From positions 611,558-675,557 of the forward strand of contig KL197720.1 of assembly GCA_000697665.1 (NCBI GenBank): DNA of 64,000 bases, written 5' to 3'. Below the pieces are notes generated by a model, which was given only the letters and a program-made list of their open reading frames with translations, ran no database searches and had not been told where the DNA came from. Source of the stretch: Jaapia argillacea MUCL 33604 (taxonomy: Eukaryota; Basidiomycota; Agaricomycetes; Jaapiales; Jaapiaceae). Positions 1 to 64,000 of this stretch are shown here, piece by piece. Position numbers and translations under genes: made by a program. Each line of letters opens with the position of its first letter. Within the stretch, counting starts at the first letter, position 1.

Positions 1-2
1 TA

Positions 3-497
3 GGTGCTAGCGCCTACCGGTTAAAGCTTCCCGTATCCTGGAAAGGGATACATCCTGTCTTTAACGAAGCTTTATTGCTTCCGTATCGGGAGCCAGAATT
101 CCCATCTCAGTTACCCAAGATCGTTGCTCCTCCCATCCCCGGAATGACGGATGATGGTGTTGAGGACATACTGGACTCGAAGGTTTCTCGTGGGGGACTT
201 CTGTATTTGGTCAAATGGCAAGGAAAGGCACGTGTTGATAACACATGGGAATCAAGAACGTCGTTGATCAAGGCTTGGAAACCTTTGATTGATGCGTTCC
301 ATACTACACATCCCTCTGCTCCTCGTATGCCACAACTTCGTGTGCCTGGAGGCTTGCAAAGCCGTGCAGTGACTTGGTCGGAGTTGCGACCTGCTGAGTC
401 ACGGGACTGGTTGATGTGGGAGAATATGTATCTCCATTGGCAATTAAGGGATCAAGATCTCGAGGAACGTCCGCCTAAGGCTGACGGCGCAGTGTAG
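3..497 (+). CDS. Ty3/gypsy polyprotein C-terminus with chromodomain (5' end outside window)
   Basis: The frame is open from the window edge to the stop at 495-497, so only the last ~164 residues of a retrotransposon Pol protein are present. The first part (…LPVSWKGIHPVFN…) matches the tail of a Ty3/gypsy integrase. It is followed by a chromodomain (VEDILDSK…LYLVKWQG…NTWE), which in this superfamily tethers integration to modified histones. A purine tract and an LTR start follow within 40 bp, the expected 3' end of an LTR element. No frame break is visible in this part, so the copy looks younger than its neighbours. The family call is firm; whether the whole element is intact cannot be judged here. 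Confidence 0.9.
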   Translation, partial: GASAYRLKLPVSWKGIHPVFNEALLLPYREPEFPSQLPKIVAPPIPGMTDDGVEDILDSKVSRGGLLYLVKWQGKARVDNTWESRTSLIKAWKPLIDAFHTTHPSAPRMPQLRVPGGLQSRAVTWSELRPAESRDWLMWENMYLHWQLRDQDLEERPPKADGAV

Positions 498-521
498 GTG
501 GTTCGCGAGGACGCGTCCCTT

Positions 522-533
522 GAGGGGGGGGTA
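522..533 (+). other. polypurine tract of the gypsy element
   Basis: A G-rich run (gaggggggggta) lies just before the LTR start and 25 bp after the pol stop. In LTR retrotransposons this tract primes plus-strand DNA synthesis. Assignment rests on sequence and position. Confidence 0.75.
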
Positions 534-535
534 TT

Positions 536-931
536 TGTCACGGTTTCCATAAAGGATCCCACAATTCAACCCTAACCTAGAAGGTACAGCCTAGATCGTC
601 GAACATAACAAGCGCCAGGTAAGCCATGTGATAGACACCTCCAGATCCCCCTGACGTCATAGAGAACATTCCAGAACTCCGTAGTAGTCCAGATTTCTCT
701 GAGTAACTGCGGACTACGCCACAGTCGCTCTAGATTTCTCCGAGTATGTCAAATGACCTAACTCAGGATAGTAACTCAGGATAGTTACTCAGGACTCGCA
801 GTAGAAGCACGGGCGCAGCAGTCCCACTTAGTGATAGACGCTTACATGTGCGTAGATAGATTGTGTATATATAGCTGGTGGAACTGGGCGTAACGCCCCA
901 GCTTTCAGTTGGCTTTTTCTTTCTTGTCACA
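536..931 (+). repeat. 3' LTR of the Ty3/gypsy element
   Basis: The LTR begins with TGTCACGG right after the polypurine tract and probably ends with TTGTCACA, giving about 396 bp with TG...CA ends. A TATA-like stretch (tgtatatatag) lies near 865-875, as expected for an LTR promoter. The right edge is inferred from where the coding sequence of the interrupted recombinase gene resumes (about 932). The 5-bp target duplication (perhaps TGCAT, 932-936) cannot be confirmed because the left LTR is outside the window. Confidence 0.7.
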
Positions 932-2560
932 TGCATGAGGTTGATGCGCTCGCAGTGATCTATGAGTACAGTCAGAATTCTTGCGAACAGATCTCAGGCA
1001 CCCCACAAGCATGGGCGAGAAATATGCACTGTCATAGGACATCATAACCTCTGGATGTTCTGGGTGGGTTGGAAACACATGGAATTCATACCAATCTCGC
1101 CGCCCATACTCTCTATAACCCTTGTCATTGAAATCCAGAGCAAAGGAAGGGACTGGGTGGTGAAGCATATGGAAATATACAAAGTAGAGGATTGCGAGGG
1201 CGCCAACGGGGCAGAGTTCAACCTGCTAGTGCCTCAGCGCGCCATGCTCATCGATTCGGCCTTCTTGGTTGGTCTTTGCATTGTCAGCAAGGATTCCAAG
1301 AACCTATGACACCCTTAAGGAAATCTGGATGCCGAAAATAGTGATGTTACTCACTGGCTCACGATATCCAAGGGCTACATCTGGCATTGGTAAGTCGACC
1401 AAAAACAGATCAGACCACTCCAGCATCCTTGAGCTTCCCCCACAGAATGCTGTTGTCGTCGAAAGAAGCAGCATTGCACGATCATGCACACCAACAAATA
1501 CTTTCCAACACCCCTTCATCAGGCACCATTCTTGGCACTGGACGAGTTCTGTCATCGTATATGTATCTGTATTTCAGGTTGTTGTATCAGTCCGATAATC
1601 AGGCGATCAGCTGGGACAAAGGCTTACCTGATGATGCCCCCACAGCCTTCAGGGCTTGGGACTTCTCAGTGCGCTCTGTTTCCCTCTTCCCAACACTGGC
1701 TTCAAACGCTTTGATGCGAGAGTCGAATCGAAGACCTTTCTGTGCCTCAGGATCATTGGGGTATTCATGTTCGTGATGGAGCCGCCAGTTCTCGAGAGCA
1801 GATACTGCACCCTTTATCATCGACTTGCCAACAGATGTGCCTGGTAGACCAGCTGCAGAACTTCATTGCTTCTAACAAAGTTTTAGCACATCGTAGTCAA
1901 GGTTGAAATATGACACCGTAAAGTTACCTTGGGTCTCGACATCTCATACTCGAGAAATGCCGCTACCTTCGTAGCAGTCACTGGGAAGGCTGGAAGGACT
2001 GAATGGGAGGGCTTTTCCTTTACACGACGGGACTGATCGCTCAAAAACCATTCTTGATAGCGTACAACGTGTCTGCAGTATGTTCCTCCCATATCCTTCT
2101 TGCCTTGAGCTTTTGTCTTGAGGGAGAGACTGTGTGCAAAAGTCTCGGCTCGCAGTGCATCCTGGGCTCGGATGGTTCCTGGGGATACTGGGAAGGATGT
2201 CGCAGATATGCTCATGATTGGAATAGGGGCTCCGGTGCTGACTACAGAAGACTGAACTGGGGAGATATCTCTTGCATCCATGTCCCACTCAATACCCTCC
2301 TCCCCTTCCCCTTCCCTTTCGTCATCCTCTTGCACTTCATCCTCTTGCAAAGCATCAATATCCATCTTCCCAGTTTGATCCCCTTCCCCCAGAGTATCTT
2401 TGTCCATGGAAATAAGCTGCGAAAACTTGAGAAGTGTTGGTAGACGTATGGGGGGTGAGACGTCATTCCCTTCAGCAAATTCTGCACCAGCACCAGCATC
2501 AAGCCTCCTTCGCTTCTGGGTCAGTGGAGAGGGGGGATGATTGTAGGAGATGAAGTGCAT
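932..2560 (-). pseudogene. Crypton-like tyrosine recombinase (Ndc10-domain type), interrupted and with a nonsense codon
   Basis: Five minus-strand exons can be followed: 2560-1928, 1840-1628, 1566-1355, 1303-1030 and 959-~932, joined by GT-AG introns. They give an acidic N-terminal region, then the conserved order seen in basidiomycete Ndc10-domain proteins: a core-binding part (VVRYQEWFLSDQSRR…PAFPVTATKVAAFLEYE, then SALENWRL…LRFDSRI), FVGVHDRAMLLLSTTTAF…WSDLFL, then LADNAKTNQEGRIDEHGALRH and HHPVPSFALDFN…GRRDWYEFHVF. These proteins are tyrosine recombinases of Crypton-type DNA transposons. A TAG at 1226-1228 interrupts the frame (…ALRH*QVELCPVGALA), and the C-terminus is cut off by the gypsy LTR. 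The copy is therefore dead. The exact superfamily name is from memory of related proteins. Confidence 0.75.
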
Positions 2561-3470
2561 TGGCTTGGGTGTATTTCAGAGCATCTGAGTGCAATATCAG
2601 CGAAATATTCAAAATCAAACAAGGGGATCCCTACCAATCAAATGGGCCAAAATGAAGATAGCTATATTGAAGTTGCACCACACTCCGAGTGACGAGAGCT
2701 TCTAAGTCGATGGTGAGCGACTAAAGGCTTGCGACCACAGACGAGAGTAGCCATAGAATAATTGCTAAAATATGTGAGGCTTTCTGAGAGATGATGGCAG
2801 AAACCAGGCTGCAAGTCATGTCGTGAGCAGCAAGGAGGATGGGAGATGCAGTGGACTGGGTACAAGGAGGAAGTCCCACAGCCCAAGTCTTGCCGCCTCA
2901 CCGTTAACGGGAATCACAGGGAAATTGACGGCCAGAATTGCGGGTGGGCAGAGGGCTGATGAAACAGCCAAGCAGCTAGTTGTGACCCTGAGAAGGAGAA
3001 GTCACAATAAAAATTTGTCTCTGAAACGTCAGGCGGTGATTTGAGTGGTGGGGAAGTCGTCGCGAAACTGGCAGTTGATTTTATGAGCAGACAGAGAATA
3101 AGAGAAATGGCCAGTATGATACAAGGGGGCTGAACACAGCCTTTCACATAGAGCCAAAGGCGATGGCCATCTACAGAGTTCGTGGAGGACAGTAACTTTG
3201 GAGAAGCCAAGTTGCGAGGTGTTTAGTAGCCCGCTCAATTGGCCCGCTGACCTTCTCGCCCAAATAGGTGAAGCGCCAGCGGCGCTTGATCTTTAATCGG
3301 GGCCTGGGAGGTCCGCCCAACGTCACTTGGTCTTCCTGGTCTTCCTCCTGACGACGAGGTGTACAATGGGTTGGTGACCTCGGCAAGCCTTAAGCGGGGG
3401 TCACCAGGTAGGTCACCAAGCCAAGTGGTGACCAGGGGTTATACTCTATGTGATTTGCCTGTGCCAAATC
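2561..3470. other. non-coding or unreadable DNA between transposon relics
   Basis: No exon chain could be built. Short open stretches on the minus strand (for example 3171-3386, basic and proline-rich) are not recognisable and are broken by stops. The position between two dead elements suggests transposon debris. Confidence 0.5.
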
Positions 3471-3991
3471 ACGGCATCACACCCAAATCCGCTATTTGGA
3501 CCACTACCTCCTCCATTCTGCTTCTTATTCTTAGGCTGAAGCTTCTTCCTAAGCTGACAGAGGGAAAGATCACCTCACTGGTCTTGAAGACCTGCACAGG
3601 CCTCAGGTTGGGTCTTCCCACCATCCAACAGCTCTTGAATACGTCCAATAAAGAAATGGAACTGTGTCCACATACATTTGAAAGAAACTCACCCATCATC
3701 ATCAGACGCCAGAGAGAACTTGAAAACCTAGAGAGCATTCTTCTGGCTTCCCCAAAGGCTCTCGATGAGGCGTACTTAGTCGGTATCTAAGTATCTGAAC
3801 GCAACATTGCATACGAATAACCGGGGTGCAGTGAACATGATCGTCAGAAACAACAAAAATTCGTCCCTGACCGCCATCAACAGCTTTCCACCTTGTTTCA
3901 ACCTGAGCACTATCAAGTCTGTCATGAAAATCGAACCATCCTTGTAAGGCATTAGGTCTTGAGCCACCTTACAGGGCCTTATGATACACAT
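3471..3991 (-). pseudogene. degenerate transposon-associated gene of unknown family
   Basis: Read on the minus strand from 3991, an open stretch (PYKDGSIFMTDLIVL…GGKLLMAVRDEFLLFL…FVCNVAFRYLD) continues after a frame change into VRLIESLWGSQKNAL and FKFSLASDDDG. A possible GT-AG intron follows, then FHFFIGRIQELLDGGKTQPE and LRKKLQPKNKKQN. TAG and TGA stops interrupt this reading (AL*VFK, LQDQ*GDL). The composition looks like a once real protein, but I do not recognise the family. Its 5' end overlaps the terminal-repeat-like sequence at 3968-3983, so it may belong to an element ending there. Confidence 0.4.
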
Positions 3992-4059
3992 GATTTGGCC
4001 TTACAACGCTATCGAAAGGCATCTTAAGACACTGGGGTTGTGCCATAAGGCCCTGTAAG
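3968..4059. repeat. 16-bp perfect inverted repeat, likely abutting transposon ends
   Basis: CTTACAGGGCCTTATG at 3968-3983 is the exact reverse complement of CATAAGGCCCTGTAAG at 4044-4059, 60 bp apart. The second copy is taken as the left end of the Plavaka element. The first faces the other way and could be the end of the upstream relic, or the pair could be a small hairpin element of its own. Confidence 0.6.
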
Positions 4060-4279
4060 AATACCGAGATCCTTCAAGGTCTTGTAATTAGTGTCTGCGA
4101 GGTAAGGCTTGATACGGACAGATAAGGAGTCAAACGTGATCCAGACGATTGGTCGTGTTTCTCGTCGTTTGCCATTGCTTTGCCTTGACAAGTAGCACTA
4201 CTGGGACCTCCCTTCTTGTCTCTCAATCGTGCCAACCATAATCATCAATCCACTTCAGGTGTATCAACCACTGCCTATC

Positions 4280-7200
4280 ATGCCAACAACAAAGCACCGA
4301 GTCCCTAGCCGAGCCGTTGTGTGCGAGTTCTGTCATCGTTCATATCAGCCACAGGGTATCCACAACCACTGTGTTGCCTGCGAAAAGGCCATTCATGAGA
4401 GGGATGGTGTTCAGACAGCTGGTAACCCAGAGCCTGATACTTTGAATCTCGGTACGTCTTGTTGATGTCTACTTATGAAACATTGAGCTTCATCCATTAC
4501 AAATCTTATAGTTGATCCAATGGATATTGAGGGACCAGGTGAGACCTCAGAGGTCCCTGATGTTGAAATGTATGCACCAGGTATGGCTTGACCATGACTT
4601 TCCTTAATCTCATGGATCTTATCACAAGTATCCCAGAACCTTCTGGTTTACCCATTCCCAGAGAACCTGGTAGTCCAGAGCACAGCAGTGAAAGAGACAA
4701 TGCCTCTAATGAACAAGGTAAATATGTACCCCTGTTATCACTGCTGTTTTCGATGATACATCAACTATTTGATTCAATCCAGGGATGGATGAATATATCA
4801 GAGTTGACTATCATCCCCGCAGCCGCAAATTGGCAACAAAAATACCATTGCAAGTTTCTGGTCAAGAAGCTGATCCCCTTGATTTGGAGGATGATCTTGA
4901 GCCATGGCGTCCCTTTCGGACCTGTCATGATATGCTATTTACTGAGAAAGTGGTACGATTGAACCTCAGCAACCCAGATGCAGAAGATTTGTTACAGTTT
5001 GTGAAGAGTTCCTCAGATGCCCCCTCCTATGTCACTTTAGCAAATGTGGATGAGATGTACAGCATTTTGAATCATGCTGTCTCAAACTATGCTTCAGTGA
5101 GTGGTTAAGGTTTTTCTTCCTTGTAAATGCTGACAGATGGGTCAGTTTGAGGAAGTTCCTTTTACAGTGAAATATAAGGGTGTTGACTGACACTATTGAG
5201 TTTTCTGCAAACCTATCTGGGACTGGATACTAGAGCTCCTTCGGCATCCTGATATTGGTCCTCAGTTTCACTTCCATGCTGAGAAGAAATACAAGATTTC
5301 TGGTGACAAATCACAGCAATTTTGGGATGAGCCATGGACTGGAGAAAAATGGTGGAGGACTGAGGTAAGTCAAGCAATTGTATCCACTTACCTTTAGTCA
5401 ATTATTCTCAGTCCAGGTTACCTGATGGTGGCATTCTAATTGGGATAATTCTATGGAGTGACAAGGGACTTTTGTCCTCTTTTGGTGGTCGAAAAGGATA
5501 TCCTGTTGTCGCTCAATGTGCAAATCTTCCCTCAACTATCTGTAACTCTGAGGGATTTGGAGGAGGTCGCTTAGTTGGATGGCTCCCAATTGTGAGTCTA
5601 TTTTTAGGCTTCCTGTTTAGTTATGTTTACTAAAGGTGAAATAGTTGGGTGAAGAGGCAGGAAGCCACAGGAAAAAAACATGGACCAATCACAGACGTGA
5701 AGTCTGGCATACAGCTTTTTCACACATTATTTCTTCCCTTGTTCCACTTTCCGAAACTGGATATTGGTTCAAGTGTGGCCATATAGAGGTTCCACAACAT
5801 TTTTTCCCATCTATCTATGTTATGTCACTTGATTATGAGGAGCAGTGAGTCACTAGTTTTGTTTCTTATGCATATGTTGACTTTGAGTAGAGCAATTGCA
5901 ACTCTGACTAGGGGGTCAAGTAGTCTTGCTGGATGTCCTTCTTGTGAACAGCCAGCAGAAGAATTTGATCAGCTGGGAGCTGGCAATCCACGAAATTCTA
6001 AGGCATACCAAAGAATTTGGTGTCAAGGAGAGGAGATGACACATGAAGATTGGGAGCTCTTATATAAGCCAATTGGTCTTGTCCATATGATGGTGAGGAG
6101 CATTGACTGTTTGAGAAACTGTATTTTGATGCTCTTTCATAGAATTGTTTTTGGAGTCTTCACCACACAGACATATATACAGCTATGGGATATGAGGTTT
6201 TACATGCTGATGAGCTTGGAACCTGGAAACGTATCTGGAAATATCTTCTGGAAAGGTTGGAACTGATGCCTAAAGAAGCTGGAGCTCAGGTGGAGGAAAG
6301 GTAAAAGTACTTCCTAGTCCTAAAATTTGACACATATTGACAGGTTAATTAAAACCTAGAATTTCTTCTCTTCCTTCATGGAGCTACAATGACACCTCTA
6401 CATTTGCCAAAGTTTTGAGCATGGACTTTGCAGATGGCACAAAATATAGCCATTTATTACGAGTTTGTCATCCTGCCTCTCAAACAACTCTATTTTAACG
6501 GTGTTTTTTAGATCATTCTTCATGGAATACACCCAGAATTTGAGTGTCAAGATCAGTTACTTCTGAAGCTTATACATAGCAAAGCCATCCTCCATATCTA
6601 TGCTTGCCTCAAAGTCCAGACAGAAGAAAGAATGACTTGTGGCAGGAAGGAGGTTGAGAACTTTGCCAATCTCTTGCATGTAAGTTCAATATGTCTTTTC
6701 ATTTGTGGCTTTGCCTTACTGTATTTGTAGGAGTCTCAAGTCCAATATGGCTGGATGTGGAAGACACCCAAAGTTCATGCACTACTGGCCCATCTGTTTG
6801 ACAACATTGTTGAAAAAGGAGTTACACAAAACTTCAATGCAAAAGTGAATGAGAAATTACAAGGGGCATTCAAAAAGGCAGCAGTACGATTCAATGAATC
6901 AGAAAGTACTGTAGGAGGCTCAGTATGATCTTTTACTCTTTTTGAGGAGTATTCTCTAAAGTGTTGCCATCTTAGCTGGTTCATCATGACCAGTACAAAT
7001 ATGTTCTATCAGAAATGAAGGTAGAAGCAGACTCATGGATATCTTCACAACTTCCTCAAAAACCCAATCATATCAAGTCTATTGGACACATCAAGCTTCG
7101 TGGAAAGGGTCGTCACCTCATGGCTGGTGATTTGCCATCTGAGTTCACTCAAGATGTTGCTTTCCACCGTTTTACCCTCTGGCTTCACAGCTTTCTCACC

Positions 7201-7743
7201 CAATATTTCCATGGATCTGGCCAAATTCCTCCTGGTGAAAAAATAATTCTTGGTCACGATGGAAGGGTGAGTGTTGTCTATATTTGGGGAACTCACAAGA
7301 TGCTCAAGCTGCTACAGCTTCAAGAATGGTTTGAGGTTCAAATATTTTATGCCTCAGAGGAAGATTGGCGTCTTTGCCGAGATATCCTCCATTTCAAGCA
7401 TAACTACCGGAATCATGACCGCTTTGACTGTGTCATTTTGCATTCTGACAGTGGCCTTCTATTTGCTCGACTTCTCTTCATTTTTGAGTGCGAGGTTAGA
7501 GGTGTCTCATACCCAATGGGACTTGCTCGGATTTTTGATCCAGTGGACAGGAGAAACTGGAAAGATAGGGCGCTTGGGTTTCGACGAGTAAAAGAGCCTC
7601 CATCATCAAAGACAGAATTCATCTTTCTGGAGTCAATAATTCGAGGAGTCTTTGTTGTGCCAACATTTGAGACAGCAGGAGAGTTTCATATCAATGATTT
7701 GATGAATGGAGATATCATGCTACGACTACAGCAAATCCAGTAA
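4280..7743 (+). pseudogene. Plavaka transposase with in-frame stops
   Basis: Exons joined by short GT-AG introns give a typical Plavaka protein: an N-terminal C2H2-like finger (CEFCHRSYQPQGIHNHCVAC), then DEYIRVDYHPRSRK, DPLDLEDDLEPWRPFRT, KPIWDWILELL, DEPWTGEKWW, DKGLLSSFGGRKGYPV, EGFGGGRLVGWLPIV, DYEEQ, and near the end a KTPKVHALLAHLFDNI…GVTQNFNAK…NEK block. The start is the ATG at 4280; the frame is open further upstream but only from a GTG. Two TGA codons (5188-5190 and 5197-5199) lie in frame between VKYKGVD and VFCKPIWDWIL, and no intron of credible size removes them, so the protein is probably not made full length. Related copies elsewhere could still mobilise it. The last exon (7015-7743) is intact. 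Confidence 0.85.
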
Positions 7744-9183
7744 CTAGTCATCCCCTTCATTGCCACTAGCACCACCACCTTGGTCCTCCTCATTGTCACC
7801 ACTCTCATCCACATCACCACCTTCATCATCATCATCATCATCATGTGGCTCACCCTCGACACTTTCATCCTCACCCATCTCCCTCATTGCCTCATCAAAA
7901 TCAGAGCCATCACCTTCACCTTCCCCTTGACCAGCATCTTGTACATCAGGGAAAATGAACCCATTATATACCTTGTAGAGCTGAACAACATGATCCTTTG
8001 TCCCATTCTGAACAAGAAACTTCTTATATTTCTCAAATTCTTGATCATAGTGGACTCCAGTTGAATTGCCCAGGGGAACAAACTCCCTGTCACTTGAAAT
8101 TGCCCATCAGGCCTAATATGCATCACTTTTAGTTATTCAAGCTGAGAGCAACCTGATATCACTCACCAAGATGGCACAAAAGGCTATGAACCCAGGTGTG
8201 ACCTGATGAACATGCCAGAGTTTGGCAAAGGTGTTTGTCGAGAGACCATGGCCATTATCTCCAACCTTTAGGGAACCTGGTCCTCGAAGCAAGCATTGGC
8301 CCACCTATGATCATACATGTAACCATGAAATATGAGCAACAAGGAGAAACACAGCACTCACCTTAAGAAGAATCCGTGACTGAAATACTTCCATATTGTT
8401 CTTGGTTCGGTTGGGGTATAGAAGTGGAGGCATGGATGGGTAGCCCAGCTTCGTTGTATCAAATTTGAGTAGTTTAAGAACAGTGGGTGCTTGGCTCTGG
8501 TCAGCCCCTGTCTTGAAAAGTGCTGGCTGAAGATCGAAGATGATGGGTGCTAGATCTCGAATATGTTTTGTGGTGGTGGAGCAGCACTGCTCCATCCCAT
8601 GAAGAAACTCGATGACAATCAGCACAAGAAATAATGAGAAGTAATAGGATACTCACCATTGCAACGAAGTGATCACTTCCGGAGCCCAGCATGAGCAGAT
8701 GAAGTCGCTTCGGTGCTATCAAGCAGGTCTCTTGGCGGATGGCTTCGGATTTTGTGTGCGGTGAGTTGTAGCGCTCCCAGGACAGAACCATCAATGGCTT
8801 CTTTGAACGAGGAGCCGTGGTGATATTCTCCCCCAAAATCCACGGCTCGTACATGCACGCAAACCGTCGACCAAATGTCGCGATGGCCACGTCGTCGTCT
8901 GTGGATGTGGTCTTGTAGCGCCGCCATTTCTTCTTTAAACCATCCAACTCAGCCTGCAGGGCATCGGCTCGGCGCTGCTCCTCAGACTCTCCAAGCTTCA
9001 ATTGAGTATCGCGGAGGGTCTGTGGGAGGTGGGTTTATTAGTTGTAGGCTGAAGAAGCAATAAGTCGCGTACATTATTTGAGTCAGAATGACTACGGTGA
9101 TGCCGTGGTGGTGGGGGTTCACCAACCGGATCTCCGTCTGTACCAGTGGGCTGAGCCTGAGTGTGTTTGTGTTGGTGTACCAT
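7744..9183 (-). CDS. second gene of the Plavaka element, DUF6698-like, possibly broken
   Basis: Exon 1 runs 9183-9073 (MVHQHKHTQ…HHRSHSDSNN) and is spliced in phase to TLRDTQLKLGESEEQRR. A helical stretch (ADALQAELDGLKKKWRRYK) follows, then FMEQ-like, TKHIRDLAPIIFDLQPALF, and GPGSLKVGDNGHGLSTNTFA leading into HVHQVTPGFIAFCAIL. The tail ends in an acidic D/E-rich stretch (…HDDDDDDEGGDVDE…) coded by a CAT/ATC microsatellite. The middle resembles the DUF6698 proteins common in mushrooms, though this is from memory. Near 8095-8130 the readable phrase WAISSDREFVPLGNSTGVH is one frame away from the preceding exon, with no clean splice, which suggests an indel. Its stop codon touches the transposase stop. 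Confidence 0.5.
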
Positions 9184-10038
9184 AGGCAATCGGCGAGCTG
9201 TGCGAGTTTAAGAAAATAGACTTTTGTTAGGCTTCGGTAGGGGAGAAAGCAAGAACAACGCGAACTCAACAGTAAATCCAATTCGACAAGTCAACAAAGT
9301 GCCAAGTGCCAAGTGCCACCGTCTCTGGACCTTGAAAGGTTCTGAGCTGACAATGACATGACAACATTGACTTGACATCGACCTTTGCCTGGTTCCTCCT
9401 CGACCACATCCAACCTGCGTCCCGTCCCTCATCGTGGACCTTGGAAGATCCGACCGACCCGCTCCCATCAGACCCCATATGCATATATATATCCCTGGAT
9501 TTTCGTTGCTGGAGGTGGGGAGGAGGTCGAAGGTAAGCGGGTAATTGGTGAGCTTCTTCGTTTCATAGTCGGTCACTCACACATCTCAGGTAGTCGGTGT
9601 TGAGTCGGCAGATGGGGTTGTTGGAATGCCCAGCCATTTGTGAGTCCAATCCTTCCTTGTTGTGGTCCTCTACTAGTCTCCGATTGTTGACCTGCTCTCT
9701 AGTGAAGGGTCAAGCTTCGTGAGGTGAGTCCTTTCATACACCTATACCAACTCCTAGTCATTCCACTTATTCATTGATTTCCTGTGTAGCCATCGTTGAA
9801 TGGTCCTCACGGTGTATTCGGTGTTCCTTCGTGACTTCTAGGTGGGATTCCGTGTGTCGGGCTGTCATTTGTTTGTTGTACTTATTAGTACACGAATACA
9901 TTTTTTTCTGTCTCGTCTGAAGTTTCCAGATGTGTTTGTACAGTAAGTCAATAGCTTTTTTTTTTGATTCCCCAACCCTACGGAATTGGCAGGCCCTGCC
10001 GTGCCTTCTGGTAGGTGAAATGTCTCGAGATGCCCTGT
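9184..10038. other. non-coding right arm of the Plavaka element
   Basis: No convincing exon is seen. The stretch contains the promoter side of the minus-strand gene and short T-runs (9901-9965). CCCTGTAAGACC at 10033-10044 repeats the terminal-repeat word in direct orientation. Confidence 0.5.
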
Positions 10039-10122
10039 AAGACCTTTAGAGAGGTCTTATAATGCTTCAAGTGACCTCCCGACAGGTCTTACAATGTCTT
10101 GTATGACCTCCCGACAGGTCTT
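10039..10122. repeat. subterminal repeats of the Plavaka element
   Basis: The 19-bp unit tgacctcccgacaggtctt occurs exactly twice (10072-10090 and 10104-10122), 32 bp apart. Just before it, AAGACCT and AGGTCTT form an inverted pair (10039-10058). Such clustered motifs are the usual transposase-binding sites of CACTA-like elements; binding here is inferred. Confidence 0.7.
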
Positions 10123-10317
10123 GCAAGGATTCATAAAGTTTCGTGTCCAAGATAAGAGTCTCCTAAGACAGTCCAGGTCTTAGAGCCTTATGAGGCCTTC
10201 TATGGCTATACAACTTTCGCGAAATTTTCGTGACATCGCACTTCCACAACACGAAACGCAGTCAAGACACACCCACCCGCACCTCCACCACACCTACCAC
10301 CAGGAGGGTTCCTGTGG

Positions 10318-11552
10318 ATGTACGCTCTTCCAGTCGAACTCCTGCACCATATCATCGCCTTATCCAATCCCTCAGCACAGGCAGTCTTGAGAGTGACGAG
10401 CAAGGGTCTTCACAACTTGGTCACACCCTTGCTTTTCCCCATCATCAGGCTCAGAGACACTGTCAAATGCGCCGAGTCTCTGAAAGCTGTATCAGAGAAC
10501 CAGGCAGTCAGCAGATATGTCGAACAAGTCTGGCTGGAAGTCATTGATTATGTGGACAAGTGGAAACCGGAGCGACAGATGAGGCAGCTGGAAAACCTTC
10601 GAGGTAAGTTAGAACAACTCTGCGTCGATACATTCTTGTTTCTCGCTGAATGATTTTTTCAATAGCCATCTATGAGGCTATAAACGTGTTGAGGAGCGCC
10701 TTTGAACACCTCAACTCATTCACTTCACTTCACACCATCCGTTTGAAGTTCATATCTCACTTTCTGGAAGAGGACGCAATGGAAGCTCCAGAACAGCCTT
10801 CACCGGACCTCCAATTGCAATGGGACCTCCTCACCACTATCACTGCCCACCGTCCTCCTTCCCTTCATACCCTCGTCTTGGAGAACCTAACAGCAATGTT
10901 CAATGACGAGGTGTACGACTCTGCCGACGTCAAATCTTTACTCGCTTCGCTCAAGCATTTGAGATTTGGGGTGGTGTCGGGTATGGAAGTCGAAGGATAT
11001 TACCTTCAAGATAGATTGCGGGATTTCTGGAATGTCACGGTTCCACAACAACTTTTATCGCCTGCCCAAGCCAACCTGACTTCTCTGGCCATCACGAGCG
11101 ACCAGGCAGTCGGACCCGAGATCACCTTTTCACCACTATTCTTCCCAAACCTCACATCACTCTCCCTTCACAAAGTGCTTTTCGGTTGGCAAACCGAAAC
11201 GACAGAATTCCTTTTCAAACATAAAGGAACTTTAAGGGAGCTTTGCTTGGACAGTTGCCCCATCCTGTTACCAGATGGTTTCGACCCTGTCTATACCTTC
11301 TCATACTGGTCAGATATTCTTCGATGCATAGCGTCGGAATGTTTGCACTTGACGTCCTTTTCGCTTTTTCATACTTATGGATGGGGGACATCTGAGAACG
11401 AGGACTTGAGGATGGTCTACGTCTGGTTTGAGTGGGATGATGGGTATGTCTTGTGCAACGACATTCTCAAGGGGGCATTGGAAGATGAGAAGGCGTTGGA
11501 GGAGTTGGTGGCAACTATTGATACAAGGAGGAATACGTCGTTACGTCCGTAA
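10318..11552 (+). CDS. F-box-like protein
   Basis: Two exons (10318-10603, 10666-11552) with one 62-nt GT-AG intron give 390 residues. The N-terminus (MYALPVELLHHIIALSNPS…LRVTSKGLHNLVTPLLF) has the F-box pattern of short mushroom F-box proteins: ALPVELL followed by a leucine-rich helix and an R/K-LV…P element. The rest is leucine-rich (SLHTLVLENL, NLTSLSLHKVLF), as in the irregular LRR-like C-terminal halves that bind substrates of SCF ubiquitin ligases. The start ATG is the first in frame with the box. The target is unknown. The gene sits just outside the right end of the Plavaka element, so its promoter is only about 125 bp of non-element DNA. Confidence 0.75.
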
Positions 11553-11705
11553 TCTTATTGCCTTCGAAGAAATTCCGCCTGCTTTTCAATACTTGCGTGC
11601 CCCGTTCGCGCTCCATCGTAGTGTTTGACTCTGAACTACACATCACTCCTTGTTTCAATGTTTTGAGATGAGAACCTTGGGCGACATGCAGTGTTTTTGT
11701 TGGGA

Positions 11706-11714
11706 AAAAAAAAG
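11706..11714 (-). terminator. RNA polymerase III terminator of tRNA-Gly
   Basis: A run of A on the plus strand, read as a T-run on the minus strand, lies about 22 nt downstream of the tRNA 3' end. That is the standard Pol III stop signal. Confidence 0.7.
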
Positions 11715-11736
11715 GAATACTATAAGAAGAAGCTAT

Positions 11737-11806
11737 GCATCAGCCGGGAGTCGAACCCGGAGCTAGGCCATGGGAAGACCCAATGTTACCGCTACACCAC
11801 TGATGC
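11737..11806 (-). tRNA. tRNA-Gly(CCC)
   Basis: The minus strand folds as a 70-nt tRNA: acceptor GCATCAG/CTGATGC, D-stem GTGT/ACAT, anticodon stem GGGTC/GGCCT (two G-T pairs), loop TTCCCAT with anticodon CCC, T-arm CCGGG-TTCGACT-CCCGG. There is no intron. The CCA end is not encoded, as usual in eukaryotes. Confidence 0.95.
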
Positions 11807-13070
11807 TTGAATTCGATGAGAAAACAATCAATATGACAGGTAAACGAGGATCGAAGAGTCAAGCACTTGAGTTGAAGTTTGAATATACTGCAGGCTATGT
11901 GGTTTGAGACAAGCATCTGATCAAGATCAGGTGGCTCGTTGTTGAATATTTGAATGGCGGCGATTGCGAAGTCCTTCCGATTGGAGGAGGAGAGCTATGG
12001 ACGCTACGATGGTATCGGCAATGCCGAATTCTGCCCAATGCCCATGCGCATCCGACATTGAAAGGGCGAGGGGCATAAATCTCGGGAAGCTGGCAAATGG
12101 AGCCAGAAATACACCCCTATTATTTTGACCGCAAGCCTTGCCTGAGCGGACGTGTTTGGTGATCACTTTAAAGTTTAACTGTAAAGTGTGGGCGGGTAGA
12201 AGGCGGGTATATTTCAGGAGAAGGGACACCTGAAAGGTGTGGTGGATGTGAATTCTGAACCCAGCGCCGTTCGATAACCAGCGCAGAGCTCAAGGGAAGG
12301 TGGTACATTGAGACGCGTGTGGGTCGGGGTCATATCCGAGGCGAAATTGACAGCTGGCGATGGCGGACGGATGAGGCTGTGAAGTTTTGACGAAAAGGTA
12401 TTGAAACGGGGCAAAGATGAGACACTTGTCCAAGTATAGGCAAGGTTGACTGGGCGATGAAGAGAACCCGCACCGTTTATAGGCTGTACCCCTCGAAGAC
12501 GCGAGGCCAAGTCAAGCAAGAAAGCCGAGAGGAGGATTATTATAGGCAGATCAAGGGGCGTCGTCAAAAGGATTTGAACTTACGGTACTTCGTTCCATCG
12601 TGTGACAGCTGCGACCCAGACTTGCACAAACGACATCCGCAACATCACCGACAATGCCTGAAGAACATGCGCTATATTCGTATGGGGGAGGAGAGACTGC
12701 AACGTACAGGGACGAACCGCTGACCCAGAGCGCAAACCGAGTATCGAATCCAGACCTGGATGATTATTATGACGATGTACCGGTCAGCGACGCCCTTGAC
12801 CAGAATAATCACACCCCAACTGACATCTTTTTTTTCCATCATTCCCCTTTCATCCTAAATATACATCGTTGACTGGACTCGTGGTGCCGAACGAACTGAA
12901 CCCGTGGCGTTATTCGTTCCCAGCCACCACACCGACTCTCCAACTTTGACTCTTCCCCTTACTCGTCACAACAACACCTCCCGCTCGTTCAAGGCTCCCT
13001 CCGTTCTCATTCTCGCATAGCTACTCCAAGTTCTCTTCCAGCAACTACTGCTCCTCTTTTTCTTAGCGAC
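11807..13070. other. intergenic; upstream region of the GH17 gene
   Basis: No supported gene. A pyrimidine-rich stretch (about 12930-13065) directly precedes the GH17 start and looks like a core promoter/5' leader. An open stretch from the ATG at 12655 (acidic, tyrosine-rich: DLDDYYDDVPVSDALDQ) could be an upstream exon, but no splice joins it to the GH17 frame. Confidence 0.5.
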
Positions 13071-14883
13071 ATGTCCAGCTACGACCATCTAAACAGCAAT
13101 AATGGCAACAGCAACTGGTTGGAAAACGAGAAGCGCCGCAGTCGCAAGTCGAAGATTATCGTATGTCTCTTTCCTTGTCGTCGTTGTTGTGGCAAATATG
13201 AGATGTATCGAGTGCTCACTCTTGCGTTCAGGTCATCAGCTCATTGATCGCTATAATCATCGTCATCGTCGTTGGCGTCTCTGTCGGCGTCACAGTTTCC
13301 AAAAACTCAAAGCACAACAACGCAAGCACGACCACTGGCGGTGGCGGTGGCTCTGGCGGCAACTCTAGCAGTCCCGTCGACCAACCCGATCCCAATGACC
13401 CCAGTAACTTCGTCAAGGATCCCAGACTTCATGTCTCGTTCTACGGTATGGCCTACACGCCTGCCGGTTCGCAGTACCCCGCGTGCGGCAACAACCTCTG
13501 TGAGCACTCTTGTCTTTTATTCTCGGGATAGTGGCTGACTGCACTGTGCTTCCAGCATCCGTCATTACCGATATTCAGGTATGCTTGTCGCGGACCTGTC
13601 CTGTTTTGAGGTATCTCAACTAATTGTTGCACTTTTTTTTCAGCTCCTGTCCCAGTTGACAACAGTACGTCTTTGGCTTTATTTTCAACCAACCATCGCC
13701 CACTAATCCACTCTGCAGCGCATTCGTCTATATGGTGCCGACTGCAACCAATCTGCCCTCGTTGTACGTCCGTTTCTCTGGCATCACTAATCTCGTGGCT
13801 CACCTGCGTGTGTTGTGCTGTATAGTTGGAAGCGATCAAACAAACCAAGACAAACGTCAGCGTATACCTCGCCAACTACAACGAGCCCACAGACCACACC
13901 GTTTACACCAGGCAGAAGGCAGCCATCCAAGCAGCCATCCAGACATACGGCACTGATCATATTCTGGGCGTCACCGTCGGCAATGAGTACATGCTCAAGT
14001 GCGTAATCGGCTCTACATTGTGGCTCCTTGATCTGACACCATTTGTAGCTATCTCAACGCCAACGGCGCGACAGACCCCAACAGCGCCACTGGTAACGCC
14101 GGCGCAGCGCTGTTGAAAGCCGATATCGACGATACCAGGACTATGATTGCTGGCATGAACCTGCCTAAGAAGATTCCCGTTGGTAACTCTGACGCCGGTG
14201 CCTACTTCAATACCCTTGTCCTTGAGGATATCGATTACGGAGTGCGTTTTGTCCTCATCTTTTATGGTCGTTCCGAGTTTTGACAATTTGGGGCCATGAC
14301 AGATGGCCAACGTTCACCCGTGGTTCGCGAATGTCACCATCGCCCAAGCCGCTGCTTGGACAGCAGACTTCTTCAATACCCAGAATGTGCAACCCGCTGC
14401 TCTGCTCTCCAACCACCCTCAAATGTCTATTGCTGAGACTGGCTGGCCCACGGTATATTAGCCCTTCCTTTTCTTGGCCTTCCCTCCTTAATTTGATGTC
14501 TTCTTGTAGCAATCTTCCGACCTTGGCGACGCGACCAACGGTGCTTCTGCCGCCTCGGAAGCTAACCTTCAAATCTTCTTGGACACTTTTGTTTGCCAGG
14601 CAAACCAGAATGGTACCGAGTACTTCTACTTTGAGGTGGGTTCCTTATATACCTGTCGTTCTCGATTTTCTTTAAGCTGATTGATGCCTCGTAATGACAG
14701 TTCTTCGATGAGCAATGGAAAGATATCCAGTTTGGTGGCGTTGAAGGATGGTGGGGGTTGTTCCATGCAAAGTACGTTCACATGGTATCATTCGTTCGTC
14801 TCCCGCGCTCGGTGTTAACGACCTCGCCCCATCGTAGCAAAACCCTCAAGAACATCCAAATTCCCAACTGCCCCCTGTCGTGA
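13071..14883 (+). CDS. GH17 glucan endo-1,3-beta-glucosidase, type II membrane form
   Basis: Eleven exons (13071-13160, 13232-13499, 13556-13578, 13644-13664, 13719-13763, 13826-13998, 14049-14241, 14303-14452, 14510-14635, 14701-14771, 14838-14883) give 401 residues, all on GT-AG introns. A short basic cytosolic tail (KRRSRKSK) is followed by one membrane helix (SLIAIIIVIVVGVSVGV), a Gly/Ser linker, and a catalytic domain starting FYGMAYTP. The GH17 acid/base Glu is in VGNEYML and the nucleophile Glu in AETGWPT. Further family motifs are RIRLYGADC, VHPWFANVT and EWWGLFH-like WWGLFHANKT. Enzymes of this kind act on beta-1,3-glucan at the cell surface during wall remodelling. Exons 3 and 4 are only 23 and 21 nt. 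The start was chosen because it directly precedes the basic tail and membrane helix. Confidence 0.92.
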
Positions 14884-15614
14884 ACGACCTGATCCATCTT
14901 TTTCACTTGGATGGTGAACTGTTCGCCGTTCGTTCCGTTTCTTGCCTTTGCTCCCCTCTTTGCTACAAGTATCATGGCCAGCTGTTTTATCGACGTTGCG
15001 CGATTGGATGATCTAGCTATCGTCCTCGCCAACCTTTCTCCCAACCCCAGTCTGCCACTCTTTCAGACTTTTTTGTGTAGATCTTTTGACCTGCGAACTC
15101 CCCTTGACTCTTTCCTCTTCCACCCTACCCATGTTGTGTGGGATTGTAAAGGTGTTGCTACATCACACGACATGGACGACTATTCGACTACGTGACTATC
15201 CTATTTTCTTTGTTTTTATCATTTGTGATTGTGTTTCTTGTTTTTGTTGATGATGCATCGTGCTACGTACGGACCTTGACCTGGCTGTAATGACTGACAT
15301 TATGCATGGTACTTGCGATTCTTTTGCAATGGATTTAGTTATGACTTTTGAATAGGCGTTGATAGTTGGAGAAAACAAACATGTGATTGAAAGCTATCAC
15401 CAACCGATCTATGTGTCCTGGAGGCTACACTCTAACGACCACAGCAAACCAGCAAGTAAGAGATAAATACCGGACATCCATCGTATATGTACACGCACAT
15501 CTCGCAATCACTGTCCCACGACCATCCTGAACCCGTATATACAAGGTCGAGAGGGATCATCCTCAGCTTCCCCACCATCTATGACCCACCCGACGCATCT
15601 CCCAAAGACACAGC
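14884..15614. other. intergenic, between convergent GH17 and DUF1748 genes
   Basis: The stretch should hold the 3' ends of both transcripts. Open stretches here are short and show no recognisable protein. Confidence 0.5.
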
Positions 15615-15901
15615 CTAGCTGTTCCGCGAATCTCGCTTGAAGTATTCGCTATTCACAGCCGTAGCTTGTATCATATCAAAGATTGTCTCCCCGACTCCGA
15701 GATACCGATCTGCTACGGAACGGACTGTTGGGTCTGATATTGAGTCGGTTATAGGTCTAAGTGGGTGGGATCAGTAAGTCCGTCATGAAGGAGAGTGATG
15801 GGAGAGAGAACTCGCTTGAAACCGCTGGCTCGTCGGACTCCTGCTACCACTGTGGATATGAGGACGGCGTCGACTGTGTAATGGAATAGTCTGCCGAGCA
15901 T
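15615..15901 (-). CDS. DUF1748 small conserved fungal protein, with a GC-AG intron
   Basis: Exon 1 (15901-15816) and exon 2 (15756-15615) join to 75 residues: MLGRLFHYTVDAVLISTVVAG + VRRASGF + KPITDSISDPTVRSVADRYL + GVGETIFDM… + NSEYFKRDSRNS. This is the length and layout of the fungal DUF1748 family: a hydrophobic N-terminal segment, then a conserved GV(G/E)…F(D/E) and SxYF end. The function is not established, though some members are assigned to mitochondria. Only a GC donor (CAA|GCGAGT) with acceptor TTAG, a 59-nt intron, keeps both halves in frame; the nearest GT donor does not. A start at 15907 would add two residues. Confidence 0.82.
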
Positions 15902-16524
15902 TGTCATTCGAGGTTTCGATGGGAATGTGTGTGTATGTAGTGACTACGCAAGCCTTGGGAACTGAATTTATAGAGAGAAGAGGGTCCTGCGGCGGTGGGA
16001 GATAGACGTGGTGGTCCGGCAGAGGATTCGGAATCTGCAGGCTTCTTTTTCGGGACACTTGTGCGGACTGCTCCTGCTGCCGACTGTCTGCGTACCCGCA
16101 GTCCTTCAGTTCAGTTTGTCTACGTATCTATGCTCTGCCGTAGCTCTTGGATTTGGATTTGATCTCGTCTGAATCTGAACGTCTTTTCACCCCTATCGGC
16201 TGCGTCTTATAAGGTCTATGGTCAGGTCGAACGAATGCAGGCCGTCTCGACGTGGTTCATAAGGTCAGATCCATCGCGCATTGAGAGGCTAACTACACCT
16301 AGAGAATACTCGACCTGCTGCGAGGCTCCGCGCATGGTGCATCGTTCCACCTAAATATTTGGACGACAAGACTGGGAAAACTTGAATCCGATGCTGTCGC
16401 CCCCGCTTCTGCACCACCCCACGAGGAGTGAGTGAAAATCAAATTGGACGGTGAGGTTATAGGCTTCAGCAGGTACTCGTATGCGTTGGTATCTCCTGCC
16501 ACTTCGACAGAGTACAGGAGGTCC
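15902..16524. other. shared upstream region of divergent genes
   Basis: This region separates the DUF1748 gene (minus) from the luciferase-domain-like gene (plus). No gene is recognised, and no clear TATA box was found. Confidence 0.5.
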
Positions 16525-17403
16525 ATGAAGGCGCATTCTGAGCACCAGCTCCTTTCCGAAGTCGATTCACCATTTCGGCTTCTCTCCCCTCCCTTTCTCT
16601 TGTTCACTTCCCTCCTGGCCTTCTCCGCTCATTGGCTACTCTCCAATTACTACGCTTATATCGCTCTTGGGCCCGGAGGCCTCCCTCATAACATCTGGGG
16701 TTGGTTATGGTCTGTCGCATTCAAAGCCCTCAGCAGAGAGGGTTCGAGCACGTCGGAGTACGATGGAGACCCGAATGGTTTGAGTTGGCTTGGGGACGGA
16801 GAACGAGCTGCTCTAGGCAACAGAGAGGGATCACGTCCACGGAAGTCGTGGCACGTCGTCCCTCAGCGTCAACTTGACCAAATTCCGGATGACAACATGA
16901 AACGAGTGAGTGGCATATTACCCAACTCCTCAACCTTGATCCAAATATCGTGTCTTGACAGAAACTTGAGACGCTACTCCAAGAATGCGCGTTGAAGATC
17001 CCTGACCTGGTGGAACTCGCCATTTCACCTCACGAAAAGTTACACCAGGTTCTAGTCATCCACTCCTCCCTTCCATCTCCACATACCACGGCAACTACTG
17101 CCCTACGAGAAATCGCGCACGTTCATGTAGGGAGCGATTGGTCTTTGCACACCGTCCTGGCTCCACGAGATTGTAAAATTGGTGAGTCACCTACGGTCGC
17201 CAGGTGAAAGATCAGTTTGTTCAGCGTGATCCATAGTAATTGAGCGAGGCTGGGGAGAGAGACATCCTCTCGAAGGCGCGCTCGGCTTGCCACGAGAATA
17301 TCTCATGGTTTACGCAGCCAGGAATCAGGAGGAACTCAGTGGTATTGTGGCGATTGTCAGAGCCTCTGTCGGGTACATGACGAATTCTTGGGCTGTGCTT
17401 TAG
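16525..17403 (+). CDS. membrane-anchored luciferase-domain-like protein
   Basis: Exons 16525-16905, 16962-17181 and 17237-17403 give 255 residues. An N-terminal hydrophobic helix (FLLFTSLLAFSAHWLLSNYYAY) precedes LALGPGGLP-type sequence, here IALGPGGLPHNIWGWLW. After a linker come WHVVPQRQLDQIP, REIAHVHVGSDWSLHTVLAP, then ERGWGERHPLEGALGLP and REYLMVYAARNQEEL. This order matches fungal proteins annotated with a 'luciferase domain'. That name does not show light emission, and the biochemical role is unknown. The His-x-His plus the WGERH block are the most conserved parts. The start is the ATG just before the hydrophobic helix; the frame is open further upstream only from a GTG. Confidence 0.65.
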
Positions 17404-17497
17404 GTTGCCTCCAGACAATCAATTTGCATCGCTTTTCGAGCTGCCGAGCCTTGCTCGTGGACTATAACATTTAGCTCTCGAACCCAATCTCCACCCA

Positions 17498-18804
17498 ATG
17501 TTTCATCCACAACTCCTCGTTGTCATTGCGCTTGTCTCAACGCAGGCAACCGCGTCACTCTACAACTCCACCGCAGATGTAGGGAAGGTTGTTTGCATAT
17601 ATCCACTCAGTGGCCAGTATGCCATCTTGCAGCGCATCAACTATTATCTCTTGCTAATCTTTGCAGTCGTCGCGCACCGGCAGACCTGGATTGTTACCGG
17701 AGCGTTTGCTGCGGTTATGACTTACGCAGGCACAACAGCAGTCCACGCCTTTGTGCTGGCTTGTATTACTGCTCCCCGTCGTCACCGTGCCGTATTCGAC
17801 CTCGACATTGTGGGGGTTTGGTGTATCCTAGTGCCCACGTTATTCGCATTGGCACCTATGGTGGACTGGACAGCGACCCTCCGTCACTCAAGAGCCCGTC
17901 CACTCGTCTGCCTCTGGGGAGTGCTGATCTCCGCCGGGACGATCTGCTCGATGACTTCCATGTACCGAGGCTATGCCGATGAAAGTCCATGCCCCAGATC
18001 CTCCACCAATTGCTTTGTTGGCTGCATTTCGAGTACCCAGCCCGTGCGAGGGCAGGCAGAAATCACAATCGAGCCGAAGATCCGCCTTTTCGGCCATTCA
18101 TTCGCTCGAGTCACGTCGAAACCCATCGCATTGTTTGTCGTTATGTGGATAGCTCTCTCCCTAGGCACCTATATGTTTGGCGGCGACACAGAAAGTCCAG
18201 CCGACAGAGCGGAGCGCGAGATGAAGCTCCTGTATAACTCTCTTCGGACCAGTCGCCAAACGAACCAGCGTGGACGAGCACAACGTGTGTTCAATCACCG
18301 GGCCAAAGGAGTCGCGATGAGACTCTACGCGAAGACTTTCGAGCTATTGTTCAGCCCGATTATTTTCTTCGTGATCATCATTTTGGATGAGGTCTATTTG
18401 CTGGAGGATCCTGCGCTTCCTGTATCGCTTATGCTGTGGGTCAGTGGGCTGTATGGGTTGCCACTGGGCTCGCGCTCATTGGTGCCGTTTTGGGTCCTAG
18501 GGACATCGAGCCTGACCTTGACCTCGAAATGGCTAATCGCAGAGGTGACGTTGCTGGAGTCAAGGTGACAGACATCGAGGCTACCGCACAGCCGTCTGAT
18601 ACTGCTGCAACGCAGACAATAGACACTGAGGTCTCCATCCCGCCGTCTGGTACCGCCGGTCACGACTCTCCACGTTCTTTGGGGGAAAAAAGATGCACTA
18701 CGTCACCATCTCGCCTTTCCCCGCCACCCGGACCCGGTGGATACTCCAGGCTTTCCAGTGGGGAAGAGAGCCCACTTTCTCCATTGCCAGTTGCCGCCAG
18801 CTGA
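17498..18804 (+). CDS. multipass membrane protein of unknown function, probable frameshift
   Basis: From the ATG at 17498 the product has a signal-like N-terminus (LLVVIALVSTQATA), then several membrane helices (INYYLLLIFAVVAH, FAAVMTYAGTTAVHAFVLAC, IVGVWCILVPTLFALAP, LVCLWGVLISAGTICSM, ALFVVMWIALSLGTYMF, FSPIIFFVIIILDE). At about 18420-18450 the sense frame ends. A different frame continues with VGQWAVWVATGLALIGAVLG and a long Ser/Pro/Thr tail to the stop at 18804. That continuation looks like the natural last helix and cytosolic tail. The only GT-AG pair that joins the frames would remove 23 nt, shorter than any other intron here, so a 1-nt or 2-nt indel is more likely. The gene belongs to an uncharacterised group of basidiomycete membrane proteins. 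Confidence 0.55.
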
Positions 18805-19065
18805 TACGAAGTAGATCCATCTGCAGAGTCCTATAGTAAAGTGACAGGCCGTCGGCCACCAAGTGATGTCGATTGCATGTCCGGTGGACAGCCGAAGGTC
18901 TCCGCTGACGACGACCCTTCAGTCGTCGCTGACAGACAGGAGGGTGACCAAGAAGAGAACCGTTGATCCCGTCTTTTAGATGGCCCCTTCGGTACATTAA
19001 TTAGCGTATCCAGCCATTTCCAGGTCTGACATGTGACAGCTGAAGGCCTACTTCCAGACTCCGAG

Positions 19066-20544
19066 CTACTGTCGAACACCCTCGTCGGTATTTACCCATT
19101 GACCTGATCCATACCCCGTCCTCTCAGATCTCCTCCAAGCCCACGTTCTTCCCCTGGCCGCGCTTTGATATGACATCGTAAAAGCAGTCAATTTCTTGCA
19201 TCGCTGAGACAATGGCGTCATCAAAACATTTAGATCCTCGCCTGAGACATCTTCGGAATGGTTAAGACCGGCGAATCGGGTCGAGATGTCAAAGCGTATT
19301 AGCGTAGATGGGAGGCGAGACGAAAGCCTCGATATCCACATCTGAAGGGAAAGGAGTTAGCATCCATAGAATCGACAAAAGAGAGACCGCACTTTGCGAC
19401 AATGGATATCACTTGAGTATCGCTCTCCATCCACCATCGAGATAAATATGCTGAGATTCTTGAGTGATTTGAATGACCCAGCGATATAGTCCAGCAACGG
19501 ATCGCTAAGACAGTCGACCCCAAAAGCCAGCCGCTCGAGATCACCTGGGAAGGCGATATCGGTAAGGATTGGGAGCACATCCTTGCGGATGTCGTGCGGT
19601 CGACCTTCGCTTGAAGCCATAACGAGCGTGCGCAGGGAACGAGACGTGAATGTCGACGCGCACACGTCTGGTCCTATGAAAATCTTCAAATGCGGTGCGA
19701 CGGAGGGGTGGAGGGTGGTTGCTCCTGATTGGTTGAACTTCGAGTGGGAGGGAGTTTTCGGCGCCTGGGAGAAAAGCCTCAACTCTTCCAGGACTGGACA
19801 TTGGGTAAGAAGGGAAGGGAAGGTAGGTGAGAGGGAAAGTGTCCAAGGCATGGAGAGAACCTTCATGTTACTGAAGGAAATTGGCGAGTTCGATTGAGTA
19901 CAAAACAGTCCCAAAGGATCACCCCATGTGGGCTTTGATACCTGAAGTCGTTCAACTTGATTCAAATCGAAGAATGATGCAAGACCATAATCTTCCTTTG
20001 ACGCCGGAAACATCTCTGTGGGATTTCCTGACACTTCAAGATCCCTGATTGACAGCTTGTTGAAAGTCCGAGGGAGGCGGCAGTCGTGAATGATTAGAGT
20101 TTGCAGTGTGTGTATCTCGGATACTCGCTGGAGTTTGAGCGGATCGAGTGTGAGAGCGGTAAGGGAAAGCGTCGCAAGGTTGGGAAAGGAGGTGAGTAGC
20201 TCGAAGAATTTCTTCACGACATCTAAGCCTCCGTCCTCCAGGTTCCCCAAAGCGTCCCAGAAACCTGGAGATTCCACCTTTAAGTCACATCTCTTCACCG
20301 AAGCGCACATGCGGCTGCTGGCAAAATGTTGCAGACGGTCGATCGAAGACGGTAACGATTTCCAGAGGAGGAATCGTGTCTCCAGCCCCTTCCATCGTGT
20401 AACAGCCGTGACCAAAACGATTGACACTTTCAGAGTATCAAACAACATCGGTTGGGCGATCCATCGAAAGAGTCGACAAGCGAGGGTTACACTTCGGATG
20501 TCAACGTGGGGGAGATAGTCGAAGATCAGTCCCCAGAGTTCCAA
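19066..20544 (-). CDS. F-box/LRR-like protein
   Basis: Exons 20544-19393 and 19341-19066 are joined by a 51-nt intron with an ideal branch site (TGCTAAC) and CCCTTCAG acceptor, giving about 475 residues. The N-terminus (VPLELWGLIFDYLPHVDIRS…CRLFRWIAQPMLFDTLKV) is a standard mushroom F-box. The remainder shows repeated leucine-rich steps (FPNLATLSLTALTL, IHTLQTLIIHDCRLP, CPVLEELRLFS, FKSLKNLSIFIS). It should act as the substrate receptor of an SCF ubiquitin ligase. The start is uncertain: 20544 is a TTG, and the nearest upstream ATG in this frame (ATGTCGTCT) is followed at once by TGA. A short upstream exon is therefore probable. Confidence 0.78.
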
Positions 20545-21561
20545 TGGTACGATCTCGGGCCTTGAACAAGGATGGAAAGAAGGGCGAAGTCAAGACGACA
20601 TGTACGGAGTGGGGGTAAGAACTGCTCACATTCTTATAGATTAATTAGACAATTCTGTTCGAGTGTGATCTCGCGTCAAAAGCGGTTCGCTGGGATGGAA
20701 GTTGGGCGAGTGGGCGAAAATGATGAACATGGTTTAAGCCTTCAATGGGAGGTCCAGTTACATTTGACGATAGCTGGGGTGTGTGATCGCATCGTGGAGC
20801 TCAATCCTGCGTGAGTGACCTCGAGCGCCCGTACAAAGTTCACGACGGTACGAATGAGCCGTGTTTACGGCCAAGTCGTGGACGCCTCCACTCTCCGGAA
20901 TTACTACAGACAATGAATGGGTGCCAAATAAAAGTTATGGATGATCATGAGATACCCTGGTATGAGTAGCAGTCACGATCTGTAGAATGGTTCCGTACGT
21001 GAAGGACTGATCGATACATACTATTAAACACAATCAAACACCACACCAGAAGTGCAACGTTTTGGCCAAACTCACCTTACGTTTGATACGAGGAGCACGG
21101 TGTCATGAGGATGGAGACAATCCACGGGCATGACCTTGAGCTCGGCGCTCCAGCTGCAGGAGACTTGGTCAAAGTTCTCTCAAAGGGTGCGCCTGCTGTG
21201 GGTCCACAAACTTCGGCGTATTTGATTCGACTTATAAGCGAGACCATTCATTTCTTCTCGACGGTGCAGTAAAATGGCAGATAAACTGAAAAGTGATAGA
21301 TTCGCAGATGGCTAAACACGGTTTACATCAATCGCACACAAGATCCACCACTATATAACACAAGCACACAGGGCGGTAGTCACTAAGGAAACGCCAAGGA
21401 ATGAAGGAAAAAAACAAGTAACCCACAGCTCAAGGTACTACCTCCTAAAACATTATCAGCCGGGAGATGTGGGATACACATGGGTATCTCCGGGATACAG
21501 AAAAGTTGCAAGATATGTCAATGGGGTATATTTACTGCATCGTCTCCTGTGGATGAACCTC
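20545..21561. other. intergenic
   Basis: This contains the promoter side of the F-box gene and the 3' side of the GPI-anchored protein gene. No exon chain or RNA gene is recognised. Confidence 0.5.
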
Positions 21562-22432
21562 TCAAAGGAGGGCGTAGAGAACACCGAGCGCGCTAGCAAC
21601 CAACACAGGGGTGTTGAGCGAGCGAAGGGCGAGGGCACCGGAGGACTTTTCTCCAAGGGGGTTGATTCCAGCATTCGCAGCTCCGACGGGAACAGCGTTA
21701 CCGGTGGAGGAGGTGTCAGCGGCAGTCGTGGTGCCAGGTACAACCAAACTAACACCACCAGATATTAGATCATACAAGAATATAGGTCGACTTTACACTC
21801 ACGTAGTGGGAGTAACAATACTGTCGCCAGATGGGGTGATAGCTCCGCCACCGGCGACAGAGGAGGAACTAGCAGAGCTGGCAGCAGCGGGTAAGCAGGA
21901 AGAGTCGCTGCTTGAGCCGATGGTGATCTAATGAAAATTTATTCGGGGCTGTTAGCGGTGGAAAACGAAATGACACTCACCACTCCGCTCCAGGCCTCAT
22001 TGCCGGAAGCATCTTCCAATGACAACTCCACAGAGGTTCCAGCGGCGAGATTAACGAGCCAGGTCATGGAGGTACCAGCGTGGTCGCCAAGGTCAGCCCT
22101 ACAAAGAAAAAGGACGAAAGAATGGTGAGTGAGCAGACATCTGAAAGGCAGGTGACTCGACCTACAACACATCGCCGCAGGGGTCGCTTCCGGGTACAAC
22201 GACCAAGTTGTAAGGGCCGGCACCCGTATCTTGCCAAGTGACCTGGGACTTTTGGCACTGAACAAGACAAAAACGGGGGGGAGGGGGGACAAGATTCAGA
22301 ACACAGTTCCGACAGAAAAATTCAAGTGCAACTCACCTGGGTGAAAGTAGGAGTGTCAATGGTGAAATCGGCGACAACAGCTTGGATAGCGAGGGCAAAA
22401 AAGAATGTGGTGGAAATGAGTGTGGCGAACAT
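21562..22432 (-). CDS. GPI-anchored, Ser/Thr-rich protein with Kre9/Knh1-like N-terminal domain
   Basis: Five exons (22432-22337, 22257-22166, 22098-21981, 21927-21803, 21748-21562) give 205 residues. A signal peptide (TLISTTFFFALAIQAVVA) is followed by a beta-rich domain of about 110 residues starting DFTIDTPTFTQCQKSQVTW, as in Kre9/Knh1-type wall proteins. Next come a Ser/Ala/Thr-rich linker (SCLPAAASSASSSS…) and a hydrophobic C-terminus (LNTPVLVASALGVLYALL) of the kind that signals GPI attachment. The product is therefore expected at the plasma membrane or in the cell wall; Kre9-type proteins are linked to beta-1,6-glucan assembly, but many basidiomycete members have no known role. All introns are GT-AG. 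Confidence 0.82.
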
Positions 22433-22899
22433 TTTCGCGTGGGGGGTCTTTACAAGAGGAGGGGAGAGAGAGGGTGGGGATCACGGATCGTACAGCGAGA
22501 GACGAGAGAGGAATTGATGAAGAAAAGGGAAATGGTTCGCAACACGAAACTGACTTTTCAGTCACCGGCGGACTTCAACATGCACAAATAGCAACCGATT
22601 ATCCAAACAAGGCACAATTTCGGTCTGGAACAGGTAAAAATTCCTTATTAGGTTATCAAAAGTACATTCCCTCGGTCAAAAACAGCCGTTCCTCCCTCTA
22701 TGTACATCCAATTCGCCAAGAACAGTGGAACATAGAAGCGGGTCGTCGGAATCACAGAAGACACAGTGAGTATTCGGGGCACAATCATAGTTTACTTTTG
22801 CCTTTGAAGCTCGCAAGGCGTGTCCTCTTCGAAATGCTGTGCACCAAGGAAACACTGTCAGAGGACTCGGTTGCCATGGGCACATCCATCGGCCAAGAC

Positions 22900-25483
22900 T
22901 CACCCAGAGTGCGGCACGGCACTTGGCGTTTTCTTAGCATCCTTGTCATCCGTGCGATCATCGATAGAGACATAGTCGCGCTTTGAAGGGCCAACATACA
23001 CCTAGACGAGAGGTAAAGGAGCTCACTTAGTACTAAGACGCTAACATGCTAATGGCCGAATGTGACATGCCTGTCTTGGCCGCCAAATCTTGACTCCTCC
23101 CTGTTGCAGCATCATCTGTGTGGAGGGCAGCGAGGTCAGCAAACGAGCCATCAACAATAAGTTAAGTGGTTCCCACCTGCCGCCAATGTGCAAGCCACCC
23201 AACCACACGGGGAACGACGAACAGAACGGGGAAGAAGTCCAAAGGGAAACCTGAAGCAATGCAGGGATGCTCAGTAACATCAACTTGACTATCGTCAGAC
23301 TGCTCACCCATAGCACGATATATCAAACCACTGGTCGGAATGAGCAAAGGCGCGTCGGACAAACAACATTCTCGAACTTACCTCCTATGAAACGACACCA
23401 GGTTGTCAGTGCTTGAAGACGATACGAGGTCAAGTAGGGTTACCAAAAGTCGACATTGGGATACAACTTTCGCTTCTGGAAGAACTCGTCGTTCATCGCG
23501 GCATCATGAAGCGCCATTGCGGTTTCCAACAACTCATCCTTCCCAGTGCTAAAGACGAGACGTGGGTCATTGTCAGCTCGGCTTGCACCCCGTTGCGAAA
23601 TCGGACAAACATTTTAAATACTTCATCAGCTGTTTTTCTGATGATGTATGACCTAGGATCAGTCTCGTACAATAGATCAGGTTTCCCGGACAAGGCGACT
23701 ACCAATCGCGAATTCTCACAGTCTTGTACACACTGCATTCGCCCAACATTAGCTGGATGACCGACAGCTGTGATGGATCTCTTACCGATGACCAAATCCA
23801 GAAAGAACCTTTTCACGCCTCTTGACGGCTTCGATGAAAGCAGGGACGTTGGCTGGACTACAAACACACCACCCAATTACTCCAAGTTCAACAAGATCTT
23901 TTGGAGAGCCTACCTTCCAATGGAGATCAACATACGGATCACGGCCTCGTTTGCGCCACCTAGTGGGATACAAAGTCAGTCTCAGCGTATGGAGAGGCTG
24001 GGAAACTGCATATTTGACAGACCATGGAGTGGTCCACTGAGATACAGGTGAGGTAGTAACTCGTCAGCGAAACTATAGATGGCAACCGAACGCAACTTGA
24101 ACTCACTAGAGCGAAGCACAACCGGCTCTGAAGACAAAATAGGTTTCAGTCTGAATGATAGTTTCGGTAGAACCCATATAACTCACGCGATTGCGGAGTA
24201 GGGATCCACTAACGAACTCGCGGTTTGCAGAACTTTGAAGACAAGGTTGGCGGAAGAGCCGAGAAATGAGGGGGCATCATACCAGTTGTACATGAAGCGT
24301 TCAACTCATGGTCTGCATGTAGCAAGAACAGAACGTCCAATGCTTTTGCGAGGACAGGGCTGGGGGCGTAATCAACTTGGCCAAGGTGATCAAGTTGGTA
24401 TAGGAAACTGTTTCACGAGATCCCATTGGAATAAGAGGGTATCGAATAAATGGGACGCTTACGAGGCGGTATAGCTTAGACCTGTTGGAGGAGTAACAAA
24501 GTCGCGACCTTGACGAACACGGTACGCCATGCTGTAAAATCAGAATCAACGAGAATCGGGAGCCAATTGAAGGTATAGTATGCAGCATACGCGGCAAATG
24601 TGGTCGCCTTTCCGATCAGTCTGAAGATTTGCTTGTCCATATTGGCTAAGGAAGCTTTGTCGCCCTTCGTGAACAGCGATTGGCCTAAATACATGCAGTC
24701 ACAGTGGGTTAGAATACATCGTGTAAGTTGAGAGTTAGCCTCACCTTGGAGTGAAGGATTCGCTTCGCTGTAATAGGAGCCCAAATAGGCAAAGGCACTA
24801 GTCAAGATGGCCATTGGATGAGCGTCATAACTAATGAAGGGTGAGCCTAAATCCATCGTGTCCAAACCCATAGGACCCACCGGAAAGAACGGAAGAACTC
24901 CTCTGATTCGGCATGGACAACTCCGTGGTGCAGTATCTCGGACTCAAAGAGCGTGAATTGATCCTTGGTGGGTAAGACACCATAAATGAGAAGGTACGCC
25001 GTTTCGAGGAACGAAGATTGGGTTGCGAGTTGCTCAATAGGATACCCTCTAAAGTGAGAGGTTCCTATCAGCTCGAATACCCAAGAAGTTGTGCAAGGAA
25101 AGCAAACCTGTATCGAAGAACTTCATGGTCCACGTTAGCCTAAGTCCAAAAGAGTGGAATCTGACCACTTACTGCCCGCATCGCCATCTATATAGGTAAT
25201 CTCGCTCTGAATGACAGCCGTATTGAGGAAACCCTTGTCCGAGACCCTCAAGCCTTTCTGCGTTTCGTTCTCTTCTCTCTCGCCAGCCTTTCGGGGTGCG
25301 GAGATAGCCTTGAATCCCGTCGCCGAAACAGCGTTATCTGAAATTCTAGACAAGGATGATCATGATCAGCAAAAGAAGTCACTTGAGAAGCCAACTTGAG
25401 ACATACGGGATGGTGTAAGTCTTCCCGGTGCGATTATCGCGTACGGTGAGGCTGTCGTTTGCGACGTCTGTGGGGCGACCCAT
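22900..25483 (-). CDS. citrate synthase
   Basis: A chain of many short minus-strand exons gives a citrate synthase, which condenses acetyl-CoA with oxaloacetate. Landmarks in order are [78 protein letters not shown] (first catalytic His), [36 protein letters not shown] followed by HRVYK (second His), [54 protein letters not shown] and [12 protein letters not shown]. It is the type with an N-terminal small beta domain, as in bacterial citrate synthases, rather than the classic mitochondrial one. The N-terminus ([10 protein letters not shown]) has no obvious mitochondrial presequence and the C-terminus (PHSG) is not a PTS1, so its compartment is unclear. A 2-methylcitrate synthase role cannot be excluded. 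Start at 25483, stop at 22902-22900. Confidence 0.9.
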
Positions 25484-25934
25484 TGCAAATGGCTGAGAAG
25501 TCAGACTCTGGGGAAACAAGGAGCTCGGGTTCAGCTATAAGGCGTCTGAAATTACCCCAGCTCACGGTCGGACCAAACCGTAGCAGCGGTTCAAACGGTT
25601 ATGGATATCATGGCTCTGGCACTCGCCCAGCACCCTCCGGAAACGCGAAATCACATGGATCGTGTGGGGAAATTGATGTGACAGACACGACGGTCACGCA
25701 TCAGGTTCCCCGTCACGACGTTACGCATCACATCTTCATCAATCATCGACAGCTCCAAGTCGACTCCAAGTTGTCCATCTTCCAACGCGCTGCTACCGTG
25801 CTCGCAGGCGTCTCTTTGTTTTCTTCGTCTACAAGATAACCCGACCTTTGCATTCTCCTTATCTCGATCTCCTCCACCACCTTCCGCGACGTAACTGCAC
25901 CCTTTGTTCTCCTCAGTGTACCGATTTCTCTGTC
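25484..25934. promoter_or_regulatory. divergent promoter region, citrate synthase / palA
   Basis: The 451 bp between two divergent starts must serve both genes. A pyrimidine-rich stretch (about 25850-25930) precedes the palA ATG. A plus-strand open frame runs across most of the region but shows no protein-like features. Confidence 0.55.
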
Positions 25935-28900
25935 ATGCCAAACCAACTCTCAATACCATTCAAGAAGTGCTCTCCGGTACCACTCAAGCAAGCTGTTCGG
26001 GATTATATATCCGAACACCACCCCGAGACCCACCCCGACGCGTTTAAGTGGGATTTAAACCGATGGGAGGCCCTCAGGAAGGACGGAGTGGGTGGCGCAG
26101 TCCATGTTGACCGGATAGCCCTGGCTCTCAGGTAAAATTTCCCCTCGCATTCAATGGGAGCGTCAAGCTGATAATCTGAAGCTATCATGCACAGCTCGTC
26201 TTCGTTCTGACCAAACTTCCACCCGATGTGGGTTCGTGTTAGATCTAACAGATCTTGTATCCTTACCAAGCATGATAATAGATTGGCCTCGAGATTTCTT
26301 ACACCCTGGCGTTTTCTCCATCGTCACGGCCCGATGTTCTTTCTAACCTCGCTTACGAAAGGACTTCCGTGATCTTCAATCTTGCAGCACTCTACTCACA
26401 ACTCGCGGCTTCAGAAGACAGATCGACGGCCGATGGACTCAAACGAGCCACAGTTTCCTACCAGGCGAGCAATGTTCATGCACGCAAGGATATCGCAAAA
26501 CATTGAGCATTGTGATTTGCACTAGAATGCAGCTGGAACACTTTCCTACCTTATATCGACGGCCCTTTCACCCTTTCAAGCGTCCCTCATGCCCGGTGAA
26601 GCGGTCCCATTTGACCTGACAGAAGCATCCGCTCGAAGTTTAGAGCAATTGATGCTCGCTCAGGCTCAAGAATGTGCTTGGCAGAGGGCGGTCATAGGTA
26701 CATCTCTTCCTCAGTCTATTGCCAAGTCGTCTCATATCTCCAAGATCACTATAAGAATGGCATAATCGCGAAGTTGGCTGCGAGAGTAAGGAATCCACTC
26801 GGTTCCACCAATTTCTGGTCAAACTCATAAATTTGGCAGGTTTGTTCCCTCTACAGATCGGCGCTCACAACCATAGAAGAAGCATCACCAGCCATCAAAC
26901 AGATATTCCCTTCGGTATGTGTGCCGAGCAATGTCGAAATGACTCAGCTTTGGTTGATTACCTGCTGTATAGGACTGGCTTCCTCACATTCGCACAAAGG
27001 GGGATCACTTTGAGGCCGTTGCTCAGTATCGGAAAAGTGTTGACGATCTTGAGGCCAGTCGGTACGTTGATCATGAATTGCAATGGACAAATCTCAATTT
27101 TCGCCTACAGGTATGGCGACGAGCTTGCTCGTCTTCGTGAAGCTTTTGATATTGCCAAGAGAGGGTTTGAGACTGCTCGCTGGGGAGGCGTTGTACCTGC
27201 AGTCCAACAGGATATCAAAGTGATTATTCCTTAACTTTGACATCAGGGGCTTTAATCTGATCTACCCAGTCACTTCGAGACGTCCTCCAGAAGAACATTG
27301 CCAGAGCTGAACGCGACAACGATTTGATTTACCATCAAGACGTCCCATCTCCAACAGCTCTCCCTCCTATCGGTGAAGCTGTATTGGCGAAAAGCAATAT
27401 CCCACAAGACTTGCAGTATCCGAGGGGTGCGATTGGTAATGACGGGATTATACTTGGAGAATTGCTTGCGTGGGGCGCTACCCAAGCTATCGGTGAGTTT
27501 ACTTGGTAAAGCTCAACGCCAGCCGCTGACATCCAAGCAGATATGTACAATGTCAAAAAGGAAGATTGGCTTAAGAATGAAGTGACCGAACGGGCCAAGG
27601 ACTTGGACACTCAAGGCGACAAGTAATCACCCCTTGTTCATCCTTGGGTTAAATTATGACGGTATCCCCCAGATTACTGAGCGATCTCAGCCTTCCGACC
27701 TCCCTGAATGCTTTGGAATCAAATGTTGGCTTACCAGCGAGCCTGTTGGGCAAGGCCCAGGAAGTGAGGTTGGCCGAAGGGCCTCACAGAGTCCAGAAGT
27801 CTATTGAGGACGTGAAAACCTTGGCGAAACGTGATATGAAAATACTTGATGAGGTTCGTCAGCATTTCTGTCCGACGATCCACGCCTGACTAAACTCTCC
27901 TAGACTTTGGACGTCCTTGACCATGAGTTTGAAGAAGATGAGGATTTCCAAGAGGCTCACCCTGGTATTCGTTTACCCTCCAAAGAAGCCAATGAGGAGT
28001 TGGTATCAAAAGCTGAAAGATATAAGCAAGTTCTGGACCAGGCGCAAGCGAGCGACGCACTTGTTCGCCAGAAGTGGGCTGACTGGGAGCAGAATATCAT
28101 GGAGCTTTCTTTACCAGAGGTGAGTCCCAGTACATCCTCGATCCTTCGGCCCACTGATTTGTCAACGACTAGGCGCAACTGGAGGCGCTTGTACCGTCTT
28201 CAACTGTCTCTGTAGGGGGGAGATCTGGGGTCAGCTCACAGACTCTCAGTCACGCCCGTGCACTCCACGTTCTTCTAGAATCTCTCGATGATGTTCGCCG
28301 AGCTCGGACTCAACTCGTTGACAGAGCTCGCAGGTTAGCAGCAAGCGACGACATTGCGCCGAAAATAATGAAACAAGCTGCGGGATTTGAACAGTGGACG
28401 GAGGTGCAGCCTGCTATGTTTGACGACCTTTTCGATCAAGAAATGGCAAAGTATGACAAGTTCCGAGATGGAGTTGAAGAGACGGCGCGGAAACAAGAAC
28501 AGATATTGAGTGATATCAAGGTTGGTTGCTATTAGTGTGTGCTCGTGCAGCGGGTTGACATTTTTGATCAGGCCCGTAATGCTGCATTCATCCAATCGCG
28601 AAGAGACGACCCAGGAGTTAACAAAAGACAACATGCCATTCAGACCCTCGAGCTAGCCTATCACAAGTACAAAGAAATTACCCGGAATCTCGATGAGGGA
28701 TTGAAGGTTCGTTTCTCTATGTGTTTAAGATGTATGGCTTTTCCTCAGCGACTGGCAGTTCTACAACGACTTGGCTGGAATCTTGACGCAATTCAAGGAA
28801 TTGTGCAAAGAGTGGACAAGGGAACGTCAGAATGAAATCAAGTGAGACGACCAATTTTTTCGATGAGCGAGACTCACCTGACACCACACCCGAAGTACCC

Positions 28901-29133
28901 ATTCCATGCAGGGAATGTCCATCCAATCTCCGCCAGCCGATACTAACAGAGCACCTACGCCGCCCATTCAAGATCAATCTGTACCCTCGACACCCGATCC
29001 TCCGCAACGCCAACAACGGCTCGCTCTGGATTTACCACCCCCGAACTCTGATGAGTGGGAATCTGAATTCAGGATGCCTCCCGGACCTCGTTTCGCTCGC
29101 CATGGCGCTGCCTCCAGAACACCTAGAAAGTAA
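25935..29133 (+). CDS. palA: PalA/Rim20 pH-response scaffold (BRO1 and V domains)
   Basis: Spliced exons give an ALIX-family protein. The BRO1 domain begins MPNQLSIPFKKCSPVPLKQA and includes LVFVLTKLPPDV, ISYTLAFSPSSRPDVLSNLA, YERTSVIFNLAALYSQLA and a YKNGIIAKLA block. The V domain follows (FPLDLTEASARS-type turn, LREAFDIAKRG, ENVLAKSN…GAIGNDGIILGELL, DEWESEF near the end) with long helical stretches (LLSDLSLPTSLNALESN, ETARKQEQILSDI). The tail is proline-rich (APTPPIQDQSVPSTPDPP). In fungi PalA/Rim20 binds YPxL motifs of the transcription factor PacC/Rim101 and ESCRT-III, enabling the alkaline-pH-triggered cleavage of PacC at endosomal membranes. The start ATG is the first in the BRO1 frame; the stop is at 29131-29133. 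The short Pro-rich C-terminus favours PalA over Bro1 itself. Confidence 0.85.
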
Positions 29134-29437
29134 TATCTACGTACCGGAGGCTATGGCTGTGTCGTTGTGACCACTGATAGTACCCACTTAGGTTTGTTAT
29201 CATGATGTATCGATCTATCTCGGGCTTTGAGGCTATGTACTCAGTGTTGTGTAGCATAAATACCGACTGACTCCCTGACCACATACGTCCAACTTCACTC
29301 TGATTCCCCCCTCTTGAGACTTCTACCTGACGGTAAGTCTCGGGCTTATCCTCTGCTACGACGAATCGATGGATCACCTCTCATACGCGTTTAAATGATA
29401 GCACCGCTTTCATTTGTGAATCCGCAACGTCTTACCA

Positions 29438-30207
29438 ATGAGTAACAACTTCACTGGTCCCGAGTTTCCTAATGCTTTCCAAAGCCCACCCTTCGTTCCT
29501 GCTGGTCGCGTCAACCAGTTCCCCCCTCCTCCTGGGCCTCCCCCACAGTTCCCAGGAGGGCAGGACCGATCGTTCCCGATGGGTGGACCTCCCAATCAAC
29601 CACCCCCGTACCCAGCATCAACTGCTCCACCATCGGGCTATCGCGTAAAGCTCACAACCACAGAACCCTTCCCCTCTCCCGCTCAGGCCGGGCCGCCAGT
29701 CTGCTTCGATGCCGATGGACAATCGCCTGTGTTCATAGGATCTGCTTTTGTGAATAACGCTGTCCACCCCTGCAAGATAGCCCCACATTTGTCACCACCT
29801 TGTCGCATTCCGTACGGTGGTGCAGAGTACGAGCATCATGGACGATATGATTTGTTGCCATTTGTGCCCGGGACGATGGAGTGGGTACGTGCTTCAGGTG
29901 GGGAGATCCCTCCAGGGAGAAGACCTGTTGAGGGGGGATATGAGGACAATGGCGCCCAGCTTTACCACGCTCTGGGGAACGTGAATGGGATCCAAGTTCC
30001 GGGCAAGACAGGAAGGCATTTGGTGAGTGTTATGACGTCAATCATGGTGTCTCCGTTGAAGTATTGAACTCGCTTCCAGGGAGGCTGCAATGTTGCGTTC
30101 GGTGGGGCTGAGATTGTCATCACCCACGACTACTTCGTCCTGTAAGCGTCTTAAACCCAATTTTGGTGTGTCTCATTGATTCACTTCCTGGTAGGTGCTG
30201 GAAGTAG
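29438..30207 (+). CDS. proline-rich DM9/DUF3421 domain protein
   Basis: Exons 29438-30022, 30080-30141 and 30195-30207 give 219 residues. The first ~75 residues are Pro/Gly-rich and low-complexity (PPPPGPPPQFPGG, GGPPNQPPPYPAS). The rest resembles DM9 repeats: CFDADGQSPVFIGSAF, CRIPYGGAEYEHHGRYDLLP, WVRASGGEIPPGRRPVEGGY and GGCNVAFGGAEIVITHDYFV. DM9 (DUF3421) domains occur in insect and mollusc lectin-like proteins and in many fungi; mannose binding is known for some animal members, not for fungal ones. The final coding exon is only 13 nt and ends CWK. Confidence is good for the gene model and moderate for any function. Confidence 0.82.
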
Positions 30208-30766
30208 CCTGGCATGCATCGTATGTTTGTGATCGATCTTAGAGGACTGGTCTGAATTGTACTATTTCACTGCTTGCTGCTGTAAACTGTACTGGATTCC
30301 TTGGATTGAGGTGCTTGTGGACATTGTATCTGTGTGCCATCAGATGAATACGTAGGTCATAAGTAACTGGAAGTCGGCTTCCTCCCAGTGACTACAACTC
30401 TCCGAATCGGAGTTTACAGAGGAAATGTCCGCGTCGTGCTCAACTCATATTAACGGCAAAGATGCAAACCTGTCCTCATCCTTCGATAGCTCAGCTGGAA
30501 GAGCGCGAGACTTTAACGGATGAATTGATGATGTCGGAGGACGTGGAGAGAAGAATGGCTGAGGAGGGGGCGTTGGACAATAATATTGGTGCCAGAGGGC
30601 CTCCGGTTGCTCAAACGCGCTACCGACGCGACGCGTCCTTTCTTACTTCCAACCCTTTCACTTTTCTTTCGATTCGCTTCAGACCGCCCAGCTCCGACCT
30701 TTCAGCCCCATCTATCATCAACTAATCATCAACTCACGTGTAACCAAGGCTACGACCACCTGCCAA
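30208..30766. other. intergenic, contains a tRNA-Tyr fragment
   Basis: Apart from the tRNA-like 5' half at 30480-30521 (separate entry), nothing is recognised. A pyrimidine-rich leader (30630-30760) precedes the recombinase start. Confidence 0.5.
30480..30521 (+). pseudogene. 5' half of a tRNA-Tyr gene
   Basis: The first 33 nt of this stretch are identical to the start of the intact tRNA-Tyr at 34114-34030, in the opposite orientation. The identity then continues with only two differences to the first bases of the tRNA intron (…TAA-GGAT). It covers the acceptor 5' strand (CCTTCGA), the whole D-arm (GCTCAGCTGGAAGAGC) and the anticodon stem 5' strand, but no 3' half follows. The anticodon position reads TTA instead of GTA. 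It cannot make a tRNA. Confidence 0.85.
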
Positions 30767-33290
30767 ATGGTCGATGTCCCCGAGAACTATGGGCGTCGAA
30801 CTTTGCGTAGGAGTGCCAGGGAGAACAACACGGCCTGGGATTTGCTTTTGGCTAATCAGGAGATGCTCGACTTTTCGAGATCTTTGATAGAAGAGTCTGC
30901 GGACCACTGTAGTTGGGCGGAATCCACCAAAGGTAGACGCACCCAAGTGACCGATAGATTCGTCAAGATGCATGAACGACACCCCAGTTATGTTCATCTC
31001 GTGGGCAGAGAGTTTCGCTTGGAGGGACTCCTAGGTATTGTCAATCCCTACCCCGTGGTACCCCCTTACTCATCGTTCGCAAAGACAGGGCGAAAGAGTT
31101 TCTTAATATCTCCGCCCAAGCCTCTCAATCCAGCCTGAATCCAGACGAGAAGTTCAAGTTCACGACCTTTGATACCTTGCGTTGGGACCTTGCCAGTCTC
31201 GTAAGTTTCTGGATGTTGTTTCCGCTACACCCGGTTAATAGCCTTTCTAGATGATACGTTTTTGTGACGAGGCTCGCGACAACAAACCTTTGCATCGGAA
31301 CTGGGAGCAGGAGCTTGGCAATGTGCATCAACCATTCAGGCTTGTAACATTATCACTCGTGTCTAATCAACTCCCAGCACATCCGTTATGTCGCAACCGT
31401 GTTACGACTCTCAAAGGATGGACGGTTAAAACGATACTTTGGGCCGGCCGAGCTTCGCGGTATGATGGAGAACGCTTTGATTATGGGCAGTGCCACCAAT
31501 ATCGAAAATGTACGTGCACGCCGTTTTCCTTGTCAAGGTTGTAGACGATGGATCGATGCGCAGGCTTTGCAACATTGCTTATCCTGGACTCTGATGATGT
31601 ATACGGCTATCCGGCCGTCATCTATATATCAGGTGTCTAGATATCCTGGATGGTACGCAAGATATCGAGTGGGGATCCGATTTGCATGTTTGTCCTTAGC
31701 CTTGACTGAATGCCGCCCAGGACGTCCGACTCAAACGAACGGCCGACATCACTGGGTTTCAAGTCGAGTTTACAGTCGTTGCATGGAAATGAGGTCACGG
31801 ATTTGAACCCTGGAGGTATGTGGCTCTCTTGTTCATGGAGCATCGCTGGCAATTTTTGCAGGCAGATATTTATTCTATCTGCGGTTGACGATGCATCTCA
31901 TGTCCTGATGGATGTTGGTGCACAGGTGATCTCGTTGGGGATACGTCGTGGAGCCTTTTTTACATCATGACACGATGCCGGACTTGCTTCGAGGTCGAGA
32001 TCTATACGTCGAATGGAAGCCAGAACTGTTGGATGAACCCTTCTTTGTGGCTTGTGGTCCCAAAGGACTCACCTTCAACTACGACGCTCCAATGACCGAC
32101 GTAGCATCTCGTCTCTTTCTTCGAAAGACTTGTGAGGAGGTTGGTCTAGGTGGTACGCATATATCCTCCCCTTCGTTGAAGCAGCTCATCCCGTCATACA
32201 GGCGTCGAGAGCAATTCAACGACCTACGTGTTTCGACGTGGTACCGCGACAACGATGCAAACCGTGTACGGTGACGCGCATACGAAAGACGCCATGCATC
32301 ACGACCAAGCGTCCAATACATTAAACAAGAATTACTCCAACGCCGTGATGCAGACGGACCTGGTGCCGGGAATTCTTGACCACCAAAAGAAGTTCGTCCG
32401 AGGTAGGAATGAGTTAGACGCTGCCTACCTCCACCGGTAAGTGGCATCTCGGCGAGGGAATATCTAATTGACTTCCCTCAACAAGTCCTTTGCATACGCC
32501 AACCTTCACCGTGTTATCTGTCGAGGACGCGACAGAGATTGACGATCAATTAGCTGACTTGGCTGATCAACGGGAAGTATGGCAGAATCATTTGATGCAC
32601 GACAGTGACTGGATGCGAGATGCTGTAGGTCGCCACCCCGTTGTTTTGTTCATAGCTGATAATCGCATGTAGTTGAATCTGACTGCAGACGACCGCTCCC
32701 TTATCGAGATGGTACAGGATGGCGATGACATCGTTTCAATCATTTACCAGCGCATCACAAAGCGTTTCAAACGTCGACTTGCCACAGTTCGTGGTCACCA
32801 CCGCGCTGAGGAACTACGAGAATACGCCAAACAGCCAAGAAATCTAACCCTTGACATTCTCCAAGCTCGCCAGCAGGAAATTCAAGCTCCTTCAAACTTC
32901 ATGGCCAGACTTGCGGCTCCTAGGTACCACGCCACCTCCACCGATGCTCTCGACGACGATGGGGACGCATACGAACGCGCCGACTTCGACGACGGCGACG
33001 ATGACGCAATTGCATGTCCTCAATGGAAAGCCAGTGGCGACGTCCGTGACGTGGAGAGAGAGAGCGCTATGAGTTTATGCGGTGAGTTTTCTCTACGAAG
33101 ATATGGGAGCACTCATTAAAGTGCTTCCAGGTCGCTTGTGAACTTTACGCCCATCCCGCCAGGACCTCAACCATGTCCCATCTGTGCCAGGGACTCGAAC
33201 CTCTTCGCAGAAGACCGCCACAAAATCCATAGTGGAAAAAATTAACTCAATCGGCATATGGAACGCAATCACAAGATCACTTTTGATGAA
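30767..33290 (+). pseudogene. DUF3435/FluG-domain tyrosine recombinase, with frame breaks
   Basis: Exons give MVDVPENYGRRTLRRSA…, FDTLRWDLASLMIRFCDEAR (with KPLHRNWEQELG), RYFGPAELRGMMENALIMGS, LLILDSDDVYGYPAVIYIRC, RLKRTADITGFQVEFTVVAW, VLMDVGAQVISLGIRRGAFF, HHDTMPDLLRGRDLYVEWKP, RRGTATTMQTVYG, AMHH and KNYSNAVMTD-like sequence, a helical region (SIIYQRITKRFKRRL) and a possible CxxC tail (PCPICARDSN). This matches basidiomycete 'FluG-domain' (DUF3435) proteins, relatives of the tyrosine recombinases that move Starship elements; R (RRG), H (MHH) and Y (KNY) fit the catalytic set. Two problems remain. A T6 run at about 31957 shifts the frame (RRGAFF/HHDTM), and HVCP/QDVRL is split by 21 nt with stops. 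The copy is probably inactive, unless these are sequencing errors. Confidence 0.65.
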
Positions 33291-34029
33291 TATTTTCAAA
33301 ATGCTCCCTCGGCCCCAAGCCTTCCAGCCTGATAATATTGCGCCTAATGTCTTGCCGTTTCCTCGCACTCACTGTGGCCCGTCTTATACGCCCATCGTAT
33401 CCTTCAAATGCATTCTCACTTGTAATCATAACTTCATAATACACAATCGATTCCCTGTGCAAGGAGATATCACAACCAACATCTGAAGTGGGAGCGGCGG
33501 GCAAAACGCGCATAGAATGAGTGCGCGCATACAACGAGGGGAAGCCGCCAAGGAAGTTACTTTTCAGGGGATACGCAGAGATGGGTCTGTGGTGGCGGTG
33601 ACTCTGGGAGCATATGTCGACCTCAACCAGGGGATACGTCAAGCGCGTCCACCTCCGACTTACAAACCAACGGAAGGAACTGTGGTTCGTCAAGACCTTG
33701 ACTCTACATCAATCCACCACAGCAATCTATAACGTGTAGACACTGTACGATACAGTAAAAGATACAGCTATAATTGATGTACAATAACTTGACCAGAGAG
33801 ACAAAAGTCAAAAGACAGCTACTGGGCTAAAGACAGACATATGTTCGCGTGATGAGAACGACATACTGGAAAGGGAAGAAAAAACTGTATAGCTCCATTC
33901 CAACGTCCAAACCGTTTGGCTGTGATCACACGTTTAAACATGAGAGAACCCTCCTCCACACTTCGTGGGAGTTGGGGATCTGCGACCAATGATCTGCGTG
34001 GGCAGCTTTGCGATGGGAAAAGCAAAATA
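33291..34029. other. intergenic, downstream of the recombinase gene
   Basis: A short plus-strand open stretch (33517-33732) has no recognisable features. Possible degenerate zinc-finger tail sequence of the recombinase may extend to about 33430. Confidence 0.45.
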
Positions 34030-34114
34030 TCCTTCGAACCGGCGTCGATCCAGTGACCTCGAGATGGTGTGTATCCATTACAGTCTCGCGCTCTTCCAGC
34101 TGAGCTATCGAAGG
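34030..34114 (-). tRNA. tRNA-Tyr(GTA) with 12-nt intron
   Basis: The minus strand folds as acceptor CCTTCGA/TCGAAGG plus discriminator A, D-arm GCTC-AGCTGGAA-GAGC, anticodon stem CGAGA/TCTCG with loop C-T-GTA-A, intron TGGATACACACC after position 37, and T-arm ACTGG-ATCGACG-CCGGT. An intron at this position is characteristic of eukaryotic tRNA-Tyr. Total length is 85 nt, 73 after splicing. Confidence 0.95.
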
Positions 34115-35039
34115 GTGAATGTGCAAATCAACAATTACAATCTTATGGGAAGGATCTCCGGGAGGGAGACGACGAGAGACGAATAAAGACGAAGCAAACA
34201 GGGGAGGAAACGCAGCACAGCAGGGTACCGAGACAATCAAAGAGGGAGGGTTCTTCGGAGCGGGGGCGAGGGACGGAGAAAGGAAAGTAAACAGCAGATG
34301 GACACAACACACAACAAGATATCAAGAAACATAGCAACGGAAGGGCACGAAGATGCCACTTGGCGTCTAGTGGAGCATGTTCAGCGGCCAAGCCTGGGTT
34401 CTCGGAGAACACTTCGTTGGCTATTTCCTCCATGCAATTGCCTGGTACTGTTGTGGACGCGACACGACGCGTTGTGTGTGCCTGTTGATTCGAGTTATGG
34501 ATGTGACCTCACGCGCAACTGAGCGCTGAGCCTTTGATCCTCGCCCCCCTGCCTGCGATTCGTCTCCCCTGGTCTCGGAACTGCCATGCTTAGGACGGAT
34601 GTCGCTGGTTCGATCCCGGCTCGAAGGACTATGTTACTTTTTTTCTTGCAACTAAATCTTACTTGGTACCATTCGGTGGAGCCCCTTTGTTTCTTCTCGT
34701 CCGTAGTTGTCATTGTCAAGCGCTCTATTCCAGAGGGTCCGACATCTTGCTTCGCCTTTGAGTTCGTCGATGGCAGGAGCCAGCTGGCAATCAACTGTGT
34801 TGCCACTGCCAGCGGCGATAAGGTCCAGATGTGGTTCATGTCAAGGACAAGTCCCGGCTCAAATTCATCCACGGTGAATCACACCAGTTGGTAGAAGTGA
34901 AGATACTATTGGACTCTTGAACTAGCCGCCATTCGAGCTGAGCCGATGCACACTGGCCATCACAGTCTAGCAGTTAATAATGAGCTATGACAGTAACCCC
35001 GCCACGAAAGTAGAAGGCCGAGTACTACATGGTGGTTAT
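34115..35039. other. intergenic, purine-rich, contains a tRNA-like 3' fragment
   Basis: 34140-34300 is strikingly purine-rich on the plus strand. Apart from the fragment at 34586-34628, no gene is supported. Open frames on either strand here are translations of the tRNA-like sequences. Confidence 0.5.
34586..34628 (+). pseudogene. tRNA-like 3' half
   Basis: A T-arm (GCTGG-TTCGATC-CCGGC) with a perfect Pol III B-box core (GGTTCGATCC) is followed by TCGAAGGA, the same acceptor 3' strand and discriminator as tRNA-Tyr. Over the last 32 nt it matches the intact tRNA-Tyr at 25 positions. No matching D-arm or A-box was found upstream, so it appears to be a fragment. A divergent intact tRNA with a long intron was considered but could not be folded. 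Confidence 0.5.
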
Positions 35040-36590
35040 CTACAACCAACTTCGGCGAAGGTACACAAGCCACAACCCCCATATCTCCTGCATCTTCACA
35101 ACCACCCAATGGCACTCGTCCGATCGCCCCCCATTCGAGGCGAGAGAAACCAACGACCGAACAGTCGTAATGCCTTCGTGCACACCTAACCACGTCAGCA
35201 CCAAACCCATCGACGTCCAACTAATAAAAATTGTGGGTATTGCGTACAGATTGAGCGCAAGCTGGCCCCAAGTTTGCGAATATTCCCATGGTATCCAGGT
35301 CTGGCGCAAGAAATAGATTGTAATCCAAGGCAGTAGGTATCCCCAGCATACGCAGAGAATGATGTCGAATATGTGGAATAGGACATATGCAATCTTAGAT
35401 ATCAATGAGATGGCTAGAAACCATGGGATATTCAGTTAAACAATTTTCTCAAGGTGCTCGATACTTACATGGTCTGAGCATCTGTTTTAGGAATTTGGGA
35501 CAGTGAAGTAGCCCAGAAGGGCCACGCTTCCATCCCAAAGCTGAGACGACAGCCCGCGCTGGTGGGATGATGACGGACCAAATCTTCGCAGTTGCGGTAA
35601 CGGACAATGCAATTCCAAAAACCGCGTAAACCACAGCCACCCCGGCCACGAGCACCCAAAAAGCCTTGACAGCCAAGTTATCGAATATGGATTGTGATGA
35701 AAAGTCGTCGGGATCTAAAAGTATCCACGGTAAAAAGCACGCGATACCCAAGCCAAGGCAAAACAAGAAGGCAAGGAAAAGTAGGTGAAGAACAACGATG
35801 AAAGCACAGTACCCTGCATTTCAAGAGATGAGCGGTGAACGACAAATAAGGACGTGTGGCTGGTACGGACCGGAACGAGGAGCCTCCTGAATCGACGAGG
35901 CGTAGTCATGGCGAAATAAGACTGGCATTACATCGACAGGAGCATTCTCGTAAAGTCCCATCCAGTAGAATCTGGAATTGGAAGATAAACATCGAACCGA
36001 GAGAGACAATACCGCGTCCAAGAACATACCCAATAGACGACAACAGCACAGTGACCCAGTCAAGCGTGTTGGGGACCGTAGAGTATCCGGCATACGAAAA
36101 GATCGCCTTGGTCGATCCAAATAGTATCGCTGAGAGGCTGACCAAAAGGCGGAATCCAGTGATGGACGGGCGGCCTGTGTTGCCAATGCTAGCTCTGCTC
36201 CGGCGATCGTCGGCACTGCCAACACGATCGCGACTTGCCATTCCGTCGCGCCGAATGATGACGAAGCGCGACAACGAAGGGGTGAATACCGTCTGGAACA
36301 GCCATGGGAAGGCTTCAGGGTAGCTGTCCTCATAAAGGCTAAGCCAGGATAACCTTCGCGAGCGCGTCTGAGACGGAGGCGAGCAGAGAGGACGAACAAA
36401 CTCACACCAGGAAAATAACTACGCTGAAAATCCACTCTACTGTAATGGACGCTGATGAGCGCCCGGGATAACCATGGTAGGCTAAGCCAGCCTTGGTCAA
36501 ACCGTAGCCAGTCGTGGTGGCAAGAACAGTCAGTCGATATCCCGTCAAGTTTGGGTGCCACAGCCTATTCGGCGGTGAATGGGATGTCAT
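35040..36590 (-). CDS. multipass membrane protein(s) of an uncharacterised basidiomycete family
   Basis: Minus-strand exons encode two similar N-terminal units: GYRLTVLATTTGYGLTKAG + LAYHGYPGRSSASITVEWIF near 36570-36420, and GFRLLVSLSAILFGSTKAIF + SYAGYSTVPNTLDWVTVLL near 36190-36030. The second is followed by FYWMGLYENAPVDVMPVLFR. Next come long hydrophobic helices (AFIVVLHLLFLAFLFCLGLG, AFWVLVAGVAVVYAVFGIAL) and a last exon from about 35405 (HIFDIILCVCWGYLLPW, LALNLYAIPTIFISW) ending RRSWL. Most splices are plausible GT-AG, but it is unclear whether this is one fused protein or two tandem genes, with the second starting near 36241. Function is unknown; membrane location is clear. Confidence 0.5.
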
Positions 36591-36900
36591 ATTGAAGACT
36601 GGTGAGGACAATTCATCGTTGTTCGATTAAAATCGTGAAGCTGTGTCAGAGTGTCAAGAAGGGTGCCTAGGGTACTTGGCACTAATACGTTAACTGATAT
36701 TAACGCGAGTGTTGCATTGAGCCTCCCTCCGACTTTCGCAAACATAGGCGGTTCTAAATACTGGAGCATCTCCGTCTTGGTGCCAAGTGAGACATCTTAT
36801 TAAATTCTGACACAATACATTCGATAGAGCCGTTCATATGCGAAAGCGATAAGGCGATGCAGTAACATTCAAGAGCAGAAACAACGAAGGATGGACCAAA

Positions 36901-37265
36901 CTAAATCTTTTTCACAATGTTCATCTCCTGCAACCACAGCGATCAGACGGAGTGAGGGAATGAAGCAATAGAATGTACCATATAATTGGCCGTCTTCCCT
37001 GTGTTGTCGTTCTTGATGGCATACTTTTTCTCCTGATAGTGCGACTGTCAGAGAAATCATGGAACCACCCAAGAGAGAAACACTCACCCCATTCTCCTCC
37101 TCAACGACGTCAACAATCTCGCCCGTGCTGTGAGCAACATTGTCCGAGGCACCACCGATGGGCCTGTACTCGACTTTGTCTCCAGATTTATAGTGAGTCT
37201 GATTATCGAAGCAAAAGTAATCATAAATCGGTGGTCGGGGAGGGTCGTAGGAAAAAGTTCACCAT
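36901..37265 (-). CDS. HVA1/TUDOR-like small protein (DUF2945), start codon on its own exon
   Basis: Exons 37265-37263, 37198-37088, 37032-36979 and 36927-36901 give 64 residues: M, THYKSGDKVEYRPIGGASDN, VAHSTGEIVDVVEEENG, EKKYAIKNDNTGKTANYM, EMNIVKKI. The core (GDKVEYRP…STGEIVDVV…Y.IKNDNTGKT) is that of the fungal 'hypervirulence-associated, TUDOR-like' (DUF2945) family. It folds as a small beta-barrel; its cellular role is unclear. All four exons are joined in phase 0 by short GT-AG introns. The first exon contributes only the ATG, because the next exon has no in-frame ATG. Confidence 0.78.
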
Positions 37266-37814
37266 GATGATTATTCAAGGACGTTGGGTGTGCAGCTGCA
37301 GATGTAGGGATTGTGGGGATTACATTGTGTTCTTGATACCCTCTCTTATACCCCAGCACTGCTGCAGTGAGACGTAAGGCTCCCCCGATCGAGAAAAACG
37401 AGGAAATCGTACCATGAATCATTATCGACGTCACTCGTTCTGGAGACCGTACATCGCAATTTAGATGCGATTTGGGACGTTGCGCATGACCAGCGGGGAT
37501 CATCTTTAGGAATTGACTGGTTCAAGACGATGTGGAGCGTCGACAAACTTCGGTACGACAATTCTGCAACGAGGTCGTGCCACAACCCATGACTATCAGC
37601 TGTTCGACCACGATGAGGTGACACAAAGTCGGGACAGCCAGCTGGCAATATTTGGAAGGAGACGTGCTTTAGATTCGAACAGCAGGAAGTTCGGGACAGA
37701 TGGGCCTGGTATTTTCCCACGAGGTGTTGCCTTTTACGGCCAGCAGCTCAATGCTGAGTTCTCAGTCGCTACCAGTATTTCCACGTAGCGAGCTCGTCGT
37801 TGAGAGGATACCCA
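37266..37814. other. shared upstream region of divergent genes
   Basis: This lies between the HVA1-like gene (minus) and the MIM1-like gene (plus). Open stretches on both strands show no family features. No clear promoter motif was identified. Confidence 0.5.
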
Positions 37815-38868
37815 ATGTCAGACCACGCAGATCCGGAGACGCAGGACCTACTACAGGTCTGTAAAGTTGTCTCCTTTTTTTTCCTCCCTGTATCTGATAT
37901 CCCTGCCTCTATACCTACCACAGTCTGCGCTGTCGACTGCCTTTTCCCCAGCCCCACTTCCTCGCCAATCCGTCGAGCTAGCTCCTCCTCCGGAGCCTTC
38001 GGCCCAAGCCCCAGAATCCGCCCCTGCCCCTGCTCCTGCTCCTGAACTCCCAGAAGCGGGTTCAAGTGCTCAGGACGAATGGAAAGAGTCCTATGAAGCC
38101 CAGGCTGCTGAATGGCGTGCTGTAAATATCTCGCAGAGGGAAAAGGCTGAAGCGGAACGGGCTCGCTGGGAGGAGATACGCGCCAAAGAAAAGAAGGAAG
38201 GCAAGGAGGTCGAGAGTGAGAAATGGGAGAGTGTCGCTGGAGGAGAGAGCCCGAGTCCTGCCGATGCTAGAGACTTGGTTAGCGGCGAGGGGCATGGTGC
38301 GCATACTCAAGGGTTTCTCGAGGTGTGTCCATCATGATTTGCTTCGGGAACTCGCTTCTGACGCGGATTTACTCGAAAGACGGCCCTTCCAGGCCCGTCA
38401 ACTCATACACGAGAACAAACAGACTCGAGCGTACCCAACCCTTCCCTAACAGCATCACAGAAATGGGAAGACCTCCCCTCTTCGTTAAACTCTTCACAAT
38501 CTTACCCCTCACTTTCATTCCCCTCCAACTCTAATCCCGAGACTCCCCCCGAGTCCCACCACCACCCCACCAACCCCCGTCATCGTCGTCCTCATCAAGA
38601 GGCACCTCCTCACCCGCAACGCGAACCGCCAGTAACCTCTGTCACACTCTCCGTCTTCGACGATACGCTGCCTCGAAAGACCAGAGTCCTTGCTTTGATT
38701 TCTGCGTTGTCCATCAACCTGTTTCTGCCGTTCATCAATGGTGTAATGTTGGGTTTTGGAGAGATCTTCGCCAAGGAGGTTGTGGTTGGGTGGTTTGGGT
38801 GGAATAAGGGCACAAATGTTGGCCTGGGCACCAAGCTGCGAGAGAAGTTCAAGCCAAAGTCGCGGTAG
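37815..38868 (+). CDS. MIM1/TOM13-like mitochondrial outer-membrane import protein
   Basis: Exons 37815-37856, 37924-38322 and 38461-38868 give 282 residues. The first two thirds are Pro/Ala/Glu/Ser-rich and likely disordered (PAPAPAPELPEAGSS, a charged helix KAEAERARWEEIRAKEKKEG, His/Pro-rich ESHHHPTNPRHRRPHQE). The conserved part is near the C-terminus: TLPRKTRVLALISALSINLF + LPFINGVMLGFGEIFAKEVV, one membrane helix with the GxxxG-like spacing of Mim1. Mim1 sits in the mitochondrial outer membrane and inserts alpha-helical proteins such as Tom20 and Tom70. The product is longer at the N-terminus than the yeast protein. The basic tail (REKFKPKSR) would face the intermembrane space in the known topology. 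Confidence 0.75.
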
Positions 38869-39045
38869 GGTGTTGATGATTCCTGGTGGCGTATTCCTTG
38901 TACATCTAGAATACTTCGATGATGTGGATCTATCAATACGATGTCCGTTCATGCGACAGACGAAACATGTGGTGCGACGTAGCCAAGCAACGTCCCATCG
39001 AAAAAGCTTAACACGGCGATCTAACACTCGGAATAAGCTTGGGTC

Positions 39046-40168
39046 TCACAACTCCTCAACAGGCACCAAGCGCATTTCAATCGTGTCCTCCCTCTCCACC
39101 TCCGGTTTCCCCAACTTCTCGTCCTTTTTAGTCTTCTTCGCGTTCTTGCCATCCTTTTTCTTTTTCTTCGGCTTAGGAGGGAACTCGCTGTCTGGGCCCA
39201 CAAGCACCCGTCCAGGATGCCAGACGTTATAAAGAAGCAAGGCCGAAAACATCGGTACGGCCTCCAGGCAATAGAAAAAAGCCTCATGCTCGGTCAGAGT
39301 GTTGTAGATCCCTTGCGAGAATCCAACCAGCCGATAAATGATACGAATCTTGAATAACGGACACCCAAAATAAAGTCAGTGGAACGGACCGAAAGGTAGG
39401 TTAGGTAGCTTACCGTGATGAGTCCCAAAGTTGCGTACAGAACATACAATAACTGCCTCCAATCCGTGGGTCGTGCGAGGACATCGCCTGCGATTGTGGC
39501 CTTTTTTTGGAACCGTATGGCCAATATGACGAATGTTAGAATGAAGAATTCCTGAAGTCCAATCCCGCCCATATAGATGTGAAGGCCGAGCAAGACAAGT
39601 TTGCTGTCAGTGTTGTTTAGCATACTTCCACCACCACCTTGCACCAACAAGGCACTGAAGCATCATTTGAAGTTAAGTTCTCTATTGAATTTCTACGAGA
39701 ATGGAAACGAAACCCACGTAATGTCTAGCAGCACAAAGAGCGTGGCCAGCCTTCGAGCCCTGATACCCGCGATGGACTGCTGTGGCAGAAAATAATGCAC
39801 CATCCTTCCCAAAAGCACATAGTCGAAAGCGTTGATCCATAACGGGGCAAGAAGGATCAGGATTTGTGACGGGAAAACGAAAACGATTTGAGATTGATTG
39901 AAGGTGGAAAGAACGCGAGTGACGAAGCCACCGGTCTCCCAGATTCCCGCCATGATGATGATCCAGCAAAACTTCTTTCGGTAGATGATTGCTTGGATGA
40001 TATGACATGCCGTGCTGAGACCGAAGAGGACACTGAAGACTATCGCAGCACCAGTGGAGGCGCAGTATAGATATTCGGCGTTAGGGTTATGAGGGTCTAA
40101 GTGGAGAACATTCAGTTTGACATTCATCATATCATGAACGCATTGCACCGACCTAAACATTTCCCCAT
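39046..40168 (-). CDS. RTA1-like seven-helix membrane protein
   Basis: A 16-nt first exon (40168-40153, MGKCL) is spliced to NPNAEYLYCASTGAAIVFSV. The RTA1 pattern follows: CHIIQAIIYRKKFCWIIIMA, GIWETGGFVTRVLS, LILLAPLWINAFDYVLLGRM, RLATLFVLLDIT, then GGGGSMLNNT, LVLLGLHIYMGGIGLQEFFI, DWRQLLYVLYATLGLI, IRIIYRLVGFSQGIYNTL and HEAFFYCLEAVPMFSALLLY + NVWHPGRVLVGPDSEFP. The motif E…Y…D at the helix ends and NxxHPGR are typical. The tail is Lys-rich (PPKPKKKKKDGKNAKK). RTA1 family proteins are linked to lipid translocation and resistance to membrane-active compounds (Rta1, Rsb1); the substrate here is unknown. Stop at 39048-39046. Confidence 0.85.
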
Positions 40169-41449
40169 GTCGTGAACGACGTCTCCCGAATGTTGGGACG
40201 ATATTCAAGTTCGTCCAGTTGAGTTGCGATAAACCTTTGGACAATCCAACAAACGTATCAAGTTTGATGTTTATGGACGCAAGGGTAGATTAGAAAACCC
40301 TGTATAAATGGTCAGCACGTCACCAACACACGCAGATACGGGAATGACACCTTGCATAGGGCTTTGAGCTGCGCCGCAGTTGTAAAGCTCAATATTTGAG
40401 ATCGAGGGCTTGATCTGATTGAAGGCTACATGACAGCGATTAGCTGCGGACCGTAGTCGTTCTCAACGTCTATCAACTATGCCAGTCTGGTGATGAGGCC
40501 GGTTCAATCGAATTTCACTGACGGAGGGGAAGATTTCAAAATAAAATCCCATCCCTGCCCTACGAAGGGGATTGTCGAATGGGGAGTCCAAGGCCCTAAG
40601 TAGGCGATTGCTTGCTCCGTCGAACATCAGTGGTGCTTCAGCTTTCGTGGGCCATGTGTGCACGGGACGCCCCGATTGCAAATACCGAGGAGAGGGCTTG
40701 GGCTTGGGATAAATCAAGCGAGGGGGGCAGCAGGGGGGCAGCAAGTCGAACTGTTCAGTATTTGGGGTCGGAAGTTACCACGTCTCTCAAGTCTTCGAAG
40801 GCTCGAGCTTGAAATATGCTTTTATATGTATACCTACCCACTCACTGGGTGCAATGAATGATGTTCGGCAACGGCACATCACCAAAACATACAAAGAACA
40901 GTCATCAATCTGCAAAACACACAAAGAACATTGAGGATTCTCAATGTTGGGAGGATTTTCGGACAGTGTTTGGAGGCCTACAATCAGTCTTTGCACCTAG
41001 TGACTGTTTGGAGAGTATATCTAGGTCGGTTGAGTCGTCTCGTGGTATTCCGGGCAAAGGCGCCACTGCCGTAGATTAATTAGAAAGATCATACATAGTG
41101 TCAGCGAACGAATTCTTACGACCGGCGGAGGAACATGTATAGGTGAACATTGGGTAAAGGCCTAAGAATCCGATGATGCGGATATTTGGGTATGATGTTG
41201 CAAGGGGTCTCGGAAATGGCTAGGGATAGCAGTTTTGTGCCCTGTGTATGGTGAAGTCTAGAATACGTATACTGCACGAGCTTCGCCGACTGCAGCATAG
41301 GTCATGGGTGGCGGCACGATGAAGGTTCGGGAGAGAGCGAGGATTGGTTACGTAACTGTTCCGATCCGTCTTGACTTCACTTCCGTTGCCTGCTGCGGCT
41401 TTGTAGACCTGCGTGCACACCTCCGCGATATCCAACTCTCATGTTTTCC
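40169..41449. other. intergenic
   Basis: This holds the upstream region of the RTA1-like gene. Short tandem-like AAAG/CACAAAGAACA words occur near 40885-40935. No gene is supported. Confidence 0.5.
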
Positions 41450-43010
41450 TGCTGCGTTCATTTCCCTTGCAGGCCGTCACACACAACCGCTGAACCGATA
41501 AATGGAGTATCCACCTTACACCAAGCCCTTTTTGGTGCACGTCGCCAAACTCAACTCCTGGCAGGTGATTGGTTTGGGGTTGAATCATATCCCGCAAACC
41601 TTGCTTTTGCGTCCATGGATGTTCGTTGACGATGATCAGACTTGCAATTAAGGGACGGTATGGTTCGACTTTGTATGGCCGTCTGTCCAAAAGTCTGTTC
41701 CCTGAGACCGTGTGGGTTCATAAACCGAATCCCATCAATCGGCAATACTCGGTCCACGATACAAGATCTCTGCGAACGGCGTCTCCGAGCTTCGCTGTCT
41801 CTACCTCGTGTGCCCCTTAACTCCAACAAACTGGCTTCCTCTGTTTCCAGATGAATGTCTCCCCAAGTATCGGCGTTACCTCAATCTGTTCAATTGTGCC
41901 CCTCAAACATGGTTGTCCGGGTCCCTTCTTCCAGCCCGATGCAGTCTCTCTCACCGATTTAGCTACCGCGAGTACTTTGTTACTCCGCACCGGGTCTGAC
42001 ATCTCACCTTCATATCTTGATTTGATTGGCCACTTCCTGGGCTCGGTGCGCTAGGCATCTCCCTCACCATAATTGCGTTGACTTGATTCCCTCGGACCTG
42101 ACTCTGTCTGAAGGGGAAGGGTCTCTTATCGTCCATCCGCGGTGCATCTTCCTTCGCCCCTCTTTTGAACTCAGAGAAGACTCCGCGTTCTGAAATACTG
42201 GTGACCCTGTGATCTGCAACTGAACTAAACTCGCGGACATCCAGCGATATCAGTGAATGCATGTACGGTTGGGTCCGGGCTTGCCACATGCGGCAAGGAT
42301 GGTCTTGGTTGCAACGTTCGCTTGCTTGACTCAGTGGTGCGATTCTCCAACCGACATGTCCCGGTTGCTCACGATATGGTAGGTGTATGCGGGCTAAACC
42401 TGTGCCCATTCCATCCCTTGGCTAGGTCACGGTAGCTTCCGGACGTCTTTCTGTGGAACCCTTACGAAAAAACTATCGATGACTTTCCACTCCCTTCCTG
42501 AAGACAGCTACCTGTGGATGATCTTCAGGGATATCGCAATATCTGTGCTCGTCCAGCGACTCTGCGTATAACCACCTGATATACCAACCGTTTATCGGAT
42601 GGTAGTGCGGAAACGATCGATGAGCTCAAAGTTCTTATCACTGCTTCCGGCCCGACAATTATCGCCGGATATCTTCCCCCTTGACACTCTTCCCCCGGAG
42701 CGTCTCCCGTGAGGTGGTTTGGATTGAGGAGGAATTCCCCGGGCAGGAGCTCGCCACCTCTGGAGTATTGGTGCGTGTTGGACCTCGCTCGTACCTCTTA
42801 CATCATTGAAGCCCCAAGCCACTGCCTGCCGAGCGGTTTCCTGCGGCTCCGAGAGAAGTTGAGGCAGTTCTATGCGAACCTGGTTTGAATCCGGCACGAG
42901 TTTAGTATACGTCGCATTGCTTCGACGGATGTGTCATGGACGACATGGGAAAGCGAGACAATCAGTGATCGGCTCAATGGGCCACGCCGTCGCCATGATC
43001 CCGTGAGTGT
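41450..43010 (+). other. possible remnant of a plus-strand gene, unreadable
   Basis: Fragments with protein-like composition appear on the plus strand but switch frame repeatedly: KGRYGSTLYGRLSKSLFPET (about 41650-41710), SDLTLSEGEGSLIVHPRCIF followed by LRPSFELREDSA (about 42090-42190), and SVSREVVWIEEEFPGQELA followed by GVLVRVGPRSYLLHH (about 42690-42795). Stops separate them and no intron chain explains all three. This may be a decayed gene or one with many small introns; I do not recognise it. Confidence 0.3.
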
Positions 43011-43221
43011 TCCTCGTTAGTGGGCGTGCACGCTATCAATTCTGGGACATCTGTAGGTGTAAACGATCTTGCAACGTAGATATTTTGCTATAAAGGCCCG
43101 TCCAATTTCTGGTTCCTTCTTCCCATCCTGCCCCCCCCATCACTGACCACTCGTAAGTTCCTGCGATGATCCAACTTCAAGGATGCCTGACGTTATCTCT
43201 TACCTCTCATAGAACCCCAAA

Positions 43222-43670
43222 ATGTGCCGCGACGAATGGTTCGCATTATATTTCTATCCCTGATCTGGAATTGATTTAATCCTTTCTCAGCTTCGGAAAC
43301 CGCTATAGAGGGTGCGGCGTAAGTTCCTACTCGTTGTCCGTTCACGACTCCGGCTAACTATCCTTCCAGCATTATGTGCGGCTGTACTACTCTGGCAACC
43401 GGACAGATTGCAACTCCCCCACCTGCGTCTTCAGCTCTGCACACATGCACAAGACAGCGACTGCCTGCTGGTGTTCAAGAGTAAGAGAAACCCCCCCTTT
43501 TTTTTTTTGATTTTCCTTCTCTTCACGTCGCGCTTTGTGACACATTGTTTCTGTAGACCATAACCGATGACCCACGGATTCTCAATCTGTTGCAGGCGAA
43601 GTGTGATCCCTGCAAAGAAGAGGAAGAGGAACAGTCGCAGCATCAGTCGCAGCATCGTTCGCGACGTTGA
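43222..43670 (+). CDS. small Cys-rich protein, putative zinc-binding, four tiny exons
   Basis: Exons 43222-43238, 43291-43318, 43370-43480 and 43557-43670 give 89 residues. The mature sequence has the pattern MC…C…RGCGHYVRLYYSG, TDCNSPTCVFSSAHMHKTA, C.C, then LQAKCDPC near the C-terminus, followed by an acidic and Gln/His-rich tail (KEEEEEQSQHQSQHRSRR). The Cys/His spacing resembles a group of small uncharacterised basidiomycete proteins and would suit zinc binding. All joins are GT-AG and in phase. No signal peptide is visible. Every reading frame across this region looks random until these introns are removed, so automatic prediction could miss it. Confidence 0.68.
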
Positions 43671-44275
43671 TGACGGTCCTATTGTTGTTCTTTCACATAG
43701 ACTCTGCTATTTGTACTTCTGACATGTGCGCTCGTTATCTCCGCAATTTACTTTGACCCTCGATGTATATTGGCACCTCTGATCGGCTGGAAGATTAATG
43801 AGATATGCGAGGTGCTCAGGAGTGCCATCTCACGGACCCGATCTGGTACTTCTCTTCTCTCAAGAACGAGCATAGGAAGGTTGAGAGCTTGTTTAGCGAA
43901 CCCGAGGTTGCCATTTGGGCGCTGAACCATCATGCCACCCCAAATCCAAGTACACGCGGGCGAGATAGTACCATCCTGACTGCGAGAAAAAGTGCCCTCC
44001 CTTACATTTTTTACGTATCCCCATGCACCGACTGATTCCAAAGAAGGGCATGTATTCATCGAAACCACAGAAATATGCCATACACTCCTCTTTCGGCATG
44101 GGATAGTCTTTGCACTAACACAACATGACACGCCCACGATGCAGGGTTCTGATGGCATCTCAGAGCAGATGACGTCTGCAGATCGCTCCCAAAGGAAACG
44201 CAGTTGATCACGAAGGCTGGGCAATTGATCATGGACAGAGGAACCATCTCTTGGACCGAAAGTACGATTCGGGAC
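43671..44275. other. intergenic between convergent genes
   Basis: No supported exon. A minus-strand open frame (43748-44224) overlaps the 3' side of the XLF gene but shows no family features. Confidence 0.45.
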
Positions 44276-46051
44276 TTAGAATCGTTTACCACCCCGTTTG
44301 ATAGGTTGCCTGACTCCACCTTTTCCGCCCCTGATATTTGCAACACGCCTCTTACGCTCTGCTTCGCTATCTTCTTCGCTTTCAGATTGCACGGTCGGTT
44401 TTTGCTTTTTGGCAGGTGGTCTGATGGGAGAAGAATCTGTATCAGATGAAGGTGCAACGGGGCCTTTGGATTGCGATTCAGTTGGGAGAATCATGAGGGA
44501 GGGCGAGACGCCTCGGGAACCACGTTCGTTTGTAGGGGATCGCGTGGAGCGAACGGGAGGTGGAGATGGGGATAGAAGGGATGTATTTTTCTCCTTGCCC
44601 TTGCTTTGGAAAATTGGTAGTGGGGATGCGTCATCTTCCGACTCCGTCGAGGAATCTGGTTGAGGCGATGGTAATTTTATATCGGTTGACCCCGACGCAG
44701 CAGCGGGGCTTTGTCTCTTGGCCTGTAGGTGGGAGCAATGGCGAGAACAGTCGTCATTTCCGCTGGATTCCTTCGAAATCAACGGAGGACTCACGGAATG
44801 TGCCGAGGGCGGGCGTGACCTTTCTGAGAGGCTTGCAGTCGGTTTCGTTCTCAAGTCACGAGTCCAAGCCTCGGGCAAGCTCAGGTCCGGCTTCTCAACT
44901 TCGGTCGCAATACCCGCTGCAAATGAAGATGCTCAGCTCTGAGCCGGTGAGGTCAGAGGAAAAGGGAGCATGTTAACGTACGAAGATCTGGGATGAAATT
45001 GAACATGGCGGTCATACGACGAAGGGCGGTCGCGACTCGTGGTTTGGATATTGCATGCTTGATGTGCGTGTCCGTAGTTCGCCGAGCAGTTCGTCCCACC
45101 TTATCCACGGCCTAGAAGAAGAATGTAGAAACATGGAGTCAAGCCGTACAGGGGATTGAGAAGGCACGCGATATTAGTGAAGATGCTTCTCACCTTCTCC
45201 AAATCACCTTCTGAGAGTTCACAAACGGGATCCGCAGATGAGAAGGCGAGATGTGTGACGCTTATCAGTGGCATAATGAGGTGCTTTGACAGGAGATCGG
45301 CTGAAGTCTTTGGGCCTTCTCGATAAGTTTCCCATCGCCATTTAAAAGTTTCCCCATCGAGGTGGAAAGCGAAGTCCTTGAATAGAGAGGGACCACCACA
45401 TGCGTCGGAACAAAGTACATATGATAGCCGGAGCAAGTTGGCAGTGGCGACGTACCGAATTCTTGGATTCGAATACTTCAAACGATGTGTCCACGATTCC
45501 CCCAAGGCTATGCATGCTTGACAGTAATTCAAGGTGTTGTGACCTCCACGAGTCTTCCTCACCGGGTTCAGAGAAAGTAGCCGGTGAGTCTGAATTGCAA
45601 GCACGCCAACGCCTCGCGAACTGCTTGATTGATAAGACTTTCGGGTCAGGATTCACCGAAGGCTTAGCTGCCATCCATTGTCGAGAAGAAGCACAAAGAA
45701 GCACTAACCCTCAGTCCAAACTGTCTTGGTATCGGTGATAAGGAGACAGCCTGAGAGGTCGACGGTCGACATGTGAAATTTCTGAACGACGCGAGTATTC
45801 CCCGGTCATCAAACAGGAGAGAAACCATTATCACCGGAAGACGTGAAACGTAAGTTGAAAGACGCGAGGAGGGGAGGCGAAGAGCACGGACAAAGAGATA
45901 GGGGATCGATTTTTCGCTGTCTATTTTGACCAACCATTCTTTGGCTAGTAGCAGTTTGGAATGCTCCTGATTGTACAACGCACAAAAGAGGTGAGATTCA
46001 GATTGATCTCAGTTAACCCCAATGCGTAAGAACCTCTGAGAATTGTTCCAT
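44276..46051 (-). CDS. XLF/Cernunnos-like non-homologous end-joining factor
   Basis: Exon 1 (46051-46034, MEQFSE) is spliced to EHSKLLLAKEWLVKIDSEKS + IPYLF from 45966. KFHMSTVDLSGCLLITDTKT follows, then a middle region (KQFARRWRACNSD, FEVFESKNSDFAFHLDGETF with KWRWETY, HLIMPLISVTHLAFSS), a helical part (DKVGRTARRT, MTAMFNFIPDL) and a long Ser/Pro-rich tail from about 44878 that ends KRGGKRF. The head-domain order and the basic C-terminal tip match fungal XLF/Nej1-type proteins. In NHEJ these bind XRCC4/Lif1 with the head and Ku with the C-terminal tip to support ligation by DNA ligase IV. The start was placed on the ATG that splices into the head domain; without it the second exon has no ATG. 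It is head-to-head with the FHA/G-patch gene. Confidence 0.75.
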
Positions 46052-46308
46052 GAGAGTGAGAGAAGAATAGATTGGATTTGAGATAGATTGCAGCTGAGTT
46101 TGATGAGCGACAGGGTACACTTGATGTTACGCACAAGTCTGAGAGCGAATTGTCGTTGTGGGTCATTTGTGGTGTTGAATGTACGTAAGGTCCGCGGAGG
46201 TCCCAGAGAGACCAAGTCCCGGACCCTAACCTCCTCGCCATCACTGCGCTTACCCTGCGTTCCTAGTTTGTACTCTCACAGTTATTGGTTACTCCCTAGT
46301 CCGTGCGC
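46052..46308. promoter_or_regulatory. 257-bp bidirectional promoter, XLF / FHA-G-patch
   Basis: The ATGs of two divergent genes are only 257 bp apart, so both promoters and 5' leaders must lie here. No TATA box is evident. Confidence 0.6.
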
Positions 46309-47538
46309 ATGGAGGACGGCGAAGTTCAAGATGAAAATACAATAGCCATCTACGACCAAGCCCTCGAATGGCCAGGGGATGACGAAGCGCCCGAGCGACG
46401 AGTTCCTCGCTCGCCAGGGCCTGTATTCCGCCTCCTCGTGGCCCGCTCCTCCATCCTCCCTCGATCCCAGAGACTAGCGGTCATAGACACTGCCTACTCT
46501 GAGGTCCAACTTGGCCGAGATAGTGCACCTGTCGGAAGCGAATTACCGAGAATAAGGCTTAAAGAGATGGAAGTCTCCAAAGTTCACGCCACTGTTTACT
46601 GGGACGGAGAGAGGAAAGAGTGGGGTGTAGTAGACATGGGGAGTAAGCATGGCACGTTTTTTAAGTCTTCTTCCCGTTTGGGTACTTCAGGAAGCGGGAT
46701 CGGAGTGGACAAGGGAGTTAGGTTGTCCCCGGAAAGGATCGCCAGTGTACCCAGACGGTTGGGACATGGTGACACCTTAACTATTGGGGGGACCGCTTTC
46801 TTGATCCATTTACACGAGGATGGTCTGCCATGTGGCGATTGTGCGTCGCAAGGCGACGACGAGATACCTTTATTCAACATCCGTGCCTCGAGGAACCAGC
46901 AGGATGATGGAGAGCAAAGCCACAAACGCAAGATCGACAATGTCGATTCTGTAGATGCCTCTCCCACGTCGAGTTCGTCGGGAAGGGACCCCAAGAAGGC
47001 GCTGACAATGTTGAAGAAGAGCTTGCTCTCAAGGCATCATCTTGTTGACTCCCACGCTGGGTTTAATGGGTCTAAATCGAGGTCCCCAACTCCTTCAAAT
47101 CAGTACGTCGATCGCTCAGCCAAGAGACGAGCCTTGTATCCGTCTTCGGCGCCTGATACACCTGGAGTCCTCACCCCGAGCAGAGCGACGACCGCGTCCC
47201 CTCGACTCAGCTCTCCCTTTCTCGCTGCTCCTCCACCAGCACTCCCGCCAGCACCGGTGTCGGCCCCACCGACGCCTCTGGCGAGTACGAATATCGGCCA
47301 CCAGCTTTTGATGAAGCAAGGCTGGCAGCCTGGTACTTCGTTGGGAGACCCGCGCGAGGAGAGGGTCGGTGCTGCGTTGATTGAGCCGTTGGAAGTCAGC
47401 GTGAATCAAACCAGAGCAGGACTGGGAATGGGTAGTGGACCGAACGACCAGAAAGAGAGTATCGTGGGCGGAAATTTAGGTGGTGATTGGAGGGAGGAGG
47501 CGAAGAGGCGGAGATGGGCTAACACGAGGTTTGGGTAG
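46309..47538 (+). CDS. FHA and G-patch domain protein (AGGF1-like)
   Basis: A single uninterrupted exon gives 409 residues. An FHA domain spans about residues 45-165 (FRLLVARSS, VQLGRDS, VSKVHATVYWDGER, VVDMGSKHGTFF, LGHGDTLTIGGTAFLIHLH), with the GR, S/H and N/T-G positions of phosphothreonine-binding FHA domains. A disordered Ser/Pro/Arg region follows. A G-patch lies at about 330-375 (NIGHQLLMKQGWQPGTSLGD, TRAGLGMGSG). The combination is that of AGGF1-like proteins, which in other eukaryotes are connected with RNA processing, G-patches often activating DEAH helicases. The exact fungal role is unknown. The basic C-terminus (EEAKRRRWANTRFG) is typical of the group. The start is the ATG at 46309; two further codons upstream begin with GTG. 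Confidence 0.85.
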   Translation: MEDGEVQDENTIAIYDQALEWPGDDEAPERRVPRSPGPVFRLLVARSSILPRSQRLAVIDTAYSEVQLGRDSAPVGSELPRIRLKEMEVSKVHATVYWDGERKEWGVVDMGSKHGTFFKSSSRLGTSGSGIGVDKGVRLSPERIASVPRRLGHGDTLTIGGTAFLIHLHEDGLPCGDCASQGDDEIPLFNIRASRNQQDDGEQSHKRKIDNVDSVDASPTSSSSGRDPKKALTMLKKSLLSRHHLVDSHAGFNGSKSRSPTPSNQYVDRSAKRRALYPSSAPDTPGVLTPSRATTASPRLSSPFLAAPPPALPPAPVSAPPTPLASTNIGHQLLMKQGWQPGTSLGDPREERVGAALIEPLEVSVNQTRAGLGMGSGPNDQKESIVGGNLGGDWREEAKRRRWANTRFG

Positions 47539-48376
47539 GGTGGAGTGATCGAGGGTGAGTTGAACGCTTGCATGTTAGGGCTCGAGGGGGTTATTGACGC
47601 GACAAGTTTCCTTCCTTGCTATTCGCATCGTACTCTGTAGACTCGAATTGAAAACCCAACGATGACATAGACGCGTCGCCAATCTGAAGGGTCCTGCCCT
47701 CGCCAAATCATCGGAGCCTTCGCTATCTAGTACTTACCAGCACTGGGCTGACGGCCGCCATGCACTCGTGTGCATCGGTGGTCGAAAGCGCCGTGTCGGT
47801 CCTTGATCCTCGAAACCCAGATAAGAATACCCCTGCTCGTGCTCGGATCTCGACCAACGCTGAATCGGAGTGCCTCATGTCCGTCCAACTTCGTTGGTGG
47901 GGTTGGTTATTTCAACGGTTGCGATGATCGCTCTGCATCTGGGCATGCAGCAGCAGCATGTATCATAGAATATATATTATCGTGTAGAACAGTCGATAGA
48001 AATAGAGCTGTCATCCCCCCAGATATGGTGGGAGTGCAAATGAGCGCGACGGGGACGCGTGACAGCGCGTTGTGTATGTATGTTGTGCGAAGTCACATGA
48101 CTTGTTCGCGTTTCGTGTTCTTGTTCGCGACGTCAAAGCGGTGGCTGACTGTGAAATCTGCCGTGGCTTGTTTCGTTTCAACCACTTTCTTTGCGAGCGG
48201 CTACTTTTTTCGAGATCACCCCCCTCTACGCTCTTCCACATCCACACTTGTTCTGTTTTCCACCGCTACATTCCTCTGTTACATATCAGAAGATTTTCAC
48301 GAATCTTTCCTTGATTTTCTCGTCGATACCACTCGACGACACCTTCGAACACCACTCTTAATTTCATTCTACTCAA
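47539..48376. other. intergenic, upstream of cyclin B
   Basis: A plus-strand open frame covers much of it but lacks protein-like composition and runs into the cyclin exons out of frame. The last ~150 bp are pyrimidine-rich, as expected for a 5' leader. Confidence 0.5.
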
Positions 48377-50229
48377 ATGGCCACCAACGCTCGTGTAAGC
48401 TGCCCTTTCTCTCCCTGCTACTGATCGTCTCGCAGCGCTCTGACACAGCTCGGCTTGTTCACCAGATACCATTGCGAAACCGTGCAGGTGTTCAACGACC
48501 CAAGGTTGCTGACGAGAACGCCAACAGTAGGCACGTACGACAGGCCTCTGACAACAAGCCCCTCGCTGGAGCGTCTCGCTCCACCGTCGGGGTCAGCAAG
48601 AACGTCGCTCAACGCCCTGCCTTGAACGAAGTAACGACAACCGCCGTCAACAGAAAGGTAAGCACACCCCTCTTGACAATAACGCGACGACGGCCACCGT
48701 TGCTAATGTCCCTTGTTCTCATCAGGATGTGGGTCCCAAACTCGTGGGAAAAGAAAAGGAGTCGGAGGTCGCGGGGTTGAAACGAGCTCGCGCTGGTTCT
48801 GTCAATGGCGGCATTGCTGGTCCCCAACGCGTCCCCCTTGCTTCTAATAAACCTCTGGCCGTGGCGCCAGCCGCCAACATTCGCCCCACTGGTGGTCGCG
48901 CTTTACGCGTAGCAGGTACTGCTGCTCGAGTAACGCAGCGCTTGATTGCACAGCAAACCGCGCTTTTGCCCGCAAAGGAAAATGGCGAAGAAGCCATGGA
49001 TGTAGTTGACGAACAACTTGATATCGACGATAAGGCCGAGGACAGCATGATGGCTGGCGAGGCGGAGGTTGAGGCGATGATTAGCGTTGTGGATAGCGAT
49101 GAAGAGGATTTGGATGACGAAGAGGAGACTGCAAAGGTGGCGGGGGAGAGAGTGGCGAGGGTTTGGCCCGATGTTTCCACCGAGCATGCGAAGAGGTATG
49201 AAAGAGAGATCGACGCTATCCGTGCAACATTTGAGGATGAAGTTGATCCTTACGATACCACGATGGTGTCCGAGTATTCCGAGGATATCTTCCATTATAT
49301 GGAGAATCTTGAGGTGCGCCACATCTCGTCCTTTTCTCGTTTCCAGATTGGCTCACGCACCTTGTAGGACGACATGATGCCAAGTGCAGACTACATGGCC
49401 GGCCAAACCGAGATCACCTGGGAGATGCGTCAGCTCCTCGTTGACTGGTTACTTCAGGTCCACCTCCGTTACCACATGCTTCCCGAAACCCTCTGGATAG
49501 CGATCAACATCATTGATCGCTTCCTCACCAAACGCGTCGTCTCCCGCGCCAAACTCCAGCTCGTCGGTGTCACAGCGATGTTCATTGCTGCCAAATACGA
49601 AGAAATCCTCGCACCATCTGTCGATGAGTTCGTTTATATGACTGAGAACGGCTACAGTCGGGAAGAAATCCTCAAAGGCGAACGAATCGTCTTACAGACC
49701 TTGGAGTTCAAGGTGTCGCAGTACTGCTCGCCCTATAGTTGGATGAGGAAGATTAGCAAGGCCGACGATTATGATATCCAGACACGGACGTTGAGCAAGT
49801 TCTTGACCGAGGTGACATTGTTGGACCATAGATTCTTGAGGGTGAAGCCTAGCTTAGTGGCTGCTGTTGGTATGTACAGCGCAAGGAGAATGTTGGGCGG
49901 AGACTGGGTATGTGCTTCAGCCCCATTGTTCTTTCTGGCTATTTGCGGCATTTTGCTTCCGGTGACGATTGCTGATCACGTGATTGTTCCGTTCCTTGTC
50001 TTCCCAGGGCGCACCTTTCGTCTTCTACTCTGGCTTCACAGAGGAACAACTCCTTCCAGGTCATACACTCCTCATGGAGAAACTTGCGGAACATAAATTT
50101 GACAAGCAACACGTCTGCAAAAAGTACGCCCACAAAAAGTTCCTCAAGGCGTCAGTGTTTGCTGTAGACTGGGCAAGGAGTAATGTTGATGGCGACGGTA
50201 TGGCAGAGGGTATGATGATCGGCGAGTGA
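48377..50229 (+). CDS. mitotic (B-type) cyclin
   Basis: Exons 48377-48394, 48436-48657, 48726-49313, 49368-49907 and 50008-50229 give 529 residues. The N-terminal region contains a destruction-box candidate (RPALNEVTT) and a KEN box (PAKENGEE), signals for APC/C-driven degradation. The N-cyclin box holds EITWEMRQLLVDWLLQVHLR, ETLWIAINIIDRFLTKRVVS and KLQLVGVTAMFIAAKYEEI; the C-cyclin box continues with SQYCSPYSWMRKISKADDYD and LVAAVGMYSARRMLGG. These are hallmarks of G2/M cyclins that activate Cdk1. An acidic stretch (DSDEEDLDDEEE) precedes the box. The first exon codes only MATNAR; the start is the first ATG with a splice that opens the frame. Confidence 0.95.
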
Positions 50230-51899
50230 AGAAGGATGGGCAAATCGACGAGATATGAACGAGAAACGATCTAAGCCTCTGGCGCTTCCTTGTGTGCTTG
50301 GGTTCCTTCTTGTTCTTATTCATCATCGTCTCCAAGTCAAACTATTTGCCTTCTCTCCTTCCCCACCATCCCATTCAGTTATCCTCACTTCATTATCGCA
50401 CTCCTCGATGTTTATGTTCCATGCTTCAGCCCCTGCGCCTTCGTTCACGACCCATTACGACCTATCCATTCTTTCGCACCGCCTCGTCCATACGCCCCCC
50501 CATCCACGCACACATTGATTCAGCATTCAAGTTGCAATATCTTCATTGGCTTCTTGTATGATCACGATCATTATTTCCATTCTTTATGACTTTCTTTTCG
50601 CCGCATAGCTCTCTCTCTCTCTTTCTCCTCTCTCGCTGTCGGACTGGTTTCCTCCACGCGGAACTTCATCCCCTCTGTCGTATAGCATCGTCCACCACAC
50701 ACCCACCCTCTTGCACTCTCTCATTTATGTCTCCCATGGCTCGTTCTTCCTATGCACCCCTGTTCCGAGCACTCACTTTTCTTTCTTGACACTTAACATC
50801 TCCTTTCTCCCCTTGCATTTTTTTTTTTGCATTCTCACATCGAATTCGCAGCATAACTCTGCCACACAGACCCCCACGCATTGGTCGATTAGACATCTAC
50901 CATACATGGCTCTTGCCACCACACCCACCACAAGTACCTCTCCTCGAGATTCTTGCTTTGTCGATGATTTGCTTTCGTGTTGTTTTATACTGGTTTTGTT
51001 TCTCCTTTATTTAATGACATTACTTATTCGACGCGCATCTTTGCCTGTGGGGAGTGATACTTTACCTGTTGGGATGTCTTCCATGAACCACTCGAGATAT
51101 TTCACGGTTACATATTTCGAATGGTGGCGGAGCGAACCCGAAGAACGATTGGCGTACTGTCGGTTCGCTCTCATCGATCCATCCACGATGCCACTCTCCA
51201 GACAGATCTGTCAAACCGCTTTGTGAAAGCAGCGACATATACTTAGTACATACAGTACAGCAACATAACTTAGTGCTGTTTCAATAATGACGAGGTCCGT
51301 CGCCATACACCGATCTACGCGTAGTCCGCCTCACACTTAACTTTAGGGCAGCGTCTGTCGGTCCTCCTAAAGCTCGTGCTCCAAATCATGATCGCCTTTC
51401 AAGGTGATGGACCAACAAGTCAACGGCGTAAAACGGAGGTCGACAACTACTTTATGACCGTCAGCATCTAGGCATACTGACAAGTCATCAAGCGAATGGT
51501 TAGCCTGTCGAAACATTTGATCTCAACAACACCTTATCTCCCTCCCGCTAAGCCTCACGACCTCTTTGGCTCCCTTTTCGCCGACCACCCGGTTCTACAT
51601 CTGACGAGCGAGAGCCCCAATTAGCTATGGGCGCTGTCGGGCGCTACCGGAGTAACATCACGAGCGGCTGTGGGGGTCGGAAGACCGAGCCAGAACCGCC
51701 AAGTCGTTTTGATGTCCAAGTCGACCCCAAAAAGCAGCTGTAGCGAATATTTGAGAATTCATGCGGCCATGCGTCACGCAATCCCTTCTTGAGCGGTGCT
51801 TCGGTATCCCCGGTTCTGGCTCTCTGGCTGTGATGACAAAAGTTTTAAGTATCCCGTCGCTAACCCTTGGCAGCCTCGGTTCTACTTTCTTTCCCCTCT
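50230..51899. other. intergenic, strongly pyrimidine-rich in its first part
   Basis: About 50,330-50,870 is C/T-rich on the plus strand, including (CT)n runs near 50,610 and a T-run near 50,820. Several open frames there are by-products of low complexity. The rest contains no recognised gene. Part of it is the cyclin B 3' UTR. Confidence 0.5.
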
Positions 51900-52860
51900 A
51901 TGTTTTCTCTCGCTTCCCTTCTCTTCTCTGTTTGTCTACTCCTCGAATTAACAGATGCTTTTCAAAATGTGACTTTGACGAGTCACGACCTTCGGATCAA
52001 CTATGTTGGGGAGTGGGCGGATGAGGATGGAGGATCTCATAGATTTACCACAACCGTTAGGTCTTCACTATCACTCACCTTTCAAGGCCTGCATTTTCCC
52101 CCGGTAGTTTTTGGTTGGTTCGCTGATTTTTCCTTGGCATTTCAGGGTCTGCCGTGTACTGGTACGCAGCTATAAATCCCAGTGGCGCTAGCGCCAACGT
52201 TTCCATCTACGACGGTCCTTCGTCCGATCTCACCTACCTACGATACTCCTCACTGGTTGAGGCTTCGGCCGGAGCAACCATAGGTGAACAACCACTCCCG
52301 GGCTTACTATTCTACGCCACGGACCTTGTCGCTCCTGAGACGACAGTGAATATCTCGTTTGTCGGGCTGGGCGCTCTGGGTGGTTCATCCATGGAGATAT
52401 ATTCACTCGAGTGGGTGGGAGCTCCCAGACGCAGCGGTAGCCTTCTGATGTTCGCTCCTCTCTTTAAGGTACACACCAAATATTAAGCATTCTATGCTGG
52501 ACGAAGCAACGCTTATTGGCGTAGCTGCCGCTGGGGCCGTGGTCGCTGCCGGCATTGTCTCCGGTATTGTCTTTTACATCCGCAGGCGGAGGCGAACCGC
52601 CAAGAAAATCGGTCAGACAATCCCACCATTCATCTCAATTTCACAACCACTAATCATGGTGGTTGTACGCAGCGATGTTAATGCCCTATATCAGCAAAAC
52701 CTCGATATCGCCATCACCACCACCTACCCCTCCAAAAACATCATTGGGACGTCAAACTTGGAGTACCTCCCCTGTTGCCATCGCGCTGTCTGCATTGGAA
52801 CCTGACATGCCATCTGCCGAACTGCATATTCGAACACACGGCTTTCATCTCCATCAATAA
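51900..52860 (+). CDS. single-pass membrane protein with extracellular beta domain
   Basis: A signal peptide (MFSLASLLFSVCLLLELTDA) is followed by FQNVTLTSHDLRINYVGEWA. An exon from about 52146 gives SAVYWYAAINPSGASANVSI, YDGPSSDLTYLRYSSLVEAS and FVGLGALGGSSMEIYSLEWV. The next exon provides one membrane helix (LIGVAAAGAVVAAGIVSGIV) ending in a stop-transfer signal (YIRRRRRTAKK), then a Ser/Pro-rich cytosolic tail (SISPSPPPTPPKTS) to the stop at 52858-52860. This layout is common among basidiomycete surface proteins of unknown function. The splice at 52055/52146 does not join cleanly in frame with the obvious GT-AG pair, so the model needs one alternative site or contains an indel. Family and role are not known. 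Confidence 0.6.
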
Positions 52861-53295
52861 CGTTCAAAATTCGTTCGTATTGTGTCGACGAACTTCTTGA
52901 CCAACATCACCCTGAATCCCAAAGTTGTACTATCAATAGTTTGTACAAGTACGCGGCGGCCCTTGTACGCCAGCAATGTTGATCAAGCTTGGTTATTCAA
53001 TTTTCAATTTTCACAATCTATCTCCCCCGTCTTCCTCAACGATTGTATCTCTTTCCCAACGCTCCCGCTGACGACCGTAACGTGGTTAGGTCTCGACCGT
53101 TGCTCTGCCGATGGTGTTAGATGCTTCTATTCTCTCCAGATCTCAGCTAGCCACGCAGAGTCACTCAATAAGACACCCTCGCCGCCTGTCATTGGCGTGT
53201 TTATTGATTCACGACGATAAAGGGTATTCGATGAGAACAATATTCCAAAAGATTACAATGCCACAAGAACCCGGTGAAAATTGTCCAATCAGATC
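52861..53295. other. intergenic between convergent genes
   Basis: No protein-like open frame or RNA gene is recognised. Confidence 0.5.
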
Positions 53296-53748
53296 CTACA
53301 AGTGAACAATGGAAACTGGAGCACCCCAATGTCCCTTTGACTTCATTTCCTCGATGACAGCGCCCAATTTCGTCACTCTAACATAAAGTTCTTCGTCCGT
53401 CATCCGCAACCGAAGCATTTCGCTCATATCCAGGTATCGCAAAGATCGAGTGACCCAACCCGCACTCGACCATCCCCTTCCTCCAGTAGGATAATCATCC
53501 CTTTCCGGTCCAAAGCCGCCGAGAAACTCATTCATGTGATGCTCGCTAACGTCGACTTGACCCACATGGATGACTCCGACGAGCGTGGCTGATGGTGAAA
53601 GCGATTGACGGCAGAAGCGCAAGTCATTTCCGTTGACCAACTCGTAGGTCCGCACGAGTGCGGCCGAGTATGATTCTGGATGGATGACGAGACACCAGTG
53701 GTAGTCGCAATCATTAATTTTGTGGAGCGCGATGCCAATTCGCAACAT
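53296..53748 (-). CDS. unknown protein, paralogue of the gene at 55226-55914
   Basis: One exon encodes 150 residues from the ATG at 53748: MLRIGIALHKIND, YHWCLVIHPESYSAALVRTY, LVGVIHVGQVDVSEHHMNEF, GFGPERDDYPTGGRGWSSAG, WVTRSLRYLDMSEMLRLRMT, DEELYVRVTKLGAVIEEMKS. No named family is certain. The layout (HW near the start, a tight W-containing motif GWSSAGWV in the middle) recalls small fungal proteins with peptidase-like folds, but no catalytic assignment is made. An upstream exon like that of the paralogue is expected, yet none joins in frame, so this copy may have lost its 5' exon or be regulated differently. Confidence 0.6.
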   Translation of the reverse strand: MLRIGIALHKINDCDYHWCLVIHPESYSAALVRTYELVNGNDLRFCRQSLSPSATLVGVIHVGQVDVSEHHMNEFLGGFGPERDDYPTGGRGWSSAGWVTRSLRYLDMSEMLRLRMTDEELYVRVTKLGAVIEEMKSKGHWGAPVSIVHL

Positions 53749-55225
53749 GTGCTGGGTGATTCTAAGAATGACGACGTTGAAAGACCGCCCAAAACTCGTT
53801 AGATATAGAAGGAAACTGACTGGATGATCTCAGTAGAGAAATCGGTGACGCAGGGACCAAGTTGGATTCCTCAAGGGCGGCGTTGTGGAGTCAGGGATGA
53901 AACCAGCAGCGGGAACCTTGTATGCCAGGCACATAGGGGGACGAAAGTTGCTGGGAAGGTTTGCCATTGAGTAAATGGCCAGCAGTTGCATCCGTCTACA
54001 AATTACGGCGGAAACGAGGCTGGATAGTAGAAACCTTATCATTGCGGTGACGACATTGCTCTGTCGATCGTAAAGTCTGCGCCAGTGCGACCAGGCGATA
54101 GCTGGGCATCTATCTGGGCATATCGATATCACGACTGAACGTGGAAGTTGTGAAGCTTCAAGTGTCCGGATTGTCGCGAAGTTGGATTGACCGTTGGTTC
54201 TTGGACATGTGGTAGGGCTGGATGACACAGAGGACTTCAAATTTGGCCAGGGCGAATTTCCTGTGGGAAGGTGTGTGACCTTGAAGAAGGCAAGTTTGAG
54301 GGTAGACACTGCAAAATGTGTTGATGGCACTATTCGCGGTCTTGCAATGCAGACCCACGTGTCTGACCTGGATGAGCCGATTATGAGCGGTGGTAAAGAC
54401 ATAAACCGACCTCCACGGGGGGTGGAGTCGGAGCGGACTTGCATCGACGCTGGAGTCGCCTCCTGGTGCTCACGTTCACTCCATGGTCACTGCAGATCGA
54501 TGTATGTGGTTTCTCTTTCTTGGACCACGACGGTCCCAACGCATTTGCTGAGTGCATCATTATATTTGTTATCGACGTGATGAAAATCTGGTTGGTGGGT
54601 CCTTCAGCCGAGTGATGCACTACGTACCCTGACAAGATAACACTTATGCTGTATGTCAGCTAAGCATCAACTCGCTCCGTCAAGATCAGTATATCAGCCG
54701 TGAGAGGTCTTCCCGGAGGTAGCCTGCTGTCTGACCCATAACTCAAACAGGTCTCGCATGTCAAGTCACCCCGTCTCGCTCGCCCTCATGGATTTCCAAA
54801 CCAGTGCCAGACCTGTAGCCCATGGTTAGGGTCATGACGCCGAAATTTATGCTGAGCCATTCCGAAGGCACCAATCGTGGACTTGTACCTTGGATTGCCA
54901 ATTCCGTTTTACCCACCTCTCACCAAGCTGCAGAGGATTTCCCTCTGGCCAGCATGAAGTCTCCCTAACCTAGCGACCACGAAAAAACCGCAATTGTCTC
55001 TCCACAGCCGGCAATCTGATCTTAGCCGATGCGAGGAATTTCGGCGACTGTCCGCCTTCCTGCGCGTTCTCACAAACTCGATCCCACTCACATGATGACT
55101 CATGTCAGTCAACACATGTACTTGCATGGAATCCCAAGGCCCGTGAACCCGATTTTAGATCTGAAGCCAATTAATTATTCAAGGTGACTGTATTCCCCCA
55201 TAGGATCCCCAACCAGCGAAGACTG
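53749..55225. other. intergenic between paralogous genes
   Basis: Long open frames exist on both strands (53830-54444 minus, 54194-54580 plus) and overlap each other. Neither shows family features, and no splice sites support them. Confidence 0.4.
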
Positions 55226-55914
55226 CTACAGGTGAACGACGGAGACTGGTATCCCTTGCCCTCTGGACTTCATCTCTTCAATAACACCGCCCAGCTTCGT
55301 CACCCTTAAATAGAGTTCCTCGTCCGTCAACCTGACTCTGAGCAACTCGCTCATGTCTAAATATCTCAGACATCGAGTCACCCACCCCGCGCTCGTCCAT
55401 CCCCTACCTCCTGTGGAGTAATCATCTCTCTCTGGCCCGAAACCTCTGAGGAACTCGTCCATATGGTGTTCCCCCACATTGACTTGGCCGATGTGCACGA
55501 CGCCGATCAGATTGGGCGATAGTGACAGGGGTTGACGAGCGAACCGTGTTTGCCGTGTTACGGTCCGCTGAGGTCGTTCGTCTCGGGTGACCATCTCGTA
55601 GGTGCGAGTGAGGGAGGCGGTGTATGACTCTGGATGGATCACCAGACACCAATGATAGCCCTTCTCCAAGCCCTTCTCGTCCTGTCGATGCAGCGCAATT
55701 CCGACTAGCATATTAAAGCCCTGCATTGACCAAATGGGATTTAGCGCCCTTTTTTCAGCGGAAACGATGCAATACCGACAAATACCTTGGTCAAAAGATC
55801 CGCGACGAATGGAGGAAGGCTAGAGTCCTCTCTGCACGAGGGTGGGAGAAGCCAGGACGACCACCGGGGCCGTGACCTTTTATTCTGACGGAACGAGGAG
55901 CGAGGATTGTTCAT
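55226..55914 (-). CDS. unknown protein, paralogue of the gene at 53296-53748
   Basis: Exons 55914-55786 and 55720-55226 give 207 residues. The N-terminal exon is basic and Trp/Pro-rich (NKRSRPRWSSWLLPPSC) and ends SSLPPFVADLLTK. The rest parallels the neighbour: MLVGIALH, GYHWCLVIHPESYTASLTRT, LIGVVHIGQVNVGEHHMDEF, GFGPERDDYSTGGRGWTSAG, WVTRCLRYLDMSELLRVRLT, DEELYLRVTKLGGVIEEMKS and VSVVHL at the end. High similarity and same orientation, 1.5 kb apart, point to a local duplication. It has a longer variable loop (VTRDERPQRTVTRQTR). The function is unknown. It is divergent from FOX2. Confidence 0.72.
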
Positions 55915-56320
55915 CGGGTCTTGTAGCCTCCCGAGAAATTACATACGTGGAACAAATTGAGGATGGAATGAGGCTGGGATAACGGGAACTTTATCGCTAA
56001 AGTGACGACACGGACATGTGTGGCGGATCATCTGGTCAAGCGAAAACACAGACGAGAATACATGAATCCCAGGAGGGTCATCTGAGTGCTGGACGACGTC
56101 GACCGACTTTGAAGGACATCGAGTACATTGTTGCTGACGCACAGGAGTCCGGTTTGTTGCGATCCGTCGGTGAGGGGTTCAGAGAAGGCCGGATTTGGCG
56201 TGAAATGCGGGGAAATTTCAGCATGGCCGGATGACTTTCACATGATAACTTGGACTTGGGCGTATATAGTGTTGAGCACTTGAAACTGGCAAACATTCCC
56301 TTCTGATTCTACTTGAAACC
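55915..56320. promoter_or_regulatory. divergent promoter region, unknown paralogue / FOX2
   Basis: 406 bp separate the two divergent starts. A small open frame (56016-56234) lies inside but has no supporting features. Confidence 0.5.
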
Positions 56321-59300
56321 ATGTCGGAATTGTCGTTCAAAGGCCAAACCGTCGTTGTCACTGGCGCTGGTGGTGGTCTCGGGAAAGCGTGAGTCTCTTG
56401 TCTTTGGGTAACTTCGGCAGTGGGCCTGAACTGGACCATAGGTACTCTCTACTCTTTGCATCCCGGGGAGCGAATGTGGTGGTCAATGATGTTAGCCCGG
56501 TTGCTGCTCAGAAGGTAGTTGACGAAATCAACAAAGGTGTGCGCGCTTGGATTCTCCCCAAGTATCGGAAACTAAATCCGTTCTCTTCCCAGCGGGTGGA
56601 CGGGCTGTCGCCAATACATCTTCAGTCGCCGATGGAGCAGCAGTTATCAAAACTGCTATCGACACCTTTGGCGGAATCACCATCCTCGTCAACAATGCTG
56701 GCATTCTCAGGGACAAAGGGTGGGTCCCGTCTACATCCTTGAGTGAGCTTGTATTGAGGGTTCTCTCCTAGTTTCAAGAATATGTCGGATGCGGAATGGG
56801 ACTTGGTTCAACTGGTTCATCTCAAGGGTGCCTTCGCTTGCACCAAAGCCGCTTGGCCCCACTTCCGCAAACAGAAATTCGGTAGGATTGTTAATACGGC
56901 AAGTGCAGCGGGATTGTACGGTACGTAGGGTTTTGCGATTCAGAAGGAAGAGGTGTATAACACTGCTTTCTCTTTCTCTAGGCAACTTCGGACAAGCCAA
57001 CTACAGTGCCGCTAAGATGGGTTTGGTGGCATATACGAAAACCCTCGCAAGAGAGGGTTTGAAGTACAACATCAAAGCCACTGTCATCGCTCCTGTCAGT
57101 ATCATTCTATTCCAAGGACCATCTGTTTTCTGATCTTGGTTTGTGAAGATGGCTGCTTCAGCCATGACGGAAACCATCATGCCTCCCGAGATGCTCGCGA
57201 ATCTCAAGGTAGCTTCATCCCTTATGTTCCAACCGCATAGCATATAACCACTCCCCCCGTAGCCCGATTTTGTTGCTCCCTTCGTTGTGGCTGTATCTCA
57301 CCCCAATGGACCCGAAGCCACCGGAAAGGTGTTCGAAGTTGGTGCAGGATACGTGGCTGAGATCCGTTGGGAGCGCAGTAGGGGTGGTATATTCAAGACC
57401 GACTCAAGCTTCACACCTTCAGCTGTATGTTCTCACTGCTCAACGCATACTGCAAGAAGTGCCTCTAATATCTTCGCTTAGGTCAAGGCGAAGTGGGCAG
57501 AAATCACCGATTTCTCAAATCCTGTGTAGTGGGTGGACCTCACGGAATCACTTGTCTTCCTCTTGCTTACTTTATCTTCCAGCCCTACCGGGATGTCAGA
57601 CTTCGACGCGAAAGTGAGTATAGGTCCATATCTCCTTTACCTTGGTATCATGACTCCTTTTAGGCTACCCTGGAAGCAGCTATGAAGTTGCCTCCTAATG
57701 TCCAATCGGACCCCGCGGTTCGCTTCGATGGTCAAACTGTCATCATAACCGGCGCAGGCGCGGGCCTCGGCAGAGCGTACTCGTTGATGTATGCCAAACT
57801 AGGGGCTAACGTCGTTGTGAACGATGTCAGTGAGAAGGGAGCAAATGCTGTCGTTCAAGAAATTACCAATTGTGCGTGGTTTGTCCCCCAAGTATCTGGA
57901 CTCATTGTTAACTTCTCTCATAGCCGGTGGAAAAGCTGTTGCAGCTGTTTGCTCCGCCGAGGAGGGCGAGAAACTCGTCAAAACAGCCCTGGAGAAGTTT
58001 GGTGGTGTTCATATTCTGATTGCCAATGCCGGTATCCTGAGGGATAGGAGTTTCACTGCTATGACTGAGCAGGAGTGGGATGCTGTCATCGCTGTGCATC
58101 TCAAGTTCGTTGTTTCATCCTCTGTACCTCGAGCGCTACTCATATCCGTCATTCAGGGGAACTTACAAGGTCCGTTGTCATTTGGGATCGTTTCGGTTGC
58201 TGCGCTAATGACCTCGTTGTACAGTGCTGCAAAGCTGTCTGGCCCATCTTCCAGAAGCAGAAATTTGGCCGTATCGTTACTACCTGCTCGCAGGTCGGAA
58301 TCTGTACGTGAATTTGTCGTTCTGAATATGTAAATTTCCCTCACCGCCCACGTATTGCAGATGGAAACTTTGGCCAAGCTAATGTTCGTATAGCAAACGA
58401 CCTCTCAGTCTCGTTATTGACTTGCTGAACCCCCCCCCCCCACGATAGTATTCGACGGCGAAGGCCGGTATTATGGGTTTGACTAAAACCCTCGCCATTG
58501 AGGGTAAGAAGTACAACATTTTCGCCAACACCATTGCTCCTTCTGCAGGCACTGCCATGACTGCCACTATTTGGTGCGTGGTTTCATCGAGGGCTTGATA
58601 ACTTCAAATGTCGAGTGTTTGCTTCTAGGCCGCAGGAGTGGCTGGACGCCTTCAAGGTTCGTGGATCACATTCACGGGAAATGTGTGCTCATTCATTGCT
58701 AACGACCTCGCTGCAATAGCCTGACTATATTGCTCCTGTCGTGGGTTATCTGTCTAGCCAGGGTATGTTTTCATTATATTGGCCAGTTTCGTCGTTAATG
58801 ATGGCCGCCCAGCAAATGAGGAGACCACGGGTTGCTTGTTCGAGATTATGGGCGGTTGGGCAGCTCAAACGCGATGGCAGCGGGCTGGCGGACACGGTTT
58901 CCCCGTCAATAAGCCCCTCACGCCCGAAGCAATTATCTCCAAATGGAACGTTATCACGAACTTTGGTAGGTTTACCAACGATGGGGCTGCAACGTGTTCT
59001 GACAACGTGTTTAGATGATGGACGAGCGACACATCCAACTTCGACCCAAGAAGCCATCGAACAGGTAAGCTTAAATGCACGCTTTGCAGTGCTATTTCTA
59101 AATTCTTGCTGCCCAGATTGTCGGAAACTTTGGCAATACTGGCTCCGAAGATTCTGATTCCAGCCCCTTCGCGGATCCTGAAGACTCAGAGTTGGTGGCC
59201 GAGGCGAAGAAGCAGGTTGCAGATCCTGTCGATTATAGCTTCACCGAACGGGATGTCATCTTATACAACCTCGGGATTGGTGCAACGGAACAGGAACTTC

Positions 59301-60490
59301 AGTGGACATTCGAAGGTCATGATCAATTTGCCGCTTTGCCGACCTTTGGCGTCATTCCGCAGTTCCTTGCTAGTGGAAGTCTACCGCTAGACTGGCTGCC
59401 AAACTTCAACCCTGTGAGTACATAATCATGGTCTCCCTTAGCCCTCCGGATCTGATCCGCGTGTTTTTAATCAGGCGAAACTCCTCCATGGTGAACAATA
59501 CCTTGCCATCAAGGGTGCTATCCCGACCAGCGGAGAACTCGTGAGTGAAGCAAGGCAAGTTTATCAAGCTCCGTTACATTCTTACCTCGACCCTGAAGTG
59601 CTTCTCTGGTCGCAGAGTATTGGAAGTTCTGGATAAGGGTAAGGCCGCAGCTGTCACATCTATTGTGGAGACAAAGGACAAGGCCACGGGAAAAGTGATA
59701 TTCGAAAACCAGTCGACTGTCTTCATTCGTGGCTCCGGAGGATTCGGTGGGAAGCGGTCTGGCAAAGGTTAGTCGCACCCGTTAACTCAACTTAATTTCG
59801 CCTATATACGATGACCTCACAGATCGTGGACCTGCAACTGCGGCCAATGCACCGCCGAAGCGTCATCCTGATGCGGTGACTGAGGAGAAGACTTCGACAA
59901 GTCAAGCTGCATTATACCGGTATGTTAGACTTTTCGTTGACTGAGCCATTTACCAACTCCAATTAGTTTGAGCGGTGATTATAACCCACTACATGTGTGT
60001 TCTATTTTCTCCCCGTGTAGCCATTCTCTGAATGAAAGGAACTAGATCCTCCCTGAATTCGCCGCCGTTGGTGGCTTCGATAAACCAATTCTCCACGGTA
60101 GGAACCGTCGACCCACAAAACTTTCGAAACTCTGACCGTATCATCTCAGGTCTTTGTTTTATGGGTATCGCTGGAAAGCACGTGCTCAAAAACTTTGGTG
60201 AATTCAAAGACATCAAAGTTCGGTTAGTGGCCCATATCTGCGTGTTATCTGCTTGCTGAGCTTTATCTACCAGATTTGCGGGTGTCGTCTATCCTGGAGA
60301 GACCCTTGTGACAGAGATGTGGAAAGAAGGGGACAAAGTGATCTTCAGTACGCTTCTTCGACTCCTTGATTCAGGTGGTTGCTCACAAACGCTTATAGCT
60401 ACGAAGGTCAAGGAGAGGGGCACGACTGTCCTAGCAAACGCCGCAGCAACGTTGACGGATGCGGGGAAGTCGTTAAAGGCGAAACTGTGA
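56321..60490 (+). CDS. FOX2: peroxisomal multifunctional beta-oxidation enzyme
   Basis: Many short exons encode two tandem short-chain dehydrogenase domains and a C-terminal MaoC-type hydratase. SDR domain 1 begins [20 protein letters not shown] (TGxxxGxG) and has [29 protein letters not shown] (YxxxK). SDR domain 2 begins [18 protein letters not shown], with [14 protein letters not shown] and a second YxxxK ([10 protein letters not shown]) after a splice. Two conserved SDR C-terminal lid segments follow. The hydratase part starts near [15 protein letters not shown] and includes [19 protein letters not shown] and [13 protein letters not shown], the hot-dog-fold hydratase 2 motif. The C-terminus is AKL, a PTS1 peroxisome signal. 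Together these catalyse hydration and 3-hydroxyacyl-CoA dehydrogenation (D-specific route) of fatty acid beta-oxidation. The intron at about 58389-58447 has a C-run of about 13 in its polypyrimidine tract. Stop at 60488-60490. Confidence 0.93.
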
Positions 60491-60896
60491 CAAAATGTGA
60501 CCGTCGTATGTGTCGCTGTTCGATAACCACTTCTGTATTTGTATGTACGTCCCTATACACTGGCGATGAGTATCCTGCATCACCGAATGCTGAATGACCA
60601 GTCAAGCTTCGAGCAATGCAAAATTAGCCAAATCGTCCGTATCAACAGGCAAAAGGTCCGATGCACTACTCCAAGCCAGACAGCCAGAAAGCAACGTCAT
60701 CGTCGAAGCGCGAGTAAAGCGATCGACTAGTATCATGAGGATGGGGATTATAATCCTTCGCCGAAGCTAATGAGTGTGGGGTATATACTTGTTATAGGTT
60801 AAATAACAAAAGAGAAATGGTCATCAGTGAGTAGGCCAAGAAAACTAGCATGTGATCGCAGAATTTGAGTCTGTGACGAGATATTAGATCTGGGTA
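60491..60896. other. intergenic between convergent genes
   Basis: This contains the 3' ends of FOX2 and of the calcium exchanger gene. No gene or RNA is recognised. Confidence 0.5.
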
Positions 60897-63360
60897 TCAC
60901 CGACATGGGAAGATGTCGATGATGCTCTTACTGGGTACGTAGAACCAGAACGATACGGCGAGGATGATGTAAAGACCTGCGGAAAGATATTGCCCATCAG
61001 CAAGTGCAAGTGCAGAAAAGGTGTGAAGCGGATAAAGGAAACCTACACATGAGAAGCATGCCTTCTAACCAATTAGATTTGCCGTCTTGAATAACATAGT
61101 TGACGGTGATCACTAGATGGGTAACAAGGTCGTTCGGGTTCCTTCAAGCTGTGAGACGTGGTACGTACCAGAGAGGAACAGTGCCACGGATTCGAATGGG
61201 TCGAAAAGCATGGTCAGGGGCTTTCCGATTATCCAGCCCAACGTAACAATGAAGCTAAGGGCGGGAACTCTAGTAAGAAGCGGCAGGGAGAGACGGAGAT
61301 CGACAAAGCCACTGACGGGATAACAAACAAGGCAATTTGCTAAAAAGGAACAACATAAGTCAGATTGAACAAGGACAATGCTCAAATCACTTACGATACT
61401 TGAACCGACGGCGACGCCGATACTGAGAGTGAGCTTGTCTTTTACGGAGACCGAAACAGCGGTGACATGTTCTAAGAGAATTATCAGCCTCAAGATCGAA
61501 CCCAAAACCCACGAAAAATGAGAGCCTACCTGCGGCATTACCGACAATGGGCAACAAGATGATGCCGACAAATTCTTTGCTGATTTTACCGGAGGCCGTT
61601 AAACCATCAATAGAGTCGACAAGCCACTCGGCGGTGATGGCAACAAGCTGGACGATGACCAGCCATAAGTTCAGAACGACGGCCATCAAAGAGTCAATCG
61701 ACACACATACCACTGTGACGGTCGCCAAAAGAATGACGCTAAGCCATACACTTAATTGGGGAGTTTCCTCTTCCTCAGGCTCCTTCTCATGCCCGTGGCT
61801 AGATTCAGGATCTTGTGGATTCGCAGTGCAGTCGGATGGAGCGACGTTCGTCAGGTCTTTCACTTCAGGATGCTTCTTCTTTCTGGGCGCGTACTTTGTG
61901 GATTTGGCGACATCACTGTCTTCACCATCCTCATACAATTGCTTGTGTGAGAACAGCTGGAACACGAGGTATGACCCATAGATGAAGAGAAGGATGATCG
62001 CGACCTGAGAAAAGTGTCAGTCACAGGATTTGACTCAAGTGAGGCGGCTATGGAAACACATACACCATGGCTAACGGACAAGATATCCGTCCTCTCATTG
62101 GTCGAGCTGTTGTCGATTGTGAAATGGAAAGCTGCGGGAAGGAGGACGACAATGACACTGATGATCAACAACGTGGAGTTGATCTGTGCAGCGGCTGATT
62201 ATTCCGATAGGTACAGCAACGACGGAGACTGATCAGTACCGCTATCCGACTTCACGGACAAAATTGGAGTTGCGTACCTAACCCGAAGCCTTGCTCAGAG
62301 AAGCGGGTACCTCCGGCGAAGAAGCACATGCCAAGAACAAGAACTGTCAAATAAAGTTCATTGAGGATTCCGGATTCGGAAACTAGAACCATAAACACAG
62401 CACTTACGAATGTTACTCAGGATCGATCCCACCACTGCAAACGCGAGGCAAAACCGAGGAAGGCGTTAGTTGGATATCAGTGCTAATCGAGGATGCTCAG
62501 AAGGACGAACGTGACGATTGGACGACTTGGAGTTCACATTTAACCAGGGCGATGATCTGCGGGCGCTTGAGCTTGAGCGCCTATCAAAGTTATCAAGATT
62601 GACGAGCACTTACGGCAACAATCAGTTCGACACTGATGGGTGGTTCGAATTATCAGATCCAGCGCCTACACGAGAAATATGCCAAGAGGAACTCACGCGT
62701 TTCCAAGAGTCGCGTTCATGAGTCCTGCTAACGTCTGACCTACTCGTAATGAGATCTCTTCCGTTGCGAATGACAAAAGCTGTGCGGATGATACGCGTCA
62801 GTCGGAGAGTTTGAACCTGCGAGTGTGGACCTGAAACTAACTTTGGCCAGGGGAATGATAGCCAGGAACGAAACTAAGAGAATTGTGAGACTGGGGGCCA
62901 AGCCGGAGAAGCAATAACGGCGCTCACAGATGAAGACTAGTGTGTGGTCGTCTTTCTTTACAAAATTCAGGATCCACTACAGGAAGGATTAAACGATGTT
63001 TAGAACTGTTCCAATATGCGATGTAGGGGGGAAACCAACCGAGATGGGAATGAAGACGAGGAGGACATTGAGCCCTGTAACGGAAAGGATCGCTCGGAGG
63101 ATCACCAGGACGGGAAAGGTATGGAACGTACATGATGAAGTGATGATGGCCCAGAGCCCATGCCTTAATGTAGGTGGAGGAGCCAGTTTTTTGTCGGGTT
63201 GTAGATGGGCACCCAAGGTGGTGGCGACTCTTTGAAGTGAGTTAGCCGCCGTGTTAGCTCTTGTAGTCCTCTTCCGCGCAGCACTGCTCGAACTGCGCTG
63301 AGGCTCCTCGATCTGCACTGCTCGTTCATCGGCAGACATCTCTTCGGGTTCCAGAGTCAT
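60897..63360 (-). CDS. vacuolar Ca2+/H+ exchanger (CAX family, VCX1-like)
   Basis: Minus-strand exons give a cytosolic N-terminus (MTLEPEEMSADERAVQIEEP, Ser/Thr-rich) and then the CAX core: LNVLLVFIPISW, LLSFATEEISLRVGQTLAGL + MNATLGNA, VELIV (first c-1 repeat GNAVELIV across a splice), KCELQVVQSS, LVGSILSNILLVLGMCFFAG and INSTLLIISVIVVLLPAAFH. A long acidic loop from about 61950 (KHPEVKDLTN… HEKEPEEEETPQ) separates the halves. The second half has LVAITAEWLVDSIDGLTASG, FVGIILLPIVGNAAEHVTAV (second repeat GNAAEH), KDKLTLSIGVAVGSSI and PLTMLFDPFESVALFLS. The last exons give VITVNYVIQDGKSNWLEGML and YIILAVSFWFYVPS. Paired GNA.E motifs form the ion-binding site of Ca2+/H+ antiporters that load the vacuole. 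The frame is open upstream to about 63576; the ATG at 63360 was chosen as the first followed by typical sequence. Confidence 0.9.
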
Positions 63361-64000
63361 AGGACCAAGGGGGTGTGTTTCCGCTGAGGAATGCAATGCG
63401 AGCGTGGAGCGCAAGTTTCGATAATTCCAGCTGGCTATAAGTGCACAGCAGCCACAGCGGCGACCGAACAGGATGGTTGAAAAGGAAGAAGAAATGGCAG
63501 TGAAATCAGGGACGAAGGTCTTTTTAGTCGTGTGCCAAGCATATGGGTTGTCAAAGTTTGGCTCACCCATGACCAAATAAAAGGAATTTCCGAGGGCTGT
63601 TCAACTATGGGATCTGCAATTCTGAATGCGAAAACACCTACAATGTTGGAGTACTTCAGCAGGCGCGCAAAGTCAAGGTTAAGGAGGAATACGGTACGTG
63701 GTGGTGTTGATTGAACTTGATTTATATGGCAACGTTTTCGATGCTTGGCAGATATCAGAGTTGTGCCGTATTGACGTCTTGCCAAGGCGGATATATAGGT
63801 CTGGGTTTCTCGGTTTGTCTACCACGCCTTCTGGCACCACCCGTCTTTTTATGCACTCCTCCAGCGCGCCCGCCACTTGGCCCGTCGCCAACAATCTTGC
63901 CACACGAGATTCCCTTTGTTCGGGTCTCTGCCCAATTTCAGCCCTTGTTGCTGTTGCTTTGCGCAACAAGCGCTTCCCAAGCGCGGCGCCGTGTCTTCTG
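63361..64000. other. upstream region of the calcium exchanger gene
   Basis: An open minus-strand frame (63679-63969) and the open extension of the exchanger frame to 63576 have no recognisable features. The window ends here without another supported gene. Confidence 0.45.

Follow-up and report, generated by a model that had tools for sequence, protein, structure and literature searches.

A tRNA-Tyr gene split by a 4-kb insert that carries a captain-type recombinase pseudogene in Jaapia argillacea

Introduction

In bacterial genomic islands, a tyrosine recombinase uses a tRNA gene as attachment site, with the 3' end of the tRNA normally being restored. In fungi, the captain of a Starship lies at the 5' end of the element, ahead of all other genes, and reads inward, while Cryptons are of small size, like the insert considered here. 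The Dada transposons of fish rely on a transposase of the DDD/E type. Genes encoding 5S rRNA and tRNAs are alike in being Pol III genes. As described in the available part of one report (PMC12153272), Starships that target 5S rDNA, namely, the Enterprise family and Osiris, insert in and fragment 5S rRNA genes, with direct repeats of more than 6 bp being reported for such targeting. The original prediction, that the use of tRNA genes as integration sites had not been described for fungal recombinases, needs to be limited to tRNA targets, for which no published report concerning captains was found, the fragmentation of a small RNA gene by Starships being already in print. Considered here is a stretch of 64,000 nucleotides from contig KL197720.1 of Jaapia argillacea MUCL 33604 (the window), in which a tRNA-Tyr gene is split by an insert of about 4 kb, with both halves keeping their orientation (Table 1).

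Table 1. Features of the split tRNA-Tyr locus, in positions of the window
Feature	Positions	Strand	Remarks
5' part of split tRNA-Tyr	30480..30536	+	Acceptor, D arm, 5' anticodon stem, intron-like stretch, then GATGTCG
Alternative left direct repeat ACGGATG	30516..30522	+	Weaker, P about 0.05
Left copy of putative 7-bp core/direct repeat GATGTCG	30530..30536	+	Junction comparison
Inferred inserted element	30537..34604	+	4068 bp including one core copy; bounded by both tRNA-Tyr parts
DUF3435 (captain-type) tyrosine recombinase pseudogene	30767..33250	+	Introns and frame changes; 3' limit approximate
Fragment of dispersed repeat family	33676..33980		Inside insert; parts of it matched by all 12 of 12 repeat loci retrieved
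Intact tRNA-Tyr, type B	34030..34114	-	Inside insert; Rfam tRNA 46.7 bits; C34 copy of same type
Alternative right direct repeat ACGGATG	34595..34601	+	Weaker, P about 0.05
Right copy of putative core GATGTCG	34598..34604	+	Junction comparison
3' part of split tRNA-Tyr	34598..34628	+	T arm and acceptor; T run thereafter

Results

The two halves of the tRNA-Tyr gene

The predicted 33-nt exact identity of the 5' half to tRNA-Tyr was confirmed, with 33 of 33 positions at 30480-30512 being identical both to the tRNA-Tyr gene at C34 and to the intact copy in the window. Over 30480-30521, 40 of 42 positions are identical to the latter copy (two mismatches). The half had been taken to end where this match does; its true end probably lies at 30536, and TGATGTCG is present at 30529-30536, the same as in type A tRNA-Tyr genes. 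The 3' half had been held to differ from tRNA-Tyr at 7 of 32 positions, weakening the case. This proved incorrect, as 34598-34628 is identical at 31 of 31 positions to the intact tRNA-Tyr genes on C1 and C41; the mismatches arose because the comparison was made with the neighboring copy at 34030-34114, which is of the other tRNA-Tyr type. The right half is an exact type A sequence and the left half is slightly closer to type B (two mismatches in 42) than to type A (three to four in 42), such that the origin of both from a single gene is likely rather than proven.

Searches of 43.7 Mb of genome sequence allowing at most three mismatches found the 27-nt pattern of the 5' half at five places and the 31-nt pattern of the 3' half at three, with no matches to the reversed control patterns of either. 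Four intact tRNA-Tyr genes are found in the genome, and the only unpaired halves at this threshold are the 5' and 3' parts described here, which lie on the same strand, 4.1 kb apart. A shorter, 20-nt 5' pattern gave eight further matches with two to three mismatches, as compared to four for a control pattern, and these are thus chance-like. One 20-nt match, at C22:93163, lies about 7 kb from a weak recombinase match on C22.

The junctions

From comparison of the junctions, we infer that the best model is a 7-bp repeat, GATGTCG, giving an insert of 4068 bp. In 100,000 random draws, using random positions inside the insert, GATGTCG lay no more than 25 bp from the left tRNA end in 0.41% of cases (P about 0.004). 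Rejoined at this repeat, the site measures 81 nt, and the sole deletion in a global alignment with the four intact tRNA-Tyr genes falls in the intron region. ARAGORN calls a tRNA in the 81-nt join, but as Pro with the wrong anticodon. The presumed pre-insertion tRNA is odd, having the anticodon TTA instead of GTA and a poor anticodon stem. The other candidate for the direct repeat, ACGGATG, is weaker, having a P of about 0.05 and a join that gave no ARAGORN call and lacked the 3' anticodon strand.

At the left junction, of which there is one copy in the organism's own genome, the sequence leaves the tRNA after GATGTCG, and the tRNA is thus not restored by any 3' end brought in with the element. 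No 8-mer is common to both ends within 100 bp and no clear terminal inverted repeats were seen, with a weak gapped inverted match pairing 30545-30570 and 34544-34569 (P about 0.04). A DNA search for further copies of the insert, in which the best candidates were scored, returned, besides the insert itself, only the tRNA and the repeat fragment. What is described is a single insertion event in one genome.

Contents of the insert

The presence of a recombinase related to Starship captains between the halves was borne out by a match to PF11917 (DUF3435; E 7e-8, 32.3 bits vs. a cut-off of 25.8 bits) in the first 436 residues, read through the frame changes that the gene shows in this assembly. Because the gene needs to be read in this manner, it is considered a pseudogene. 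Its R, K, RR, H, and Y columns are common to the C50, C41, and L006 proteins, and its start codon lies 230 bp inside the inferred left junction, on the forward strand and reading inward. When scanned singly, the two exon-bearing ORFs gave no DUF3435 match, and a 619-residue concatenation of exons, from which the last exon and other short stretches are missing, gave no match to Pfam up to an E of 1. Nor was the GCR1_C domain (CryptonF) found in this concatenation at E up to 1, a weak test, since the same scan missed DUF3435 too. A genome-wide search with PF11917 returned only C50:70343-70909, missing the window recombinase, and a search of the PDB with the C50 paralogue gave no match. The tRNA halves are near perfect, yet the recombinase between them is broken.

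In seeking cargo, no stop-to-stop ORF of at least 150 residues was found between 33250 and 34604. Of the repeat loci matching the dispersed fragment, 10 of 12 end at 33978-33980. The intact tRNA-Tyr in reverse orientation, also predicted originally, was recognized by Rfam (Table 1) and missed by ARAGORN; its assignment as Tyr depends on manual placement of the GTA anticodon, with ARAGORN labeling the C41 and C1 copies as Asp and Asn.

Other recombinase loci

Six other recombinase loci were found in the genome (C50 twice, C44, C3, C22, and C41), that at 70 kb on C50 by the profile alone and that on C22 only via the C50 protein, as a weak match. These paralogues are distant, with 33-44% identity to the window protein in the cases that it detects. 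The expectation that other DUF3435 loci lie near tRNA-Tyr failed in genome-wide scans for five of the six, an outcome originally named as counting against the prediction, while the C41 locus lies 5.2 kb from a tRNA-Tyr. The absence of tRNA-Tyr from the five is not decisive, since the paralogues are distant and target choice reportedly varies among captain families (PMC12134995, in the part available).

On C41, the related recombinase is not adjacent to the tRNA-Tyr and points away from it. Such proximity would arise by chance with a probability of about 0.4% (5 loci, 3 tRNA-Tyr sites, 6.2 kb), a figure for which the distance was picked after the observation and which precedes the finding of the sixth locus, C22. 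C41 also contains a 21-nt orphan tRNA-Tyr 3' fragment, 130 bp from an intact tRNA-Tyr, that starts at the same base as does the 3' half in the window, has TTAGG ahead of it at an identical offset and stops before the 3' end of the tRNA. This fragment could be a templated repair insert.

The surroundings of the paralogues were scanned with 57 tRNA queries (two genes being entered twice), considering matches of at least 28 bits. Only pieces of 14-15 nt were obtained near the C50 recombinases and none near that of C44. Near the C3 recombinase, a whole tRNA-Lys match about 7 kb away and one 14-nt match were seen, while C41 offered, beyond the tRNA-Tyr and the 21-nt piece, a 17-nt match to the T arm of tRNA-Leu and two 14-nt matches. 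Rfam at the gathering cut-off found no tRNA in L051, L052, L057, and L060; as the tRNA-Lys match lies in L060, Rfam can miss intron-bearing tRNAs. At C50:85578-85590, about 6 kb from the recombinase there, 13 nt agree exactly with the opening 13 bases of tRNA-Tyr, which was set aside as due to chance (E about 0.2).

Discussion

With a probability of roughly 0.58, a DUF3435-recombinase element inserted itself in the tRNA-Tyr gene at a core of about 7 bases, GATGTCG. According to this proposal, a small mobile element encoding a captain-type tyrosine recombinase would have entered the gene at the boundary between variable loop and T arm, splitting it and leaving one copy of the core at either end. 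The recombinase gene is situated at the left end, reading inward as in captains, and would later have decayed, leaving this copy stuck. The original idea of a recombinase-borne element using tRNA-Tyr as integration site draws on a gene split in orientation, a DUF3435 gene at the left end and a perfect 3' half, and is set back by the five of six other loci without tRNA-Tyr. Also speaking against the proposal are its dependence on one insertion event, the oddity of the presumed pre-insertion tRNA, the slight leaning of the left half toward type B, the want of clear terminal inverted repeats, the contrast between near-perfect halves and a broken recombinase and, on C41, the direction and distance of the recombinase. 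We infer that the recombinase was the author of the insertion, that GATGTCG served as core and that the choice of a tRNA was specific, not accidental. This one case suggests that tRNA genes can serve recombinases of this kind as sites of integration. It is quite unlikely that a captain lineage specialized in tRNA-Tyr at GATGTCG carries the intact type B tRNA-Tyr as replacement for the gene that it destroys; were this so, the element-borne copy would make good the loss, rendering insertion harmless to the host.

Alternatively, the tRNA-Tyr gene may have been broken by another transposon or by DNA captured in break repair, with the recombinase merely being part of or near that DNA. Such an origin is possible, if doubtful. 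The insert combines the recombinase pseudogene with the repeat fragment at 33676-33980, a second tRNA-Tyr and unique DNA, the ACGGATG repeat is weak when taken alone and the recombinase is broken, whereas the start of the recombinase in captain orientation so near the inferred junction, the occurrence of GATGTCG at both junctions and the identical start base of the C41 fragment argue for the recombinase-driven event. Local rearrangement of a tRNA-Tyr cluster through duplication, inversion, or slippage between copies, leaving fragments that flank the recombinase by chance, is unlikely: the halves are complementary tRNA-Tyr parts in one orientation and, as the 3' half is of type A and its neighbor of type B, the former was not copied from the latter. 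This is so even though 0.5 kb separates the 3' half from the inverted tRNA-Tyr, to which the left half is slightly closer than to type A, and the C41 orphan fragment, given its nearby intact tRNA-Tyr, is explicable by local duplication.

It is exceedingly improbable that the halves, nearly perfect as both are, form a functional split tRNA, with two transcripts being joined in trans. The 80-nt stretches that follow the left half and precede the right half do pair more strongly with each other than their dinucleotide shuffles (z -2.3; 5 of 300 as good), and, among partners taken every 20 bp, none suits the left 80 nt better than the right end, the left end being only fifth for the right 80 nt. 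However, pairing is absent from the 40 nt closest to the halves (z +0.5), and the pairing energy is mostly a matter of base composition, with the effect being striking relative to random element pieces (0 of 500) and mostly gone once composition is kept. Moreover, the anticodon would be TTA, the left half is without box B and four intact tRNA-Tyr genes exist. Trans-splicing was accordingly rejected.

If insertion was indeed driven by the recombinase, the target range of captains would include, besides 5S rRNA genes, those for tRNAs, which are likewise short, multicopy, and conserved Pol III targets. It would also mean that a basidiomycete harbors a captain-type element no larger than about 4 kb, would link fungal captains with the tRNA-targeting habit of bacterial integrases and would offer a short core sequence open to testing.

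Comparison with known systems

As in Starships, a DUF3435 tyrosine recombinase is encoded, and the captain comes first at the left end, reading inward. Flanking direct repeats, another mark of Starships, have two 7-bp candidates here, GATGTCG (P 0.004) or ACGGATG (P 0.05). Starships measure 15 kb or more and carry cargo genes; at 4068 bp between the junctions, the insert falls short of what that name implies. Relative to bacterial tRNA islands, where the 3' end of the tRNA is restored, the gene here stays split.

The 5S-targeting Starships (Enterprise and Osiris; PMC12153272, in the part available) likewise combine a captain recombinase with a small RNA gene fragmented by insertion. Their target is 5S rDNA and not tRNA-Tyr, with the word tRNA occurring 0 times in that part, and they measure 15 kb and more, whereas the present insert is of about 4 kb, with no cargo recognized, in a basidiomycete host. 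Starships of Tremella fuciformis (PMC13066641, in the accessible portion, where tRNA again occurs 0 times) also involve captain-type recombinases in a basidiomycete, yet span 42-606 kb, as compared to about 4 kb here. Cryptons (PMC3212892, from the text available, with 0 occurrences of tRNA) have a tyrosine recombinase, as does the insert, and no terminal inverted repeats, of which the insert showed no clear ones; their short terminal direct repeats are of 4-6 bp, rather than the 7 bp of the candidates here, where the recombinase is of the DUF3435 type. Finally, the Dada DNA transposons of fish (PMC8869645, as far as the available part describes them), while not tyrosine-recombinase elements, unlike the insert here, similarly insert into tRNA or snRNA genes of a eukaryote.

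tRNA-Tyr genes and fragments

The two tRNA-Tyr halves around the recombinase gene are best read, at a probability of about 0.58, as the two sides of a DUF3435 recombinase element inserted in a tRNA-Tyr gene. Two tRNAs were detected within the window at the Rfam gathering cut-off, namely, tRNA-Gly and a second which reads as tRNA-Tyr, with the GTA anticodon, placed by hand, being followed by an intron. ARAGORN missed this second tRNA in the window and labeled its kin Asp (C41) and Asn (C1), on two other contigs of the genome (43.7 Mb, 95 contigs). Judging by gene content and the abundance of short introns, this genome is probably that of a basidiomycete. Four intact tRNA-Tyr genes of two types were found genome-wide. 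In type B, the T loop has A for the first T of the TTC in type A, and the T stem differs as well; because both type B copies agree, these differences are probably not random mutation.

The original prediction of a recombinase-borne element using tRNA-Tyr as integration site carried a doubt over the 3' half, given its mismatches. This doubt was not borne out, since the comparison had relied on the wrong tRNA-Tyr type; the right half is identical to type A at 31/31 positions. The left half matches the type B copy in the window at 40 of 42 positions and type A at 39 (C41) or 38 (C1) of 42, and its slightly closer fit to type B would count, as a small point, against both halves being one gene. In genome-wide scans allowing up to three mismatches, the 27-nt 5' pattern gave five sites, the 31-nt 3' pattern three and its first 21 nt four, with each reversed control giving none. 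Besides the intact genes, these sites comprised a 21-nt fragment on C41 and the two halves in the window. An 89-nt DNA search returned six places, namely both halves and each of the four intact genes.

Coordinates of features considered
Feature	Location	Strand	Remarks
tRNA-Gly	window 11736-11806
tRNA-Tyr left half	window 30480-30521	plus
tRNA-Tyr right half	window 34598-34628	plus
tRNA-Tyr, type B	window 34030-34114	minus	3' end GAGGTCACTGGATCGACGCCGGTTCGAAGGA
tRNA-Tyr, type B	C34:77580-77669		3' end GAGGTCACTGGATCGACGCCGGTTCGAAGGA
tRNA-Tyr, type A	C1		3' end GATGTCGCTGGTTCGATCCCGGCTCGAAGGA
tRNA-Tyr, type A	C41		3' end GATGTCGCTGGTTCGATCCCGGCTCGAAGGA
Candidate repeat GATGTCG	window 30530-30536, 34598-34604
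Candidate repeat ACGGATG	window 30516-30522, 34595-34601
Recombinase exons	window, about 30767 to 33250
Repeat fragment	window 33676-33980
Recombinase locus	C50:70.3 kb
Recombinase locus	C50:91.7-93.2 kb
Recombinase locus	C44:253 kb
Recombinase locus	C41:225.2-226.7 kb
Recombinase locus	C3:1619-1630 kb		stretches L058, L059
Recombinase locus, weak	C22:99960-100262	minus	E 0.0013
Recombinase-bearing copy	C50:86.3-92.7 kb
Recombinase-bearing copy	C44:245.9-254.0 kb
T-arm match	C41:220565-220581	minus	stretch L048
Related ORFs	window 53296-53829, 55226-55819	minus

Junctions and content of the insert

Of two possible seven-base direct repeats, GATGTCG appears better than ACGGATG. A shared word of at least seven bases, as in ACGGATG, was met in 5% of draws, while in 100,000 draws taken inside the insert, GATGTCG was encountered no more than 25 bp from the left tRNA end at a rate of 0.41%. 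Joining at GATGTCG yields a site of 81 nt that, upon global alignment to the four intact genes, is short in the intron region only, and in which ARAGORN called a tRNA, albeit as Pro with the wrong anticodon; no tRNA was called by ARAGORN in the ACGGATG join. As the GATGTCG-joined gene would have TTA in place of the GTA of the others and a poor anticodon stem, it was either damaged before insertion or decayed afterwards.

With the GATGTCG junction, the insert is 4068 bp long and its left end lies 230 bp ahead of the recombinase start. The insert also carries the type B tRNA-Tyr and a repeat fragment, parts of which match all 12 loci examined of a dispersed repeat family at 75-88% identity, with 10 of the 12 matches ending at 33978-33980. 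No second copy of the insert was found in the genome among the best candidates scored in a DNA search. Elsewhere in the window, two related ORFs, with 68.6% identity across 436 bp, apparently represent a local duplication.

The recombinase gene and its relatives

The recombinase exons lie in differing frames. The gene was not detected in a PF11917 profile search of the whole genome, nor was a DUF3435 match obtained with two exon-bearing ORFs scanned singly or with the whole 619-aa exon concatenation; the first 436 aa, read through, matched PF11917 (E 7e-8, 32.3 bits; cut-off 25.8). Columns of Arg, Lys, Arg-Arg, His and Tyr, which we take to be the catalytic residues of tyrosine recombinases, are common to the proteins of the window, C50, C41 and L006, another sequence stretch. 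Two frame changes, and probably a third, occur within regions whose homologous counterparts in the C50 paralogue are open; barring an assembly error, the gene is thus broken.

Six further recombinase loci were found in the genome using the PF11917 family, the window protein and the C50 protein as queries. One of the six, on C41, lies near tRNA-Tyr sequence, and the other five do not. At C41, recombinase homology starts 5.2 kb from the intact tRNA-Tyr, oriented away. By chance, at least one of five recombinase loci would fall within 6.2 kb of one of three tRNA-Tyr sites with a probability of about 0.4%, a figure for which the distance was set post hoc and which leaves the weak C22 locus, found later, outside the five. 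The 21-nt piece, an exact tRNA-Tyr match, starts at GATGTCG, 130 bp past the tRNA-Tyr 3' end, has TTAGG in front of it with an offset equal to that seen at the right junction in the window, and does not extend as far as the last base of the tRNA; it might have arisen as a repair insert. Another orphan tRNA piece may lie about 0.55 kb upstream of the tRNA-Tyr on C41, where 17 nt exactly match a tRNA-Leu/SeC-like T arm.

By coordinates, the C22 match lies ~1.7 kb from a Ser-labeled tRNA and 2 kb from an intron-bearing Leu-labeled tRNA. A recombinase-bearing stretch is present on both C50 and C44, the two copies sharing 84-87% identity in aligned pieces that total ~6.4 kb, and no long tRNA match was found beside them. 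The C3 gene halves lie ~9.5 kb apart with a 431-bp direct repeat pair (95.8%) in between, as if split by an LTR retrotransposon landing inside.

Comparison with known elements

The insert was not classed as a Starship, as its size and cargo do not fit, nor as a CryptonF, since a search of limited power detected no GCR1_C domain. No report of a captain in a tRNA gene was found in the excerpted literature on Starships, DUF3435, Cryptons or tyrosine recombinases together with tRNA, which is weak evidence of absence given that key Starship literature lay outside the search. In excerpts of the sources, Starships of 42-606 kb are described in the basidiomycete Tremella fuciformis (PMC13066641), Cryptons have short direct repeats without terminal inverted repeats (PMC3212892), and Dada transposons sit in tRNA and snRNA genes (PMC8869645). 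Osiris Starships of the Enterprise family are likewise described in excerpt as inserting specifically into 5S rDNA, which is fragmented, with direct repeats >6 bp generally accompanying such targeting (PMC12153272). The window insert would work as captain-type elements do, with a Pol III gene as its target.
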